A stretch of 64,000 bases of DNA from an uncultured Bacteroidales bacterium. GTDB taxonomy: Bacteria; Bacteroidota; Bacteroidia; Bacteroidales; UBA11471. The translations under genes and the position numbers were made by a program. Within the stretch, counting starts at the first letter, position 1. Every line of letters starts with the position of its first letter. This document shows, piece after piece, positions 1-64,000 of this stretch. The notes under the pieces are model-generated. The model made no database searches. It saw only the letters and a program-made list of their open reading frames with translations, and was not told the origin of the DNA. Location: assembly GCA_944325415.1 (NCBI GenBank), contig CALUZW010000001.1, forward strand, positions 1 to 64,000, in the 5' to 3' direction.

Positions 1-615
1 CAATACTATCTGCAACTGCGTTCGGGCGAGTCGGCCATTGTCTGTGTCTATGACGACGAGACCCCCGGTGATGCTTGGACCTACTACGACGAGCAGCCGC
101 TCAGCCTCTCGCTCGACCACAACTGGTCGCTGACCTTTACCGAGAGTGTGCCGGCCATTCCCGGAACGTTTGCCATCGACACGCTCGGTTCGTGGACACA
201 CCTGCCCGTGGCCGAGGCTTCGGTAAACAGAGGCTCTGCTACCTACACCCTCACCTTCGACCTGCCGCCGCTCTCCTGCGACGAGTGGATGCTCGATCTG
301 GGCGATGTGCGCGAGAGCGCACGTGTGGTGATAAACGGCACACCGGTCGATACGCTGTGGTCGGTGCCTTTCACCACCTATGTAGGCAAGTACCTGCGTA
401 GCGGAGAAAACCGTATCGAGATAGAGGTTACCAACCTGCCGGCCAACAGTATTGCCGACTACGACCGTCGCGGTATCGAATGGCGGCGCTTCAAAGATGC
501 CAATATCAATAACTTGGGATACAAGAAGGGAAAATATGGACATTGGGAAACCATTCCCAGCGGGCTGCTCGGCCCGGTGCGCCTGATTCCCGTCGACTGG
601 AAAACCGAGTTTTAG
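1..615 (+). CDS. GH106-type alpha-L-rhamnosidase, C-terminal part
   Basis: Only the last 204 codons are in the window; the reading frame is open from base 1, so the gene begins upstream. The visible part is a galactose-binding-like beta-sandwich (residues about 50-140 of the fragment, with VVINGTPVDTLWSVPF) followed by a closing segment with GIEWRRFKDANI and a terminal SGLLGPVRLIP. From memory this tail is typical of GH106 rhamnosidases of Bacteroides pectin loci, which remove terminal alpha-L-rhamnose from rhamnogalacturonan. The catalytic barrel is not visible, so the family call rests on the tail and on the rhamnose pathway genes directly downstream. A GH2-like sandwich of another glycosidase is the alternative. 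A strong terminator follows. Confidence 0.7.
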   Translation, partial: QYYLQLRSGESAIVCVYDDETPGDAWTYYDEQPLSLSLDHNWSLTFTESVPAIPGTFAIDTLGSWTHLPVAEASVNRGSATYTLTFDLPPLSCDEWMLDLGDVRESARVVINGTPVDTLWSVPFTTYVGKYLRSGENRIEIEVTNLPANSIADYDRRGIEWRRFKDANINNLGYKKGKYGHWETIPSGLLGPVRLIPVDWKTEF

Positions 616-633
616 GAATATCCCTCCCGTAGA

Positions 634-670
634 ATAATGGGCTGCATAAAAAGCAGCCCATTATTTTTTT
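634..670 (+). terminator. Intrinsic terminator after the rhamnosidase gene
   Basis: A perfect 12-bp stem (634-645 with 653-664, GC core GGGCTGC) with a 7-base loop runs straight into T residues 664-670. It separates the rhamnosidase gene from the rhamnose catabolic operon. Confidence 0.88.
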
Positions 671-686
671 AGTTCCATGATTTTTA

Positions 687-758
687 TAACTTTGTCAATC
701 GAAATAGTTTTTGTGCCAAAAAGTCTATGTAAGGCGCAGGGCGAAAGCCCTATTTTTG
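687..758 (+). promoter_or_regulatory. Leader of the rha operon with two -7 type boxes and a small hairpin
   Basis: Two Bacteroidales -7 boxes are visible, TAACTTTG (687-694) and TATTTTTG (751-758). The second overlaps the foot of a GGGC-GAAA-GCCC hairpin (738-751) followed by T residues, so the same bases could act either as a promoter or as a small terminator-like leader hairpin for transcripts begun at the first box. Neither box has a convincing TTTG -33 element at 19-20 bp. The rhaB start codon is at 824. Confidence 0.4.
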
Positions 759-823
759 TAACGATAAAAAATTTACAAGTCGGTTTTTGCCGATAAGACA
801 AGAATAATTAGAGCAAAATATAC

Positions 824-2305
824 ATGGAAACACACCACTTTTTTGCTGTGGATTTAGGGGCTACCAGCGGCCGCACGATTTTGGGAACTCTTTCCGACGG
901 AAAGATGGAGATGAAAGAAGTTACCCGTTTTGCCAATCCCATAATTGAAACCGGAGGACATTGTTACTGGGATATTTATGCCCTCTACCTCGAAATCATA
1001 AAAGGTCTGAAAAAAATCGCACAGGAGTCGATTGCCATCGAGTCGATAGGTATCGATACCTGGGGAGTCGATTTTGTCATGGTGGGAAAAGACGGTGCTT
1101 TCCTGCGCAACCCCTATTGTTATCGCGATCCCCATACGGTGGGCGCTCCCGAAGAATATTTCACCCACATACCGCGCGAGAGAGTGTATGAGCTGACAGG
1201 TATTCAGTTTATGAATTTCAACTCTCTCTTCCAGCTCTCGACCCTGCACCGCAACCATTGCTCGGCCCTCGAAGCTGCCGACAAGATACTCTTTGTACCC
1301 GATGCCCTGAGCTATATGCTCACCGGCGAGATGGTTACCGAATATACGATAGCCTCCACTTCGCAGATTCTCAACCCCCGCACCAAGGAATTTGAGCAGG
1401 AGTTGCTCGATGTTGTAGGCGTAAAGAAAAGCCAGTTTGCCCGATTTGTATATCCCGGCGAGAGAGTAGGGGTCTTGACCCCCGAGGTGCAACGCCTCAC
1501 CGGTCTGGGAGCCGTGCCCGTCATTGCTGTGGCCGGACACGATACCGCATCGGCCGTAGCCGCTGTGCCGGCTCGCAACGAACGGTTTGCCTACCTCAGT
1601 TCGGGAACGTGGTCGCTGATGGGTATTGAGGTAAAAGAGGCCATCATCAACAAGGACAGTTTCGAGAAAAACTTTACCAACGAAGGTGGAATCGAAGGTA
1701 CTACCCGTTTCCTTAAAAACATTTGTGGCATGTGGCTGCTCGAACAGTGCCGTCGCGAATGGGCTGCCGCCGGTAACGACTATTCCTATCTCGAGCTGAT
1801 AGCCGCTGCCGAAGCCGCTCCGGCCTTCCGCAGCATTATCAATCCCGACTCTCCCTGCTTTGCCAATCCGGCCTCGATGATCGAAGCCATTCGCGCCTAT
1901 TGCCGCCTGACAGGCCAGGAAGAGCCTCAGACCTATGGCGAAATAACCCGTTGCATCTTCGAAAGTCTGCCGTTGCGTTACCGTCAGGTGTTCGGTTATC
2001 TGCAAGAGATGGCACCCTTCCCCATCGAGTGTCTCCACGTCATCGGTGGCGGGTCGCGCAACAACCTGCTCAACCAGAATACCTGCAATGCGGTAGGCGT
2101 ACCCGTATGGGCAGGACCCTCCGAATGTACGGCCATCGGCAACATCATGTTGCAGGCCAAGGCTGCCGGCGATGTAAGCGACATTACGGCCATGCGGGCC
2201 CTGATAGCCGCGTCGACCGACCTAGCTGCCTTCACCCCCTGCGACAAGGAAGCGTGGGACGCCGCCTATGACCGTTACCTGTCGGTCTACCGTGAAGATA
2301 TATAA
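824..2305 (+). CDS. rhaB: Rhamnulokinase
   Basis: FGGY-family sugar kinase, 493 residues, the usual length for RhaB. It phosphorylates L-rhamnulose to L-rhamnulose 1-phosphate with ATP in the cytoplasm. The N-terminal phosphate-binding loop FAVDLGATSGR (residues about 6-16), the central SSGTWSLMG segment (about 259-267) and the C-terminal nucleotide-binding HVIGGGSRNNLLNQ (about 405-418) with GPSECTAIGN are all intact. ATG 824 is the first start after the leader. It is the first gene of a tight operon with rhaA (40-bp gap), rhaT and rhaD, the classical Bacteroides order of kinase, isomerase, transporter, aldolase. No regulator such as RhaR is in the window. Confidence 0.95.
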   Translation: METHHFFAVDLGATSGRTILGTLSDGKMEMKEVTRFANPIIETGGHCYWDIYALYLEIIKGLKKIAQESIAIESIGIDTWGVDFVMVGKDGAFLRNPYCYRDPHTVGAPEEYFTHIPRERVYELTGIQFMNFNSLFQLSTLHRNHCSALEAADKILFVPDALSYMLTGEMVTEYTIASTSQILNPRTKEFEQELLDVVGVKKSQFARFVYPGERVGVLTPEVQRLTGLGAVPVIAVAGHDTASAVAAVPARNERFAYLSSGTWSLMGIEVKEAIINKDSFEKNFTNEGGIEGTTRFLKNICGMWLLEQCRREWAAAGNDYSYLELIAAAEAAPAFRSIINPDSPCFANPASMIEAIRAYCRLTGQEEPQTYGEITRCIFESLPLRYRQVFGYLQEMAPFPIECLHVIGGGSRNNLLNQNTCNAVGVPVWAGPSECTAIGNIMLQAKAAGDVSDITAMRALIAASTDLAAFTPCDKEAWDAAYDRYLSVYREDI

Positions 2306-2345
2306 TTCAACTCCGAAAAATAGAAACCTGTAAAAACATAAAGTC

Positions 2346-3596
2346 ATGAAAGAAAATCTTATTCGTCAAGCCTATGAGATAGCCAAAGAACGCTATGCGG
2401 CTATCGGAGTGAATACCGACGAAGTTTTGGAAAAACTCCAAAAAGTTCAAATATCGCTGCATTGCTGGCAAACCGATGATGTGGTAGGTTTTGAATCGGG
2501 TAGCGCCCTCTCCGGCGGTATCCAGACTACCGGTAACTATCCCGGCAAAGCCCGTAACATCGATGAAGTGCGTGCCGACCTGGTAGAGGCCATGTCGCTG
2601 ATACCTTCGAAACACCGTATCAACCTGCATGAAATCTATGGCGATTTCGGCGGAAAATTTGTAGACCGTGACCAGTGCGAGCCCGCCCACTTTGAGAGCT
2701 GGATGCAGTGGGCTGCCGACCTCGGTGTGAAACTCGACTTCAACTCCTCGTCGTTCTCGCACCCCAAATCGGGCAACCTCTCGCTCTCCAACCCCGACAA
2801 GGGCATCCGCGATTTCTGGATTGAACACACCAAACGTTGCCGTGCCATCGCCGAAGAGATGGGTAAACGCCAGGGCGACCCCTGTATCATGAACCTCTGG
2901 GTACACGACGGTAGCAAGGACATCACGGTGAACCGTATGTACTACCGCAGCCTTTTCGAGCAAAGTCTCGATGAAATCTTCTCGGTAAAATACGACCACA
3001 TGAAGACCGGTCTCGAATCGAAAGTATTCGGTATCGGACTGGAATACTACACCGTAGGTTCCAACGAATTCTGCGTAGGTTACGCTACCAAGAATCAGAC
3101 CCTTCTCACCATCGATACCGGACACTATCACCCCACCGAAGTGGCTGCCGACAAGGTATCGTCGATGCTCCTGTTCGTTCCCGAACTGATACTCCACGTG
3201 AGCCGTCCTATCCGTTGGGACTCCGACCACGTTACCATCATGGACGACTCCACCGTCGAGCTCTTCCAGGAACTCGTTCGTTGCGATGCCATGGACCGCG
3301 TACACATCGCACTGGACTATTTCGATGCCTCCATCAACCGCATCGGTGCTTATGTAATCGGTACCCGTGCCGCTCAGAAGTCTATCCTCCGCGCCCTGCT
3401 CGAACCGCTGGCTACGCTGCGTAAGTACGAGGCCGAAGACAAGGGATTCCAACGTCTCGCCCTCCTCGAAGAGGCCAAAGCCATGCCTTGGAACGCTGTT
3501 TGGGATATGTTCTGCCTCAAAAACAACGTACCTGTGGGCGAAGAATTCATTCCCGAAGTCGAAAGATACGAGCGTGAAGTTACCTCGAAAAGATAA
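2346..3596 (+). CDS. rhaA: L-rhamnose isomerase
   Basis: 416 residues, full length for the family. It converts L-rhamnose to L-rhamnulose in the cytoplasm, using divalent metal (Mn2+) in a TIM barrel. Family hallmarks include SLHCWQTDDVVGFE (about residues 36-50), the metal-site region DTGHYHPTE (about 257-265) and SRPIRWDSDHV (about 285-295). It lies 40 bp after rhaB and is followed by a strong terminator hairpin before rhaT. In Bacteroides this gene is often named rhaI. Confidence 0.95.
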   Translation: MKENLIRQAYEIAKERYAAIGVNTDEVLEKLQKVQISLHCWQTDDVVGFESGSALSGGIQTTGNYPGKARNIDEVRADLVEAMSLIPSKHRINLHEIYGDFGGKFVDRDQCEPAHFESWMQWAADLGVKLDFNSSSFSHPKSGNLSLSNPDKGIRDFWIEHTKRCRAIAEEMGKRQGDPCIMNLWVHDGSKDITVNRMYYRSLFEQSLDEIFSVKYDHMKTGLESKVFGIGLEYYTVGSNEFCVGYATKNQTLLTIDTGHYHPTEVAADKVSSMLLFVPELILHVSRPIRWDSDHVTIMDDSTVELFQELVRCDAMDRVHIALDYFDASINRIGAYVIGTRAAQKSILRALLEPLATLRKYEAEDKGFQRLALLEEAKAMPWNAVWDMFCLKNNVPVGEEFIPEVERYEREVTSKR

Positions 3597-3610
3597 TATC
3601 CATTGATAAT

Positions 3611-3651
3611 AAAAAGGTTTATGACGGAGATTCTCCGTCACAAACCTTTTT
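3611..3651 (+). terminator. Terminator-like hairpin inside the rha operon
   Basis: AAAAAGGTTT pairs with AAACCTTTTT and an inner GACGGAG pairs with CTCCGTC, with one mismatch between the two blocks and a 3-base loop, ending in a T run. It lies between rhaA and rhaT, only about 16 bp ahead of the rhaT start, leaving no room for a separate promoter after it. Confidence 0.8.
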
Positions 3652-3666
3652 AGACATTATAGTACC

Positions 3667-4701
3667 ATGGACATCATAATAGGATTATTGATTATTGCTG
3701 TGGGTGCATTCTGCCAGTCGAGCTGCTATGTGCCCATTAACCGCATCAAAGAGTGGAGCTGGGAGTCGTACTGGATGGTACAGGGCGTTTTTGCCTGGCT
3801 CGTATTCCCCCTGTTGGGAGCCTTGCTGGCCGTGCCTGAGGGCGCCTCGTTGCTCGACCTTTTCACGGCCGAAAATTCGGTTAACATCTGGATGACCATT
3901 CTCTTCGGAGCCCTTTGGGGTGTCGGCGGCCTTACCTTCGGCTTGTCGATGCGCTATCTGGGTGTGGCCCTGGGTCAGTCTATCTCGCTGGGAACCTGTG
4001 CCGGACTGGGTACCGTGCTGGGTCCCATCATGCTGCACATTTTCTATCCCGAGGCCGGACATTTGGCAAAACTCACCTGGGCCGTAATCATCGGTGTGAT
4101 CGTTACGCTTGTGGGTATCTCCATCATCGGTGTGGCCGGAAACATGAAGGCTGCACAACTCTCCGACGAAGAGAAGAAGGCGGCTGTGAAAGATTTCAAC
4201 TTCCCCAAAGGCATTACCATTGCCCTCTTGGCCGGATTCATGAGTGCCTGCTTCAACGTGGGTCTCGAATTTGGCAGCTCGCTCCACTTTGAGAATACCC
4301 CCGACATCTTCAAGACCCTCCCCGCTACGCTGCTTGTAACGCTCGGCGGTTTTGTAACCAATGCCGTCTACTGCTTCTACCAGAACAGCAAGAACCATAC
4401 CTGGGGCGATTACGGCAAGACTTCGCTCTACCTCAACAACCTGTTGTTCTGCGCCTTGGCCGGAGCCTTGTGGTACAGCCAGTTCTTCGGGCTGAGCCTC
4501 GGAAAGGGCTTCCTTACCGATTCGCCCGCGCTTATCACGTTTGCTTTCTGCATACTGATGGCGCTCAATGTCGTATTCTCTAACGTGTGGGGAATCATTC
4601 TCAAAGAGTGGAAAGGTTGCTCCCGCAAGACCATCGTTGTGCTGGTACTGGGTATCATTGTGCTTATTGTCTCGACCTTCATTCCCGAATTGCTTAAATA
4701 A
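3667..4701 (+). CDS. rhaT: L-rhamnose/H+ symporter
   Basis: 344 residues with about ten hydrophobic segments over the whole length, matching RhaT of the drug/metabolite transporter superfamily. It brings free L-rhamnose across the inner membrane with protons. The N-terminus (CQSSCYVPINRIKEWSWESYW, split here into SSCYVPINR and WSWESYW) is strongly RhaT-like, and position between isomerase and aldolase genes supports the substrate. It lies directly after a terminator-like hairpin, so its transcript level relative to rhaBA is probably reduced. Confidence 0.93.
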   Translation: MDIIIGLLIIAVGAFCQSSCYVPINRIKEWSWESYWMVQGVFAWLVFPLLGALLAVPEGASLLDLFTAENSVNIWMTILFGALWGVGGLTFGLSMRYLGVALGQSISLGTCAGLGTVLGPIMLHIFYPEAGHLAKLTWAVIIGVIVTLVGISIIGVAGNMKAAQLSDEEKKAAVKDFNFPKGITIALLAGFMSACFNVGLEFGSSLHFENTPDIFKTLPATLLVTLGGFVTNAVYCFYQNSKNHTWGDYGKTSLYLNNLLFCALAGALWYSQFFGLSLGKGFLTDSPALITFAFCILMALNVVFSNVWGIILKEWKGCSRKTIVVLVLGIIVLIVSTFIPELLK

Positions 4702-4735
4702 TATAATACGTAACCTAAATAATAAAGAATAGAGT

Positions 4736-5545
4736 ATGAAATCTATTTTGGACGGACGCCCCGCATTGGCCCGCGAGGTAAACAAAGTGGCCGAAGTGGC
4801 CGGTTATCTCTGGCAGAAAGGCTGGGCCGAACGTAATGGTGGAAACATCACCATCAATATCACCGAATTTGTCGACGACGAAATACGCAAAATGCCGGCA
4901 ATCGGCCCCGTGACTCCCATCGGAACGACCCTCCCTCACATCAAAGGGTGCTACTTCTTCTGCAAGGGAACCAACAAACGTATGCGCGACCTGGCTCGCT
5001 GGCCCATGGAGAACGGTTCGGTTATCCGCATTCTCGACGACTGCGCCAGCTACGAAATCATTGCCGACAATGCAGTGAAACCCACCTCGGAGCTGCCGGC
5101 ACACCTGTCGATGCACAATCTGCTTATCGGTCGCGGCTCTACCTACAAGGCTTCGTTGCATACACACCCCATCGAACTCGTAGCGATGAGTCATACCCCC
5201 AAATTCCTTGAAAAAGATGTTCTCACCAACCTCCTGTGGAGTATGATTCCCGAGACCAAGGCATTCTGCCCCAGAGGTTTGGGTATTATCCCTTATAAAA
5301 TGCCCAGCTCTGTCGAACTGGCCGAGGCTACCATCAAGGAACTCGACGATTACGATGTGGTAATGTGGGAGAAGCATGGCGTATGTGCCGTGGGCGAAGA
5401 TATCATGGACGCCTTCGACCAGGTCGATGTTCTCTGCAAGTCGGCACAGATTTACATCAATGCCAAGTGCATGGGCTTCGAACCCGACGGCATGAGTGCC
5501 GAACAGATGAAAGAGTTGAGTGTAACCTTTAACCTTCCCAAATAA
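4736..5545 (+). CDS. rhaD: Rhamnulose-1-phosphate aldolase
   Basis: Class II zinc aldolase, 269 residues, cleaving L-rhamnulose 1-phosphate to dihydroxyacetone phosphate and L-lactaldehyde. Zinc ligands are visible as His142 and His144 in LHTHP and His214 in WEKHG, with a catalytic Glu119 in SELPAHLSMH; this spacing matches the E. coli enzyme (117, 141, 143, 212). It completes the rhamnose pathway of this operon. The lactaldehyde reductase/dehydrogenase that would process the other product is not in the window. Confidence 0.95.
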   Translation: MKSILDGRPALAREVNKVAEVAGYLWQKGWAERNGGNITINITEFVDDEIRKMPAIGPVTPIGTTLPHIKGCYFFCKGTNKRMRDLARWPMENGSVIRILDDCASYEIIADNAVKPTSELPAHLSMHNLLIGRGSTYKASLHTHPIELVAMSHTPKFLEKDVLTNLLWSMIPETKAFCPRGLGIIPYKMPSSVELAEATIKELDDYDVVMWEKHGVCAVGEDIMDAFDQVDVLCKSAQIYINAKCMGFEPDGMSAEQMKELSVTFNLPK

Positions 5546-5575
5546 TCTTCCCTTACTGAAAGACTATCGACCCTT

Positions 5576-6889
5576 ATGAAGAAACTGACCTTATTGGCTT
5601 TCGCCGTTTTGACCGCGTCGTCGCTCCTGGCAGCTCCTGCCAAGAAGCGCACGGCCAAAGATGCCGCCCTTGCCATGGCCGACCGTATTGTGGAGAGTAC
5701 AACCTACCAGTTTAAAAATACCGAGACTGGCGAGACCTACACAACGGTAAAGAAACAGAAACCTTCTGCACCCATAAAAGTTGCCTGCAAATACAACGAC
5801 TGGCACTACACCAACGGTGTGCTGCACATAGCGATGCTCGAACTTGCCGACAAGCTCGGCGACGAGAAGTACAAGGATTATGTGCTTAAAAACATGAACT
5901 TTGTCTTCAACGAAGGCAATCTCGAATTTTTCAGAAAGAAATTCGACGCAGCCCTCGAAGCCGGCGGCTGGATGGCCGTGCGCAAAGTGAGCTGGCACAT
6001 GATATTCCGGGGCAAACGTCTCGACGACAACGGTCCCATGGGTGCTTCGCTCATCGACTTGCAGCGCCACCTGCCCGCTCCCGACAAGGCATTCCAGGCC
6101 TATATCGACGAAACCGCCGACCACCTGAACTATGCCGAGCCGCGGCTCATCGACGGGACCATTGCCCGCCTCTGGCCGCACGAAAACACCGTCTGGGCCG
6201 ACGATCTTTTCATGGCCGTCTCGTTCCTCTGCCGCATGGGCGAGGCAACAGGCAACCCGAAGTACTTCGACGATGCGGCCAATCAGGTGTTGCAGTATCA
6301 CGAGTACCTCTGGTGTCCCGAGAAGCAGATTTATTACCACTGCTATCACACCGATACCGATGAGCATGGCGTGGCGCACTGGTCGAGAGCCAACGGCTGG
6401 ATGCTTATGGCTCAGGCCGACCTGCTGAGCCGCCTGCCCGAGAATCACCCTCAGCGTGAGGCTCTTTTGGAGAACTTCCGCCGTCAGGTGAGCGGTGTAT
6501 GCCGTTACCAGGGCGAGAATGGTCTCTGGCATCAGTTGCTCGACAAGACCGACTCTTACGACGAAGTTACGGGTACGGCCATGTTTACCTTCGCCATTGC
6601 GCGGGGTGTAAAGCAGGGTTGGATACACAAAGACTTCATCTATGTGGCCGAGCAGGGCTTGAAAGGTATTCTCTCCAAGATGTCGCCCGCCGGCGACCTC
6701 GAAGCCATCTGTGTAGGTACCGGTATCATGCCTTCGCTTACCTATTATTACAACCGTCCCACCCAGAAGAACGATCCGATGGGAGAGGGCCCCGTGTTGC
6801 GTGCTTTGGTCGAGATGATGGATGCTCCCAAGTATACCGAGATTAAAGCCGAACAGCAGTACGACCGCATTGTGGTCGATAGAGACTAA
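5576..6889 (+). CDS. GH105 unsaturated rhamnogalacturonyl hydrolase
   Basis: 437 residues with a signal peptide (MKKLTLLAFAVLTASSLLAA), so periplasmic. An (alpha/alpha)6 barrel of the GH105/GH88 type is indicated by HENTVWADDLFMAVSFL (about residues 201-217, holding the expected catalytic Asp pair), HWSRANGWML (about 266-275) and GLWHQLLDKTDSYDEVTGTAM. Family members remove the 4,5-unsaturated galacturonic acid left at the non-reducing end of oligosaccharides by pectin or rhamnogalacturonan lyases, releasing rhamnose-ended products that suit the upstream rha genes. It starts 30 bp after rhaD and probably shares that transcript. Confidence 0.9.
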   Translation: MKKLTLLAFAVLTASSLLAAPAKKRTAKDAALAMADRIVESTTYQFKNTETGETYTTVKKQKPSAPIKVACKYNDWHYTNGVLHIAMLELADKLGDEKYKDYVLKNMNFVFNEGNLEFFRKKFDAALEAGGWMAVRKVSWHMIFRGKRLDDNGPMGASLIDLQRHLPAPDKAFQAYIDETADHLNYAEPRLIDGTIARLWPHENTVWADDLFMAVSFLCRMGEATGNPKYFDDAANQVLQYHEYLWCPEKQIYYHCYHTDTDEHGVAHWSRANGWMLMAQADLLSRLPENHPQREALLENFRRQVSGVCRYQGENGLWHQLLDKTDSYDEVTGTAMFTFAIARGVKQGWIHKDFIYVAEQGLKGILSKMSPAGDLEAICVGTGIMPSLTYYYNRPTQKNDPMGEGPVLRALVEMMDAPKYTEIKAEQQYDRIVVDRD

Positions 6890-6967
6890 CCAACGGCGAG
6901 GTCTGTTATTCTTCTATATATGGAGAGTGGCAGGCCTCGGCATTTTATAATCTATAAATTTAATTGT

Positions 6968-8401
6968 ATGAAAAAAAACTTGTTCCTCCTGTGCGCTCTT
7001 CTGGCTCCGGCCTTGATTTCGGCGCAGCTCTCTTCCAAGGACGCGTGGAAACAGGCTGCCAAGCTTGAAAAGTCGATTGAGAAAACCTCTTTCCCCGATC
7101 GCACTTTCAACATTACCGATTTCGGAGCTAAACCCGACACCCCCGAGGCTCCCTGTCACGATGCCATCAATCTGGCCATTGTAACTTGTAATCAGGCTGG
7201 TGGCGGTACCGTAGTTGTCCCTGCCGGCATTTTCTATACCGGCCCCATCACCCTCAAAAGCAATGTAAACTTCCATCTCGAAGAGGGTGCCGTGTTGAAA
7301 TTCGATACTAATCCCGAACTCTATATGCCGGCCGTGCTCACCCGCTGGGAAGGCGTTGACTGCTACAATATGCGCCCGCTGATTTATGCCTTTGGCGAGA
7401 CCAACCTGGCCATCACCGGTAAAGGTGTCATCGACGGACAGGGTTCCATGGAGACATGGTGGCCCATGTGTGGTGCCAAGAAATATGGCTGGAAAGAGGG
7501 TATGATAGGACAGAACTGCGGCGGACGTGCCAAACTGCTTGCTTGGGGCGAAGCCGGCGAACCTATTTACAAACGTCAGATGACGGTGCAGGACGGTATG
7601 CGTCCCCAGCTGGTCAACCTCTACCGCTGTAACCGTGTTCTGGTCGAGGGCGTTACGATGCAGAACTCTCCCTTCTGGACGCTGCACCCCCTCTTCTGCA
7701 ACAACCTCATTGTGCGCGGTGTGCATTTCGTAAACCGTGGTCCCAACGGTGACGGTTGCGACCCCGAGTCCTGCAACGGCGTGATTATCGAAGACTGTAT
7801 CTTCGACACGGGCGACGACTGCATCGCCATCAAGAGCGGCCGCAACCGCGATGGTCGCACCTGGGGCGTTCCCAGCCAAAATATCATCGTGCGAAACTGC
7901 AAGATGTACGACGGTCACGGAGGTGTGGTTATCGGTAGCGAAATCTCCGGCGGTTACAAAAATCTCTATGTTGAGAACTGCGAGATGGACAGCCCCAACC
8001 TCGACCGCGTTATCCGCATCAAGACCAGCAACTGCCGCGGCGGTATTATCGAGAATGTATTCGTTCGCAACATCAAGGTGGGCGTATGTCGCGAGGCCGT
8101 GTTGCGTATCAACCTCCAATACGAGAATCGCGAAATTTGCGACCGCAGCTTCCCGCCCACGGTGCGTAACGTACTCTGCGAGAACATCACCTGCGAAGGT
8201 AGCGAGCTGGGTATCTACTATGTAGGACTCGAAGGTTCGGACAATGTGTACAACATTCAGGTCGACAACTGCGAGTTCAACAACGTGAAGAAAGGTACCT
8301 CCGATCCCATGGGTGGAATCTATATCAAGGGTGGTGTCAAGGATGTCCGCTTCAACAACTTGATGATAAACGGCCAGACCGTAAAATCTCCCACTCTCTG
8401 A
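6968..8401 (+). CDS. GH28 polygalacturonase-like hydrolase
   Basis: 477 residues from ATG 6968; an upstream in-frame ATG at 6920 would place 16 residues before the signal peptide (MKKNLFLLCALLAPALISA), so the later start is chosen. The beta-helix enzyme keeps the GH28 signatures: NGDGCDPES, TGDDCIAIKSG with the catalytic Asp pair, DGHGGVVIGSE and VIRIKTS (about residues 260-360). It hydrolyses alpha-1,4 galacturonosyl or rhamnogalacturonan linkages in the periplasm. Endo/exo mode and homogalacturonan versus rhamnogalacturonan preference cannot be read from sequence alone. A terminator closes this block. Confidence 0.92.
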   Translation: MKKNLFLLCALLAPALISAQLSSKDAWKQAAKLEKSIEKTSFPDRTFNITDFGAKPDTPEAPCHDAINLAIVTCNQAGGGTVVVPAGIFYTGPITLKSNVNFHLEEGAVLKFDTNPELYMPAVLTRWEGVDCYNMRPLIYAFGETNLAITGKGVIDGQGSMETWWPMCGAKKYGWKEGMIGQNCGGRAKLLAWGEAGEPIYKRQMTVQDGMRPQLVNLYRCNRVLVEGVTMQNSPFWTLHPLFCNNLIVRGVHFVNRGPNGDGCDPESCNGVIIEDCIFDTGDDCIAIKSGRNRDGRTWGVPSQNIIVRNCKMYDGHGGVVIGSEISGGYKNLYVENCEMDSPNLDRVIRIKTSNCRGGIIENVFVRNIKVGVCREAVLRINLQYENREICDRSFPPTVRNVLCENITCEGSELGIYYVGLEGSDNVYNIQVDNCEFNNVKKGTSDPMGGIYIKGGVKDVRFNNLMINGQTVKSPTL

Positions 8402-8430
8402 CACACGACGTTATTTCCATAAACCGTTAA

Positions 8431-8466
8431 ATCCACCTCGGCCTTAAAGCAGAGGTGGATTTTTTG
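8431..8466 (+). terminator. Intrinsic terminator after the GH28 gene
   Basis: Nine-bp arms 8431-8439 and 8452-8460 (ATCCACCTC/GAGGTGGAT) with a 12-base loop, then TTTTT. It ends the rha-GH105-GH28 transcript. Confidence 0.85.
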
Positions 8467-8617
8467 TTCCCGCCCGTTGCTTCCCGCTTTCATTGCCGAT
8501 GGCTTATTGCCCGTTGATGAGACGTTTAATCATTCCAGGAGTTGCGCCAGAAAAGTCCACATCTTTGAATTTCTTTTTCTTTGCTCTTTCTCCTAAAAAC
8601 AAATCATGTATGAAAAA

Positions 8618-8665
8618 GGGCAAAAAGTAGAGCCATGAAAAGTCGATTCACTTCTACTTTTGCCC
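8618..8665. repeat. Inverted repeat GGGCAAAAAGTAGA / TCTACTTTTGCCC
   Basis: Arms 8618-8631 and 8653-8665 are complementary over 13 pairs with one bulged A, with 21 bases between them. There is no following T run, so a terminator is unlikely. It lies about 95 bp upstream of the -7 box of the second pectin block and could be a regulator site or an RNA stem. Confidence 0.6.
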
Positions 8666-8759
8666 AGAATAACCCAATCTGTGTATTTTACAATATTTAA
8701 AAGACAAAACAATTATTAATAGGGTCATTTTGCGCAGTATGCTCGCGTGGAATAGCCTT

Positions 8760-8767
8760 TATCTTTG
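8760..8767 (+). promoter_or_regulatory. Probable -7 box TATCTTTG
   Basis: A full match to the Bacteroidales TAnnTTTG box, 22 bp before the start codon at 8789. No good -33 TTTG lies at the usual 19-20 bp spacing, so activator-dependent transcription is possible. Confidence 0.45.
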
Positions 8768-8788
8768 TAAGATAAATAAAAGTATACC

Positions 8789-10936
8789 ATGAAAAGAATG
8801 CTGTTTTTGTGCTTGGTACTTTCTGTGTGTCTTTCTTTTTCATCCTGTGCTGATGGGAAAAATGAACCCATAAACAGAAAAGAAGTCGTACAGAGAAACA
8901 ATCCCAAAATTTCTGAGTTCAATGAGTTAGCCTCCCTTTCAGTGGGTAATGGCGAGTTTGCTTACACGGTCGATGTTACCGGCTTGCAGACCTATCCCGA
9001 GTTATATAGCGCCGGTGTGCCTCTGGGTACCCAGTCGCAGTGGGGGTGGCATTCGTTTGCCAATCCCGAAAATTACCGTTTCGAGGAGACGCTCAAAGAG
9101 TATGACTTCGGACGCGGGCACAAGGAACTCTATGCCGTTCAGTTCAACGAGCCCGGTCGCCAGCGCGAAGCTGCCAACTGGTATCGGGTCAATCCCCATC
9201 GTCTCCACCTCGGTACGGTAGGTCTGGAACTCAACCACGAAGACGGTTCGCCCGTGAAGGTTGAAGAACTTGCCGCCATAAACCAGGAGCTCGATTTGTG
9301 GAACGGTCAGATACGCAGCTCTTTCCAACTCGATGGACAATCGGTTTCGGTCGTTACGGCGTGCGACAGTCTCTACGATGAGATTGGCGCACAAGTTGTT
9401 TCGCCCCTCTTCGCCACAGGTCGGGTAGGAGTGAAGCTCCGCTTCCCTTATCCCACCGGTAAGCATGCCGATGATGCCTGCGACTGGACACAGCCAGACA
9501 AACACACCACGACAATCGTGGCCCAGGACGCCCATTCGGCTACGCTCAAACGTCAGCTCGACGAGACCACCTATTATGTACGTCTCTCTTGGGAGGGCGA
9601 TGCTCAACTCTCTGAGAAAGAGAAACATTATTTCGTGCTCACTCCGCAGTCGGGCGACACGCTTTCGTTTACCTGCCGTTTCACTTCGGCTCAGCCCGAT
9701 GGCGAAAACCTCTCTTACGAAACCCTTCTTGCCTCCGCTACCCGTTATTGGAACAACTACTGGTCGCACGGAGGTATTGTCGATTTCTCGCATTGCAAAG
9801 ACCCGAGAGCCAAGGAGTTGGAACGTCGTGTCGTTCTCTCGCAGTATCTCATGGCCATACAGTGCGCTGGCTCGGTTCCCCCGCAGGAGTCGGGTCTTAC
9901 CTATAATACATGGTACGGAAAATTCCACCTCGAAATGCACTGGTGGCACGGCGTTCACTTTGCCCTTTGGGGACGTCCCGAGTTGCTCGAACGCAGCTTG
10001 GCATGGTATCGCGACTCGGCCTATACCAATGCGCGTGCCATTGCCGAACGTCAGGGATTCAAGGGTGTACGTTGGATGAAGATGACCGACCCCTCCTCTG
10101 TTGAGGCTCCCTCCAAAGTGGGTTCTTTCCTTATCTGGCAACAGCCTCACTTCATCTACATGGCCGAGCTTATGTATCGCGCCAATCCTTCGCAGGAGGT
10201 ACTCGACCGCTATAAAGACCTGGTAGCTGCCACGGCCGAATTTATGTATTCGTTTGCTACCTACGACGAACTCGAAGGTCGTTTTGTACTTAAAGGTGCC
10301 ATTCCCGCTCAGGAAACCTTGCGTGCCGCCGAAACCGTCAATCCTCCCTTTGAACTTTCTTATTGGCATTACGCCATCAGCGTAGCCCAGAAGTGGCGTG
10401 AGCGTCAAGGACTTGAACGCAATCTCCAATGGGACGAAATGCTCGACAAACTCTCTCCGCTGGCTCACCAGGATGGCCTCTACTTAGCCGCCGAGACAGC
10501 TACCGATACCTATAAGGATATACGTTTCACCTCTGACCACATGGCCGTGCTGGGTGCGCTGGGTATCTTGCCCAAGTGCCCTCTCGTGCGCGAAGACATC
10601 ATGCAGAACACGCTCGACTGGGTGTGGGACAATTGGAACTGGGGTAAAACCTGGGGTTGGGACTTTGCCATGACCGCCATGGATGCTGCCCGCCTTGGCG
10701 ATACCGAGAAGGCTGTCGGTGCCCTCCTTATGGACAAGCGTACCAACACTTATCTCCCCAACGGACATAACTATCAAGACGGTCGCTTGCGTGTCTACCT
10801 GCCCGGTAACGGTGGACTCCTCACTACGGTGGCCATGATGTGTGCCGGTTGGGACGGTAGCGAAGGTGTAAACCCCGGCTTCCCCAAAGATGGCAATTGG
10901 GACGTTCGCTGGGAAGGCCTGCAACCCATGCCTTAA
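8789..10936 (+). CDS. Six-hairpin-type glycosidase, lipoprotein, function not recognised
   Basis: 715 residues with a lipoprotein signal (SFSSC, cysteine about residue 20). An N-terminal beta-rich domain (about 40-300, starting ELASLSVGNGEFAYTVDVTG) precedes a helical region with WYGKFHLEMHWWHGVHFALWG (split as KFHLEMHWW and GVHFALWG), a helix-rich stretch and NWNWGKTWGWDFAMTAM near the end. This order of beta-sandwich plus (alpha/alpha)6 barrel resembles GH65/GH95-like clans, and proteins like it are usually labelled GH65-like or hypothetical. I cannot name catalytic residues or substrate. Placement at the head of the SusC/SusD block argues for a pectin side-chain target. Confidence 0.6.
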   Translation: MKRMLFLCLVLSVCLSFSSCADGKNEPINRKEVVQRNNPKISEFNELASLSVGNGEFAYTVDVTGLQTYPELYSAGVPLGTQSQWGWHSFANPENYRFEETLKEYDFGRGHKELYAVQFNEPGRQREAANWYRVNPHRLHLGTVGLELNHEDGSPVKVEELAAINQELDLWNGQIRSSFQLDGQSVSVVTACDSLYDEIGAQVVSPLFATGRVGVKLRFPYPTGKHADDACDWTQPDKHTTTIVAQDAHSATLKRQLDETTYYVRLSWEGDAQLSEKEKHYFVLTPQSGDTLSFTCRFTSAQPDGENLSYETLLASATRYWNNYWSHGGIVDFSHCKDPRAKELERRVVLSQYLMAIQCAGSVPPQESGLTYNTWYGKFHLEMHWWHGVHFALWGRPELLERSLAWYRDSAYTNARAIAERQGFKGVRWMKMTDPSSVEAPSKVGSFLIWQQPHFIYMAELMYRANPSQEVLDRYKDLVAATAEFMYSFATYDELEGRFVLKGAIPAQETLRAAETVNPPFELSYWHYAISVAQKWRERQGLERNLQWDEMLDKLSPLAHQDGLYLAAETATDTYKDIRFTSDHMAVLGALGILPKCPLVREDIMQNTLDWVWDNWNWGKTWGWDFAMTAMDAARLGDTEKAVGALLMDKRTNTYLPNGHNYQDGRLRVYLPGNGGLLTTVAMMCAGWDGSEGVNPGFPKDGNWDVRWEGLQPMP

Positions 10937-10975
10937 TATAGAATAAGAGATAATTAAATTATATACGGAAAAAAC

Positions 10976-13390
10976 ATGCGAAGTATTATGAAAAAATGGA
11001 CTAATCTGTTAGCCTCAGCACTTCTGCTATTCTTCTTTTCCTGTAATGAAATGGACAAGTATTATGACAATGAGCGTCATTCTACCTCTGTTTCAGTGGG
11101 AAATGCTTGGGAATATTTGGAAAACAGAGGCAATTTTACCAATTTCTTGAGAGCTGCGCAACGTGCAGGTTATGAAGATTTGGTACGCGGAAAAGGTTTG
11201 GCTACGATTTTCGCTCCCGACGACGAAGCTTTTGCCAAATATCTCAGCCGCCACGGTTATTCTTCTGTCGAAGAGATACCCGTTGAAGAGTTGCAGAACA
11301 TGGTGACTTACCATCTGCTCTATTACAGTTTCAGGGCTGATGACTTTATGGAGTATCGTCCCGAGGGTACGAATGTAGAAGACGATTGGATCGGCCTTTA
11401 CTTTAAGTATCGTACCCGTAGTCGTGATGCTGCTGAGATGATTTCCGACCCCTCTCGCGATGGAGCCCTTGTGAAGGTGTTCCACCAGGAAAAATATATT
11501 CCGGTGTTTACACCCAATCTTTTCAATTATTACAACAACAACGGTTCGAGTGGTTCGACAGGAACAATCAACTATGACTATTTCTATGGTTCGGGGTTGT
11601 GGCAAGGCGATAACTGGGTTCCCGGCAACGAACCCTATTTCCGTGTATCCAATGCAGGTGTGAAGGAATATGAAATCATCACCGACAACGGTTATCTATA
11701 TGTGATAGATGATGTGGTAGAACCTCTCAAAACCATGTATCAGGCTATCGCTGCCGATGATAAATATTCTATCGTTACCAGTATTTACGACCGTTTTAGA
11801 TCGCTCAACTACGATGAAGTCCTGTCGATGAATTATAACAACCGCGACTCGGCATTTGTTTATAAGCACAAAGGTCTTTCGTCTATTGCCTATGAGCGTG
11901 TGGGAGTTTCGGTGATCGACGCCGGTAACACCGAGTCTGAGTCTTACTACCTTGGCCCGATGTCTATTGCGACCAACACCTTGTTTGCTCCGCAGAATGC
12001 TGCCATGCAGGCATTCTACGACAAGTACTGGGCTCCTTATTACGGCACCAACAATTGGGATTCGGTGCGTTTCACTCCGCTTTATGTTCTCATGAGCGAG
12101 TTTGAGGCATACCATCGTCTCTTCACTTCATACGGTCCGCTGCTCCCCAGCGAAATCTCGGCTGGCAATGCCATGACATGGTCCAGTCGTTCGCGCATCA
12201 ACATCAATCCCGATGAGATTCAAGACCGTTATCTTTGCTCCAATGGTATCGTTTACGGTGTTGACCAGTTGGTATCTGTTCCCCAATACTTCTATTATGT
12301 AACGGCTCCCGCCTTTGTGAATCCCAAGTACAACATGTTTATGTTGCTTATGGCCAAGTCGGGTATCATAGACCTTTATACAGCAGCCAACCAGGAGTTC
12401 CATGCATTCTATCCTACGCAAGAAATGCTGGAAGCAACCAGTGTGGGTGGTGAGACGCTCATCTACGAGAATACCAATCCCAAAGTTTATGGTGCTGAAG
12501 ATGTAATCATCTCTGACGGTGAAGGTGGTACCGTGTCGTTGAGCATGGCCAACTCGGCAAATATCGTTCGCAACCAGATTGCCGATGACATGATTGAGAT
12601 ACCCGGTACCAACGACCGTATTTATTACCTCACCAGCGGATCGTTCAATTATCTCTTCTCTCACGAAGACACCATCTATTCGACCACCACTTATAATACC
12701 CGTTACGGCTTGCATGGCGATATGCAACGTTCGGCCGTTACCTTTAAGGAAATGACCGACATCGAAGTGCGCAACGGTCATGTATATGGCCTCGAAGGCG
12801 GAAGCCTTGCTTCGGCTTTGCTCCCCGAGTCGCGCACATTCCAGTCTCTTGCCGTAATCGAAGCCCAAGTGCCTTGGGAGTTCAAGGAAACCGTTCACGG
12901 TTCGCGTAACTTCTATCAGTCGGGTATCCTTTCGTCTTTGAGTGACTCTACCGAGAATGTTGAAGTATTCATTGCCATGGAGGCCGAAGGTCCCGGTAAT
13001 GGTAGCCTGCCGCGTTATATCGTGCTTGCCCCCAACAACCAGGCTGTGCAGAAAGCTTACGACGACGGCTTCATCTCGGCTCGCGGTAGCAAGAACTTCA
13101 AAGGTTATATGCCCAACCTCTTTATTTCGGTAGAAAGAAGCCGTTTGCTCGACTATCCCATGCCTGGCGACGGTCAAGGTACACGCACGCTCTACTCTTA
13201 CAATCCGAAAGAAGACGGTACCTTCACCTCAGTCCAAATCTCAGATATGGGCTCGTATTTGCAAATTACCGACACCAAAGGCCGCACGGCACGGGTAGTA
13301 AACTCTTTCCCGTATATTTATAACGATTGCGCCGTGTATATTATCGACAATTACCTCGACTTCGGTGATGGAACTTACGTTGTGCAATAA
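10976..13390 (+). CDS. Fasciclin-domain surface lipoprotein (804 aa)
   Basis: A lipoprotein signal (LLFFFSCNEMDKYYDNE) puts it at the outer membrane; ATG 10988 is an equally plausible start that begins at the MKKW of the signal. At least one clear FAS1 unit lies at residues about 45-130, with TIFAPDDEAFAKYL and VTYHLLYYS, and weaker FAS1-like stretches recur (about 255-330, 430-520, 640-790). It sits 39 bp after the glycosidase and just before SusC1. In many loci this slot holds a SusE/SusF-type glycan-binding lipoprotein, so a surface glycan-binding or adhesive role is inferred. FAS1 domains are known adhesion modules, but no ligand is evident here. Confidence 0.75.
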   Translation: MRSIMKKWTNLLASALLLFFFSCNEMDKYYDNERHSTSVSVGNAWEYLENRGNFTNFLRAAQRAGYEDLVRGKGLATIFAPDDEAFAKYLSRHGYSSVEEIPVEELQNMVTYHLLYYSFRADDFMEYRPEGTNVEDDWIGLYFKYRTRSRDAAEMISDPSRDGALVKVFHQEKYIPVFTPNLFNYYNNNGSSGSTGTINYDYFYGSGLWQGDNWVPGNEPYFRVSNAGVKEYEIITDNGYLYVIDDVVEPLKTMYQAIAADDKYSIVTSIYDRFRSLNYDEVLSMNYNNRDSAFVYKHKGLSSIAYERVGVSVIDAGNTESESYYLGPMSIATNTLFAPQNAAMQAFYDKYWAPYYGTNNWDSVRFTPLYVLMSEFEAYHRLFTSYGPLLPSEISAGNAMTWSSRSRININPDEIQDRYLCSNGIVYGVDQLVSVPQYFYYVTAPAFVNPKYNMFMLLMAKSGIIDLYTAANQEFHAFYPTQEMLEATSVGGETLIYENTNPKVYGAEDVIISDGEGGTVSLSMANSANIVRNQIADDMIEIPGTNDRIYYLTSGSFNYLFSHEDTIYSTTTYNTRYGLHGDMQRSAVTFKEMTDIEVRNGHVYGLEGGSLASALLPESRTFQSLAVIEAQVPWEFKETVHGSRNFYQSGILSSLSDSTENVEVFIAMEAEGPGNGSLPRYIVLAPNNQAVQKAYDDGFISARGSKNFKGYMPNLFISVERSRLLDYPMPGDGQGTRTLYSYNPKEDGTFTSVQISDMGSYLQITDTKGRTARVVNSFPYIYNDCAVYIIDNYLDFGDGTYVVQ

Positions 13391-13408
13391 TAAAATATGA
13401 TATACACT

Positions 13409-16400
13409 ATGAAAATAACACGGAAAATATACCTTTTGCTGCTCGCGTTTGTAGTATCTCAGGCTATGGCGGCGCAGACGGTTTTGACCGGTAAGGTATT
13501 GGAGAAAGCTTCGGGCGAACCTCTTGCCGGCGCCAGCGTCTTTGTCCAAAACAAAGATGAACGTACTTTGGCCAGTGTGCTTGTCGATGCCAATGGCGAG
13601 TATCGTATTAGAATTCCTGATGAGCAGAATCTTGTCATCAACTTCTCGTTCATCGGTATGCAGACCTACACGGTGAAGTACACCGGACAAAAAGTCCTGA
13701 ATGCCTCTTTGTCTGAAGACAGCCATGAACTGGATGAGGTCAGTGTATCGGCTAAACGTGTAGAAAGAAACCAGATGGGTCTTACCCCGCGAGAAGAACT
13801 CGGTGCCGTACAGCGTATGAGCATGGAAGGCCTTGAAACCGCTCCTGTAACCTCGGTAGCTGAAGCCCTGCAAGGTGCCCTCTCCAACGTCGACATCGTG
13901 ACTGGCGCCGACCCCGGTTCTAACAGTACCATTCGTATTCGTGGTACCCAGACCCTTAACGGTAATGCCGACCCCCTTATCGTAGTTGACGGAGTGCCCT
14001 ATCCTGTTGAAGTAGACGACGACTTCGATTTCGCTTCGGCTTCGACCGACGACTACTCCAACCTTCTCGATATCTCACCTGCCGATATTGAGTCTATCGA
14101 AGTATTGAAAGATGCCCAGGCTACGGCCATGTGGGGTACCAAAGGTGCCAACGGTGTGCTTGTCATCAATACCAAAAAAGGTGCCAAAGGTAAGATTTCA
14201 TTCTCCTTCAATACCAGTGCCGAGGTGCGCAAAGAGGCCAGTACATATCCTCTCCTCAATGCCGCACAATATGTCTCCATGGTGCAGGATGCCCTTTGGA
14301 ACTCCATCAACGACATCGGTTACCAGGATGCCATGACCGAATACTTGCCCCTTATCAACTCCGATGAAATCAACTTCAACCCGTCCGCTCTTCTCTTCAA
14401 CGAGTACAACGTCGATACCAACTGGCTCGATGAGGTTTCCCGCGTTGGTTACAACACCGACAATACCTTCTCCATGTCGGGTGGTGGCGACAAGGCTACA
14501 TATCGCCTCTCGCTCGGTTACCTTAAAGAGACCGGTACCACCATCGGAACCGACCTGCAACGTTTCTCGACCCGTTTCAACATGCACTATGCATTCTCCA
14601 AGAAGTTGGATATCACCTCCGATTTCTCGTTCACCTATAATATCCGTAATTCCAGCTGGTCAGAGAAGGTAAACAATAAAGAACCTTCATCGCCCCGTAG
14701 TATTGCCATCACCAAGATGCCCCAAGAAAGCCCCTATGTGATGACCGAAGACGGTTCGGCCCGTACCGATACCTATTTCACCCCCTACGACGATTTCGGC
14801 ATGACTTTCCTTGGAAACCGCAACTACAACCCCGTAGCTATGGTTAATGAGGCCGTAAACCGCTTGGATTCGTACCAGACACGTATCACATTCCAGCTCC
14901 ATTACGAGATACTTCCCGTGCTTCATTACTATGGTACCGTGGCTCTCACCGCCAATAACAAACGTACCAAAAAGTATATTCCCAATGAAGTAACCGGTGT
15001 GCCTTGGGTGAGCACCTCCGACTATTCCGTGTCCAACGACTGGTATAACCGGGCATCCGACGTGACCAGCGACCAACTCTATCTCTATACCGAGAACCGT
15101 CTCGTGTATATGCAGACTTTCAACGAGATTCACCGCATCGTTGCTTCGGGTATCCTGCAAATCGAACAAACTTCTGAAACCGGTTATGGAGCACAGACTG
15201 CCGGTAACGCATCGTACTATCTCTCTGATCCCTCGACCGGCGGTTACATCGTAGGCCTCAGCAGCAGCGAAGCCACCCGTCGTAGCTTGTTGTCCAACTT
15301 CTCGGCTCAGTATAACCTCTTCGATCGTTATATGTTCAACGCCACCTTCCAGGTCGAAGGCTCTTCGGCTCTTCCTAGCCACACCCGTTGGGGCATCTTC
15401 CCCACTTTCGGTATAGGTTGGCAATTAGGAGACGAACCGTTCATGATGAATCAGGAATTTATCTCGCTTTGCAAGTTGCGTCTCAGTTGGGGTCAGACAG
15501 GTAATGCTCCCTCGGGTACTTCGCCCTATGTCGGAACATTCAGCGCCAACTCGTCGGGTTATCTCGATATGGCTTCCATCTATCCTTCGCGCATACAACT
15601 CGAAAACATCGACTGGGAGGTGGTTGACAAGTGGAACGCTGGTGTCGACTTCGGTATCCTCAACGATAAGGTCCTTTTTACCGTCGACCTTTATAAAAAC
15701 GTTACCAATAACCTCTTGCAGAAAGGTATGAAGTTGCCTTCATCTACCGGTTTCAGCAAACTCGAATGGTTCAACTCCGGAAAGATGACCAACCGTGGTT
15801 GGGAGTTCCGTGTAGACCTCAACGACATTGTCAAGACCAAAGACTGGCGTTTCACCTTCTCGTTCAATATTTCGCAAAACGAGAACAAAGTCAATGAGTT
15901 CCCCTCGAACCTTGATATGGAGAACTATGAGTTCGATAACGGAAACTATGCTTACCTTATCATGGCCGGTAACCCCCTCGGTTCATTCTACGGCTATCGT
16001 TACAAAGGCGTTTATCAGAATGTAGACGATACCTATGCCCGTGACCTCAATGGTAACTATATCTACGATATCGACGGCAAGCATGTTATTATGTCGAACG
16101 GTACCCAACAGGTATATCCCGGTGATGCCAAGTATGAAGATATCAACGGCGATGGTGTCATCGATGTCAACGATATTGTTTACCTCGGCAATTACAGTCC
16201 TAAACTCCTCGGCGGTTTCAACTTCCGTCTCTCTTACAAGAACTGGCAACTCTCGGCCAACTTCCAAGGCCGTGTAGGTCAGAAAGTATTCAACCAGACC
16301 CGTCTCAACTCCGAGCAGATGCGTGGCAACAGCAACCAGAGTACTGCTACCCTGCGTCGCTGGCGCAACGAGGGCGATATTACCGATATGCCCCGCGCAC

Positions 16401-16705
16401 TCTACGGCAGAGGTTACAACTCGCTGGGTTCTGACCGCTACATCGAAGATGCTTCGTTCTTGCGTATGAAGACCATCACGTTGAAATATTCGTTCCCCAG
16501 AAACCTCACACGCAAAATGCACCTCTCGGCTTTTGACCTCTACGTCACAGCTTATGACCTTCTTACATTCACCAAGTACTCGGGACAAGACCCCGAAGTG
16601 GGTGATAAGAAAATTGACGATGCTGGCATTATCCGTCTTGCGGTCGATGGCGCGTCGACACCCAAACCTATCCGTGTGAAATTTGGTATTAACCTCCGAT
16701 TCTAA
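13409..16705 (+). CDS. SusC/RagA-family TonB-dependent outer-membrane transporter 1
   Basis: 1098 residues from ATG 13409 (MKITRKIYLLLL...); an in-frame ATG at 13397 would add four residues. Signal peptide, carboxypeptidase-regulatory-like domain (about 27-110, VLTGKVLEKASGEPLAGASV), plug domain (about 130-245, with IRIRGTQTLNGNADPLIVVDGVPY and GANGVLVI), then a long beta-barrel ending in IRVKFGINLRF with the C-terminal aromatic. It imports oligosaccharides through the outer membrane using TonB energy, in complex with the SusD protein 12 bp downstream. The gene uses few rare codons (CTC, CGT, ACC dominate), as expected for strong expression. Confidence 0.95.
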   Translation: MKITRKIYLLLLAFVVSQAMAAQTVLTGKVLEKASGEPLAGASVFVQNKDERTLASVLVDANGEYRIRIPDEQNLVINFSFIGMQTYTVKYTGQKVLNASLSEDSHELDEVSVSAKRVERNQMGLTPREELGAVQRMSMEGLETAPVTSVAEALQGALSNVDIVTGADPGSNSTIRIRGTQTLNGNADPLIVVDGVPYPVEVDDDFDFASASTDDYSNLLDISPADIESIEVLKDAQATAMWGTKGANGVLVINTKKGAKGKISFSFNTSAEVRKEASTYPLLNAAQYVSMVQDALWNSINDIGYQDAMTEYLPLINSDEINFNPSALLFNEYNVDTNWLDEVSRVGYNTDNTFSMSGGGDKATYRLSLGYLKETGTTIGTDLQRFSTRFNMHYAFSKKLDITSDFSFTYNIRNSSWSEKVNNKEPSSPRSIAITKMPQESPYVMTEDGSARTDTYFTPYDDFGMTFLGNRNYNPVAMVNEAVNRLDSYQTRITFQLHYEILPVLHYYGTVALTANNKRTKKYIPNEVTGVPWVSTSDYSVSNDWYNRASDVTSDQLYLYTENRLVYMQTFNEIHRIVASGILQIEQTSETGYGAQTAGNASYYLSDPSTGGYIVGLSSSEATRRSLLSNFSAQYNLFDRYMFNATFQVEGSSALPSHTRWGIFPTFGIGWQLGDEPFMMNQEFISLCKLRLSWGQTGNAPSGTSPYVGTFSANSSGYLDMASIYPSRIQLENIDWEVVDKWNAGVDFGILNDKVLFTVDLYKNVTNNLLQKGMKLPSSTGFSKLEWFNSGKMTNRGWEFRVDLNDIVKTKDWRFTFSFNISQNENKVNEFPSNLDMENYEFDNGNYAYLIMAGNPLGSFYGYRYKGVYQNVDDTYARDLNGNYIYDIDGKHVIMSNGTQQVYPGDAKYEDINGDGVIDVNDIVYLGNYSPKLLGGFNFRLSYKNWQLSANFQGRVGQKVFNQTRLNSEQMRGNSNQSTATLRRWRNEGDITDMPRALYGRGYNSLGSDRYIEDASFLRMKTITLKYSFPRNLTRKMHLSAFDLYVTAYDLLTFTKYSGQDPEVGDKKIDDAGIIRLAVDGASTPKPIRVKFGINLRF

Positions 16706-16717
16706 CAATTTACCGAT

Positions 16718-18274
16718 ATGAAGAAGACACACATATATTTACTTGCGTCCGTTCTTACTTTCTCGGCTGTGTCGTGCGAAGACTGGATGAATGTCGACCC
16801 CGCTGGCCAGCAGAACGCGACCAATTACTGGGCTAACGCCGGTGAGGTGGAAGCCGTCCTCGGTACAGCCTACCGTCATATGCGAACGGCTGTAACCAAC
16901 CGCACTTTCATCAATTGGGGTGAGATGCGCGGTAACGGTCTTGGCGTGCTCGAAACAAACGCATATAATATCCGCACGGGCGATATTCTGCCCTCCAACG
17001 CCCTTTGCAAATGGTCCGATCTCTACAATGTTATCGGTATGGCCAATTCTGTTATCGATTACGCTCCTACCGTTGTCGAGAAAGACGCGTCCTTTACCGA
17101 AGGCGAGATGCGTTCCATTGTGGCCGAAGCTCATTTCTTGCGGGCTCTCAGTTACTTGACTCTTGTGCGCACTTTCAAAGATGTGCCCTATGTAACTCAC
17201 TCTTATGTGACCGATGATGCTGATTTCTGGCTTCCCAAAACTGACGGTGATTCCATTCTTCGTGCGGAGTTGGCTCTCATGCAGCCCTATCTCGAGAATG
17301 CCCGTGAGTTTTTCCCCGACGAGGCCGACAACAAGGGCCGTGCCACACGCTGGGCTCTCTATACCGTGATGGCCGACATGTATCTGTGGCTTAGTGCTTC
17401 GGATTATGACAGCGGCAACTCGGCCAGCGATTTGCAGAACTGCATCAATTGCTGCAATGCCGTTCTCACTTCGGGACGCGTAGGTCTTATCGATGGATCA
17501 CTTTGGTTTACCAATTTCTTCCCCGGTAACAGTAACGAAAGCATTTTTGAGTTGCAGTTCTCCAATGCCTTGGCTCAGACCAACTCGTTTATGTCGTGGT
17601 TCGGTGGTACCGATGAATCCCTCACGGCCTCTTCGGGTCAGTACTACTACGTAAGCACTGTCAGTCTCTTCCGTTTTGCCTCATGGCTCACTCCTGGTGA
17701 TGTGCGTGGCGATGGTGCTTCGTATGCCTCTACCACTTCGACTGTACCCCAATCCACAGTTTGGAAATACTATGGTAGTGATACGCAGAATACGGCCCGC
17801 AACGATACCGAGAACGATCAGAACTGGATTGTTTACCGTTTGGCCGAAGTATATCTCATGAAGGCCGAGGCTCTTGCTTTGCAAGGTGATCTTGACGGTG
17901 CACTTGCCGCTCTTAACGAAGTACGTGAGCGTGGCGGCAGCGAAGCCCTCGAAAGAGCACAATACGGTAGCAAATATGCCGTTATCCAAGCCATCATCAA
18001 CGAGCGCAGCATAGAGTTCCTTGGAGAAGCCAAGAACTGGTATGACCTCCTGCGCACCGGATTGCGTTATCAGGATCCCGAGTTCGGTACGCTTTATCAG
18101 CAACTCTTCTTCGACGAGACTGTCAACGGACTCCCGTCGGTGTCGGCTGCCCTTGTTCGTTCCAAGTTGAGACGCAACATCCCTTACTCGTGGTATCTGC
18201 CTATCCATACCGATGAATTGGCTGCCAACCCCAGTTTGGTACAAAATCCGGCTTATGCTAACTTAGGTGATTAA
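16718..18274 (+). CDS. SusD/RagB-family surface glycan-binding lipoprotein 1
   Basis: 518 residues with a lipobox (SAVSCEDWMNVDP). The tetratricopeptide-rich SusD fold is indicated by WADLYNVIGMANSVI-like helices (WSDLYNVIGMANSVID, about 95-110), AEAHFLRALSYLTLVRTF (about 135-152), RLAEVYLMKAEALALQGDLD (about 370-389) and a C-terminal YLPIHTDELAANPSLVQNP. SusD caps SusC and hands it the oligosaccharide. It is 12 bp after SusC1 and 20 bp before the next fasciclin gene, so the operon continues. Confidence 0.94.
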   Translation: MKKTHIYLLASVLTFSAVSCEDWMNVDPAGQQNATNYWANAGEVEAVLGTAYRHMRTAVTNRTFINWGEMRGNGLGVLETNAYNIRTGDILPSNALCKWSDLYNVIGMANSVIDYAPTVVEKDASFTEGEMRSIVAEAHFLRALSYLTLVRTFKDVPYVTHSYVTDDADFWLPKTDGDSILRAELALMQPYLENAREFFPDEADNKGRATRWALYTVMADMYLWLSASDYDSGNSASDLQNCINCCNAVLTSGRVGLIDGSLWFTNFFPGNSNESIFELQFSNALAQTNSFMSWFGGTDESLTASSGQYYYVSTVSLFRFASWLTPGDVRGDGASYASTTSTVPQSTVWKYYGSDTQNTARNDTENDQNWIVYRLAEVYLMKAEALALQGDLDGALAALNEVRERGGSEALERAQYGSKYAVIQAIINERSIEFLGEAKNWYDLLRTGLRYQDPEFGTLYQQLFFDETVNGLPSVSAALVRSKLRRNIPYSWYLPIHTDELAANPSLVQNPAYANLGD

Positions 18275-18294
18275 TCATAGAAATGCAATATCAT

Positions 18295-19935
18295 ATGAAA
18301 CATAAAATTTTATATTTGTGCGTAGCTGTGGCGGCGATGTTCTCGTCGTGTGGCGACGATCTCGAAAATTCGACCTTCACGATTTCCGAGGAAGTCCCTG
18401 CCGCCACTTGGTTGCAAGAGAACGGATATACCCAGTGGGTGGCCCTTCTCAACCACACCAATATGTTCAGTACCATCAACCTCAATGTGGGAGACTACAC
18501 GCTGTTTGTGCCCGACAACGAGGCTGTAAACAAATATCTCGCAGCCAACGGTTACGGTTCGGTGCAGGATATCGACCCCGCTTATGGTCAATACCTGGTG
18601 AAATACCACACCATCTCCGGTAACCAATACAGTCAAGTCGATTTCACTAACGACGTGTTGCCCGATACCACCGCTACCGGTGACCGTCTCTCGGTTACCT
18701 TCAACGAAAACGGCGACTACTTCGTCAACGAAGAAGCCAAAATCACCTCGTTCGATATCACGACGACCAATGCTACCGTGTTTATCATGGATGGCGTGCT
18801 CACCCCTATTACCGAGTATATTTATGATCGTCTCGAAGAAAACGAAGATTGGAGCCTCTTCAAGGAGTTGCTCGACGCTACCGGTCTTGCCTCCCTCGTG
18901 TCGTCTACCGCAGGGCGCGCAGCCACCTACACCTGCCTTGTGGTGCCCAATAGCGTCTTTAACGAAGCTGCCATTAGCAGTCTTGCAGTTTTGGCCGACA
19001 CACTCGATGCCGGGCAGAATACCGCAGCATGGAAAGAAACCGAAAACCCCATGTACCGTTATGCAGCTTATCATTTGATTTCGTCGTCACATGCTACCGG
19101 TAGCATCGTTGTTGCCGATACCGCTTCGTCGACCAGTGCCGCTAATGTGCTTGCAACGCTTGCCGAAGCCTCCTATATCGAATTCCAGGATATTGATGGG
19201 AAACTCTACATCAACTATGATACTCTCACCCATACGGGTGCTACTTGGGGAGAGGTGACCGACCTCGTGTGCCGCAACGGTGTAATGCATGAAGTATCTA
19301 CCCCGCTTTACATCAAAGCCCCGACCAATGTGCCCACGACTACTTTCGAGTTGACCGATTACGCGATTCTTGAAACAGAAATTTCGGAATACCGTCTCGG
19401 CTCGCTTACCGCTGAGTATGTCGAAGACCTTCTGTCTTTGCGTGAGAAGTACGGTGCGAATTTCTGCTATGACTGGACCAGTGTCTTGTCGCCCAGTGGC
19501 AGCAATTGCGTATCGTATTACGTAGGAACCCAGACCGATACCGTAGGTCTCTACTTCACCAACCACGACGCCCTCATGCTCGACCTTGGACAGTATGGTT
19601 ACATCGATATGCAGACCCCGAGCCTCGTGGCCGACTCTACCACCTATACGGTAGGTCTCAGCTTCTACAACACGGCAGCCTCTTCGGCATCGGGACGTAT
19701 CACCATCTACATCGATGATCAGAAAGTGGGTTCTATCACCACGAAGGGTGGTTCGGCTCCTAAACGTTTCGATGAGGCCCCTGATGAATGGGTCGTTAAG
19801 CCTGACGTCTCGACGAAAGAAGGTATCGTAGGCGAAATCACTTTCCCCACAACCGGCCGCCATACGTTACGCATTGAAGATAACGAAGGTTCTACGTTAT
19901 ACCTCGATTATGTTCTGTTCACTCCTAAAAAATAA
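18295..19935 (+). CDS. Fasciclin-domain surface lipoprotein (546 aa) with C-terminal beta-sandwich
   Basis: ATG 18295 starts the lipoprotein signal MKHKILYLCVAVAAMFSSC; an in-frame ATG at 18283 adds four residues. CGDDLE after the lipobox is acidic, as in Bacteroidota surface-export signals. A FAS1 unit at about 45-125 shows YTLFVPDNEAVNKYL and YLVKYHTIS; a second at about 180-340 is weaker (TYTCLVVPNSVFNE). The last 160 residues form a beta-rich domain ending GRHTLRIEDNEG and LYLDYVLFTP, which looks like a carbohydrate-binding sandwich. Two such genes lie between SusD1 and SusC2. A glycan-binding SusE/F-like role is inferred. Confidence 0.72.
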   Translation: MKHKILYLCVAVAAMFSSCGDDLENSTFTISEEVPAATWLQENGYTQWVALLNHTNMFSTINLNVGDYTLFVPDNEAVNKYLAANGYGSVQDIDPAYGQYLVKYHTISGNQYSQVDFTNDVLPDTTATGDRLSVTFNENGDYFVNEEAKITSFDITTTNATVFIMDGVLTPITEYIYDRLEENEDWSLFKELLDATGLASLVSSTAGRAATYTCLVVPNSVFNEAAISSLAVLADTLDAGQNTAAWKETENPMYRYAAYHLISSSHATGSIVVADTASSTSAANVLATLAEASYIEFQDIDGKLYINYDTLTHTGATWGEVTDLVCRNGVMHEVSTPLYIKAPTNVPTTTFELTDYAILETEISEYRLGSLTAEYVEDLLSLREKYGANFCYDWTSVLSPSGSNCVSYYVGTQTDTVGLYFTNHDALMLDLGQYGYIDMQTPSLVADSTTYTVGLSFYNTAASSASGRITIYIDDQKVGSITTKGGSAPKRFDEAPDEWVVKPDVSTKEGIVGEITFPTTGRHTLRIEDNEGSTLYLDYVLFTPKK

Positions 19936-19940
19936 AAGCA

Positions 19941-21806
19941 ATGAGAATTATGAAAAAAACAGCATTCATTCTTTCGCTTGTCGTTTGCGCTCTTTGGGCT
20001 TGCAACGACAATTGGGATGATTACTATAATGGATCATCTTCCACAGGGAGTGTCGATACGGCTACCACGGTGCTTGACTGCTCCCTCATAGAGTTCTTCC
20101 AGACTCACGACGAATATGCCGAGTTCTATAAGCTCCTTCAAGACGTGGGAGCGATGTCATCGCTCGAAGCCGACCAGGAACTTACGGTTTGGGCTGTCGA
20201 TAACCAAGGCGTGCAAACAGCCATGACCGACGGCTCGTCGCTGGTAGATTTGAACCTCGATACCACCCGTGTGTTGTATCATGTCAACTATCTCTCGTTC
20301 AACCGCAACCAGTTCAAAGACGGCGCCCGCCTCAAAACGCTCAACGGCATCTACATTCAGATTGCCGTCGACGAGCAGGGCGAGATATATGCCAACGACG
20401 CCAAAGTGGTGAAAACTTACCGCATGAACAACGGCGTGGTGCATGTCATCGACCACATGATGTCGGCTCGTATGAACCTCTATGCCTACATCGAGCAACT
20501 TTCCGATGAGTATAGTATGTATCGCGATTCGATTATCCTGAAAGCCAGTGTTAAGCAATTCTCGCCTGAGAGTTCTACTCCTATCGGTGTCGATATGACA
20601 GGTAACACCATCTACGATTCAGTGTTCGTTATCTACAATCCCTTGTTCGATACGGTACGGATTAATTCCGAGTTCCAGCAATTCACCTGCTTCGTCCCCA
20701 GTGATGAAGTTATCCGTGACTGTTATCGCAAGATGAACGAGACTTGTCAGGCTATTGGTCGCCAGTTGGCCGAAAATCCGCCTTACTCGGAATATCCCTA
20801 TTTGGGCTCGGCCGAACTTTCGCTGGCCAATGAGTGGATAAAGAGAGCTTCCATTTACAACGGGACCCTTTCGGCCGAAGAGGCTTCGCAGGCCGATATT
20901 TACTCCGCTTATAACAAACAGTGGAAAAATACCGATAAAGACGGCAATGCCGTGCAGGTCATAGATACCGAAAATCCCGTGGAACTCTCCAACGGACGTG
21001 TTTACATGATACAAGACCTGAAAATCCCTAATAACGTAATCATTACCCGTCTGAAACAGTTCCTCTACCACTATGGTAAGATTGCTTCGGCCGACACGAC
21101 GAACCTCTACTTCTGTATCCGCGGCGAAGTGCCCGACGGCTTAGGTCCCTCTCGCCAAGATGAAGTGCCTTCGCTTGTGGTACAAGCCGGTTATGATTCT
21201 CCCGCATGGGCCGAACACGGACCTTATTCGCACTTCGAAGAGAATGACGAAGGTAATCCTTGTTATGTTGTTCTCCACATTCCCAAAGACGAAGAAAGTA
21301 CCGATCCTTTCACGCTTTCGTTCACCCCGCTGAATCCCACCGGTATGAGTTCGGTGCAACAATACCTGATTCCTGCCGGTGAATATAACCTCCACTTGGG
21401 CAACCAGGCATCGGGCGCCGGTGTGGGTAATGTCTATTTCGCAACGGCCGAGCTCGGCGAAAACGGTTATCCCTATTTCGACCCCAACGATCCCTACTTT
21501 GCCACAGCCCCGGCAAGCAACGATTGCGATGTTGCCCTTAAAGGCGTCGGTTATACCCTCGTCGGTTCCAACATCAACTTCTCGCTCGCTTCGCCGTGGA
21601 ACTACGACCGACGCGGTGGTGGTGGTATGGCACAGTACTCAAGTGGTAACTCCCGCTGGAACGAGAATGGTGGTCTGGTAGGTCCAGTTACCGTCGAAGG
21701 TGAACCCGGCACCATGCAATCGGTCCGCATCAAGATAGTCCTTACCAGCGGTACCCGCATGCGTTTCTTCCACTGGTGCCTCGTTCCTACCGAGAATAAT
21801 TATTGA
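19941..21806 (+). CDS. Fasciclin-domain surface lipoprotein (621 aa)
   Basis: Starts five bases after the previous gene; ATG 19950 (MKKTAFILS) is an alternative start. The lipobox LWACNDNWDDYYNG is followed by acidic residues. A FAS1-like unit lies at residues about 48-175, with ELTVWAVDNQGVQTAM in place of the usual FAPTN segment, and a second weaker one at about 180-360. The C-terminal 250 residues are beta-rich with LGNQASGAGVGNVYFATAEL and a closing SVRIKIVLTSGTRMRFFHWCLVP. Its domain plan parallels the gene before it, but the two are quite different in sequence. A ligand-binding surface role is inferred from the locus. Confidence 0.7.
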   Translation: MRIMKKTAFILSLVVCALWACNDNWDDYYNGSSSTGSVDTATTVLDCSLIEFFQTHDEYAEFYKLLQDVGAMSSLEADQELTVWAVDNQGVQTAMTDGSSLVDLNLDTTRVLYHVNYLSFNRNQFKDGARLKTLNGIYIQIAVDEQGEIYANDAKVVKTYRMNNGVVHVIDHMMSARMNLYAYIEQLSDEYSMYRDSIILKASVKQFSPESSTPIGVDMTGNTIYDSVFVIYNPLFDTVRINSEFQQFTCFVPSDEVIRDCYRKMNETCQAIGRQLAENPPYSEYPYLGSAELSLANEWIKRASIYNGTLSAEEASQADIYSAYNKQWKNTDKDGNAVQVIDTENPVELSNGRVYMIQDLKIPNNVIITRLKQFLYHYGKIASADTTNLYFCIRGEVPDGLGPSRQDEVPSLVVQAGYDSPAWAEHGPYSHFEENDEGNPCYVVLHIPKDEESTDPFTLSFTPLNPTGMSSVQQYLIPAGEYNLHLGNQASGAGVGNVYFATAELGENGYPYFDPNDPYFATAPASNDCDVALKGVGYTLVGSNINFSLASPWNYDRRGGGGMAQYSSGNSRWNENGGLVGPVTVEGEPGTMQSVRIKIVLTSGTRMRFFHWCLVPTENNY

Positions 21807-21826
21807 TATCAAACACACAATACGAT

Positions 21827-24800
21827 ATGAAAAAACTTAGAAACATATTTCTGCTCCTGTTGATTGCCGCGGTGTCGCTGCCCGCAGTCGCTCAGCGCAC
21901 TTACACAATCACAGGTACGGTGGTAGACCCCTATGACGGGTCTCCCATCGAAGGGGCCGTTGTTTCGGCTACTAATTTGGGACAATCGGTCACGACAGAC
22001 GCCAACGGTACGTTTAAGGCCGAGCTTTCAAGCCTTAAAGGAGAATTGAATGTTTGGTATCCCGGTTATTACACCAAGGTGATTCCCGTGAACGGACGTA
22101 CCTCTTTCTCGGTGATACTTATTCCCGAGAACAAATATGGTTACACCGACTATGTACTCACGCCCAATACCGTTACTCCCGGTCAGGACAAAAACACGAA
22201 TACCTATTCTCGTCAAAGCAAGGACTTCACGGCTTCTACCGTTGATGTAGAGAAGACGTTTACCAATATTCCCGGTCTCTATGTAGCCGAGAAGAGCGGT
22301 ATGCCCGGCGAAGGCTCCTTTTTCCAGATTCGCGGTAACCGCACGGCCAATGCCGACGGTATGCCCCTTATCGTCCTCAACGGTCAGCCCTATTTCGGAA
22401 GCACCGACATTTCAGGAGTTGTGAACGGCTATTCGACCAGTTTGTTCAGCGCACTCAATGCGCAGGATATTGCCAGTGTTTCGGTTCTTAAAGGTGCCGA
22501 TGCTGCCAAGTATGGTTCTTTGGCTGCCAACGGCGTCATCGCCATTGAGACCGAACGAGCCATTGACCTCGATACCCGGGTCGAATTTATCGGCCAGTAC
22601 GGTGTAGACCTCAACCAGTCGAAACTTCCCACCCTCAGTGTCAAGGACTATAAGAATTATGTATCGATGCTCGGTCTTACCGACGGAAACTACGAAGACA
22701 TGGACGACCTGCTCGTGGACTTCCCTTATCTCTCGCAAGACCCCTCGGTCTATGTCAATCCCTATCTCTATACCAATAATACCGATTGGCAGGACGAGAT
22801 TTATTCGCCGGGTTTTGTTACCGACAATACCTTGAAAATCAAAGGTGGTGATGCTATTGCCAAGTATGACCTTTCGATTGGTTACAAACGTAAGGAAGGA
22901 CAGGTGAAAAATACCGATTACAACCGTTATTATGCTCGTTTGAACTCTGATATCAACCTGAGCCGTAACTTGGTATTCACCTCTTCGCTCTCCTTGGCAT
23001 ACATCAACAGCAACTTGCAGGAACAGGGTCTTTCTCTTGAAACCAACCCTCTGCTTGCTGCGCTGCGAAAGGCTCCTTTGCTTTCGCCCTATGCTATTGA
23101 CGACGATGGAAAAGTCTTGCCTGAATATGCTCCCGTGCGTAATGATACCGGGCTTGTTGTTACCAACAATGCTGTTTCAAACCCCCTCTCTCTCGTTGAC
23201 AATGTGCGTGCCAAAAACACCATCTATGATGTACAGGCTCTTTTCGGTCTCAATGGCAAAATCAAAGAACATTGGACACTTGGCGTAACAGCCGGCCTTT
23301 ACTATTACAAGAAAAACGAGTCCGTATTTATTCCCGGTGTGACAGAGCAAAGTATCATGCCCTTGCAAGATGGTTTGGCTGAGAATACTTCGCGTGATGG
23401 CGAAACCGAGTTGCGTAACTTCTATTTTGCAGCTCGTGCCGGTTACGATCAGACATTCTCGGGTATGCACAACCTCAAAGGGTCGATCGGCGTACAGTCG
23501 GCCATCAACAGTTCTGAGTATGATTATGCACAAGGTATCAACTCGGCCAACGACTATTATTACTTGCTGGGTAATACCAGCTCGAATGTGGGCCGTGTCG
23601 TATCGGGTTATATGGACAAGTTTAATTGGGTAAATATCAATGCCAACGTTAACTATACCTACAACCACTTGGTAGGTGTGGGCGTGACATTGGCTTCGGA
23701 CTATGCCTCGTCGTTTGGAAACGACGCCCCGGCCATGGCCGTGTTCCCCTCGGTCAATGCTGCATTCTATGCCAAGAATGCTCCCGGCGTGCGTGATGTA
23801 GACTTCATCAACCAATTGACCCTCCGTGCCGAGTATGTGACCACCGGTAATAGCCGCTTCTCGTCAAGTCTCAGCAAATATGCCTATTCACAATCGTCCT
23901 TCCGTGCCCTCTCTGGTCTTGTACGTGCCGGTATCGCCAATACCGACCTCAAATGGGAAACCGATCGTACGTTCGACGTAGGTGTTGATTTCTCCATGTG
24001 GAACAACCGCATCGATGCTTCGATCGATTACTACAATGGCAATACCAGCGACGTGATCATGTTGCGTGGCATCTCTTCGGTATTCGGAACCAGTTCGATG
24101 TATGACAACATCGGTACGCTGAAAAATGAAGGTGTTGAAGTGGGATTCCAATTTGCACCCGTTTATACCAAGAATTTCCAGTGGTACATCGGTGCAACGC
24201 TTGCCCATAACAAAAACCGCCTTACTTCGCTCGACGGCAATGCCAACATCATCACTGAGATGAGCGACGGCTCCGCTATCATTTCCGAAGTAGGCCAACC
24301 TTTGTACAGTTTCTACGGTTATGAGACAGCCGGCGTATTTGCTACTGATGAAGAAGCCGCAGCTGCCAACCTTAAAACTCCGGGTGGTGTGGCTTTTGGC
24401 GCAGGTGATATGCATTTTGTAGACCAAGATGGAAATGGTATCATTGACGAGAAAGACCGTGTAAACCTCGGTAGTGCAGATCCCAACATCTACGGAAGCA
24501 TCTATACCACGTTGCGCTATAAAAACTTTGAGCTCTCGGTTAACTTCGGATATAGCCAGGGCAACAAGGCCTACAATGCTGTTCGCCGCATTGGTGAGAG
24601 TATGAGTGACTATGGTAACCAACTCTCTTCGGCCAACCGTCGTTGGCAAAGCAACGGTGACGTGACGTCCATACCGAAAGCCACTTATGGCGACCCGATG
24701 GAAAACAATCGCTTCTCCGACCGCTGGATCGAAGATGCCTCTTACCTCAAACTTAAAGAAATTTATGTAAGCTATAAATTCAATTTCCTGAGAGGTACCA

Positions 24801-24958
24801 CTATCTTTGCTTCGGCCGAGAATGTCTGCACATTTACTAAGTATCTGGGCCTTGACCCCGAAACTTATTATTCTTATGACTCCTCGATGCGCGGATTTGA
24901 TTATGGAAAAATCTCTCTGCCGCGTTCATTCAAAGTCGGTGTTAAGCTCGAATTCTAA
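21827..24958 (+). CDS. SusC/RagA-family TonB-dependent outer-membrane transporter 2
   Basis: 1043 residues from ATG 21827, 20 bp after the stop of the fasciclin gene. Signal peptide (MKKLRNIFLLLLIAAVSLPA), regulatory-like domain (about 25-110, TYTITGTVVDPYDGSPIEGAVV), plug (about 140-245, GSFFQIRGNRTANADGMPLIV and SLAANGVIAIET), and barrel ending SFKVGVKLEF. It is one of two SusC genes in the locus and is clearly diverged from the first, which suggests uptake of a different pectin fragment. Paired with the SusD gene 21 bp downstream. Confidence 0.95.
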   Translation: MKKLRNIFLLLLIAAVSLPAVAQRTYTITGTVVDPYDGSPIEGAVVSATNLGQSVTTDANGTFKAELSSLKGELNVWYPGYYTKVIPVNGRTSFSVILIPENKYGYTDYVLTPNTVTPGQDKNTNTYSRQSKDFTASTVDVEKTFTNIPGLYVAEKSGMPGEGSFFQIRGNRTANADGMPLIVLNGQPYFGSTDISGVVNGYSTSLFSALNAQDIASVSVLKGADAAKYGSLAANGVIAIETERAIDLDTRVEFIGQYGVDLNQSKLPTLSVKDYKNYVSMLGLTDGNYEDMDDLLVDFPYLSQDPSVYVNPYLYTNNTDWQDEIYSPGFVTDNTLKIKGGDAIAKYDLSIGYKRKEGQVKNTDYNRYYARLNSDINLSRNLVFTSSLSLAYINSNLQEQGLSLETNPLLAALRKAPLLSPYAIDDDGKVLPEYAPVRNDTGLVVTNNAVSNPLSLVDNVRAKNTIYDVQALFGLNGKIKEHWTLGVTAGLYYYKKNESVFIPGVTEQSIMPLQDGLAENTSRDGETELRNFYFAARAGYDQTFSGMHNLKGSIGVQSAINSSEYDYAQGINSANDYYYLLGNTSSNVGRVVSGYMDKFNWVNINANVNYTYNHLVGVGVTLASDYASSFGNDAPAMAVFPSVNAAFYAKNAPGVRDVDFINQLTLRAEYVTTGNSRFSSSLSKYAYSQSSFRALSGLVRAGIANTDLKWETDRTFDVGVDFSMWNNRIDASIDYYNGNTSDVIMLRGISSVFGTSSMYDNIGTLKNEGVEVGFQFAPVYTKNFQWYIGATLAHNKNRLTSLDGNANIITEMSDGSAIISEVGQPLYSFYGYETAGVFATDEEAAAANLKTPGGVAFGAGDMHFVDQDGNGIIDEKDRVNLGSADPNIYGSIYTTLRYKNFELSVNFGYSQGNKAYNAVRRIGESMSDYGNQLSSANRRWQSNGDVTSIPKATYGDPMENNRFSDRWIEDASYLKLKEIYVSYKFNFLRGTTIFASAENVCTFTKYLGLDPETYYSYDSSMRGFDYGKISLPRSFKVGVKLEF

Positions 24959-24979
24959 CCCCTAAGTGAATTTAAGATT

Positions 24980-26752
24980 ATGAAAAATATCATCAACAAA
25001 TTTACAGCTGCAATTGTCGCCTCGCTTCTTATGGTATCGTGTACCGACGATACCACCGACGTGCTCGACGAAAGCACATATCCCCAGACCATATCCGAGC
25101 TTTATGCCGGCTTGTGGGGCTGTGCCTCAACGGTAGCCGATGTAGCTGACCAAGCCTTGATTATCGAGGCTCTCCGCGGCAATTTGGCCCAACCCACCTC
25201 GAATGCCGGTACCGAATTGTGGGATATCTATGAATATCGTGACCTCAACGGCAATTCGATTGTCGACCCTGCCGGTTATTACCGCATTATCATGAATGTT
25301 AATGATTATGTGGCACATGTCAATGACTTCCGACAGGAAAACTCCACCGCCCTCAACTTTGAGGAGATGTATGGTGTTACCTTCGATATGTATATCTCTA
25401 CGGCTATTCGTTACAAAGTCTGGGCTTACCTGATGCTTGGAAAAATCTATGGCGAAGCCGTGTATTTCGATGATCCCTTGAAAGAGTATCAAGATATAGA
25501 GAAATATCCGACTCTTAACTTTGAGCAAATCATCGAAAAGTGCTTGCAACTGATGACTACAGGTATGTATGGTGTTGACGGTATGCAAATGACTCGTTGG
25601 AGAAACTTCCTTTTCCCCTCTACTACCGGAGAAGAAGAAGGTCTGATGCGTTATGACCGCTACCAGTTCACTCCTAATACCCTCTTGGCTGAACTCTATT
25701 TGTGGAAAGCTTCGTTATCGCCGAATCTCAATGATTATAAACAGGCTGCTATCTGTGCAATGACCGAAATCACCAGTGGTGGTTATACCTCCGGCGCAGA
25801 AAATTACTTGATGTGCTTGCGTGGTGCCTACGGCTCAAACTTTAAAAATGCCGTACACACCTACTATCGTTGGGAAAATGTCACCATGGCCTCGTATAAC
25901 CCCCGTGTAGGCGATTCGAACCGTCTTGAAGACTATGCTTCGAATGTTGAGCCTTATAGCTATTATGTTATGCCCACACCCGATGCGAGAGCTCGTTTCG
26001 ATACCACTTATATCGCCAACAGTGACCAGCAATACCGCGATAACCGTGGACTCTCGAGAACATACTCCGAAGCAACTCCTGGTCAGTATGTCTTGACCAA
26101 GTGGATAAATGGTTCCTCGCAAACGACAGAAACCATTATCTCTCTTTATCGAGCATCGAACCTGCATCTTATGCTTTGTGAGGCATTGTCGGGTGTAGCC
26201 TATTTTACCGAAGATGAAACCCAACACCATGCTCTAATCGAAGCTGCCTTGGCTCTTATCAACGGTGGTATAGGTTCTTATTGGAACGCTGCAACCGGTG
26301 CTTATACTGAAGGTTCTTGTTTCGATATCCTTTATGACATATTCGGCATGGGCAGCACGTCGACCCCCTATTTGGCTAATTTGTATCGTGGCCTTACTCA
26401 TGAGTTGAGTGCTTCGCAATACATCAACCGAGGTGTGCGTGGCCGTGTAGATATGCTCTATGTAGGCGACAGCATTCTGGTAAAAGACGAGACGACCAAT
26501 GAATACCTCAATACTCCTGAACAGCAATGCTGGAAACTTGACTCGCTTATTGCCGAGGAAAACTTCTTTGAACTTTCGGGTGAAGGTCATGTCATGTTTA
26601 CGATGAACCGTATCAAACGGGCCAGCGCTCAGAAGTTTGCCAACCACAATGATTTCTTCATCGATTGGATGGCCGGTGGCCGTGCAGTAGCAGCCAGTGC
26701 TTTGTCCAGCGACGATGGGTGGTTTATTAAGTATGACTTGAAGGCTAATTAA
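24980..26752 (+). CDS. SusD/RagB-family surface glycan-binding lipoprotein 2
   Basis: 590 residues, lipobox LLMVSCTDDTTDVLDES with an acidic tail. Helical SusD features include YISTAIRYKVWAYLMLGKIYGEAV (in two parts, YISTAIRYKVWAY and LMLGKIYGEAV, about 135-160) and TLLAELYLWKASL (about 233-245). It is more divergent than SusD1 and longer than average. It ends the SusC2/SusD2 unit; a terminator follows within 30 bp. Confidence 0.9.
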   Translation: MKNIINKFTAAIVASLLMVSCTDDTTDVLDESTYPQTISELYAGLWGCASTVADVADQALIIEALRGNLAQPTSNAGTELWDIYEYRDLNGNSIVDPAGYYRIIMNVNDYVAHVNDFRQENSTALNFEEMYGVTFDMYISTAIRYKVWAYLMLGKIYGEAVYFDDPLKEYQDIEKYPTLNFEQIIEKCLQLMTTGMYGVDGMQMTRWRNFLFPSTTGEEEGLMRYDRYQFTPNTLLAELYLWKASLSPNLNDYKQAAICAMTEITSGGYTSGAENYLMCLRGAYGSNFKNAVHTYYRWENVTMASYNPRVGDSNRLEDYASNVEPYSYYVMPTPDARARFDTTYIANSDQQYRDNRGLSRTYSEATPGQYVLTKWINGSSQTTETIISLYRASNLHLMLCEALSGVAYFTEDETQHHALIEAALALINGGIGSYWNAATGAYTEGSCFDILYDIFGMGSTSTPYLANLYRGLTHELSASQYINRGVRGRVDMLYVGDSILVKDETTNEYLNTPEQQCWKLDSLIAEENFFELSGEGHVMFTMNRIKRASAQKFANHNDFFIDWMAGGRAVAASALSSDDGWFIKYDLKAN

Positions 26753-26778
26753 ATGTCAGTTATCCTCATCTAAGTACG

Positions 26779-26824
26779 GTGACCGAAGCAAGAATACGCT
26801 TGTTTCGGTCACTTGTGTTTTTTT
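26779..26824 (+). terminator. Intrinsic terminator after SusD2
   Basis: A 14-bp stem with one G-U pair (26779-26792 with 26799-26812), 6-base loop AATACG, then a T-rich tail TTGTGTTTTTTT. It separates SusD2 from the DUF4450-type glycosidase. Confidence 0.85.
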
Positions 26825-26851
26825 GAAGTTCCAATAACTTTTTTTGACATT

Positions 26852-29800
26852 ATGCAGATACCCCGATTATTCTTAACATTCTTGCTTTCCGTGGCCTGTT
26901 TTGTGCCGACGCAAGCACAATTGTTTACCTCTTCCGATTCGAAGCGGACAGCTCCCGGTCAGAGCCGTATGCTCCGTTATCAACCCGACGGAGAGGACTT
27001 TGTTATCGTCAATGGGAATCGCCGGTTTACCCGTGCCCTATATGGTGGCAATACCGGTTTCCGCCTCGAAACGAGCGATGTTCCCGAGTTTGCCCTCTAT
27101 ATGCCCCGTATGGGAGGAAACCTCACACTCGGTGTCGTTGTCGACGGGAAAAGCCTGTGGCTCAACGATGCCGATCGCATCGAGTCCCGTTACCGTGCCG
27201 GTAGCCGCATCTATACCATAACCGACTCGCTGTTGGGAAAAGGTTCTCTGGTTATTACGGCGCTGGCTCTTTATGAAGCCGATGGTATGATACTCCGTGT
27301 CGAGGGACGCAAGTTGCCCGCCGGTACAGAACTGGTATGGTGTTACGGTGGAGCAAATAACAAACGGTTCAGCCGCGAAGGCGATATGGGTGTTGATGCC
27401 CCTGATTGTTTCGACCTGAAACCCGATTATTGTGTCAACAATATCTACCGGTTGCGTGCCGATGGCTTTGACGTGTGGTACGGAAATTCGCGCGAAGTCA
27501 TACAACAGTATATGGCTGGCGAGAATCCGCAGACCGGGAAAAATCCCGTTTGCCGTCTCACGGCTGTCGTTCCCGATGGTAGCACCCTGGCCATGGGCGA
27601 TGCCACGGCCCGTACCACCCCGGAGACCCTGTTGAAAACTCCCGCATCGGATAAGTATCCGGTTGTGTCGGGACGTATGACAGTGGGTAAGAAATCGTCG
27701 TACATAGCCATATACAACCCCGCGACAGCGCCCGAGACTTGGCATTATGACGACATGAAGGCCTGTTTCGAACGTGCCGACAAGAGCCGTGCCGAGATAG
27801 CATCTACGGTGAAGATTTCTACTCCCGACCCCTATTTCAATACCCTCGGCCCGGCACTGAGTATGGCTGCCGATGGTATCTGGGATTCTTCCTATAAAGT
27901 GTGGATGCATGGTGCCATAGGTTGGCGCATGCCTCTTAACGGTTGGCGGGCTGCCTATACCGGCGACGTCGTAGGTTGGCACGACCGGGCTCGCGACCAC
28001 TTCGACGGATATGCCGCTTCCCAGGTTACCGATGTCGAGCCTGTTATTCTTCATCCGGCGCAGGACAGTGCGCTCAATCTGGCCCGTTCGTTGAAAAAGT
28101 GGGGTACACCCATGTATAGCAACGGCTATATTTGCCGCTATCCCAATCGCAAGAACATCATGCATCACTACGATATGAACCTCTGTTATATCGATGAGTT
28201 GTTGTGGCATTTCAACTGGACCGGCGATATGGACTATGTGCGCCGCATGTGGCCGGTGCTTAAATTACATCTGGCTTGGGAGAAACGGAATTTCGACCCC
28301 GACAACGACGGCCTCTATGATGCCTATTGCTGTATATGGGCCAGCGATGCTCTCCAATACAACAGCGGCGGGGTAACCCACTCTTCGGCCTATAACTATC
28401 GGGCCAACAAGATGGCGGCCGAGATTGCCGAGAAGATAGGAGAGGATCCCACACCCTACCGCCTCGAAGCCGAAAAGATAAAAAAGGCCATCAACGACAA
28501 CCTGTGGCTGGCCGACAAGGGTCGCTGGGCCGAGTTTAAGGATTTCATGGGGCTGAAACGTGTCCACCCCGACGCTGCCCTGTGGACGGTATACCATGCC
28601 ATCGACTCCGACATTCACGACGATTTCCAGTCGTGGCAGGCTACCCGTTATGTCGACACCGAGATACCTCATGTACCCATCATTGCCGAGGGGCTCGACC
28701 GCGACGACTATGCCACGATAGCCACGACGACATGGATGCCCTATATGTGGTCTATCAACAACGTAGCCTTTGCCGAGGTAATGCACACGGCGCTGGCCTA
28801 CTGGCAGAGCGGCCGCAGCGATGAGGCTTTCCATCTTTTCAAAAGTTCCATACTCGATGGCATGTATTTGGGTGGAAGTCCTGGAAATTTCGGTCAGATA
28901 AGTACCTACGACGCTGCCCGTGGAGAGTGTTACCGCGACTTTGGCGACCCTGTGGGTGTCGCTGCCCGCACCCTTGTACAAGGCCTCTTCGGTGTCATTC
29001 CCGATATGATGAACAACCGTGTCGTGCTGCGTCCCGGTTTCCCGTCGGAGTGGGAATCGGCATCGTTCGAGACCTCCGATATTGCCTATGACTTCACCCG
29101 TAAGGGCCTTAAAGATACTTACGAGGTATCTCTCCGTTTCGCCCGTCCTGCCGAGTTGACGCTGCAAGTCAAAGCGCAAAGAGATAAGATTGCCTCGGTA
29201 AAGGTTAACGGCAAGAAGACCTCGTGGCGATTGAAAGAGAACAGTGTAGGGGTTCCGCAAATTGAAATCGTGGCCCAACCTGCGCCGTCGAGCAAGATAG
29301 AGATTACCTGGGCCGGGAAGCCCCTGGTCTGCCCCGAGTATGACTCTCTGGCCGTGGTAGGAGAGGGGTGGCGGTTGTTTGTCCCGCTGAGAGCGCGGCT
29401 GATGAAGGTGCGCGATGCACAGGGTCTGCTCTCGAAAACCCGTTGGGATTCCAACTCTCTCTCGGCGGTAATGCGCAACAATCTTGGCGAACGCACCCTC
29501 TTCCTGGAACTGGCTCAGGGCGATATGACCTGGTGGCAGCCGATACCCGTTACGGTAACGAACCCCGTTACGCTGGCTTCGTCGTCGACCGAGGGGTATG
29601 CGCTCACCTTTGCACTGGCCAATCACACCGACAAGCCCCTTGCGGTTAATTGCGTGGTCAACCCCGGTCGGTACGAATATAGCCAGGCGATAACGATTCC
29701 CGCCCACGGAACATCTGCCGAGATACTGGTTCCGGCCACATGTGCCGAGCCGGGCAGCAACCAAGTGGTGGTGTACGAAAAAGAGCGGGAGATAGCCCGT

Positions 29801-30562
29801 ATCAACTGCATCAACTGGGAGGTTAAGAATTCCAACAACTTGCGTTATGAGATGGTCGAACTCGACAGTTGCATGAATGCCCGTGTAACCGATATCTTCA
29901 CCAACCGTTACCTGTCGCCGCGTTCGCCCTATACCACCCTGCAAGTGCCTGCACAGGGCATCGGCGAGTGGTGCCACCCCAAGGCTTCGGCCGAAATTGA
30001 CGACAGCGGTTTGCGCCGTGTCGCCTCGGGCGATGTGCTCGATACCCCCTTGGGTGTACCCTTCCGTGTGTCGCAGGATTCGCTGGCCTCGAATATCATA
30101 TACACCACCCGTTGGGACAATTATCCCGACTCGGTAACCGTGCCTCTTGCCGGTAAAGCCTCTCGTGCCTATCTGCTGATGGCCGGCTCGACCAACCACA
30201 TGCAGTGCCACATGGTCAACGGTCTCGTAACCGTGACCTATACCGACGGGACAACCTCTACGCTGCCCCTTGTCAATCCCGAAACATGGTGTCCTATCGA
30301 CCAGGACTTCTATGTCGACGGTCAGGCTTTCTGCCTGAAAGCCCCGCGGCCCTATCGTGTATTATTGAAGAGCGGCGTCATTACACGCGATGTTCAGTCG
30401 CTGCTCAACCTGCGTGGAGCCGATGGCCGGAATATACCCGGCGGCGCAGCCGTGATACTTGATTTGCCCCTCGACGCAACCCGCACGTTGCAGAGCCTGA
30501 CCCTTTCGGCCGTCTCTACCGAGGTGGTGATAGGTCTTATGGCTGTTACTCTTGAACGATAA
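26852..30562 (+). CDS. Large DUF4450-type glycosidase (GH142-like?)
   Basis: 1236 residues from ATG 26852 with a signal peptide (MQIPRLFLTFLLSVACFVPTQA). N-terminal beta domain (about 35-290, LYGGNTGFRLETSDVPEFALYMPRMGG in part), then an (alpha/alpha)6 barrel at about 330-760 with IGWRMPLNGWRAAYTGD, NIMHHYDMNLCYIDELLWH, DPDNDGLYDAYCCIWASD and WMPYMWSINNVAFAEV, then beta-rich C-terminal domains. DUF4450 proteins are known from Bacteroides rhamnogalacturonan-II loci, where I recall one being assigned to GH142 (beta-L-arabinofuranosidase). That assignment is from memory and the substrate here is inferred. It lies after a terminator, 99 bp from SusD2. Confidence 0.65.
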   Translation: MQIPRLFLTFLLSVACFVPTQAQLFTSSDSKRTAPGQSRMLRYQPDGEDFVIVNGNRRFTRALYGGNTGFRLETSDVPEFALYMPRMGGNLTLGVVVDGKSLWLNDADRIESRYRAGSRIYTITDSLLGKGSLVITALALYEADGMILRVEGRKLPAGTELVWCYGGANNKRFSREGDMGVDAPDCFDLKPDYCVNNIYRLRADGFDVWYGNSREVIQQYMAGENPQTGKNPVCRLTAVVPDGSTLAMGDATARTTPETLLKTPASDKYPVVSGRMTVGKKSSYIAIYNPATAPETWHYDDMKACFERADKSRAEIASTVKISTPDPYFNTLGPALSMAADGIWDSSYKVWMHGAIGWRMPLNGWRAAYTGDVVGWHDRARDHFDGYAASQVTDVEPVILHPAQDSALNLARSLKKWGTPMYSNGYICRYPNRKNIMHHYDMNLCYIDELLWHFNWTGDMDYVRRMWPVLKLHLAWEKRNFDPDNDGLYDAYCCIWASDALQYNSGGVTHSSAYNYRANKMAAEIAEKIGEDPTPYRLEAEKIKKAINDNLWLADKGRWAEFKDFMGLKRVHPDAALWTVYHAIDSDIHDDFQSWQATRYVDTEIPHVPIIAEGLDRDDYATIATTTWMPYMWSINNVAFAEVMHTALAYWQSGRSDEAFHLFKSSILDGMYLGGSPGNFGQISTYDAARGECYRDFGDPVGVAARTLVQGLFGVIPDMMNNRVVLRPGFPSEWESASFETSDIAYDFTRKGLKDTYEVSLRFARPAELTLQVKAQRDKIASVKVNGKKTSWRLKENSVGVPQIEIVAQPAPSSKIEITWAGKPLVCPEYDSLAVVGEGWRLFVPLRARLMKVRDAQGLLSKTRWDSNSLSAVMRNNLGERTLFLELAQGDMTWWQPIPVTVTNPVTLASSSTEGYALTFALANHTDKPLAVNCVVNPGRYEYSQAITIPAHGTSAEILVPATCAEPGSNQVVVYEKEREIARINCINWEVKNSNNLRYEMVELDSCMNARVTDIFTNRYLSPRSPYTTLQVPAQGIGEWCHPKASAEIDDSGLRRVASGDVLDTPLGVPFRVSQDSLASNIIYTTRWDNYPDSVTVPLAGKASRAYLLMAGSTNHMQCHMVNGLVTVTYTDGTTSTLPLVNPETWCPIDQDFYVDGQAFCLKAPRPYRVLLKSGVITRDVQSLLNLRGADGRNIPGGAAVILDLPLDATRTLQSLTLSAVSTEVVIGLMAVTLER

Positions 30563-30618
30563 AGTCTTTTTTTAACAACTCTTATCGCAATGACCTGTTA
30601 AAATTAATACGATATTCG

Positions 30619-30626
30619 TACCTTTG
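30619..30626 (+). promoter_or_regulatory. Probable -7 box TACCTTTG upstream of the M16 protease gene
   Basis: Full match to TAnnTTTG; the -33 region reads TGTT only. It lies 108 bp before the start codon, with a terminator-like hairpin in between. Confidence 0.45.
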
Positions 30627-30636
30627 GTGGCAAGAA

Positions 30637-30679
30637 GAGGGAGCATACCGAGATTTATCTCTCGTATCTCCCTCTTTTT
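30637..30679 (+). terminator. Terminator-like hairpin in the leader of the M16 gene
   Basis: GAGGGAG (30637-30643) pairs with CTCCCTC (30668-30674), followed inward by ATAC/GTAT and GAGA/TCTC with single C bulges, and TTTTT follows. It may simply end the glycosidase transcript, but the promoter box at 30619 lies upstream of it, so it could also attenuate the M16 gene. Confidence 0.65.
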
Positions 30680-30733
30680 GAATATACTTTATGCCGAAAT
30701 CAAAATGAAATAAACCTTTAATAATAAACCGAT

Positions 30734-33571
30734 ATGATGAAGAATTTCATGAAAAAGCTTTTCTTTGTCGCGTGTATACTGTCGCCGGCACTGCTGTCGG
30801 CCCAGCAACCGCTCAAAGAAACTTTGGATCCCGCTATCCGCATGGGTAAATTGGATAACGGTCTTACTTATTACATTTGCCATAATGAGTTGCCCGAAAA
30901 TCGGGTCGAGTTCTACATTGCACAGCGAGTAGGCTCTATTCTTGAAGAAGAGCACCAACGCGGTTTGGCTCACTTCCTCGAACATATGGCTTTCAACGGA
31001 ACGACCCATTTCCCCGGCAAGAATATTATCAACTATCTCGAAAACAACGGTGTGAAGTTTGGCGCTAATCTCAATGCCTATACCTCTATCGACGAGACGG
31101 TCTATAATATCTCCGATGTACCTGCACGCGAAGGTTTGGTAGACTCCTGCTTGCTCATACTGCACGATTGGGCTTCGGGTATTTTGCTTGAAGATGACGA
31201 AATCGATGCCGAGCGTAAAGTCATTCACGAGGAGTGGCGTACGAGAAGTTCGGCCAATCTGCGTATGCTCGAAGCCGTGCTTCCCGATATTTATCCCGAC
31301 AGCAACCGCTATGCCTATCGTATGCCGATCGGATTGATGGAGGTGGTCGACAACTTCCCCTATCAGGCTATTCGCGACTATTACCACAAGTGGTATCGTC
31401 CCGATCTGCAAGGAATTATCGTTGTGGGAGATGTCGATGTCGACAAGGTAGAGGCTCGCATCAAGGAGTTGTGGAAAGATGTACCCGCTCCGGTCAATGC
31501 CGCCAAGAGAGAGTATGTACAAGTGCCCGATAACGATGAGCCCATTGTGTCGGTTGTTTCGGATAAGGAGGCGCTGACCAATACGTTGCGTATAGCCTTC
31601 AAGCAGCCGGCCGATGCCGACAAGAACAAGATGACGGTAGAAGCTGCACGGGAAGACTTGGTGCGCTCGCTCATCTCCATGATGTTCTCTACGCGTTGCA
31701 GCGAACTGGCCCAACTCGAAAATCCTCCTTTCATCATGGCCGGCGGTTCCTATGGCGATTATTTCTACTCGCCTACCCGCAAGGCATATACCTTGATTGC
31801 CATCTATAAGACCGCTCAATGGCGCCAGGCTCTCGATGGTCTGGTAGGTGTGGCCAAGCAGGCTTACGACCATGGTTTCACCCAGTCGGAGCTCGACCGT
31901 GCCGTAGCCGAGATGAAATCGTATATGACAAAGTCGTATAACGAGCGTGCTACACAGAAAAACTCTTCATTCGTCAACAAGGCTCTCGGTCATTTCTTGC
32001 AGCAGGAGCCTCAGATGTCCGAAGAATATGCCTATGAACTTTACAGCGAATTGCTCCCCGGCGTTACGTTGAAAGATGTAGATACGATGTTCCGCAGTTT
32101 CTTCCCGGCCAACTTTAAGAACATGGCTCTTGTCGTGATGAGCGACGAGAATGAAAACAGCGTCATTCCTACCGAAGAGGAGTTGTTGAATGCCTTCTTT
32201 GAAGACTGCAAGGCCGAGACCGAACCCTACAAGGACGACCATCAGGAACGGGCACTTATACCTCAGATGCCCGAAAAAGGCCGCATCGTAAAAACGACCG
32301 AGAACAAGGCCTTGGATGCTACCGAATATCTGCTTTCCAACGGAGCAAAGGTTGTTATCAAAACAACCGACTTTAAGGCCGATGAGATAAGAATGTATGC
32401 TGTGAGCCACGGTGGAACGAGCCTTTTCGATATAAAAGACCGTCCCAACTACTACGTCATGAACTCCCTTATTACCATGGGTGGTATGGGCGATTTCAGC
32501 GACATGGAACTCTCCAAGCAGCTCAGTGGTATTCAAGCCAGTGTGACGGCCAGCGTGTCGACTTATACCGAGACCGTTGCCGGTAGCAGTACGATAAAAG
32601 ATTTTGAGACGATGTTGAAGCTCACCTACCTGCGCTTTACAACGACGCGCATCGATAGCGCCCGTTATATTGCCTGGAAGGACCGTATGGCCAATTCGCT
32701 CAAACAGTCCGAAGCCGATCCCATGCGTCCCATCTCCGATACGGTTACGTATCTCACATACGGTGATCACGAGCGTGTTCGTCGCTTTACGCAAGCCGAC
32801 CTTGACAAGGTCGATTATCAACGAGCCCTCGACCTGTATAGCGAGCGTGTGAACAACGCTGCCGATTTCGTATTCATATTCGTAGGTAATATCGATAAAG
32901 AGGCAGCCAAACCGCTCATCGAGCAATACATCGGAGCCCTGCCCTCGACCGGCAAACATGAAAAAGCCAATACCAAAGTGATGCCCAAACAGCGCACAGG
33001 CTACCGTGAGTCTATCTTCGAGCAGAAGATGGAGACCCCCAAGACCATGGTTTACATCACCTATTCGGGTAAAGAGAAATACAACCTCAAAAATGCCATC
33101 GTCATGTCGATGCTCTCGCAGGTGATGCGTACTGTCTACACCGAGACTATTCGTGAAGAGGAGGGCGGAACTTACGGCGTTTCGACATCGGGCAGCATTA
33201 CCCGCGTACCTCAGAGCGGATTCTCTTATGTAATAGGTTTTGATACCAATCCCGAGCAGGCTGCTTCGTTGGCCGACCGCACTATTGCCGAGTTGAAGAA
33301 GGTGGCCGATGAGGGTCCCTCGGTAGAAACCTTCGACAACATCAAGGCCTATATGCAGAAAGAGTATGAGAGCAGTATCAAAGAAAACAAATACTGGTCG
33401 TCGACGCTGATCAGTTACTATATGTACGACGACGATTTCTATACCGACTATCTCAAAACCCTGAACTCGGTTACCCCCAAGGACGTTCAGAAGATGGCCA
33501 AGAAGGTAGTTTCATCGAAAAACATGATGAAAGTAATACGTTACGGCGTTGCCGAAGCCGCTGCCGAATAA
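30734..33571 (+). CDS. M16-family zinc protease (two-domain, pitrilysin-like)
   Basis: 945 residues with an N-terminal signal peptide (MKKLFFVACILSPALLSA); the ATG could be 30734, 30737 or 30749. The inverted zinc motif HFLEH is at residues 80-84, with the third ligand in the RKVIHEEW segment near residue 165. A second, inactive M16 half follows (about 520-900), with a TIREEEGGTYGVS segment typical of the C-terminal R/Y site. Members degrade peptides in the periplasm. It is flanked by terminators and looks monocistronic. No processing partner is adjacent. Confidence 0.92.
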   Translation: MMKNFMKKLFFVACILSPALLSAQQPLKETLDPAIRMGKLDNGLTYYICHNELPENRVEFYIAQRVGSILEEEHQRGLAHFLEHMAFNGTTHFPGKNIINYLENNGVKFGANLNAYTSIDETVYNISDVPAREGLVDSCLLILHDWASGILLEDDEIDAERKVIHEEWRTRSSANLRMLEAVLPDIYPDSNRYAYRMPIGLMEVVDNFPYQAIRDYYHKWYRPDLQGIIVVGDVDVDKVEARIKELWKDVPAPVNAAKREYVQVPDNDEPIVSVVSDKEALTNTLRIAFKQPADADKNKMTVEAAREDLVRSLISMMFSTRCSELAQLENPPFIMAGGSYGDYFYSPTRKAYTLIAIYKTAQWRQALDGLVGVAKQAYDHGFTQSELDRAVAEMKSYMTKSYNERATQKNSSFVNKALGHFLQQEPQMSEEYAYELYSELLPGVTLKDVDTMFRSFFPANFKNMALVVMSDENENSVIPTEEELLNAFFEDCKAETEPYKDDHQERALIPQMPEKGRIVKTTENKALDATEYLLSNGAKVVIKTTDFKADEIRMYAVSHGGTSLFDIKDRPNYYVMNSLITMGGMGDFSDMELSKQLSGIQASVTASVSTYTETVAGSSTIKDFETMLKLTYLRFTTTRIDSARYIAWKDRMANSLKQSEADPMRPISDTVTYLTYGDHERVRRFTQADLDKVDYQRALDLYSERVNNAADFVFIFVGNIDKEAAKPLIEQYIGALPSTGKHEKANTKVMPKQRTGYRESIFEQKMETPKTMVYITYSGKEKYNLKNAIVMSMLSQVMRTVYTETIREEEGGTYGVSTSGSITRVPQSGFSYVIGFDTNPEQAASLADRTIAELKKVADEGPSVETFDNIKAYMQKEYESSIKENKYWSSTLISYYMYDDDFYTDYLKTLNSVTPKDVQKMAKKVVSSKNMMKVIRYGVAEAAAE

Positions 33572-33586
33572 TCGGTTCCGGTTTGT

Positions 33587-33633
33587 CAAGTAAAAAAGGG
33601 AAGTCCACCGAGTGGACTTCCCTTTTTTACTTG
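33587..33633. terminator. Perfect bidirectional terminator hairpin
   Basis: Arms of 22 bases (33587-33608 and 33612-33633) are fully complementary with a 3-base loop CGA, and carry A6 and T6 tracts on either side of the GC core GGGAAGTCCAC. It ends the M16 transcript. Confidence 0.92.
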
Positions 33634-33646
33634 ATTACAAATATTG

Positions 33647-33654
33647 TATCTTTG
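33647..33654 (+). promoter_or_regulatory. Probable -7 box TATCTTTG
   Basis: TAnnTTTG match directly downstream of the bidirectional terminator. The leader to ATG 33736 is about 75 bases and can fold CTGTTG/CAACAG around CCGTC/GACGG. No clear -33 element. Confidence 0.42.
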
Positions 33655-33735
33655 AACGTGTTGCAGTATACCCTCCCAGCTGTTGTCCGACCGTCGTTCT
33701 GACGGCAACAGGGGGCGGCGGAAAAAGAAAAAGGC

Positions 33736-34590
33736 ATGGCATTTACGATAATAGAGCAGGCGTTGACAGGAAAAGCAGGTGATGCATCGCTGTGTGAAGA
33801 TGCGTTGGTAATTACCCCCGGCTTTGCTGCGGTCATCGACGGGGCGACAAGCAAAAGTCCCCTGCGTTTTTCGGGGAAGACGACCGGCCGCGTGGCGGCC
33901 GAGTTGTTGAGCGAGGTGGTGGCGGCTCTCCCGGCCGATGCCACGCTGGACAGATTTGTAGCTGAGGCCGGTGAGCGCTTTGTCGCATTTTATCGCTGCA
34001 ACGGCATCTTGGAGCGGGCTGCCGCCGAGCCGGCATGCCGGCTCACGGCATCGGTAGCCGTGTATAGCGATGCCCGTCGGGAGGTGTGGTCGGTAGGCGA
34101 TTGTCGGCTACGGTTAGGTGATACGGTTTTTATGCCCGAGAAGGCGGTCGATGTGCGCCTGGCCGGGAAGAGAGCCGCTGCCATTGAGGCTTATCTGGCG
34201 CAAGGCGGTTCGCCCGATGCACTTCGGGTACACGACGTGGGACGTATGGCCATCGCAAGCGAGTTGCGCGAGCAGTTGTCGGCGCAGAACAATCCCGAGT
34301 TGCCGGAGGCTTACGGGGTAATCGACGGATTCACACCTTATGCAGCCGACGTGCATTATTATCGGGTTGAGCCCGGAAGCGAAGTGGTCTTGTCGACCGA
34401 CGGTTATCCTCTGCCGTTGTCTACCCTGTCGGCTGCCGAACACTACCTCGGCGAGATTCTTCGCGACGATCCGCTCTGTTTCCGTCGCTACAAGTCGACC
34501 AAGGGAAGGTATGACGGTTGCCTGTCGTTCGACGACCGGGCTTATGTGCGTTTGCGGGTCGACCCGAAGGCTGATGAGGCGAAGGTGTAA
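33736..34590 (+). CDS. PP2C-like serine/threonine phosphatase
   Basis: 284 residues, cytoplasmic, no signal. The metal-dependent PP2C fold is suggested by CEDALVITPGFAAVIDGATS (in parts CEDALVI and AAVIDGATS, about 19-37), SVGDCRLRLG (about 118-127), VVLSTDGYPLPLS (about 216-228) and SFDDRAYVRL near the end, corresponding to the acidic metal-ligand motifs. The first motif has DGATS where classical enzymes have DGHGG, as in bacterial variants. It stands alone, with no kinase gene nearby, so the target is unknown. Confidence 0.72.
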   Translation: MAFTIIEQALTGKAGDASLCEDALVITPGFAAVIDGATSKSPLRFSGKTTGRVAAELLSEVVAALPADATLDRFVAEAGERFVAFYRCNGILERAAAEPACRLTASVAVYSDARREVWSVGDCRLRLGDTVFMPEKAVDVRLAGKRAAAIEAYLAQGGSPDALRVHDVGRMAIASELREQLSAQNNPELPEAYGVIDGFTPYAADVHYYRVEPGSEVVLSTDGYPLPLSTLSAAEHYLGEILRDDPLCFRRYKSTKGRYDGCLSFDDRAYVRLRVDPKADEAKV

Positions 34591-34787
34591 ATGTTTTCGA
34601 CCTGTGGGTAAGGCCATACGGCAACTTCTCCACGCACCTGTTGGGAGGAGGCGACGGTTAAAGATGGGTAATGAAGCCGGCAGAGCAGGAAAATAGAAGA
34701 TAATTTTCGGGGGGAAGAATGGGTGAGTTGATACCTCAGAGACCCTTTGCGGTGAAGAAAAACGGTGAGGGTTGTCGTTGCAGCAAG

Positions 34788-35222
34788 TTACAGCGTCTCG
34801 GTACTTTCACTCTCGGTACGCTTGTGAAGATGCAGCCTGAAACGGTCGGAGCGCAGCATTGAGCGCATGAGCCAGAAGTTGATGGGGAAGATGATAATCC
34901 ACACCGGCACGAGTGCCACCTTCTCGGGTATGCCTATGGCGATGAAGAGTTTCAGCGTAACATATTGCATGAAAAAGTTTACGGCTTGGCACAGTGAGAA
35001 ACGGACTCCGTTCTCGAAGTCGACTTTTGTATGGAACGTATAGTGGTTGGTCAGGAAAAAGTTGCAGGCAAAACTTACGATAAATCCCGTTGTAAAAGAG
35101 ACGTCTACACTGAAATCGGCGTACAGCAGGGCATAATATATGCCGTAAAGTATAGCTGTAACAATCGTTCCGGTGATGCAGAAACGAACAATTTCCTGTT
35201 TAGTCTTCGGGGTGTGTTCCAT
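34788..35222 (-). CDS. GtrA-family membrane protein
   Basis: 144 residues with four hydrophobic segments (about 12-30, 38-56, 80-97, 105-121) and the GtrA signature FIVSFACNFFLTNHYTF. GtrA proteins are thought to flip or deliver lipid-linked sugars during cell-surface glycosylation. No glycosyltransferase is adjacent. A CAAAGATA (35243-35250) on this strand reads as a -7 box TATCTTTG about 20 bp before the start, so it is probably transcribed alone. A second GtrA gene lies at 57304. Confidence 0.88.
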   Translation of the reverse strand: MEHTPKTKQEIVRFCITGTIVTAILYGIYYALLYADFSVDVSFTTGFIVSFACNFFLTNHYTFHTKVDFENGVRFSLCQAVNFFMQYVTLKLFIAIGIPEKVALVPVWIIIFPINFWLMRSMLRSDRFRLHLHKRTESESTETL

Positions 35223-35340
35223 TGTGTTTCAAGACGCTGAGGCAAAGATACAAATAAATGGCGGAATCTGTAAATAAAAAGAAAAAATACTTTACAGATA
35301 CGATTTTTGTATAAAACTGTTGCAAATTCGAGTTGTCGGT

Positions 35341-36000
35341 TTATTTCATGAGTTGAATTTTTATCCCCACTGAAAGGTTGACGATATCGGCGATGCGCAG
35401 ATGCTTGTTCCCGCATTTGGCTATAAGGTCGAGTTCGTTGGTGTTTAATTCGTAAAACAGAGAAAGATTCTTCATCGTTCCGCAGTGGGGCGTGGTAATA
35501 GTTATGCGTTGGCCGAGAAAGATATGAAAACGCAGTTGCGTGGGAAATCCGTAGTATCGTTTTACCGGATAACGGCTCGGGTCTTTTATCCAAAAGTGCT
35601 CTCCGGTAATGAGGCAGAGGTAGGCTCCGCAACTGAGAGGTTCGACCGCCAGCCGTTCGGTGCAGCGTAAACTCCACGGAATGTAGTTCTGTTTGAGGGT
35701 GATGGTCAGGTGTAGCACGTCGGCATAGGCCTTGGGCAGGAACCCTACAAGGAGGTCGGTCTCTCCCTGGCTGCGCGCACCGTAGTCCCACCCGCCACCG
35801 ATGGATAGGAACCCCATGCCTCCCGCATATTGAGCCTTGATGTGGGTGGGCAGTACACGTTTCCATCCATCGTATCGCACGTGGTATCTGTCGTCGAGCC
35901 TTTTTCTGCCGGCGTTGTCTTGGGCGAGAAGGGGGCCTGCCACCAGAAGCAGCAGTAGGGCAAACAGTATGGGCCTCGGGTTAAAACGGTATGCGTTCAT
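35341..36000 (-). CDS. Secreted protein of unknown function (219 aa)
   Basis: N-terminal signal peptide (PILFALLLLLVAGPLLA, cleavage about residue 26). The rest is beta-rich with GGMGFLSIGGGWDYG (about 60-74), TDLLVGFLPKAYAD and LRFHIFLGQRITITTP. Bacteroidales proteins of this shape are usually hypothetical and some look like small outer-membrane barrels, but I cannot confirm that. Its start overlaps the end of the metallophosphoesterase gene by 20 bp, so the two are translationally coupled. Confidence 0.7.
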   Translation of the reverse strand: MNAYRFNPRPILFALLLLLVAGPLLAQDNAGRKRLDDRYHVRYDGWKRVLPTHIKAQYAGGMGFLSIGGGWDYGARSQGETDLLVGFLPKAYADVLHLTITLKQNYIPWSLRCTERLAVEPLSCGAYLCLITGEHFWIKDPSRYPVKRYYGFPTQLRFHIFLGQRITITTPHCGTMKNLSLFYELNTNELDLIAKCGNKHLRIADIVNLSVGIKIQLMK

Positions 36001-36775
36001 GGGTGTATCCTTCGTCGTTGAGGGTGAATATCAGAAGATATCTCTTTTCGATGGCATCGCACTGGTAATAGATGGTACCGTTGTCGAAGAGGTCGCTCTC
36101 TTTGTAGTTGTGTCCATGACCGTTGACACAGAATTGCAGCGATGAAAAATGTTCGGTATAGCGTCGGAATATCTGAGCCACCCCTCTGTCGGCAATATCC
36201 GACAGAGGGTCGGCGTGCATGACAAGGACACTCTTCTGGGCTTCGGCTGGAAAGTGGGCAAGTTCGTTGTCGAGAAACTGAAAATTGGGAATGGTCATGG
36301 TGTGGTCAAAATCGAGCGCGTTCATGTTGAGGCACACAATCCGAGTGTTGCCCGCGGTAAATGCAAAATCGTAGCTTCCGAAAATTTCCTGGAAAATCAG
36401 ATACCCGTTTCCCAGGCAGTCGTGGTTTCCCAGCAGGCAGACGTAGGGGCAGGCGAGGCCGTTGAGTATGTCGCGTTGGAGTTCAAACTCTTTTCGCATT
36501 CCAAAGTTGGCCATGTCGCCGGTGTGAATAACGAAATCGATGTCGTTCCGCCGGTTTATTGCCTCGACAGCTTCCTGGGTTTCGTCGTACCAGCGTTGTG
36601 TGTCGCCGATGACGGCAAATCGTATCGCGTTTCTTCCGCGGCACCCCTCTTCGATGCGCTGAATATTTCGGGCATTCACCCCTGTCTCGCCGGAGATGCG
36701 CATATCGTAGGGGTGATATTCGATGCAGCCGGGCAAGAGTAGAAGTATGGTAATGAGCAGACAGATTCGGGACAT
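35981..36775 (-). CDS. Calcineurin-like metallophosphoesterase lipoprotein
   Basis: 264 residues from ATG 36775; a longer frame reaching 36877 begins before the signal and is not used. The lipobox is LLLPGCIEYHPYD (cysteine about residue 16). Dimetal motifs are visible: FAVIGDTQRW, DFVIHTGDMANFG, LLGNHDCLGNGYL, VLVMHADPL and CVNGHGHNY in the normal order, so the site looks complete. The substrate is unknown; the protein acts outside the inner membrane. A -7 box TATATTTG lies on this strand at 36813-36806. The next gene overlaps its end by 20 bp. Confidence 0.86.
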   Translation of the reverse strand: MSRICLLITILLLLPGCIEYHPYDMRISGETGVNARNIQRIEEGCRGRNAIRFAVIGDTQRWYDETQEAVEAINRRNDIDFVIHTGDMANFGMRKEFELQRDILNGLACPYVCLLGNHDCLGNGYLIFQEIFGSYDFAFTAGNTRIVCLNMNALDFDHTMTIPNFQFLDNELAHFPAEAQKSVLVMHADPLSDIADRGVAQIFRRYTEHFSSLQFCVNGHGHNYKESDLFDNGTIYYQCDAIEKRYLLIFTLNDEGYTHERIPF

Positions 36776-37092
36776 GTCGACCTTCGTTTTATAAAGAAGT
36801 GTCGGCAAATATAGTGTGTGTGAGGGTGTCTGAAATGACGATAGGGTAGGACGTAATGTTCTAAAAGTCTGCCTCATCGTGGGGTTCGGACTTTTTGAAA
36901 ATCAATTCCGACAGATTGATGATTGCCTCATGCATGGAGGTGCGAAGATGTCGTAACTTTTCGAAAAAATAAATGAATCAAAATGTTTGAGAAAATAAAT
37001 ATTTCTAATATTTTTGACGGGTAGAGGGGCTCTCTTCTCCTGGTGGGAAGATGATGCTTGCCCCAAAAACGTTTTTTTAAATTTACAGGGAT
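36776..37092. other. Divergent intergenic region, promoters on both strands
   Basis: 317 bases without a gene between the phosphoesterase (-) and the 606-residue lipoprotein (+). It holds a -7 box TATATTTG on the minus strand (36813-36806) and a good promoter on the plus strand (36986-37016). It is otherwise AT-rich near 36960-37015 and shows no structure I can name. Confidence 0.55.
36986..37016 (+). promoter_or_regulatory. Promoter with TTTG-N19-TATTTTTG
   Basis: TTTG (36986-36989) and TATTTTTG (37009-37016) at exactly 19 bp spacing fit the Bacteroidales consensus at both elements. The leader to ATG 37093 is about 75 bases. Confidence 0.65.
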
Positions 37093-38913
37093 ATGAAGTA
37101 TGTAAATTTGTCTGTGCTACTGTTGTCGTTGTGGCTGTTTACCGGCTGTATCGACTTGTTCGGTGGCGATGAAGAAGAGGAGGACCTCTCAGGTGGTGCC
37201 TCCGAGACGACAGTCGTGGAAAGAATTGGAGCGACAACACTCTCGTCTGCCCGGTGGGAGTGGGGACTGGTGGCTACTTCGCAGCCATCGGGAGAAACCT
37301 CGACCTTTGTGTGCAAGACCGATACGGTTTACGGCGGCTATCTGGCGATGTTTCAGAGTTCCAGTTACTCACTGGACTTTTCGTTCGATAATGATTTCAG
37401 GGTGCGCCATTTCTCTGCTTACAGTGTGGGTTATGTCGTAGATTACAGCGACGACAAGGTTTATGTCATGTCGACCGATGAGGGCGACTATGTCTACAAT
37501 GTTTACGATGTGGTGATTGATAGCGAAATTGGGAATACGCCGTTTCAATCCATGGCTGCGGCCATAGATGCTTTCCGGTCTCAGATCGATATGGTGCAAC
37601 CCTGGTTTTCCGATGCTTTCTCGGCGTTGCTCGAAACTGTACTCAAAGGCGATGCCGAGTCGTTGCCCGAGGTGTCCTATGAGCCTTATGTCGAGTATTA
37701 CGACCCTGCGATAAACAAGGCCGAACTTACGAATATGTTGCGGGCCATGTTTGGAAATGCTTATCCCAAGGTAGGCGGTTTCAATGTAAATTCCGACGGA
37801 ACCAAAACGGTTACGGTCTACTTCTCGGAGGGTTTCCCTCCGACGGTATGCCGTCGTGGCCAGGAGGCCATAGCGTCGGGAAAATATGGCGAGGAGACAG
37901 AGAATGAGGTCTATTGCGGATTGGTGATAGGCGATGTGTCGACGCTGTATGGTTCTACCGGTTCGTATCTCACGCTGGGCAACTGCTTGTATAATGTATC
38001 ACCGGTCAAGGTTACAGATGCCAAGGCCGGAATGGAATTCCAGTTGCCCGAAGATCTCTCCGTGGGTGGTTCTTATCTGGTATGCCCTTATCTAATATCG
38101 GCCGATGATGCTGCCGATATGGCTTCGGGGCATGACGTAAATCCGGCTTTGTTGCAATATTGCCTCTCGCCATACCCCTATTACAATATCGAGGCAGTTA
38201 TCGAAAGTGTCGAGATGGAGAAATGTACCTATCATGAGACCTCCGACCTCTCGGCAGCCTTTAACATTCGGGCCCACATCAGTCCTCTTGCCGACGTAGA
38301 GTCGTTGGTAGAGCGATGGGGTATCGTTGTGCGAAAGAGAGGCGATTCGTCAATCAATAATATGATTGTGGCCGATGGCGAAGACAAGTTTGCCCACACT
38401 TTTGTGTTTGCGCAGCAGATATACCGGGCCGATTGCGATATCGACGAGGCCAATTACAGAGCGACTTGTGACCTTGAAATCCTGATTTGGATCGATATTT
38501 ATCCCTATGTACACTATCTGGTGCCGCAGCCTTATACCGTTGTCTATGACGAGAAGCCCTCGATTCGTTATACCGAAGCGTCGCTGGTGACGGCTCTTTG
38601 CGATGTTGATTACCATAACGTGATGGAAGATGCCATACATTATGCCTATAAGGTTTCGGGCGCATTCTGGCTCGATGATAATCTGACGACCTATTGGGCG
38701 GGCCCCGAGGGATTGCACAGTGGCGGCACAGGATTTATGGGCGATTATGTCATCAAGGGAAATTTCTTTTACAACCACTATTTGTTTGCAAACTTGAAGC
38801 CGACGACCGAGTATCTGATGGCAACGCGCAAAGGAGAGGAATTCCCGTCGTCGAATCATTTGTCGTTTACATGGAGCGGCGACAAGGTCTCTTCGGTAGA
38901 GATTGTCGATTGA
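37093..38913 (+). CDS. Large lipoprotein of unknown function (606 aa)
   Basis: Signal and lipobox are clear (SLWLFTGCIDLFGGDEEEEDL); the acidic run straight after the cysteine fits a surface-export signal, so it is probably displayed on the outer face. The body is acidic and beta-rich with many Tyr and Asp (YVVDYSDDKVYVMSTDEGDYV, split as YVVDYSDDKVYV and STDEGDYV). The second half holds repeats of beta-sandwich character (about 365-480 and 490-600) that could be fibronectin-like. I recognise no catalytic motif. It is monocistronic with its own promoter and a terminator behind it. Confidence 0.7.
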   Translation: MKYVNLSVLLLSLWLFTGCIDLFGGDEEEEDLSGGASETTVVERIGATTLSSARWEWGLVATSQPSGETSTFVCKTDTVYGGYLAMFQSSSYSLDFSFDNDFRVRHFSAYSVGYVVDYSDDKVYVMSTDEGDYVYNVYDVVIDSEIGNTPFQSMAAAIDAFRSQIDMVQPWFSDAFSALLETVLKGDAESLPEVSYEPYVEYYDPAINKAELTNMLRAMFGNAYPKVGGFNVNSDGTKTVTVYFSEGFPPTVCRRGQEAIASGKYGEETENEVYCGLVIGDVSTLYGSTGSYLTLGNCLYNVSPVKVTDAKAGMEFQLPEDLSVGGSYLVCPYLISADDAADMASGHDVNPALLQYCLSPYPYYNIEAVIESVEMEKCTYHETSDLSAAFNIRAHISPLADVESLVERWGIVVRKRGDSSINNMIVADGEDKFAHTFVFAQQIYRADCDIDEANYRATCDLEILIWIDIYPYVHYLVPQPYTVVYDEKPSIRYTEASLVTALCDVDYHNVMEDAIHYAYKVSGAFWLDDNLTTYWAGPEGLHSGGTGFMGDYVIKGNFFYNHYLFANLKPTTEYLMATRKGEEFPSSNHLSFTWSGDKVSSVEIVD

Positions 38914-38932
38914 CGTAGCGACAGTACTGTCA

Positions 38933-38971
38933 GAAAAAAAACGAGTCGGCCGGCTTTTTAGCCGGCCGACT
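38933..38971 (-). terminator. Terminator between convergent genes (gadC side)
   Basis: 12-bp perfect stem AGTCGGCCGGCT / AGCCGGCCGACT (38944-38955 and 38960-38971), loop TTTT. On the minus strand it is followed by C-G-T8, so it serves gadC; it may also stop plus-strand transcription less efficiently. Confidence 0.88.
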
Positions 38972-39021
38972 TCTGTATTGCGACAGCAACGACGGTTCGA
39001 TGGCTTTGAGGCGCGAGAAAA

Positions 39022-40527
39022 CTATTCTGACGCCTGCTTGCCCGGGGTCGTTTTGCCGACAGGTTGAGCCGGAGAGTTCTCTTCCCAGTGGAAGGGTTCG
39101 AACTGGGAGTCGTCGTTTTTCCATTCCGGCTTGCGTGCCGCGTAGATGATAAAGGGGGCAATGACCACGATCAGGGCTCCGATGATGAGTACCGAATACC
39201 ACACGGTGTTGCTGCCTACCGATATCTGGCCGGGGGGAATGAAACTCAGCACAAAGGCCAGGAGCGAGCCGCAGAATCCCAGTCCGCCGATGAACCACAT
39301 CAGTCCGTTGCCTTTCCCGCCGATGCGGAACGGGCGTCCGGCTTTTTTCATGTTGTAGCGCAGATAGATGGCCGCTGCAAACATGAGCATATACATGATG
39401 AGGTAGAGTACGACGGTGAGTTGCGACATGATTTGGTAGAAACTCTGTACCGATGGCATGACGACAAAGAGCAGGCTCAGCAGCGTAACGGCGCCGCCCT
39501 GAATGTAGAGAATGTTTTTCTGTACCCCTATCCGGTTGGTCTTCTGGAAAAACGGAGGCAGATATCCGGCACGCCCTACGGCGAAGATACCTTTCGACGG
39601 GCCGGCTACCCACGTCAGTACGCCGGCCAGTACGCCGAAGGCCAGGGCTATGGCAATTACCGGCGACAGCCATGAGGCCTTGATGTAGGCGAAATAGTTG
39701 TCAAAGCCCACAAGTAGGCTTTGGGTGAGGTTGATATCTTTCTGCGGAATGATGATGCCGAGAGCAAAGGTGCCCAGCACGAAGATGAGTACCGTGAGGG
39801 CCGAACCTATGAAGACCGCCTTCGGATAGTTTCTCGACGGGTTGTCCATCTCTTTTACATGGATGCCACCCATCTCCATTCCGGCGTAGAAGAGGAAGAT
39901 GCTGGCGGCCAGTACCAGATTGTCGAAGTTGGTGAAGTCGGGCCAGAAACTGCCCGAGAAGTCCATCTGCGAGGAGCCGCCCGTGGCGAGGTATACGATG
40001 GCCAGTATCACCAGCAGTCCGGCCGGAATGATGGTGCCTACCAGTCCGCCGATTTTGGCCACTTTTCCTACCCAGCCGAGACCTTTGAGCGAGATGAATG
40101 TCGCCAGCCAGTAGATGCCCAGCACGACGGCAAGCGTGTAAAAGCGGTTGGAGGCCAGGGCCATGTCGCCGGTGTGGTCCATGCCGATAAAGGCGATGGC
40201 TACCGCGCCGAAGGTAAGTACCGTCGGGTACCATATCGTACTCTCGATCCATTGCAGCCAGATGGCCAGGAAGCCCGCTTTCTTGCCGAAGGCTTCTCCC
40301 ACCCAGCGGAACACACCGCCCTGCTTGTCTTGAAACATGGCCGCCAGTTCGGCCGCTACCAGCGCCGTAGGTATGAGAAATACCAGCGCCGCAAACAGAT
40401 AATAAAAGGCCGAGCTTACGCCATATTCGGCTTCGGCCGGAAGTCCCCGTAGCGACACGACGGCCGTTACGTTCATGATTGCCAGCGTAAATACGCCCAG
40501 CTTTACAGTTTTTCCCAAGTTTGCCAT
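39022..40527 (-). CDS. gadC: Glutamate/GABA antiporter
   Basis: 501 residues from ATG 40527 (MANLGKTVKLGVFTLAIMNV); upstream in-frame codons up to 40587 add a charged, non-family leader. About twelve membrane segments of the APC superfamily. The opening, with VVSLRGLPAEAEYG, is typical of GadC. It exchanges extracellular glutamate for intracellular GABA at the inner membrane, completing the proton-consuming cycle with gadB. It is divergent from the channel gene and separated from glsA-gadB by it. The cytoplasmic C-tail (about 470-501) carries WKNDDSQFEPF and could be the acid-sensing plug known for E. coli GadC. Confidence 0.9.
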   Translation of the reverse strand: MANLGKTVKLGVFTLAIMNVTAVVSLRGLPAEAEYGVSSAFYYLFAALVFLIPTALVAAELAAMFQDKQGGVFRWVGEAFGKKAGFLAIWLQWIESTIWYPTVLTFGAVAIAFIGMDHTGDMALASNRFYTLAVVLGIYWLATFISLKGLGWVGKVAKIGGLVGTIIPAGLLVILAIVYLATGGSSQMDFSGSFWPDFTNFDNLVLAASIFLFYAGMEMGGIHVKEMDNPSRNYPKAVFIGSALTVLIFVLGTFALGIIIPQKDINLTQSLLVGFDNYFAYIKASWLSPVIAIALAFGVLAGVLTWVAGPSKGIFAVGRAGYLPPFFQKTNRIGVQKNILYIQGGAVTLLSLLFVVMPSVQSFYQIMSQLTVVLYLIMYMLMFAAAIYLRYNMKKAGRPFRIGGKGNGLMWFIGGLGFCGSLLAFVLSFIPPGQISVGSNTVWYSVLIIGALIVVIAPFIIYAARKPEWKNDDSQFEPFHWEENSPAQPVGKTTPGKQASE

Positions 40528-40633
40528 AATCTGTATAATTAAAAATGAATATGTTGTCGGCTCATCTCTTTTTGTGTAGATAAACAATCGGTTGCCGCTT
40601 GTTGTTTTTTACGACGAACGATTTATTGGGAGA

Positions 40634-41350
40634 ATGAATATGCATATGTGGCTACCCTTGAATAGCGAGGCTGGAAAATCGGCGACAACAAAAGCCTTAC
40701 ACCTGGTGGTGTTGCTTCTGTCGAGTTGGCTTGTCGTTACCCTTTCGATAGATACATTCCGTCAAGTGCCGTTTGCCGAGCGGGACTGTTTCACAAGAAT
40801 GCAGTTGTGGGTGTGTCTCTTTTTTATTTTCGACTTTGTGGTGCAGTGGGCACTGGCCCCGAACCGGTGGCGCTATCTGTCGCGCCATTTTATCTTCCTG
40901 CTGGTGTCGATACCCTATGTCGAGTTGTTCTCGTGGTTTCAGGTCGCTTGCTCGGCCGAGCTCTCCTATTTCCTGCGACTGGTGCCGTTTGTGCGGAGCG
41001 GATATGCACTGGCCATTGTCGTCGATTGGGTGGCCCACAACAGGGTTTCGACGCTTTTCTTTACCTATCTGGTATTGCTCCTGGCTACGGTCTATTTTTC
41101 GAGTCTGCTCTTTTTGGAGTGGGAACGTCCCGCTAATCCGCTGGTCGCACATTATGCCGATGCCCTCTGGTGGGCCTTTATGGACGTAACCACGGTCGGC
41201 TCGAATATCTACGCTACGACAGCCGTCGGGAAAATACTGTCGGTTGTCCTGGCGGCTTTGGGTATGATGATGTTCCCGATATTTACCGTCTACATAACCG
41301 ACTGGGTGCGCAACGCTTCCCGTCGCAAGAATCACGGCATGGACCGGTAA
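40634..41350 (+). CDS. Voltage-gated-like ion channel with atypical filter TVGSN
   Basis: 238 residues from ATG 40634. Hydrophobic segments at about 20-38, 52-72, 75-95, 110-130, 145-165 and 195-222, with a pore helix and loop reading WWAFMDVTTVGSN at about 178-191. The filter is Thr187-Val188-Gly189-Ser190-Asn191, where potassium channels normally have TVGYG(D). Bacteroides gad loci are known to include a gene annotated as a potassium channel next to glutaminase and gadB, and this matches that slot. Ion selectivity cannot be assumed with this filter. It is on the opposite strand to the other gad genes. Confidence 0.82.
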   Translation: MNMHMWLPLNSEAGKSATTKALHLVVLLLSSWLVVTLSIDTFRQVPFAERDCFTRMQLWVCLFFIFDFVVQWALAPNRWRYLSRHFIFLLVSIPYVELFSWFQVACSAELSYFLRLVPFVRSGYALAIVVDWVAHNRVSTLFFTYLVLLLATVYFSSLLFLEWERPANPLVAHYADALWWAFMDVTTVGSNIYATTAVGKILSVVLAALGMMMFPIFTVYITDWVRNASRRKNHGMDR

Positions 41351-41373
41351 GACGGCGCTTGTCGTCGGGAGAG

Positions 41374-41411
41374 AAAAAGTTCGGGGCAGTCACTGTGTGG
41401 CTGCCCCGAAC
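41374..41411 (-). terminator. Terminator between channel gene and glsA
   Basis: An 11-bp perfect stem GTTCGGGGCAG/CTGCCCCGAAC (41379-41389 with 41401-41411), extendable inward by four pairs including one G-U. Five A residues on the left give a U tract on the minus strand, so it stops glsA transcripts. Confidence 0.82.
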
Positions 41412-41441
41412 GGCTGTAAAAAGGGTTACGAGTGTTGCCGG

Positions 41442-42407
41442 TCAATCGGTTATCGTTACCCGGTCGCCGCTGAACACCGAAAGCCCGAGCCGGTTCATGA
41501 TGTGCTTGACAGCCAGTTGGGCCTTGACCGAGTTTCCGGCTTCATCGATGGGGGGAGCAAAGGCTGCGATACCCATGACACCGGGCAGTACCCCCATGAT
41601 GCCGCCACCCACACCGCTCTTGGCCGGGAGCCCCGAGGTGTAGAGCCAGTCGCCCGTGTGTTCGTAGAAACCGACAGTTGCGATAAGCGACGTTATCTGA
41701 GGGGCGAAGGCTCCGTCAAAAACGTTTTGTTGCGTAACGGGATTGAGACCTTTGTTGGCAATCGTGGCACCGCATATCGCCAGCTGGTGGGCTGTGATGC
41801 CCAGAGAGCATTGCCGGGTATAGAGGTCGAGCGACATGTCGGGGTCGTCGTAAATGCGTCCGTAGTTTTTCAGCAACCAGGCGATGGAGCGGTTGTTGAA
41901 GTTGGTTGCCGATTCCGAACGGTAGAGTTCATCTATAAGTACAGGTGCGCTACCCGACAGTTGCGTGAGGTTATCGACGATGGCCTCCCATTTGGCACGG
42001 GCGTCGCCGATAGGCTTGACCATGCTGCACGCGGCGATTGCTCCGGCATTGACCAGCGGGGTCGAAGGGTGGTCGTTTTCGAGCAGAATGGCTATAATCG
42101 AGTTGAAGGGAAGTCCGGTGGCGTCGGCACCTATCATGGAGAGCAGTTTCTCGGCGCCATACTGTCGCAGGGCCAGTATGGCGGTGTGTACTTTCGATAC
42201 CGACTCTATGCCGAATGCATACTGCGTGTCGCCTGCTTCTATGCTTCTGCCGTCGAGCAGGCATACACTGATGCCGAAGAGACGGCTGTCTATTTGGGCA
42301 AGGTAGGGAATATAGTCGGCATTTTTCCCGTCGGTATTCTCCTTATACAGGTTGTAGGCCTCTTGCACGGCCTCCTGTATGGACACAAAAGTGAGGTTCC
42401 GTTCCAT
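41442..42407 (-). CDS. glsA: Glutaminase A
   Basis: 321 residues, full length for the serine-dependent beta-lactamase-like glutaminases. It converts glutamine to glutamate plus ammonia, the ammonia itself buffering acid and the glutamate feeding gadB. The nucleophile motif SxxK is seen in FGIESVSKVHTAIL (about residues 72-85), and NPLVNAGAIAA-like sequence (STPLVNAGAIAACSMV, about 113-128) and GSGVGGGI-like VGGGIMGVLPG near the end are present. It starts four bases after the gadB stop, so the two are co-transcribed. Confidence 0.93.
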   Translation of the reverse strand: MERNLTFVSIQEAVQEAYNLYKENTDGKNADYIPYLAQIDSRLFGISVCLLDGRSIEAGDTQYAFGIESVSKVHTAILALRQYGAEKLLSMIGADATGLPFNSIIAILLENDHPSTPLVNAGAIAACSMVKPIGDARAKWEAIVDNLTQLSGSAPVLIDELYRSESATNFNNRSIAWLLKNYGRIYDDPDMSLDLYTRQCSLGITAHQLAICGATIANKGLNPVTQQNVFDGAFAPQITSLIATVGFYEHTGDWLYTSGLPAKSGVGGGIMGVLPGVMGIAAFAPPIDEAGNSVKAQLAVKHIMNRLGLSVFSGDRVTITD

Positions 42408-42411
42408 GGCC

Positions 42412-43854
42412 TTATTTCTTACGGGTGCGACAACCGCCGGTGTGGGTAAACACCGAACCTTTCACTTCGATGTGCTTGTCTTGGGCCACGCGGCTGTTGG
42501 TCGGGTATTCCAGCTTGTCGAGCGAGGCTACGGCATCGCGTATGTCGCCCAGCAGCATGTCGGCCATGTCCCGGTTGAATCCCTGGCGCACGACCAGTCG
42601 CATCACGACATAATCTTCTATGTTTTTGGGCAGAGTGTAGGCGGGTACCATCCAGCCGCTCTGCTTCAATCTGTCCTGCAAGTCGAAGAGGGTCCATTTG
42701 GCACTCTTGGCATACTCGGGCTTCATGTACCAGATAAAGAGCGGATTCTCGACCTTGTGGCTGTAATTGACAAAGGGTTCCATCTTGCCTATCTCGTCGT
42801 GCAGGTATTGGGTTATCTGCATGCAGTTGGACTGTATGGCCTTGTAGCCCTGGAATCCCAGTCGTATGAACTGGTAGTATTGGCCCAGTATCTGGGCGGC
42901 CGGGCGGGAGAAGTTGAGCCCTACCTGCGTAATGCTGGCTCCCAGGTAATTGACACTGAATGCCATCTCTTCGGGCAGGTATGCTTTGCCTTTCCATACG
43001 ACCCAGCCCAGGCCGGGATAGACGAGTCCGAACTTGTGGCCCGAGGTGCTGATGGAGACAACCCATTTCAGCCTGAAATCCCATTTCTTGTGCGGTTCGA
43101 GAAAGGGCAGAATAAATCCGCCCGAAGCGGCGTCGACGTGTATGGGAATGTCGTAGCCGGTTTTCTTGTTATAGCTGTCGAGTGCCTTGTCGAGCGCCTC
43201 GACGTCGTCGTTCAATCCGGTCCAGGTAACCCCTTCGATGGGAACGATGCAGATGGTGTTCTCGTCGCACAGTTTCAGCGCCTCCTCGGGGTCGAGGGTG
43301 GGCTTGTCGAGAGTGAGAGGAACCTCGCGCAGCTCGATTTGCCACAGTTGGGCAAACTTTTCCCACACAACCTGGTATCCTGCCGAGATGACGAAGTTGG
43401 GCTTGTCGGCCGACTTTTTCTCGGCCAGACGTTTCTTGCGCCAGCGTAGCCATGCCGCCACGCCGCCCAGCATACAAGCCTCGGAAGAGCCGATGGCCAC
43501 AGCGCCGCTTTTCCACTTCTCCTCTTCGGGGGTGTTCCACAGATTGGCCAGAATGTTGATGCATTTGGCGTTCATCACCGCTATGCGGGGATACTCCGTC
43601 TCGTCGATGTAGTTGATGTTGATGGCATCGTTCATCAACCGGGTGGCATACTCGTCCATGTAGGTGGTAACGAATGTGGCCAGATTCAGCCGGGGCTGTG
43701 TCTGGGCAAAGGTTTCGTCCTTGACCATCTGATAGGCAATCTCCGGCGTGGTGGGCGTTTCGGGAATACGGTCGACGGGAGCCGATTGCAGCATTTCGTC
43801 GGTACCGTAAATGGCGCTCTTGGCGTCGCCTGACCTGAAATACAAATCTTTCAT
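42412..43854 (-). CDS. gadB: Glutamate decarboxylase
   Basis: 480 residues from ATG 43854 (MKDLYFRSGDAKSAIYG); a longer frame to 43956 is rejected because its extra 34 residues are basic and unlike the family. It is a PLP-dependent decarboxylase converting glutamate to GABA and CO2 while consuming a proton. The PLP lysine is Lys274 in STSGHKFGLVYPG (Lys276 in E. coli). The C-terminus keeps VFTHTGGC; in E. coli a His-Thr near the end closes the active site at neutral pH, so pH gating is likely conserved. It leads the gadB-glsA transcript. Confidence 0.95.
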   Translation of the reverse strand: MKDLYFRSGDAKSAIYGTDEMLQSAPVDRIPETPTTPEIAYQMVKDETFAQTQPRLNLATFVTTYMDEYATRLMNDAININYIDETEYPRIAVMNAKCINILANLWNTPEEEKWKSGAVAIGSSEACMLGGVAAWLRWRKKRLAEKKSADKPNFVISAGYQVVWEKFAQLWQIELREVPLTLDKPTLDPEEALKLCDENTICIVPIEGVTWTGLNDDVEALDKALDSYNKKTGYDIPIHVDAASGGFILPFLEPHKKWDFRLKWVVSISTSGHKFGLVYPGLGWVVWKGKAYLPEEMAFSVNYLGASITQVGLNFSRPAAQILGQYYQFIRLGFQGYKAIQSNCMQITQYLHDEIGKMEPFVNYSHKVENPLFIWYMKPEYAKSAKWTLFDLQDRLKQSGWMVPAYTLPKNIEDYVVMRLVVRQGFNRDMADMLLGDIRDAVASLDKLEYPTNSRVAQDKHIEVKGSVFTHTGGCRTRKK

Positions 43855-44074
43855 CGGATAATGTTTTAAAGTTAGAAAATCGAGCGAAGGGTCTCTGCAA
43901 GAAAACCTTCTGCGAAGAAAACAACAGAGCGGCACGCCGAAAGTTCTCTCTTTCACTCGCTTTCACACTCCACGGGCCGGCCTGTTAAAAATGGCTCCCG
44001 CCGGGTAAACATTCCTTCACGAGGGTTGTTTAGGATTTTGAATGACTGTTTCACCCCTAAAACAATGTATCGTT

Positions 44075-45295
44075 ATGAATATTCAAACAGGAAAAGGCTC
44101 GATACCCGTGGTCATACTGCTGGGTATATGGTCTATCTCGGCGCTGAATGCCATACCCGGACTGGCTGTCTCGCCTATTTTAGGAGAAATGTCGACGATA
44201 TTTCCCCATGCATCGGAATTTGAGATACAACTGCTTTCGTCGCTCCCTTCGCTGCTGACAATACCCTTTGTGCTGTTGTCGGGTAAACTGACCGAGCGTG
44301 TCGACAATATCGTGCTGTTGCAGGTCGGGTCGCTCGTTTTTGCACTCACCGGGCTGCTGTATATGCTCTCCACGCAGATGTGGCAACTCATTGCGGTGAG
44401 TGCCCTGCTGGGTATAGGGTCGGGAATGATAGTTCCGCTGTCGACCGGATTTATCTCCCGCTATTTCACAGGGAAATACCGTACCCGCCAGTTCGGTTTC
44501 AGTTCGGCCATTACCAACATCGTGCTGGTGGCGGCTACGCTGCTCACCGGCTATCTGGCCGAGGTCGATTGGCATCTGCCGTTTGTGGTCTATTTCCTCC
44601 CGCTGGTAACGTTTGTCTTTTCCTTCTTTCTGAAACATGGCCCGGCTCCTGATGTGGAGCCTGAGCCGAGGACCGCAGAAGGCAAAAGAGGTAGAATTGC
44701 TGTCGGGCGTCTGGTAGGTCTGATGTTTTTTTACGGGCTGATTACCTATCTGGTGGTCATTGTCAGTTTCAACCTGCCCTTTCTGATGCAGGAAAACCAT
44801 TTCGACACAGAAGCCTCCGGGGTTGTCATTTCGCTCTTCTATCTGGCCATTGTCGTCCCGGGATTCTTTCTCACTCCGATTTTGTCGGCATGCCGGTCGC
44901 TTACCAAGTGTGTGTGCCTGTTGGGTATTGCTGCGGGGCTGGCGCTTATACTGGCGTCGACCGAGATTGTGGTGATGGGCGTAGGAGCCATACTCATGGG
45001 CCTCGGCTATGGTGTGATGCAGCCCGTTATTTATGACCAGACGACGCGCGTTGCCTCACCCGCGAAAACGACCTTGGCTCTGGCCTTTGTCATGTCGATG
45101 AATTATCTGGCCATCTTGCTCACTCCGCCTTTTATCGATGCGCTCGAAACGCTCTTTCATATCCATTCGCAGCAATTCCCCTTTGTGCTTAATCTTTCGA
45201 TTACGCTGCTGGCTGTCGTGTGGGCTTATGCCGGACGGAAGACTTTCCTGTTTGACGACAGTGTGGCGAATGACAAGCCGAAGTCTGAATTATAG
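44075..45295 (+). CDS. MFS transporter
   Basis: 406 residues from ATG 44075; ATG 44042 in frame would add eleven residues. Twelve hydrophobic segments and the loop LLSGKLTERVDNIVLLQVGS between segments 2 and 3 fit the major facilitator superfamily (probably drug or small-solute efflux type). The substrate is unknown. It is divergent from gadB, with a 220-bp gap that holds no clear promoter box. Being next to the acid-resistance genes might hint at an amine or amino-acid substrate, but that is only position. Confidence 0.85.
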   Translation: MNIQTGKGSIPVVILLGIWSISALNAIPGLAVSPILGEMSTIFPHASEFEIQLLSSLPSLLTIPFVLLSGKLTERVDNIVLLQVGSLVFALTGLLYMLSTQMWQLIAVSALLGIGSGMIVPLSTGFISRYFTGKYRTRQFGFSSAITNIVLVAATLLTGYLAEVDWHLPFVVYFLPLVTFVFSFFLKHGPAPDVEPEPRTAEGKRGRIAVGRLVGLMFFYGLITYLVVIVSFNLPFLMQENHFDTEASGVVISLFYLAIVVPGFFLTPILSACRSLTKCVCLLGIAAGLALILASTEIVVMGVGAILMGLGYGVMQPVIYDQTTRVASPAKTTLALAFVMSMNYLAILLTPPFIDALETLFHIHSQQFPFVLNLSITLLAVVWAYAGRKTFLFDDSVANDKPKSEL

Positions 45296-45322
45296 TGACA
45301 GGCTGCGAGCGGAGTATATAAG

Positions 45323-45360
45323 AGCGAGGGGTTATGCCACATCCGGCATAACCCCTCGCT
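45323..45360. terminator. Strong hairpin between convergent genes
   Basis: 16-bp perfect stem AGCGAGGGGTTATGCC / GGCATAACCCCTCGCT with a 6-base loop. No T run follows on either strand, but its position between the MFS and decarboxylase genes makes a shared transcript end likely. Confidence 0.65.
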
Positions 45361-45387
45361 GTGAATAGGGAATGTAGGTGGAAAATC

Positions 45388-46548
45388 TTATCCGAGGAAT
45401 CCCAGCAGGATACCGGCGGCAACGGCCGAACCGATAACACCGGCTACGTTCGGACCCATGGCATGCATGAGCAGGTAATTTGACGGGTCATATTCCAGTC
45501 CCAATATCTGTGAAATACGTGCCGAGTCGGGTACGGCCGAGACACCGGCGTTTCCGATAAGCGGGTTGATTTTGTTGTCTTTCTTCAAGAATAGGTTGAA
45601 GAATTTCACAAACAACACGCCGGCAGCCGTGGCAATGATAAACGAGATGGCACCGAGAATAAATATCTTCACCGAATTTTCGGTCAGGAATTGTGACGCT
45701 TGGGTCGATGCTCCTACGGTAACACCCAACAATATGGTGATAACGTCGATAAGCGGGCCTCGGGCTGTCTCGGCCAAACGGCGGGTAACGCCACTTTCTT
45801 TAAGCAGGTTGCCAAAGAACAGCATACCCAGCAGCGGAAGACCCGAAGGCACGAGGAAGCAGGTGAGCAACAGACCCACGATGGGGAAGATGACCTTTTC
45901 GGTCTGCGATACGACGCGGGGTGAACGCATGCGGATAAGGCGCTCTTTCTTGGTGGTCAGCAAACGCATGATAGGCGGCTGTATGACGGGGACCAATGCC
46001 ATGTATGAGTATGCCGAAATGGCAATTGCCCCCATCAAATTGGGTGCCAACTTTGAAGAAAGGAAGATGGCCGTGGGGCCGTCCGCGCCACCGATGATAC
46101 CGATGGCCGCAGCTTGGCTCGGGTCGAACCCCATGCTCAATGCTATGGCATAGGCACCGAAGATACCGAATTGGGCGGCGGCTCCGATAAGCATCAACTT
46201 CGGGTTGGAAATCAATGCTGAAAAATCGGTCATGGCACCGATGCCGAGGAAGATGAGCGGCGGGTACCAACCTTGCACGACACCTTGATAGAGGATATTC
46301 AATACCGAACCTTCTTCGTATATGCCCAGTTGCAAGCCGGCATCTTTGAAAGGTATGTTTCCTATGAGAATACCGAATCCTATGGGTATCAGCAACATCG
46401 GCTCGAACTCTTTCGCTATGGCGAGGTAGATGAAGAAACACCCGACAAGAATCATGACGAAATTCCCCCACGAAACGTTGGCGAATCCCGTATAGGTGAG
46501 AAATTCTTGGATATTCTCCCCTAAAAAACTGATAAATTCTCCTCCCAT
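45388..46548 (-). CDS. mmdB: Sodium-pumping decarboxylase beta subunit
   Basis: 386 residues, polytopic inner-membrane protein of the OadB/MmdB/GcdB family. It decarboxylates carboxybiotin and pumps Na+ outward. The conserved segment IGIIGGADGPTAIFLSSKLAP (as GGADGPTAIF, about residues 153-162) holds the Asp at the sodium site, and NAGVSAVPDSARISQ and GAFLMHAMGPNVAGVIGSA-like sequence (LMHAMGPNVAGVIGSAV) are family signatures. It is the last gene of the operon, five bases after mmdC. Confidence 0.95.
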   Translation of the reverse strand: MGGEFISFLGENIQEFLTYTGFANVSWGNFVMILVGCFFIYLAIAKEFEPMLLIPIGFGILIGNIPFKDAGLQLGIYEEGSVLNILYQGVVQGWYPPLIFLGIGAMTDFSALISNPKLMLIGAAAQFGIFGAYAIALSMGFDPSQAAAIGIIGGADGPTAIFLSSKLAPNLMGAIAISAYSYMALVPVIQPPIMRLLTTKKERLIRMRSPRVVSQTEKVIFPIVGLLLTCFLVPSGLPLLGMLFFGNLLKESGVTRRLAETARGPLIDVITILLGVTVGASTQASQFLTENSVKIFILGAISFIIATAAGVLFVKFFNLFLKKDNKINPLIGNAGVSAVPDSARISQILGLEYDPSNYLLMHAMGPNVAGVIGSAVAAGILLGFLG

Positions 46549-46553
46549 AAGCC

Positions 46554-46985
46554 TTATCCGATAATGACGATTTCGGCTCCTTCAAGTATCGAATCGCCTT
46601 TATTAACTTTTATTGCTGTAACCTTGCCGTCGTGTGTGGCAGGAATCACGTTTTCCATCTTCATGGCTTCGAGGACTGCCACTTTCTGTCCGGTTTTCAC
46701 GGTGTCTCCTACATTCACGCACACTTCGAGAATAACTCCCGGCAGCGGAGAACGCACGGCTCCCGACATCGTGGAAATTGCGGGCCGGGATATGACCGGC
46801 TCGCCGGCCGCCGTAAGTGGTGCCGACTGGGGACGGGTAAGCGGTTTGATTTGTTTCTTGGCCGGTTTGTCAAGTTCCACCTGATAAGGTGTGCCATTCA
46901 CCTCGACCGTAGCGATGTTTTCTTCGATGCGGTTGATGTTGACGGTATAGGGGGTTCCGTTGATTTTATATTTAAACTCTTTCAT
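46554..46985 (-). CDS. mmdC: Biotin carrier subunit of the decarboxylase
   Basis: 143 residues from ATG 46985 (MKEFKYKINGTPYTVNI). An N-terminal segment, a Pro/Ala-rich linker (about 45-75) and a C-terminal biotinyl domain with VLEAMKMENVI; the biotinylated residue is Lys109. It shuttles CO2 from the carboxyltransferase to the membrane beta subunit. The N-terminal 40 residues are typical of Bacteroidales versions. Gap to mmdB is five bases. Confidence 0.94.
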   Translation of the reverse strand: MKEFKYKINGTPYTVNINRIEENIATVEVNGTPYQVELDKPAKKQIKPLTRPQSAPLTAAGEPVISRPAISTMSGAVRSPLPGVILEVCVNVGDTVKTGQKVAVLEAMKMENVIPATHDGKVTAIKVNKGDSILEGAEIVIIG

Positions 46986-46996
46986 AGTACTGTGTT

Positions 46997-47890
46997 TTAT
47001 AATTTGCGTTGGGGAATCTGTCGCAACCCGTAGATTTTGGAACTCCACGGTGAATAGCTACGTTTCACTTGTTTTACGGTGAGAATGGTGTCTTCATAGT
47101 CGTGCTCGGCTTCTTGGTACTCATATATGGCCATGGATATTACGGCCAAGACGTCTCCCGATATGCCTGCCTCCTGTTTGGCTTCGGCTATTGTCGAGGC
47201 ACTGCCTGCTTTCACGGCACGGCGGGCGCTCATGCGGATAGCTGTCTTGCCGACCATCTTGAAGAACAGGTACAACACGATGAGGGCTATGAACACGACC
47301 AGCATGGCTGTTATCGACATGGAAACACCTATGGGGTCTTTTTCTGCAAACTTGTCGACTTTTGGATTGGAATTTTCGACGTAATTTGCGGCCTCGGGCG
47401 TCGGGTGTTCCAGTATTTGGCGGTCGAGCATTCCGTCACGGGGCGAACCGAAACTTTGGTCAGCAGCCATGACGGGTACGCGTATTTCGTCGATGAGGTT
47501 TTTGCCGCCGGCATCATACAATGCGATATAATTTTCTTTCGTGGGGTCGAGTACGAAATTGGTGTGGAACGTCCCGTGATGAGAAAAGCCGTCGGCCCAA
47601 ATGAGGACAACCTGCCGCGGACCGATTTTGGTTTTGAGGTCCCCCTTCGAAATCATGTATTTCTTCGGGTTGTTGGGGTCATTGGTAATATAACACCCAG
47701 CCATTTCGACCGTTCCTGCCGAGTTGTTGTAGATCTCAATCCAGGCACCCCGGTTGCCGAACGGGTCGACGTAGTTGCTTACATTGTTGGTAAGCACTTC
47801 GTTGATGTGCAGCGCCGAAGTCAGTTGGGCGGGAGCTATGGCAACCGAACAGCAAGCAAGCAACAATAATCCTAATTTCTTTATATTCAT
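46997..47890 (-). CDS. OadG-type gamma subunit fused to a lamin-tail domain
   Basis: 297 residues. Signal peptide (MNIKKLGLLLLACCSVAIAPAQ), then a lamin-tail-like Ig fold (about 27-150) with ALHINEVLTNNVSNYVDPFG-type start and GAWIEIYNNSAGTVEMAGCYITND, WADGFSH and FHTNFVLD. A membrane segment follows (about 190-213, MSITAMLVVFIALIVLYLFFKMVG), then a cytoplasmic tail with EAGISGDVLAVISMAIYEYQE. The membrane anchor with its tail is the OadG-like part that holds the complex together; the lamin-tail part would be periplasmic. Bacteroidales are known to carry this fusion. Its role outside the membrane is unknown. Confidence 0.82.
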   Translation of the reverse strand: MNIKKLGLLLLACCSVAIAPAQLTSALHINEVLTNNVSNYVDPFGNRGAWIEIYNNSAGTVEMAGCYITNDPNNPKKYMISKGDLKTKIGPRQVVLIWADGFSHHGTFHTNFVLDPTKENYIALYDAGGKNLIDEIRVPVMAADQSFGSPRDGMLDRQILEHPTPEAANYVENSNPKVDKFAEKDPIGVSMSITAMLVVFIALIVLYLFFKMVGKTAIRMSARRAVKAGSASTIAEAKQEAGISGDVLAVISMAIYEYQEAEHDYEDTILTVKQVKRSYSPWSSKIYGLRQIPQRKL

Positions 47891-47911
47891 CTTATTCCGA
47901 TTTTAGAAAGG

Positions 47912-49465
47912 TTATAGAGGAATGTTGCCATGCTTTTTGGCCGGGTTGACTACTTTCTTGGTCTGCAGCTGAGCCAATGCGCGGCAGATGCGGAACCGGG
48001 TGTTCCGGGGCTCGATGACATCGTCGATATAGCCGTATTTTGCGGCGTTATAGGGGTTGCCGAACAACTTGGTGTATTCGGCTTCTTTCTCGGCCAGGTA
48101 GGCTGCCGGGTCGGCTTGCTCTTTGGCTTCGCGGGCATAAAGCACAGCGACAGCTCCGCTGGCTCCCATCACGGCAATTTCGGCGGTAGGCCATGCAAAG
48201 TTTACATCGCCACGCAGTTGCTTGCAGCTCATTACGATGTGCGAGCCACCATACGACTTGCGCAGTGTTACCGTAACTTTGGGCACGGTGGCTTCGCCAT
48301 AGGCATAGAGCAGTTTGGCTCCGTGCCAGATAACGGCGTTGTATTCTTGTCCTGTGCCGGGCAGGAAGCCGGGAACATCGACCAGCGAGACAATGGGAAT
48401 ATTAAAGGCATCGCAGAAACGTACGAAGCGGGCTCCTTTGCGGGAGGCGTTGCAGTCGAGTACGCCGGCCATCTGGCAGGGCTGGTTGGCCACGATACCT
48501 ACCGACTGTCCGTTGAAGCGGGCGAAGCCGACAATCAGGTTGCGGGCAAAATCGCGGTGTACTTCGAGGAACTCTCCATTATCTACAATGGAGCCGATGA
48601 CTTCATACATGTCATAAGCCTTGTTGGGCGAGTCGGGAATAATTTCATTGAGGGAATCCTCGATCCTGTCGATGGGGTCGTCGCAAGGTACGATGGGAGC
48701 CTCTTCGAGGTTGTTTTGCGGAATGAAACTGAGCAGGTTGCGGATAAGTTTGAGACCGTCTTCTTCGGTGTCAACGGCAAAATGGGCCACTCCCGATTTG
48801 ACGGCATGTACGCTGGCACCGCCCAGTTGTTCGGCGTTCACATCTTCGCCCGTCACGGTTTTCACCACGGCGGGGCCGGTGAGGAACATGTATGATGTGC
48901 CTTTGGTCATGAGCGTAAAGTCTGTCAATGCCGGGCTGTAAACAGCGCCACCGGCGCAGGGGCCGAAGATGCCCGAAATTTGGGGTATCACACCCGATGC
49001 CAGAATGTTGCGTTGGAAAATCTCGGCAAAGCCGGCCAAGGCGTTGATGCCTTCTTGTATGCGTGCGCCTCCAGAGTCGTTGATGCCGATGCAGGGCGTA
49101 CCCATCTTCATGGCGAGGTCCATGACTTTGCATATCTTCTGCGCCATGGTTTCGGAAAGGGAACCGCCGTTCACGGTGAAGTCCTGGGCAAAAACATAAA
49201 CAAGGCGACCATCGATGGTTCCGCTACCGGTTACCACGCCGTCGCCCAAGTAATGTTTCTTTTCCATGCCGAAGTTGTGGCAGCGGTGGGTAACGAACAT
49301 GTCGATTTCCTCAAAACTGCCTTCGTCGAGAAGCATCGCGATGCGCTCGCGAGCGGTATATTTTCCTTTTTCGTGTTGCTTGGCGATTGCTTTTTCGCCT
49401 CCGCCCAGACGAGCTTGTTCGCGCAAGGCAATCAGCTCTTTTACTTTTTCAAGTTGATTACTCAT
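47912..49465 (-). CDS. mmdA: Methylmalonyl-CoA decarboxylase carboxyltransferase subunit
   Basis: 517 residues, the usual length for the crotonase-fold biotin-dependent carboxyltransferases. It moves the carboxyl group of (S)-methylmalonyl-CoA to the biotin of mmdC, giving propionyl-CoA. The family signatures are [24 protein letters not shown] (as [15 protein letters not shown]), [31 protein letters not shown] and [17 protein letters not shown]. The context with Na+-pump beta subunit shows it is a decarboxylase rather than propionyl-CoA carboxylase. It ends 22 bases before the gamma gene. Confidence 0.94.
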
Positions 49466-49483
49466 ATTTTTTCGGTATAATGT

Positions 49484-49897
49484 TTATTTCTCGGGTTTTT
49501 CGCACAACTCGGTCAGTACGCTGCACGTCGATTTGGGGTGAAGGAAGGCGATGTCGAGTCCTTCGGCACCACGGCGGGGAGCCTGGTCGATGAGTTTTAC
49601 TCCCTTTTCGGCCACTTCGTTGAGAGCGTTGGCAACACCGTCGGCCACAGCGAAGGCTATGTGGTGGATACCTTCGCCGCGTTTCTCGATAAACTTGGCA
49701 ACGGCGCTCTCGTCCGAGGTCGGTTCGAGGAGTTCGATTTTGGTATCACCCACCTTGAAGAAGGCGGTTTTTACTTTTTGGTCGGCTACTTCTTCTATGG
49801 CGTAGCATTTCAGTCCCAGTATGTTCTCATAGTAAGGGAGAGAGTCGGCGATGCTTTTTACGGCAATGCCCAGATGTTCGATATGAGAAAGTTTCAT
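49484..49897 (-). CDS. mce: Methylmalonyl-CoA epimerase
   Basis: 137 residues, glyoxalase/bleomycin-resistance fold. It interconverts (R)- and (S)-methylmalonyl-CoA, supplying the (S) form to mmdA. Metal ligands are expected at His in SHIEHLGIAV (about residue 4-7), His in EGIHHIAFAV (about 82-91) and the Glu near the C-terminus in VLTELCEKP. It is first in the operon, 18 bases ahead of mmdA. The mutase genes that precede it in the pathway are not in this window. A -7 box TATCTTTG lies on this strand at 49984-49977. Confidence 0.93.
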   Translation of the reverse strand: MKLSHIEHLGIAVKSIADSLPYYENILGLKCYAIEEVADQKVKTAFFKVGDTKIELLEPTSDESAVAKFIEKRGEGIHHIAFAVADGVANALNEVAEKGVKLIDQAPRRGAEGLDIAFLHPKSTCSVLTELCEKPEK

Positions 49898-50337
49898 AGA
49901 TTAAAAAAATTAAAACTCCGTCCGTTTCATCGACATGAAACCAAGGTACGGAGAAGGTTTGCATAAATACTCGTGGCAAAGATAAAAAAATATATTGAAC
50001 TCTGTACTTTTTGTTCTAAAAAGAACAATACCGCAAACGCTTTGTTCCAAGCAAGTAACACTGCCGCTGTACCTGTCGCCGCAGCCGCAGGAAATGACTT
50101 TTTACTGACAAATCGGCAGCCTTTACTGACAAAGACGGGCCAAAAAAACATCCCCGCCTGCCAAAAAAAACAAAAACCGAGGCCGCTCCGTTTTGGCACA
50201 GGATTTGACAATCCGATAGTGTCGCGGTCGGCGAGAAGCCCTTCACGAAGGGAGACTCCGCAAGGCCGGGGCCGGGTGGCAGCGCAGCCGTTACCCGTCA
50301 GTAAAAACGATTATAAACAAATAAAACTTAGAATAAA
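49898..50337. other. Divergent regulatory region between mce and dnaK
   Basis: 440 bases without a credible gene. The mce side holds the minus-strand -7 box at 49977-49984 (no good -33 element). The dnaK side is long and GC-rich at 50215-50290, with a CCCTT-CACG-AAGGG hairpin (50238-50251 area), and carries three copies of a TTTACTGAC motif listed separately. An open frame from 49973 into dnaK exists but has no family resemblance and is not called. Confidence 0.6.
50099..50307 (+). repeat. TTTACTGAC motif, two direct copies and one inverted copy upstream of dnaK
   Basis: TTTACTGACAAA occurs at 50101-50112 and again at 50122-50133, start-to-start 21 bp, i.e. two helical turns. An 11-base block TTTTTACTGAC at 50099-50109 recurs inverted as GTCAGTAAAAA at 50297-50307, just ahead of the dnaK start. 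Such phasing suggests a protein-binding operator, while the inverted copy could pair with the first in RNA. Confidence 0.6.
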
Positions 50338-52248
50338 ATGGGAAAAATTATTGGTATCGACTTAGGAACAACCAACTCTTGTGTTGCCGTTATGGAAGGC
50401 AACGACCCGGTTGTCATAGCAAACAGCGAAGGCCGTAGAACCACTCCTTCGATAGTTGCATTTGTAGATGGTGGCGAACGTAAAGTGGGCGACCCCGCCA
50501 AACGTCAGGCCATCACCAATCCTACCCGCACGATTTTCTCTATCAAACGTTTCATGGGAGAAAATTACGATCAGGTTCAAAACGAAATTGCCCGTGTACC
50601 TTACAAAGTGGTGCGCAGCGACAACAATATGCCGCGTATCGACATCGACGGACGTCTCTATTCGCCGCAAGAAATCTCGGCCATGATTCTGCAAAAGATG
50701 AAAAAGACCGCCGAAGATTATTTGGGACAGGAGGTAAGCGAAGCCGTCATCACGGTACCTGCCTACTTCAACGACTCGCAGCGTCAGGCCACCAAAGAGG
50801 CTGGCGAGATTGCCGGACTCAACGTGCGCCGTATCATCAATGAGCCTACGGCTGCCGCCTTGGCTTACGGTCTCGACAAGGCCAACAAGGATATGAAGAT
50901 TGCCGTCTTCGACCTCGGTGGCGGTACGTTCGATATCTCAATCCTTGAACTCGGCGACGGTGTCTTTGAAGTAAAATCGACCAACGGCGATACTCACCTG
51001 GGAGGTGACGACTTCGACCACGTCATCATCGACTGGCTGGCCGATGAGTTCAAGGCCGAAGAGGGTGTCGATCTGCGTCAGGACCCCATGGCTCTGCAAC
51101 GTTTGAAAGAGGCTGCCGAAAAAGCCAAAATCGAATTGTCGAGCTCCACGACGGCCGAAATCAACCTGCCTTATATCATGCCCGTAAACGGTGTGCCCAA
51201 ACACTTGGTAAAAACCCTTACCCGTGCCAAATTTGAGCAACTGTGCGACAAACTGATTCAGGCTACCATCGAACCCTGCCGTCAGGCACTGAAAGATGCC
51301 GGTCTCTCGGCTTCGGATATCGACGAAGTCATTCTCGTGGGTGGTTCGACCCGTATCCCCGCCGTACAGGCCATCGTCGAAAAATTCTTCGGAAAGACTC
51401 CTTCCAAAGGTGTTAACCCCGACGAAGTAGTTGCCGTAGGTGCTGCCATTCAGGGTGGTGTACTCACCGGCGATGTCAAAGACGTGCTGCTGCTCGATGT
51501 TACCCCGCTTTCGCTGGGTATCGAAACTCTCGGTGGCGTGATGACCAAACTTATCGAGGCCAACACCACGATACCTACCCGCAAGTCCGAAGTATTCTCT
51601 ACGGCTGTCGACAACCAGCCTTCGGTCGAGATTCACGTGCTGCAAGGCGAACGTTCCATGGCCAAGGACAACAAGACCATCGGTCGTTTCCACCTCGACG
51701 GTATACCTGCCGCTCCCCGTGGAGTGCCTCAAATCGAAGTTACCTTCGATATCGATGCCAACGGTATCCTCACCGTATCGTCGAAAGATAAAGGCACAGG
51801 CAAGGAGCAGAGCATTCGCATCGAGGCTTCGAGCGGACTGAGCGAAGAAGAAATCAAACGTATGAAAGCCGAAGCCGAAGCCAATGCCGAAGCCGACAAG
51901 AAGGAAAAAGAGCGTATCGACAAGATTAACCAGGCCGATTCGATGATATTCCAGACCGAGAAACAGCTCAAAGACCTCGGCGATAAATTCCCTGCCGACA
52001 AGAAGGCAACCATCGAGACGGCTCTCAACAAACTGAAAGAGGCTCACAAGGCACAAGACATTGCCGCCATCGACAGTGCCATGGCCGAGTTGAACACCGC
52101 TTTGCAGTCGGCTGCCCAAGACCTCTACAACGCCCAAGGCCAGCAACAGGCCGGTGCCTCGAATGCAGGTAACGCCCAAGCCGGCGGCAACGCTTCGAAC
52201 AAAGGCGACGGCGGTGTAACCGATGTCGACTTCGAGGAAGTGAAATAA
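50338..52248 (+). CDS. dnaK: Chaperone DnaK (Hsp70)
   Basis: 636 residues, full length. ATPase domain (about 1-380) opens [20 protein letters not shown] and has [30 protein letters not shown] and [15 protein letters not shown]. The peptide-binding domain (about 390-500) and helical lid follow, with a Gln/Ala/Gly-rich tail ending DVDFEEVK, the terminus expected for bacterial DnaK. It folds proteins with DnaJ and GrpE, neither of which is adjacent; dnaK stands alone with a terminator behind it. No CIRCE element is seen; control may lie in the repeat-bearing leader. Confidence 0.98.
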
Positions 52249-52271
52249 TCGCGAATTGTTATAGCGTAAAT

Positions 52272-52310
52272 AAAAAAACCGTGTATGCACTACGCATACA
52301 CGGTTTTTTT
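52272..52310. terminator. Bidirectional terminator after dnaK
   Basis: 17-bp perfect arms (52272-52288 and 52294-52310) with A7 and T7 flanks around CCGTGTATGC and a 5-base loop. It closes dnaK and can also serve the opposing pectinesterase gene. Confidence 0.92.
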
Positions 52311-52490
52311 GTGCTTGATGTTTTGTGCCGGAGGTTCCGCGGAGCGGTGCAGTGATGCGAAAGCTCCCGCCGGGAGTGATATGAATGCCGCGAAGTGGTT
52401 GGCCGTAGGGGAGGATGTGCAACACGCTATACTATTCCGACGCTTCCAGCCTCCGTCCCTTCTGTCGCTTTTCGGGGTGCCCGCATGGAG

Positions 52491-54062
52491 TTACCACACC
52501 GGATTCCAGTCGAGTATACGAGCGGGGTTGCGGTACATCTCGATGAGGGCCGAGTCGGCCGGCCATGTCAGTTGGCGCGAACGCGGGTGGCGGAGGCTAA
52601 CGTCGACGGGATTACCCGCCTTGTCGCGGCTGTTGTATTCGTAGAAGCGTACATGATGTGCCGACCCTTCTATCGCACCCCACCCTTCGGGGGCGATGTT
52701 TTCGAGCGTGCAGTTTATCAGCACGGCTTCGGCATAAGGATATCCGTCGGGCTGGCGGTTCAGCGGCGAGCGGGCCAGTACCGAGCGCGGGTGCGAGCCG
52801 ACAAAGCGGCAGTCGACAAAGATGTTGCCGTGGTTGGCCTCGGTGTTGCGTATCCACATGAAAGGACCGGGCCCTTGCAGCGTACACGCCTTGAAGAAGG
52901 CGGGGCCGCGACCCAGCACCATGTCGCCGCCACCATCGACGATACAGTGTTCGAGATAGACCGAGCCGTTGACTTGCAGTGCATCGCCCGACCCCACTAT
53001 CCGCACATTACGCAGGTAGTTGCGGGCACCCATGAGCAGGAGCCCCTCGGCCTGCCCCTGCAAGTCGGTCTGTATGGTCAGGTTTTCAAACCGCATATCG
53101 TAGCAGTTGTCGGCGGCAAAGGCAGCTCGGCGGGAGGGAAACGTGCCCGGCCATTCGTTGGTCTTCACGTTGATGGGGTGGGGGTTGAAGGTCTCGTTGT
53201 TGGCATAGTGTATGAGTACGCTGTCGCGGTTTTCACCCCGCAGGAGTACGTTCTGCTTGTTGCGGAAGTAGACCAGCTCCTCATAATCGCCGTTGGCGAT
53301 AAGCACAGTCCATCGCTCGTCGCTGAATTCGGGAATGAAGTCCATGGCCCCCTGTACGGTGCAGAAGTCGCCGCTGCCGTCGTGATTCACCGAGAGAAGC
53401 CGCCGTCCGGCCTCAGGGGCGTGACGACGGGTGGTGAAGCGCCAGGTCTTGTCGTCGTAGATGCCGGCAAACTCGCCCAGGGAGAGGTCGAAGACCTCCT
53501 TGTCGATGGTAACATAGTAGCTCTTGCCGTATTCCAGCATGTTGTGGTGGGGGTATATGGTGGCCCGACAGCCGTCGACGATGACAGGGTAGAAGTGAAA
53601 TCCGTCGGAGAATCCGCCGATGATGGTCAGCTGGTACGGCCCTGTCGTGTCTTGCAGTGCGGTGCCCGAGGGGGTGCCGGGGCGGGTATTGGCATTGGTA
53701 ATGCGTTTGCCGTGCGCATGGTAGTCGTACGGTACCGACGAGTAGGTGGCTTTCTGTTTGCGTATCATGTCGGGCTGGGTAGGACCGGCCGGAATGGAGA
53801 GGTCGAGTGAGTCGACCAGCTGTCCGGTCTCGGCATCGAAGATGCGTATCATGCCTTGCCGGTTGATCTGCACGGGATAGTCAAATTCGAGGGTCAGGTG
53901 CGTGTCGGGCGGTACCTCTTCGGAGTGGGGCGCCGGAATGAGTCGGGTTGCTGACGTTGTGTCTTGCCGAGGAGCCGGTGTAGCAGCCCGGGTAGAGGTC
54001 GCTGCCAGAATCCCGATGCCGATGAGGCAGGACAGGGCGGCCGACAGAAGAACTTTTTTCAT
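52491..54062 (-). CDS. Pectinesterase-like secreted protein
   Basis: 523 residues from ATG 54062; upstream codons to 54158 read through the promoter-like repeat and are rejected. Signal peptide (MKKVLLSAALSCLIGIGILAATSTRA). Residues about 50-230 form an Ig-like beta domain (PPDTHLTLEFDYPVQINRQG), and the rest is a right-handed beta-helix with LLSVNHDGSGDFCTVQGAMDFIP, FENLTIQ and ALQVNGSVYLEHCIVDGGGDMVLG, holding the Gln/Asp of pectin methylesterases (DGGGDMVLG in place of the usual GTVDFIFG). Substrate may be methyl-esterified pectin or another esterified glycan, because the active site motif is altered. It stands apart from the 1-30 kb pectin locus. Confidence 0.75.
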   Translation of the reverse strand: MKKVLLSAALSCLIGIGILAATSTRAATPAPRQDTTSATRLIPAPHSEEVPPDTHLTLEFDYPVQINRQGMIRIFDAETGQLVDSLDLSIPAGPTQPDMIRKQKATYSSVPYDYHAHGKRITNANTRPGTPSGTALQDTTGPYQLTIIGGFSDGFHFYPVIVDGCRATIYPHHNMLEYGKSYYVTIDKEVFDLSLGEFAGIYDDKTWRFTTRRHAPEAGRRLLSVNHDGSGDFCTVQGAMDFIPEFSDERWTVLIANGDYEELVYFRNKQNVLLRGENRDSVLIHYANNETFNPHPINVKTNEWPGTFPSRRAAFAADNCYDMRFENLTIQTDLQGQAEGLLLMGARNYLRNVRIVGSGDALQVNGSVYLEHCIVDGGGDMVLGRGPAFFKACTLQGPGPFMWIRNTEANHGNIFVDCRFVGSHPRSVLARSPLNRQPDGYPYAEAVLINCTLENIAPEGWGAIEGSAHHVRFYEYNSRDKAGNPVDVSLRHPRSRQLTWPADSALIEMYRNPARILDWNPVW

Positions 54063-54367
54063 GGTCGTTTCGTTGAATAATAGATGAGATTTCTGATAAA
54101 GATAGCAAAAGCCGGGAGCCGAGCCAAGGAAAGAAAACAAAGTTTTTGTTTCCGGCATAGGCCGAGGCGCCGCCTCTCTTCTGTAAAGATAGCGAATGCC
54201 GGGAGTTGCAGCAAGGGAAAAAGCGAAATTTTCGTTTCCGGCTCCAAGCCGAGCTGTCTGCTGCCTTTTCTGTCCCGCAAAAAAATAGAAAAGCAGATAT
54301 ACACTCCGTAGAGAAAAAACGTATCTTTACCGCCGTTATATATGGTATAACTTTAAACGAACTGATT
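54063..54367. other. Divergent region with duplicated promoter-like module
   Basis: 305 bases between the pectinesterase (-) and D-lactate dehydrogenase (+) genes. Most of it is a tandem imperfect duplication (54097-54270). A TATCTTTA box on the plus strand (54322-54329) may serve the dehydrogenase gene, with no clear -33 element. No gene is called here; the open frame at 54059-54304 on the minus strand only reflects the repeat. Confidence 0.6.
54097..54270 (-). repeat. Tandem imperfect repeat, about 87 bp per unit, each unit with promoter-like boxes
   Basis: Unit 1 runs from about 54097 and unit 2 from 54184, a period of 87 bases. Both share AAAGATAGC, GCCGGGAG, TTTCCGGC and a CTTCTGT or TTTCTGT end. 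On the minus strand each carries TTG then 20 bases then TATCTTTA: TTG at 54127-54125 with the box at 54104-54097, and TTG at 54214-54212 with the box at 54191-54184. The proximal box is 35 bp from the pectinesterase start codon. Confidence 0.7.
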
Positions 54368-55369
54368 ATGGCATTACGGATTGCTTTTTTCGACACAAAG
54401 CCTTACGATGAAGACTCATTCAACCAGATGAACGAGCGCTTCGGCTTCGAGATTGTCTATTTCAAAGGTCATCTCAATCCCAACAACGTGATGTTGACCC
54501 GAGGTTTCGACGTCGTTTGTATTTTTGTAAACGATGTGGCCGATGCCGAGGTGATAAATACGTTGGTCGACAATGGTGTCAAATTGCTGGCGTTGCGCTG
54601 TGCCGGATACAACAATGTCGATTTGGCAGCAGCCGAAGGGCGTCTGCCGGTTGTCAGAGTGCCGGCCTACTCGCCCTATGCCGTGGCCGAATACACCCTG
54701 GCACTGATGCTGGCGCTCAACCGGCGCATACCCCGCGCTACCTGGCGCACCCGTGACGGAAATTTCTCGTTGCACGGTCTCATGGGATTTGATATGCACG
54801 AGAAGACCATCGGCATTATCGGTACGGGTAAGATAGCCAAGGTGCTGATTCAGTTGCTGAGTGGTTTCGGCATGCACATACTGGCTTATGACCTGTATCC
54901 CGATAAGGAGTTTGCCGCAACCTATCATGTCGAATACACTACCCTCGAAGATATTTATCGCCGTTCCGATATTATATCGCTGCATTGCCCGCTCACCGAC
55001 GAGACCCGTTACATCATCAACGATGAGGCCATTGCCCAGATGAAACAGGGAGTGATGCTTATCAATACCGGCCGTGGAAAGCTTATTCATACCCACGCGC
55101 TTATCAATGGATTGAAGAGCAAGAAGATAGGCTATGCCGGTCTTGATGTCTACGAAGAGGAGAGCGGCTATTTCTACGAAGACAAGTCCGACCGTATCAT
55201 CGACGATGATGTATTGGCCCGACTGCTCTCTTTCAATAATGTCATCGTCACTTCCCACCAGGCATTCTTCACCCGGGAGGCTGTGTACAACATTGCCGAG
55301 ACAACGTTGCAGAACGTTGCCGACTTCGAGGCCGGCCGACCGTTGAAGAATGAGGTAAAACATCAATAG
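54368..55369 (+). CDS. ldhA: D-lactate dehydrogenase (2-hydroxyacid dehydrogenase)
   Basis: 333 residues from ATG 54368; in-frame codons before it read the repeat region. It reduces pyruvate to D-lactate with NADH in the cytoplasm. The NAD-binding fold has GIIGTGKIAKVL (about 148-159); catalytic residues are Arg in NTGRGKLI (about 233), Glu in DVYEEE and His in VTSHQAFF (about 297). The ALRCAGYNNVDL segment is typical of fermentative D-lactate dehydrogenases of this size. It is followed 15 bp later by the antiporter gene, which may be co-transcribed. Confidence 0.93.
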   Translation: MALRIAFFDTKPYDEDSFNQMNERFGFEIVYFKGHLNPNNVMLTRGFDVVCIFVNDVADAEVINTLVDNGVKLLALRCAGYNNVDLAAAEGRLPVVRVPAYSPYAVAEYTLALMLALNRRIPRATWRTRDGNFSLHGLMGFDMHEKTIGIIGTGKIAKVLIQLLSGFGMHILAYDLYPDKEFAATYHVEYTTLEDIYRRSDIISLHCPLTDETRYIINDEAIAQMKQGVMLINTGRGKLIHTHALINGLKSKKIGYAGLDVYEEESGYFYEDKSDRIIDDDVLARLLSFNNVIVTSHQAFFTREAVYNIAETTLQNVADFEAGRPLKNEVKHQ

Positions 55370-55383
55370 TCTCTCACACTTGT

Positions 55384-56679
55384 ATGGAGAATTTATCGCC
55401 GCGACGCTCCGGAATCAGGGCGTTGGTACCGCTGTTTGTCTTTCTGGGTGTCTATCTGTTGGCGTCGGTGTGGGTCGACGACTTTTATGCCGTGCCCATC
55501 ACCGTGGCCTTTATCATCGCCTCGATGGTTGCTGTGGCCCTTACCGACGGGTTGCCGCTGGCCGACCGCATAGCCCGCTTTTCCGAAGGTGCGGCCGATA
55601 AGAATATCCTCCTGATGGTTTGGATTTTTATCCTGGCCGGCGCTTTTGCCCAGTCGGCCAAGGCGATGGGGGCCATCGACGCTACGGTCAACCTTACGCT
55701 GTGGCTCTTGCCCGACCACTTTCTGCTGGTGGGGCTTTTTGTGGCCTCGTGCTTTATCTCCCTTTCGGTGGGAACATCGGTGGGAACGATTGTGGCTCTG
55801 GTGCCGGTGGCTGCCGGGCTGGCCGACAAAACCGGCATTGCCCTGCCCTATATCACCGCTATTGTCGTGGGCGGAGCCTTTTTCGGCGATAATCTCTCGT
55901 TTATATCCGATACCACCATCGCTGCCACCCGTACCCAGATGTGTGAGATGAAAGACAAGTTCAGGGTGAATATCCTGATAGTCCTCCCGGCAGCCCTTTC
56001 GCTGGTTGTGTATTATACCGTGGTGGGTTTCAGTCTTGATATTCCCGCCCCGTCGGCGCCGGTGGAGTGGTTGAAGGTGTTGCCCTACATTGTTGTCTTG
56101 CTCACGGCTCTGGCCGGCGTACATGTGATGCTGGTGCTGACGTTGGGGCTCTTTGCTTCGGCGGTGATAGGCGTCTTTACCGGCGGCTACGACATATTCG
56201 GCTGCCTGTCGGCCATGGGCGAGGGTATTACCGGCATGGGCGAACTGATTATTGTTACGTTGCTGGCCGGAGGCATGCTCGAACTGATACGCTTCAACGG
56301 GGGTATGGATTATATCATTGCCCGCCTCACGGCTCATGTGTCGAGCAAACGGTGGGCCGAGTTGAGTATTGCGGCGCTTGTCTCCCTGGCCAATCTCTGC
56401 ACGGCCAACAATACCATAGCCATCATTACCACCGGTTCGATAGCCCGCGACATAACCCGTCGTTTCGGTCTCGATGCCCGTAAGACGGCCAGCATACTCG
56501 ACACCTTCTCCTGTGCAGTGCAGGGGCTCATTCCCTATGGCGCGCAGTTGCTCATCGCAGCCGGTCTTACGCAGTTGTCGCCGCTGTCGATTATCCGTTA
56601 CCTCTATTACCCGGCTTTGTTGGGACTGTGTGCCCTGTTGGCCATCTGGCTGCGTTACCCCCGCCGCTATTCCCGTTGA
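55384..56679 (+). CDS. NhaC-type Na+/H+ antiporter family protein
   Basis: 431 residues with eleven to twelve hydrophobic segments. Conserved pieces are WIFILAGAFAQSAKAMGAID (about 78-97), GTSVGTIVALVPVAAGLA and GGAFFGDNLSFISDTTIAATRTQ (as FGDNLSFISDTTIAAT, about 172-187), the segment with the buried acid residues of the NhaC family. It probably exchanges cytoplasmic Na+ for protons, useful in a cell that pumps sodium by the decarboxylase at 45,388-49,897. Some relatives are Na+-coupled lactate/malate exchangers, and the adjacent D-lactate dehydrogenase gene makes a lactate-linked role worth considering. Confidence 0.82.
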   Translation: MENLSPRRSGIRALVPLFVFLGVYLLASVWVDDFYAVPITVAFIIASMVAVALTDGLPLADRIARFSEGAADKNILLMVWIFILAGAFAQSAKAMGAIDATVNLTLWLLPDHFLLVGLFVASCFISLSVGTSVGTIVALVPVAAGLADKTGIALPYITAIVVGGAFFGDNLSFISDTTIAATRTQMCEMKDKFRVNILIVLPAALSLVVYYTVVGFSLDIPAPSAPVEWLKVLPYIVVLLTALAGVHVMLVLTLGLFASAVIGVFTGGYDIFGCLSAMGEGITGMGELIIVTLLAGGMLELIRFNGGMDYIIARLTAHVSSKRWAELSIAALVSLANLCTANNTIAIITTGSIARDITRRFGLDARKTASILDTFSCAVQGLIPYGAQLLIAAGLTQLSPLSIIRYLYYPALLGLCALLAIWLRYPRRYSR

Positions 56680-56767
56680 GTCGGGTTCGGTTGTCTTTTA
56701 TGACCTGCGGAGCGACCGATAGGACAGAACTGCCTCCGTTGCGACGAACCAATAGCGGGCCTCTTGC

Positions 56768-56798
56768 TTGGTGGTAATGAACATATTCATTACTTTTG
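56768..56798 (+). promoter_or_regulatory. Promoter TTG-N20-TACTTTTG of the inositol-lipid-type operon
   Basis: TTG at 56768-56770 and TACTTTTG at 56791-56798 with 20 bp between them match the Bacteroidales sigma consensus. ATG of the first gene follows at 56821. No terminator is seen upstream, after the antiporter gene. Confidence 0.65.
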
Positions 56799-56820
56799 CA
56801 CATCTTTTTATTGATATATA

Positions 56821-57300
56821 ATGTCGGCACAGAAGATACCGTTTTTCTCTCTAATGATAGCCACCGGGTTCGGGTCGGGATTTTCGCCCGTAGCGCCCGG
56901 CACGGCCGGTGCCCTCTTGGCCCTGCTTATGTGGGTGGTTGGCTATCTCCTCCTGCCATTTGCTCTGTTGCAGGTGATACTGGCCGTTATGGTACTGCTT
57001 TTTACCGCTCTTGGTATCTATACGAGCGGAGTGATGGAGCGTTACTGGGGCGAAGACCCCTCGCGTGTGGTGGTCGACGAGATGGTGGGCGTGTGGATAC
57101 CCCTGCTTGTCGTTCCCGACGGCGGTTGGTGGTATGTGCTGGCTGCCTTTGTGCTTTTCCGCCTTTTCGATATTGTCAAGCCCCTCGGTGTGCGTCGTAT
57201 GGAGCGGTTCGGTGGTGGAGTGGGCATTATGATGGACGATATACTGGCCGGCGTTTACAGCGCGGTGTTGCTCGGCGCGGCTCGCTTTTTGATGGAATAA
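56821..57300 (+). CDS. PgpA-like phosphatidylglycerophosphatase (probable PI-phosphate phosphatase)
   Basis: 159 residues, four membrane segments. PgpA motifs are FGSGFSPVAPGTAGALLAL (about 15-33), SRVVVDEMVGVWIPLL (about 81-96), FRLFDIVKPLGVRRMERFGGG (in two parts) and GIMMDDILAGVYSAV. The enzyme removes the phosphate from a phosphatidyl-headgroup phosphate at the membrane. Because the other genes of this operon match the Bacteroides inositol-lipid cluster, its true substrate may be phosphatidylinositol phosphate rather than phosphatidylglycerophosphate. It is three bases ahead of the next gene. Confidence 0.88.
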   Translation: MSAQKIPFFSLMIATGFGSGFSPVAPGTAGALLALLMWVVGYLLLPFALLQVILAVMVLLFTALGIYTSGVMERYWGEDPSRVVVDEMVGVWIPLLVVPDGGWWYVLAAFVLFRLFDIVKPLGVRRMERFGGGVGIMMDDILAGVYSAVLLGAARFLME

Positions 57301-57303
57301 AAG

Positions 57304-57768
57304 ATGTCGCGACGTTCGTTCATATTATTTTTCAAGGCCATGTGTTCGGCACAGATAGCCAGTGCGGCCGATTTTGCCACCACACTCTTTCTGGTCAATC
57401 TTTGCGGGCTCTATTATGTGTCGGCAACCTTCGTCGGTGCGCTGGCGGGTGGTGTTGTCAATTGCTGCATCAATTACAAGTGGGTCTTCTCCGTGTCGTC
57501 GTCGAAGAGTCATATCGCTCTCAAATACCTGATGGTGTGGGGCGGCAGCATATTCCTCAATACGGGCGGCACCTATCTCCTTACCGAAGGCATGATGCGC
57601 ATGGCTTGGGTCGACCGGCTCAACGCCTGTGTCTCGGTGAATCTCTTCCTGCTCCCGAAAGTCATCGTGGCACTTCTTGTCTCGTTTTTCTGGAACTATC
57701 AGTTGCAGCGAAAATTTGTCTATCGCGACTGTCGCTTCGACCGCTTCATATCATCGTATAAACATTAA
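57304..57768 (+). CDS. GtrA-family membrane protein of the lipid operon
   Basis: 154 residues with four hydrophobic segments. GtrA features are [39 protein letters not shown], seen here as [29 protein letters not shown] and a closing [17 protein letters not shown]. It is tightly linked to the phosphatase before it and 25 bp ahead of the transferase. In the comparable Bacteroides cluster a protein of unknown function sits in this slot. A flippase-type role for inositol lipids or their headgroups is a reasonable inference, with no direct evidence. Confidence 0.85.
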
Positions 57769-57793
57769 AAACATACACAATAGAATTTCTGCT

Positions 57794-58450
57794 ATGCATT
57801 ATCGCGATTATCTGCAACAGCTTATCTATCGGATTATCAATCCGGTGGTGAAGGGAATGATAAAAGTGGGAATCACCCCCAACATCATTACCACGATCGG
57901 TCTTGTACTCAACATCGTTGCCGCCGCAGTGTTTATCTATGCCGGCTACATGGAGCGTGAAGCCTCGTTTCTTTATGTCGGCGTAGGGGGCGGTGTGGTG
58001 CTCTTTGCAGGCCTTTTCGATATGCTCGACGGCCGGGTGGCCCGCATGGGAAACATGGTGTCGCGCTTCGGTGCCTTCTATGACTCGGTACTCGACCGGT
58101 ATAGTGAGCTGTTCACGCTTTTCGGAATATTCTTCTATCTTATCCTGCAAGGATATGTCGTGTGGGCCATCGTAGCCTTTGTCGCTCTCATCGGCTCTAT
58201 CATGGTGAGTTATGTGCGGGCGCGGGCCGAAGGGTTGGGCCTGGAATGTAAGGTGGGACTCATGCAACGCCCCGAGCGGGTGGTGCTCACCAGCCTGGGG
58301 GCAATTTTCTGCGGCGTGTTTGGCGACTGCCGGGCTTTCGACCCCATACTCATTCTCACGGTGCCGCTGGCGGTGATTGCCCTCTTGGCCAACGTTACCG
58401 CCTTTGTGCGGGTGGCACACTGTTACCGATTGTTATCTGCCCAAAAGTAA
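57794..58450 (+). CDS. CDP-alcohol phosphatidyltransferase (probable PI-phosphate synthase)
   Basis: 218 residues from ATG 57794; codons upstream overlap the GtrA gene in another frame. Six membrane segments and the complete family motif [27 protein letters not shown] (about 76-102) with its four catalytic Asp and Gly/Ala residues in the right spacing. It transfers a phosphatidyl group from CDP-diacylglycerol to an alcohol. The neighbours argue for myo-inositol phosphate as acceptor, as in the Bacteroides inositol-lipid cluster. Other acceptors (glycerol phosphate, serine) cannot be ruled out by sequence. Confidence 0.88.
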
Positions 58451-58454
58451 TGCC

Positions 58455-59384
58455 ATGACCTATCTTCCCCCTACACGGCGAGAGGCGCTCCTGGCGGTGA
58501 TGGCCCTGTTGCTGTTTTTGTTGCTGACGGCCCTGTTTATCGGTTTGCGGCCCGAACACGTCGCGATGGCTCTGCTCATCGGCGTCCTGTTTTTTGCCTC
58601 GGCCTATACCCGCAAACTGCTCATGACCTTGCTGCCGTTTGTCGTCTTTGCCGTTTCGTACGACTGGATGCGGGTGTGGCCCAACTACAAGGTCAACGAC
58701 ATCGATGTGGCCGGACTTTATACGGCCGAAAAGACCCTCTTCGGTATCAATATCGACGGGGTGAGAATAACGCTTTGCGAGTTTTTCCATACCCATCACG
58801 CCGCCGTGGCCGACTTTTTTGCGGGCCTGTTCTACCTCTGCTGGGTGCCGGTGCCTGTACTTTTTGCCCTCTTCCTCTTTATCCGGGGGCGTCGCGAGTT
58901 GGCTCTGCGTTTCTCGCTGGTGTTTCTGCTGGTCAATCTCATCGGATTTGCCGGATACTATATTCACCCGGCGGCACCGCCGTGGTATGTCATGGAGTAT
59001 GGTTTTGAACCGGTTCTTGGTACACCCGGAAATGTGGCGGGGCTGGGCCGCTTCGATGCCATGGTGGGCATGGAGGTATTTGCTCCCATGTATGGGCGTA
59101 ATGCCAATGTCTTCGCTGCGCTGCCTTCGTTGCATTCGGCCTATATGCCTGTGGCCTTTGCCTATGCCGTAATGGGCCGCTGCAAGAAATGGCTCATTGC
59201 CCTCTTCGGCATCATCATGCTGGGTATATGGTTCACGGCCGTCTACTCGGGTCATCACTATCTCATCGATGTATTGCTGGGCATACTTTGTGCCGTAGTG
59301 GGAATCCTGCTCTTTGAGCAGGGGCTGATGCGATGGCCGGCTTTCCGCCGATTTATGGCCCGATATGCGGCCTATGTGTCGTGA
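58455..59384 (+). CDS. PAP2/AUR1-like transferase or phosphatase
   Basis: 309 residues from ATG 58455, four bases after the transferase stop. Eight or so hydrophobic segments. The PAP2 signature appears as AALPSLHSAYMPVAFAYAV (about 221-239, catalytic His in SLHSA) and YSGHHYLIDVLLG (about 263-275, second His and Asp); an upstream AAPPWYVMEY piece resembles the KxxxxxxRP-free AUR1 type. In the corresponding Bacteroides cluster a PAP2 protein makes inositol-phosphoceramide by moving the headgroup from phosphatidylinositol to ceramide; I recall this from published work on B. thetaiotaomicron, not from the sequence. Confidence 0.85.
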   Translation: MTYLPPTRREALLAVMALLLFLLLTALFIGLRPEHVAMALLIGVLFFASAYTRKLLMTLLPFVVFAVSYDWMRVWPNYKVNDIDVAGLYTAEKTLFGINIDGVRITLCEFFHTHHAAVADFFAGLFYLCWVPVPVLFALFLFIRGRRELALRFSLVFLLVNLIGFAGYYIHPAAPPWYVMEYGFEPVLGTPGNVAGLGRFDAMVGMEVFAPMYGRNANVFAALPSLHSAYMPVAFAYAVMGRCKKWLIALFGIIMLGIWFTAVYSGHHYLIDVLLGILCAVVGILLFEQGLMRWPAFRRFMARYAAYVS

Positions 59385-59467
59385 ACCGTTCTGCGGAAGC
59401 GGTACGCTTCTCCGGGAGTGAGAAAATATTTATCGGAAACAGAGATTTACTGTCGCTCCGAAACGGT

Positions 59468-59502
59468 AAAAAAGTTCCATCGGCAGCCGATGGAACTTTT
59501 TC
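59468..59502. terminator. Bidirectional terminator closing the lipid operon
   Basis: 15-bp perfect stem (59469-59483 with 59487-59501) with A5/T5 flanks and a 3-base loop CAG. It lies between the PAP2 gene (+) and the DUF2752 gene (-) and can serve both. Confidence 0.9.
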
Positions 59503-59538
59503 TCTATTAGGGAGATGGGGTGTTATGGAGAAATCCCG

Positions 59539-59925
59539 TCAGAGGTTCGGGAAAAAGTTGCGTGCCACGCCCCATAGAATGACTGCGACGAGGTAGCCCC
59601 ATACATATATCGGCTTGTGTACACGCAGGTATAGACCGGGCCGTCGGGTGCGGAAGGCTTCGGCCCAGAGGAGTAACCCGATGTATGGAATGGAGAGTAC
59701 CAGCAGTGCGTTGTAGCGCAGGGCATCGGCAAAGTGCAGATGCAGCAGGCTGTGAAGGGCCCGTTGGCTGCCACAGCCGGGACATTCCCACCCGGTGAGT
59801 GAGAGAAACGGGCAACGCGGAAAGAGCCGGCATTCGTTCGGGTCAAGAATATAAAAAACAAGACACATCGCAAGGACGAGCAGCGCTCCTGCGATGTGTC
59901 TTGTTTTTATCGCGCATCTATACAT
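59539..59925 (-). CDS. DUF2752 membrane protein
   Basis: 128 residues, three hydrophobic segments (about 12-28, 67-85, 105-122). The DUF2752 hallmark is LTGWECPGCGSQRALHSLLH (about 43-62), a CPxCG pair that could bind metal. Function is unknown; members are widespread in Bacteroidota and are often next to GYF/CD225 proteins, as here. It overlaps the end of that gene by 8 bp and is translationally coupled to it. Confidence 0.88.
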   Translation of the reverse strand: MYRCAIKTRHIAGALLVLAMCLVFYILDPNECRLFPRCPFLSLTGWECPGCGSQRALHSLLHLHFADALRYNALLVLSIPYIGLLLWAEAFRTRRPGLYLRVHKPIYVWGYLVAVILWGVARNFFPNL

Positions 59926-60412
59926 TGATGTATGATAAGTCGGAGGGGTCGGATACGGATATGAAGAAGTAAACGGTAATCATGTACAGGATAATGCCGA
60001 TGAGGCCCGTAAAGAAACCTATCTTCACCCACTTCCCTGCCTCTTTGCTTGCAGCCATGGCTTCGTCGTATCGTCCTAATTTCAGCAAGGAGCTTACTTT
60101 GCTGGCGTAGACAATGCCTACGATACCGAAAGGCAGACAGCAGAGTACCGTTATCAGGATAGACTCGACCAGCCAGGTGCGGGGCGCTATTTTCACCGAG
60201 GCCGGTTCGGCCTCATGGTTACTGTTGTTTTCCACAGGAGCGGGAGGTGGCGTGCCGAACAGAAAATTCAATTCACCCACTTCTCCGGCCGGTATCCACT
60301 CGGGCATGCCCTGCCGCCAAACTTTCGTTTGAGGGGTAACGGGCATCTCTTTCAGCTTTTCGAGGCTGAACGGCCCTTCGGTCTTTCCGTCGATTAAAAT
60401 GTAATATTCCAT
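59918..60412 (-). CDS. GYF_2 and CD225/dispanin domain protein
   Basis: 164 residues. The N-terminal GYF_2 domain (about 1-52, YYILIDGKTEGPFSLEKLKEM and WRQGMPEWIPAGEVGELNFLF in parts) is a peptide-binding-like fold facing the cytoplasm. A Pro/Asn linker precedes a CD225-like double membrane domain (about 78-150) with LVESILITVLCCLPFGIVGIVYASKV, seen as the CCLPFGIVGIVYA block and a second segment near 130-150. CD225 proteins in bacteria are of unknown role. It is the first gene of the pair. Confidence 0.88.
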   Translation of the reverse strand: MEYYILIDGKTEGPFSLEKLKEMPVTPQTKVWRQGMPEWIPAGEVGELNFLFGTPPPAPVENNSNHEAEPASVKIAPRTWLVESILITVLCCLPFGIVGIVYASKVSSLLKLGRYDEAMAASKEAGKWVKIGFFTGLIGIILYMITVYFFISVSDPSDLSYINV

Positions 60413-60514
60413 AATATAAGGATAAATGGTGTAGTCGGTAGAATGGCATTAGGCCGGGCAGAAAGGAGTCTTTCTCACGTTCGGCTCTGTGTCAGAAGCC
60501 CTGCGGCCGGGTTC

Positions 60515-61018
60515 TCAGTTGATGGAGCCTGTGCAGTGCAGTTCGGCGGTGGCTGAGCCGGTGATGGTGCTGTATACAAATCGGGTGCCCGTCATCTCAA
60601 ACTGGTTGCCGTTGGTAAAGGTGAGCGTTGTCGTGTATTGGAATGTGCGTACACTGCTCGACAGCATCTGGGCCACCGAGAAACTCAGTCGGGCGGTGTT
60701 CTTGCCCGTTTTGGTGTAGGTATAGGTGCCCCAGTCGCGCGACCAGTTGCTCAGACAGTCGGTTTCGTTCAGGATCGTCAGTTGAGCATTCATCTCGGCA
60801 TACTCTTTCCCTCCGCTGGTATAGTGACCGTCCCATTTGATGATGGTACCACTTGGAAGATATTCCGGAACTTCGCCATTGATTCCAGATGGAGAGCCGT
60901 CGCCGTTCAAGTTGCCCGTTTGATTGAACAAGTCTCCCTCTTTGGCACACGATGAGAGCGTGCCCATACAGCCTATGACGCTTATGAAAAGAAGTAAAAA
61001 CAGGTTTTTGGTTTTCAT
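60515..61018 (-). CDS. Small lipoprotein of unknown function
   Basis: 167 residues, lipobox GTLSSCAKEGD (cysteine about residue 24). The mature part is a Gly/Asn-rich linker followed by a beta-rich domain (about 60-167) with IKWDGHYTSGGKEYAEMNAQLTI in parts and repeated Thr/Ser strands. It resembles small lipocalin-like domains common in Bacteroides lipoproteins of unknown function. A minus-strand -7 box TATTTTTG lies at 61068-61061, 43 bp before the start. Confidence 0.7.
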   Translation of the reverse strand: MKTKNLFLLLFISVIGCMGTLSSCAKEGDLFNQTGNLNGDGSPSGINGEVPEYLPSGTIIKWDGHYTSGGKEYAEMNAQLTILNETDCLSNWSRDWGTYTYTKTGKNTARLSFSVAQMLSSSVRTFQYTTTLTFTNGNQFEMTGTRFVYSTITGSATAELHCTGSIN

Positions 61019-61220
61019 GACAGATTTATTTGAGGTGATTTCGGGATAATCATTACCTCACAAAAATAATAAGGATTATGATTCAATCACACATATTTAC
61101 TCTCTTTTTGTAATGACGTCCTGATTTTTATCGGAGGATATGAAAATTTTTCTCTTCGGAGAGAGAATTTGGTTTTGGAACAGATTGAGTTTATTTGATG
61201 AGAGAGAAAAGGGTAAAACA

Positions 61221-61256
61221 AAATCCCCGCAACACTGTAAGTTGCGGGGATTTTTC
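61221..61256. terminator. Bidirectional terminator downstream of the GGGtGRT gene
   Basis: AAATCCCCGCAAC (61221-61233) pairs with GTTGCGGGGATTT (61241-61253), 7-base loop, with A-rich and T-rich flanks on both sides. It closes the minus-strand operon. Confidence 0.88.
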
Positions 61257-61276
61257 GTATAGAGAGGGGCTCTATA

Positions 61277-62287
61277 TTACTTGTTGAGAGCGGTGGCTAC
61301 GTCTACGGCGCAGGCTACGGTGCAACCTACCATGGGGTTGTTGCCGATGCCGAGGAAGCCCATCATCTCTACGTGGGCAGGTACCGACGAAGAACCGGCG
61401 AATTGGGCGTCGCTGTGCATACGGCCCATCGTGTCGGTCATACCGTAAGAGGCAGGTCCGGCAGCCATGTTGTCGGGGTGGAGGGTACGACCCGTTCCGC
61501 CGCCCGATGCTACCGAGAAGTATTTCTTGCCTTTTTCGATGCACTCTTTCTTGTAAGTGCCGGCTACGGGGTGTTGGAAGCGGGTGGGGTTGGTCGAGTT
61601 ACCCGTGATGGATACATCTACGCCTTCGTGCCACATGATGGCTACACCTTCGCGTACGTCGTCGGCACCGTAGCATTTAACTTTGGCGCGGGGACCGTCG
61701 GAGTAGGCGATTTCGCGAACGATTTTCAGTTCACCGGTGTAGTAGTCAAACTGGGTCTGTACATAGGTGAAACCGTTGATACGCGAGATAATCTGGGCGG
61801 CGTCTTTTCCGAGACCGTTCAAGATGCAGCGCAGGGGCTCTTTGCGCACTTTGTCGGCTTTGGCGGCGATTTTGATGGCGCCTTCGGCGGCAGCGAACGA
61901 TTCGTGACCGGCGAGGAAGGCGAAGCATTTGGTCTCTTCGCGCAGCAGACGGGCAGCGAGGTTACCGTGGCCGAGACCTACTTTACGGTCGTCGGCTACC
62001 GAGCCGGGGATACAGAAGGCTTGCAGGCCGATACCGATGGCTTCGGCAGCTTCGGCGGCGTTTTTGCAGCCTTTCTTCAAGGCGATGGCGCAACCTACAA
62101 CGTAGGCCCACTTGGCGTTTTCGAAGCAGATGGGCTGGGTTTCCTCGCAGGTTTTGTAGGGGTCAAGACCGTACTGGTCGCAGATGGCATTTGCCTCTTC
62201 GATGTCTTTGATGCCGTTTTCGTTGAGAGCAGCGATGATTTGTTTGATACGGCGTTCTTGGCTCTCGAATTTCACTTCTCTTATCAT
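61277..62287 (-). CDS. GGGtGRT protein, cysteine-rich, function unknown
   Basis: 336 residues, cytoplasmic. It carries the name-giving VASGGGTGRTLHPDN segment (about 257-271) and twelve cysteines, several in the first half (ICDQ, TCEE, ICFE, VGCA, KGCK, AFCIP), and a final pair GCTVACAV. Glycine-rich stretches DRKVGLGHGN and FLGIGNNPMVG frame the fold. The protein family is recognised by name but has no known activity that I can recall. It is 18 bases after a NifU-like scaffold gene, which argues for iron-sulfur cluster handling or delivery to a specific target. Confidence 0.88.
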   Translation of the reverse strand: MIREVKFESQERRIKQIIAALNENGIKDIEEANAICDQYGLDPYKTCEETQPICFENAKWAYVVGCAIALKKGCKNAAEAAEAIGIGLQAFCIPGSVADDRKVGLGHGNLAARLLREETKCFAFLAGHESFAAAEGAIKIAAKADKVRKEPLRCILNGLGKDAAQIISRINGFTYVQTQFDYYTGELKIVREIAYSDGPRAKVKCYGADDVREGVAIMWHEGVDVSITGNSTNPTRFQHPVAGTYKKECIEKGKKYFSVASGGGTGRTLHPDNMAAGPASYGMTDTMGRMHSDAQFAGSSSVPAHVEMMGFLGIGNNPMVGCTVACAVDVATALNK

Positions 62288-62305
62288 AGTGTCTTGTCCT
62301 CCTTC

Positions 62306-63007
62306 TTATTCTTTACGTGGGTCAATGTATTTTACTGCACCGGCCTCTTTCGAGAAGCGACCGTAGGTACCGGTTACTTTTTTCAGGGCTTCGTTGGCGT
62401 CGGTACCTTTCTTGATTTCGTCCATGAATTTGCCTAGGTGTACAAATTCGTAGCCGCATATTTCGTCGTTCTTGTCGAGGGCGAGTGTTTTGATGTAACC
62501 TTCGGCCATTTCGAGGTAACGGGGACCTTTGGCGAGAGTGCCGTAGAGGGTACCCGTCTGGCTGCGGAGACCTTTACCCAGGTCTTCGAGTCCGGCACCG
62601 ATCATGAGGCCGCCTTCGGAGAAGGCCGATTGCGAACGACCGTAAACGATTTGCAAGAACAGTTCGCGCATGGCGGTGTTGATGGCATCGCACACGAGGT
62701 CGGTGTTGAGGGCTTCGAGAATGGTCTTGCCGGGGAGAATTTCCGATGCCATGGCGGCCGAGTGGGTCATACCCGAGCAACCGATGGTCTCGACCAGTGC
62801 TTCTTGTATAACACCGTCTTTTACGTTGAGTGTCAGTTTGCAGGCACCTTGCTGGGGGGCGCACCATCCCACACCGTGGGTCAGACCCGAGATATCTATA
62901 ACTTCTTTGGCTTTCACCCATTTTCCTTCTTCGGGAATAGGAGCGGGGCCGTGGTTAGGACCCTTCTTTACAACACACATGTGTTCTACTTCCTGTGAAT
63001 AGATCAT
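62306..63007 (-). CDS. NifU/IscU-like iron-sulfur scaffold protein
   Basis: 233 residues from ATG 63007 (MIYSQEVEHMCVV); the longer frame to 63253 reads through the promoter and is rejected. The IscU-like core has Cys-containing positions WCAPQQGACKL (about 53-63), ETIGCSGMTHSAAM (about 81-94) and DLVCDAINTAM (about 113-123), which match the three-cysteine plan of scaffold proteins but with an extra Cys and longer C-terminal extension (about 140-233). It assembles or carries iron-sulfur clusters in the cytoplasm. It is paired with the GGGtGRT gene; no IscS desulfurase is adjacent. Confidence 0.85.
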   Translation of the reverse strand: MIYSQEVEHMCVVKKGPNHGPAPIPEEGKWVKAKEVIDISGLTHGVGWCAPQQGACKLTLNVKDGVIQEALVETIGCSGMTHSAAMASEILPGKTILEALNTDLVCDAINTAMRELFLQIVYGRSQSAFSEGGLMIGAGLEDLGKGLRSQTGTLYGTLAKGPRYLEMAEGYIKTLALDKNDEICGYEFVHLGKFMDEIKKGTDANEALKKVTGTYGRFSKEAGAVKYIDPRKE

Positions 63008-63166
63008 AATGCTCTGGTTTTTAATTGTATAATATAATGTGTCTTGAATCTTCAAGCTCGGTGTGAAAAACTTTGCGGCGGGGTAGACTGTTATTCTGTA
63101 TGCCCTTGGGCCGGAGCCTGTTTTCTGCCCTGCCGGGAGGTCGTTGTATTCCCGCCGAAATTGGGA

Positions 63167-63197
63167 CAAAGATACATTTTTTTTCCCAATCGGGCAA
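63167..63197 (-). promoter_or_regulatory. Promoter TTG-N20-TATCTTTG of the scaffold/GGGtGRT operon
   Basis: On the minus strand TTG (63197-63195) is followed after 20 bases by TATCTTTG (63174-63167), a full consensus match. The transcript would begin about 63160, leaving a leader of roughly 150 bases before the start codon at 63007. Confidence 0.62.
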
Positions 63198-63256
63198 TAT
63201 CTCGGAATGGCGAAAAACAGAGGTGATTGTTTTTTTTGGAAATAGCGTTTCAATTA

Positions 63257-63288
63257 TTTGGCAATCCATAAAAAATAGCGCATATTTG
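63257..63288 (+). promoter_or_regulatory. Probable promoter of pfp, TTTG-N20-CATATTTG
   Basis: TTTG at 63257-63260 and CATATTTG at 63281-63288 with 20-bp spacing; the second box differs from TAnnTTTG at the first base only. The leader to ATG 63338 is about 45 bases. Confidence 0.45.
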
Positions 63289-63337
63289 TAAGAGTTTTTT
63301 AGAAATAAAGGTTAACACAATTTTAAATCGAATATCT

Positions 63338-64000
63338 ATGAAAAAGAGTGCTTTGCAGGTGGCCCGTGCCTCGTATCAGCCTAAGTTGCCCAAGTCGCTG
63401 AAAGGTCCGGTGCGCATCAAGGAAGGGGAGCCTACCCAGTCGGTGGCCGACCAGGAAGAGATTGCCGCCCTTTTCCCGAATACTTATGGAATGCCGGTCC
63501 TGGCTTTTGAACCTTCGGAGGAGGAGAAATCCTATCCGGCCATCAACGTGGGCGTGATTCTTTCGGGTGGTCAGGCACCTGGCGGACACAATGTCATTGC
63601 CGGCCTTTTCGATGGAATCAAGAAAATGAACAAAGATTCGCGTCTCTTCGGCTTTTTGCTCGGCCCGGCAGGCCTCATCGACCACAAATACAAGGAGCTC
63701 ACTGCCGATATTATCGACGAATACCGCAACACGGGAGGTTTCGATATTATCGGTTCGGGACGTACAAAGCTTGAAAAGAAAGAACAGTTCGATAAAGGTC
63801 TTCAAATCTTGAAGGACTTGAACATCACCGCCTTGGTTATTATTGGAGGTGATGATTCCAATACCAATGCCTGCGTCCTGGCCGAGTATTACAAGCAGAT
63901 AGGAGCCGGCGTGCAGGTGATAGGTTGCCCCAAGACCATCGACGGCGACCTGAAAAACGAGATGATAGAGAGCTCGTTCGGATTCGATACCGCCTGCAAG
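63338..64000 (+). CDS. pfp: Diphosphate--fructose-6-phosphate 1-phosphotransferase, N-terminal part
   Basis: The first 221 codons are visible; the gene runs off the window. PPi-dependent phosphofructokinase, which interconverts fructose 6-phosphate and fructose 1,6-bisphosphate reversibly with pyrophosphate. The opening SYQPKLPKSLKGPV, the VILSGGQAPGGHNVIAG phosphate-binding loop (about residues 73-89), the VIIGGDDSNTNA segment (about 168-179, Asp-Asp where ATP enzymes have Gly-Asp) and CPKTIDGDLKN (about 199-209) are those of the long PFP subfamily used by Bacteroidales. It is divergent from the scaffold gene. Confidence 0.95.
   Translation, partial: MKKSALQVARASYQPKLPKSLKGPVRIKEGEPTQSVADQEEIAALFPNTYGMPVLAFEPSEEEKSYPAINVGVILSGGQAPGGHNVIAGLFDGIKKMNKDSRLFGFLLGPAGLIDHKYKELTADIIDEYRNTGGFDIIGSGRTKLEKKEQFDKGLQILKDLNITALVIIGGDDSNTNACVLAEYYKQIGAGVQVIGCPKTIDGDLKNEMIESSFGFDTACK

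Follow-up and report, generated by a model that had tools for sequence, protein, structure and literature searches.

The tandem repeat in front of the pectinesterase-family gene of this uncultured Bacteroidales bacterium consists of two units that are rather diverged and belong to a large, dispersed family with a precise insertion site. These units most probably represent a noncoding mobile element of ~65 to 85 bp that carries a promoter and inserts behind a native TATCTTT -7 box, a reading to which we give a probability of nearly 0.8. The original prediction, made from the window alone (the 64,000-nucleotide stretch of contig CALUZW010000001.1 analyzed here), had taken the repeat for a promoter cassette of a kind dispersed in Bacteroidales; the repeats, the cassette, and the dispersal held up, but the strand had not been recognized, nor had the hairpin, the guide, or the identity of the target as a -7 box.

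Both 87-bp units lie on the minus strand of the window, at positions 54,097 to 54,183 (proximal to the gene) and 54,184 to 54,270 (distal). The doubling is real: the two units were identical in 65 of 90 alignment columns (72%), and their alignment scored 35.5, compared to a mean of -5.0 for 2,000 dinucleotide shuffles (standard deviation, 5.0; maximum, 12.5; z = 8.1). Each unit contained TTG-N20-TATCTTTA, with the copies of TATCTTTA 87 positions apart, and the blocks GCCGGGAG (at 54,111 and 54,198) and TTTCCGGC (at 54,149 and 54,235) were exact in both, as had been described. Read directly and against the sigmaABfr consensus, the proximal -7 box TATCTTTA (54,097 to 54,104, minus strand) is ~35 bp upstream of the pectinesterase ATG, and its -33 TTG (54,125 to 54,127, minus strand; CAA on the plus strand) is separated from it by a 20-nt spacer. 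The distal -7 box TATCTTTA (54,184 to 54,191, minus strand), with its own TTG at the same 20-nt spacing (54,212 to 54,214, minus strand; CAA on the plus strand), forms the junction of the two units. The proximal unit is a complete element copy, as judged by its alignment to the distal unit and by its match to a covariance model (CM) of the family (54,097 to 54,180, minus strand; 63.2 bits, E = 1.3e-11); the pectinesterase promoter has its -7 box at the end of this unit. Family alignment placed a guide-like, box-complementary foot, AAGAGAG (family consensus, AAGATAG), at 54,174 to 54,180 of its minus strand, and the inner palindrome GCCGGAAACAAAAACTTTGTTTTCTT (54,131 to 54,156, minus strand), helix 4 of the element hairpin, forms the tip. 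The distal unit is a diverged copy whose guide end is degraded, as seen from the alignment and from its relatives across the genome.

The gene downstream of the units (52,491 to 54,062, minus strand) belongs to the pectinesterase family (PF01095, E = 2.3e-12) and has a weak Big_5 match. Its divergent neighbor, at 54,368 to 55,369 on the plus strand, encodes a D-2-hydroxyacid dehydrogenase, and a further -7-like TATCTTTA, read directly at 54,322 to 54,329, belongs to that side. The units create spurious small ORFs on the minus strand between 54,059 and 54,304 (81 amino acids, with an internal repeat), and such unit-derived ORFs will probably be annotated as hypothetical proteins. Elsewhere in the window, strong inverted repeats at 33,586 to 33,634 (23 nt, perfect, with a 3-nt loop) and 59,456 to 59,514 (29 nt at 79%) are likely terminators.

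A DNA search of the source genome (G000; 2.17 Mb in 28 contigs, 83% complete) found more than 20 further places, mostly arrays of one to five head-to-tail units, so that an absence of further copies, which had been named as grounds for rejecting the cassette, did not materialize. With a CM made from 49 diverse units, at least 59 units were found in the source genome and at least 78 in G313, a complete genome from this order assembled as one contig, among the best 150 candidates per genome. Scoring of the best 11 candidates per genome identified carriers in at least 31 of 393 sampled genomes of the order Bacteroidales, representing at least 18 genera, in agreement with the earlier mention of similar dispersed intergenic repeats in this order. 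The spread was patchy, with one carrier (G003) and five genomes without the family in the genus of the source organism. Scanning named genomes for the pattern yielded 97 stretches, and the carriers included Barnesiella, Paraprevotella, Mediterranea, Bacteroides mediterraneensis, Tidjanibacter, Alistipes, Caccoplasma, Gallibacteroides, and Muribaculaceae. A sibling subfamily with the same plan, ending in CTCG(G)TTTGCATTATCTTTG, was found at L233 and L234 (genomes G074 and G075), L045, L116, and L161. The last of these loci (CALVEV010000052.1) was binned as Gastranaerophilales and has Bacteroidales-type units and promoters; the contig is probably misbinned. At locus L048, positions 2036 to 2104 matched FopS (RF04319 in Rfam), a paralogous Bacteroidetes small RNA, 3' of a four-unit array.

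The exact core pattern had no matches in 2.9 million viral contigs. Two unverified records labeled "Bacteriophage sp." (L315 and L316; MT836672.1 and MT835991.1) were considered as evidence of phage carriage and rejected, because the uvrA-like, dapB-like, and lepB-like genes behind their units make them look like bacterial chromosome. A 46-kb Phocaeicola massiliensis plasmid (L314; OY726013.1) contained one clean unit at 16,436 to 16,515 behind a native TATCTTTG and is a possible interspecies vehicle for the units.

Immediately to the left of single units lay unrelated sequence ending in a -7 box, and TAnnTTT occurred within 25 bp to the left of 54 of 83 arrays, compared to 4% of random windows. 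Empty sites were predicted by fusing the left flank and its box to the right flank and were then searched for in relatives. Two predictions from Paraprevotella clara (L115 and L112) aligned unbroken to P. xylaniphila. The empty allele of L115 is ACACCGATTTTTGTTATCTTTGTAAGG, and the filled allele is CATTATCTTTG[TTCACACGAAGATAGAATGCGG...CACTATCTTTG]TAAGT; L112 is also empty in P. xylaniphila, with small differences near the box. Two further loci were compared over 18 genomes of the Paraprevotella group. At a flavin-reductase-like locus (L153), both P. clara and P. xylaniphila had a filled allele, and the alleles of G068, G069, G072, and G073 were empty, reading AAAATCCGTATCTTTGCACCTTATTATAA and close variants; the miaB locus (L136) was filled in the same two species and empty in most other members of the genus. 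Because these loci were filled only in two sister species among many empty ones, the direction of change was insertion. At L153, G074 and G075 carried the sibling subfamily at the box that the main family uses in P. clara, which suggests that the two subfamilies entered this box independently. Filled loci had the order box, element, box, and their empty orthologs had a single box, with the target kept at the left end; this layout is equally compatible with a target duplication of 7 to 8 bp. P. xylaniphila (G060) also has another dispersed repeat, around GAAAATCAATCTAAGCCAAACGAAAAATCAATCGCCTGAGAATGAAAAATCA, in ~35 places; it is unrelated to the units, and a copy lies upstream of the L101 promoter.

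The window locus was found empty in the congener G003, which has kept both flanking genes; its intergenic region is 167 bp long, compared to 305 bp in the window, and contains no unit but one TATCTTTG, 36 bp upstream of the pectinesterase ATG. By this comparison, the window units appear to be an insertion, or an insertion plus a duplication, at the promoter seen empty in G003. The sequence TATTTTT at 54,281 to 54,287 (minus strand), upstream of the array, may be the decayed native box, given the empty congener promoter TTCTTATCTTTGCG (L299). No outgroup ortholog of the window locus was found that would give the direction of change at this locus alone. The polarized empty sites, the empty window locus in G003, and the at least 59 units across the genome bear out the proposal of a mobile or copied promoter cassette.

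Units were more similar within arrays (0.88) than between arrays (0.81; P = 8e-6), and array copy number varied between congeners. The ends of source genome contigs C6, C9, C11, C14, and C24 lie inside arrays; the assembly is thus interrupted by tandem units, and the copy numbers given are minimum values. At the end of C6 (L025, positions ~1580 to 1653), an Illumina adapter (GATCGGAAGAGCGTCGTGTAGGGAAAGAGTGT...) is joined to a repeat unit, an assembly contamination. The within-array similarity fits local duplication at least as well as it fits reinsertion, and together with the copy number differences it makes recombination-based change of the arrays plausible. It is very improbable, by contrast, that the repeats as a whole are local tandem promoter duplications, formed by slippage or unequal recombination, with the dispersed similarity reflecting convergence on a strong promoter. 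Both the similarity of neighboring units and the varying copy number would follow from such duplication, but single units have unrelated flanks and precise empty sites in relatives, and ~80 bp of similarity, including the hairpin and the guide, across at least 18 genera far exceeds convergence. Local duplication is thus contradicted by the empty sites as an explanation of dispersal; it is likely as one route of array growth, to which it probably contributes in part.

The units point toward genes. A same-strand ORF was next downstream in 128 of 151 distinct arrays, with a median of 27.5 bp from the end of the box to the ATG, and some of the remaining arrays reflect simple ORF-caller errors (L136 precedes miaB and L005 a PNPOx-like gene). 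The primary sigma factor of Bacteroidetes, sigmaABfr, has TTTG near -33 and TAnnTTTG at -7 as its promoter motifs (PMC7366714), and the units matched this motif pair. Of 264 units, 191 had TTTG 19 to 21 nt upstream of the box (188 at exactly 20 nt), compared to 13 of 112 ordinary TAnnTTTG boxes at the same loci. These motifs suggest that the element carries a complete sigmaABfr-type promoter, TTTG-N20-TATCTTTG, which would be active. A G directly followed TATCTTT in 145 of 150 gene-proximal units compared to 53 of 114 internal units, a bias suggesting that, of the units in an array, it is the proximal one that counts. The bias reflects selection on the proximal box, unless the G belongs to the native DNA that follows the insertion. 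The proximal box of the window, followed by A, is one of the few exceptions. The genes behind units, read from their N termini, were mixed and often housekeeping genes with no obvious regulon, and included argS, cutC, rlmH, uvrA, dapB, dinB, priA, and miaB. Homologous promoter sequence thus stands before nonhomologous genes and is present or absent between relatives, as in mobile promoters.

Each unit folds over its full length into one long imperfect hairpin, in which the left foot AAGATAG pairs with the right-end CTATCTT, followed by the stems GGC/GCC, GCA/TGC, AG/CT, and CAAA/TTTG and then the inner palindrome. Two-sided (compensatory) changes were found at 15 of 25 hairpin pairs, compared to 7.0 ± 1.7 in shuffled alignments (0 of 500 reached the observed value) and at most 10 in slid controls. 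In some units the inner palindrome was replaced wholesale (GAAAAC-N3-GTTTTC, AAATAAATTT, AAAAATCAAGCGAGCTTGTTTTTT, or GGGAAAAAGCGAGCTTTTCCC), so that what is conserved is its pairing, not its sequence. This exchange bears on the improbable reading that the units are immobile operator arrays near promoters, in which a regulator binds the inner palindrome and the units were spread by gene conversion and kept for a regulon. GAAAAC-N3-GTTTTC is common upstream of -33, and argS, cutC, dapB, and uvrA recur downstream in several genera, as a regulon would predict. Yet the palindrome can be exchanged for unrelated ones or cut to AAATAAATTT with the rest of the unit unchanged, the downstream genes are a housekeeping mixture, and empty sites are clean, with a box on both sides when filled.

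The covarying hairpin could also act as RNA, whether attenuator, riboswitch, or small RNA, in transcripts from upstream units or from the native promoter, since upstream boxes could transcribe through the next unit. We regard this possibility as highly improbable. The proximal promoter would start downstream of the hairpin, so that transcripts of the proximal unit would not contain it; in Rfam, the unit had no match at the gathering score and the window locus had nothing significant; and empty sites at -7 boxes would be left unexplained.

Under the preferred reading of the units as a mobile element, the left foot is complementary alike to the preceding (target) box and to the unit's own terminal box. 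Native left boxes were TATCTTT in 33 of 38 cases, compared to 21 of 113 (19%) ordinary TAnnTTTG boxes in the same genomes (P = 1.4e-19). Guide and box were also coupled: in four genomes, all 13 units with a TATATTT box had an AATA-type guide, and none of the 197 units with a G- or A-type guide had that box (P = 1e-17). For the two TATATTT arrays whose empty ortholog is known (L009 and L017), the orthologs in G003 have a native TATATTTG. The preference for TATCTTT and the coupling together indicate that the target, which complements the guide, is narrower than a -7 element, though the coupling could stem from selection on hairpin function after insertion. These P values treat units as independent and therefore overstate the evidence, since rows of one genome are not independent. 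Wobble changes between guide and box favored the bottom strand (30 versus 3), and RNA folding energy was lower for that strand in 151 of 189 units. In the other stems, wobble changes showed no strand preference (34 versus 28, by subtraction), so that either strand may be the one that moves.

The main rival reading, unlikely in our estimation, retains the mobile element and assigns its movement to an integron-like tyrosine recombinase acting on the folded strand, as integrases act on attC sites, with TATCTTT as the crossover core and a circle with one box recombining with a chromosomal box. Integron attC arrays are head to tail and consist of folded imperfect hairpins with a short core, features shared by the units. 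Such a recombinase would account equally for the direct-repeat core of 7 to 8 bp on both sides, the head-to-tail arrays, and the imperfect hairpin, and the guide-box wobble changes suit a bottom strand. Core identity alone, however, would not predict the coupling between guide and box together with the target choice, and no recombinase could be tied to the units; the occurrence of tyrosine recombinases in itself says little, given how common they are. The units also differ from attC arrays in having no cassette genes or integrase link, another core, and a guide that matches the target, and no attC consensus was recognized in them.

The proposed insertion behind a guide-complementary box resembles the transposition of IS200/IS605 elements. 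IS608 inserts 3' of a tetranucleotide that is kept to the left of the element. A guide located 5' of the hairpin at each end base-pairs both with this target and with the right cleavage site of the element itself, and altering the guide redirects the insertion (PMC5934647). The units similarly keep the target at the left, end in a target-like sequence, and have a guide 5' of the hairpin with complementarity to the target, to which it is predicted to pair. They differ in having 7 nt of complementarity rather than 4 nt, in a single hairpin that would serve both ends, in carrying a promoter, and in that most carriers are without a Y1 transposase. REP sequences, too, are imperfect hairpins scattered through intergenic regions, and their 5' foot carries a guide. 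Bacteroidetes are rich in TnpAREP subclass 2.4, some of whose REPs possess a "double foot," in which the 3' end bears the reverse complement of the guide (PMC6006769). The foot of the units is AAGATAG/CTATCTT, in contrast to GT[AG]G/C[TC]AC in REPs, and the units are ~80 bp long, have a built-in promoter, and stand at -7 boxes pointing at genes.

Searches for Y1_Tnp (PF01797) were negative in 19 of 25 carriers, one of them the complete genome G313, and none of the 32 Y1 loci had a unit near the Y1 gene, so that no REPtron-like arrangement (a RAYT flanked by REPs) was found there. Among the loci extracted, there was no autonomous version with the same ends around a gene. A RAYT/REP origin was rejected by gene content, Y1_Tnp being missing from most carriers and present in noncarriers. 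Since the units have no GT[AG]G foot and Y1_Tnp was not found in those 19 carriers or near units, the resemblance to IS200/IS605 and REP elements is best read as a likeness of working and not as membership. The units are also short, noncoding, and dispersed, with a direct repeat at the insertion point, as are MITEs of DDE transposons. They have no terminal inverted repeats inside the direct repeat of 7 to 8 bp, however: the left end TTCCCACGAAGATAG.. and the right end ..CGCCTTTCAC are not inverted repeats of each other, and the inverted repeat is shifted and takes in the right box. A DDE MITE with an 8-bp target duplication is ruled out by this end structure.

In the mechanism that we propose, the native box would remain as the left flank, and the last 7 to 8 bases of the element would repeat it, leaving the distance from -7 box to gene start about unchanged while the spacer and the -33 motif become those of the element. 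An element ending in a copy of its own target would allow arrays to extend head to tail, always toward the gene. The 7-nt guide AAGATAG at the 5' foot would pair with the target box (left) or with the element's own terminal box (right). We infer that the element moves as folded single-stranded DNA, finds its target by base pairing between guide and box, as in IS200/IS605 and REP elements, and uses an enzyme supplied in trans.

Genome comparisons have led to the proposal of mobile promoters (Matus-Garcia 2012 and van Passel 2014, as cited in PMC8049555), and the units resemble them, as outlined in that source, in being short repeated promoter sequences before different genes with presence varying between genomes. 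Those proposals drew on sequence similarity; here the insertion site, the ends, the polarized empty sites, the hairpin, and a rule for target choice are defined. No published description of the element was found in a literature search that left out most subscription papers. The element is best classed as a new form of mobile promoter or REP-like repeat, with a fair chance of forming its own class. That this class is a self-targeting DNA-hairpin promoter of ~80 bp, whose guide pairs with the -7 element and whose enzyme is unlike known Y1 transposases, is a tentative proposal that we rate at slightly less than even odds.

The family is common in some gut Bacteroidales and stands before housekeeping genes. 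If the proposed mechanism is correct, promoters would have been replaced serially across the genome and across Bacteroidales, and the guide would set which promoters fall to the element. Should the guide not decide the target, the units would still represent direct promoter replacement by insertion, with many natural before-and-after pairs. Should it do so, they would constitute a naturally occurring system in which single-stranded DNA rewrites promoters and which could possibly be retargeted through its guide.
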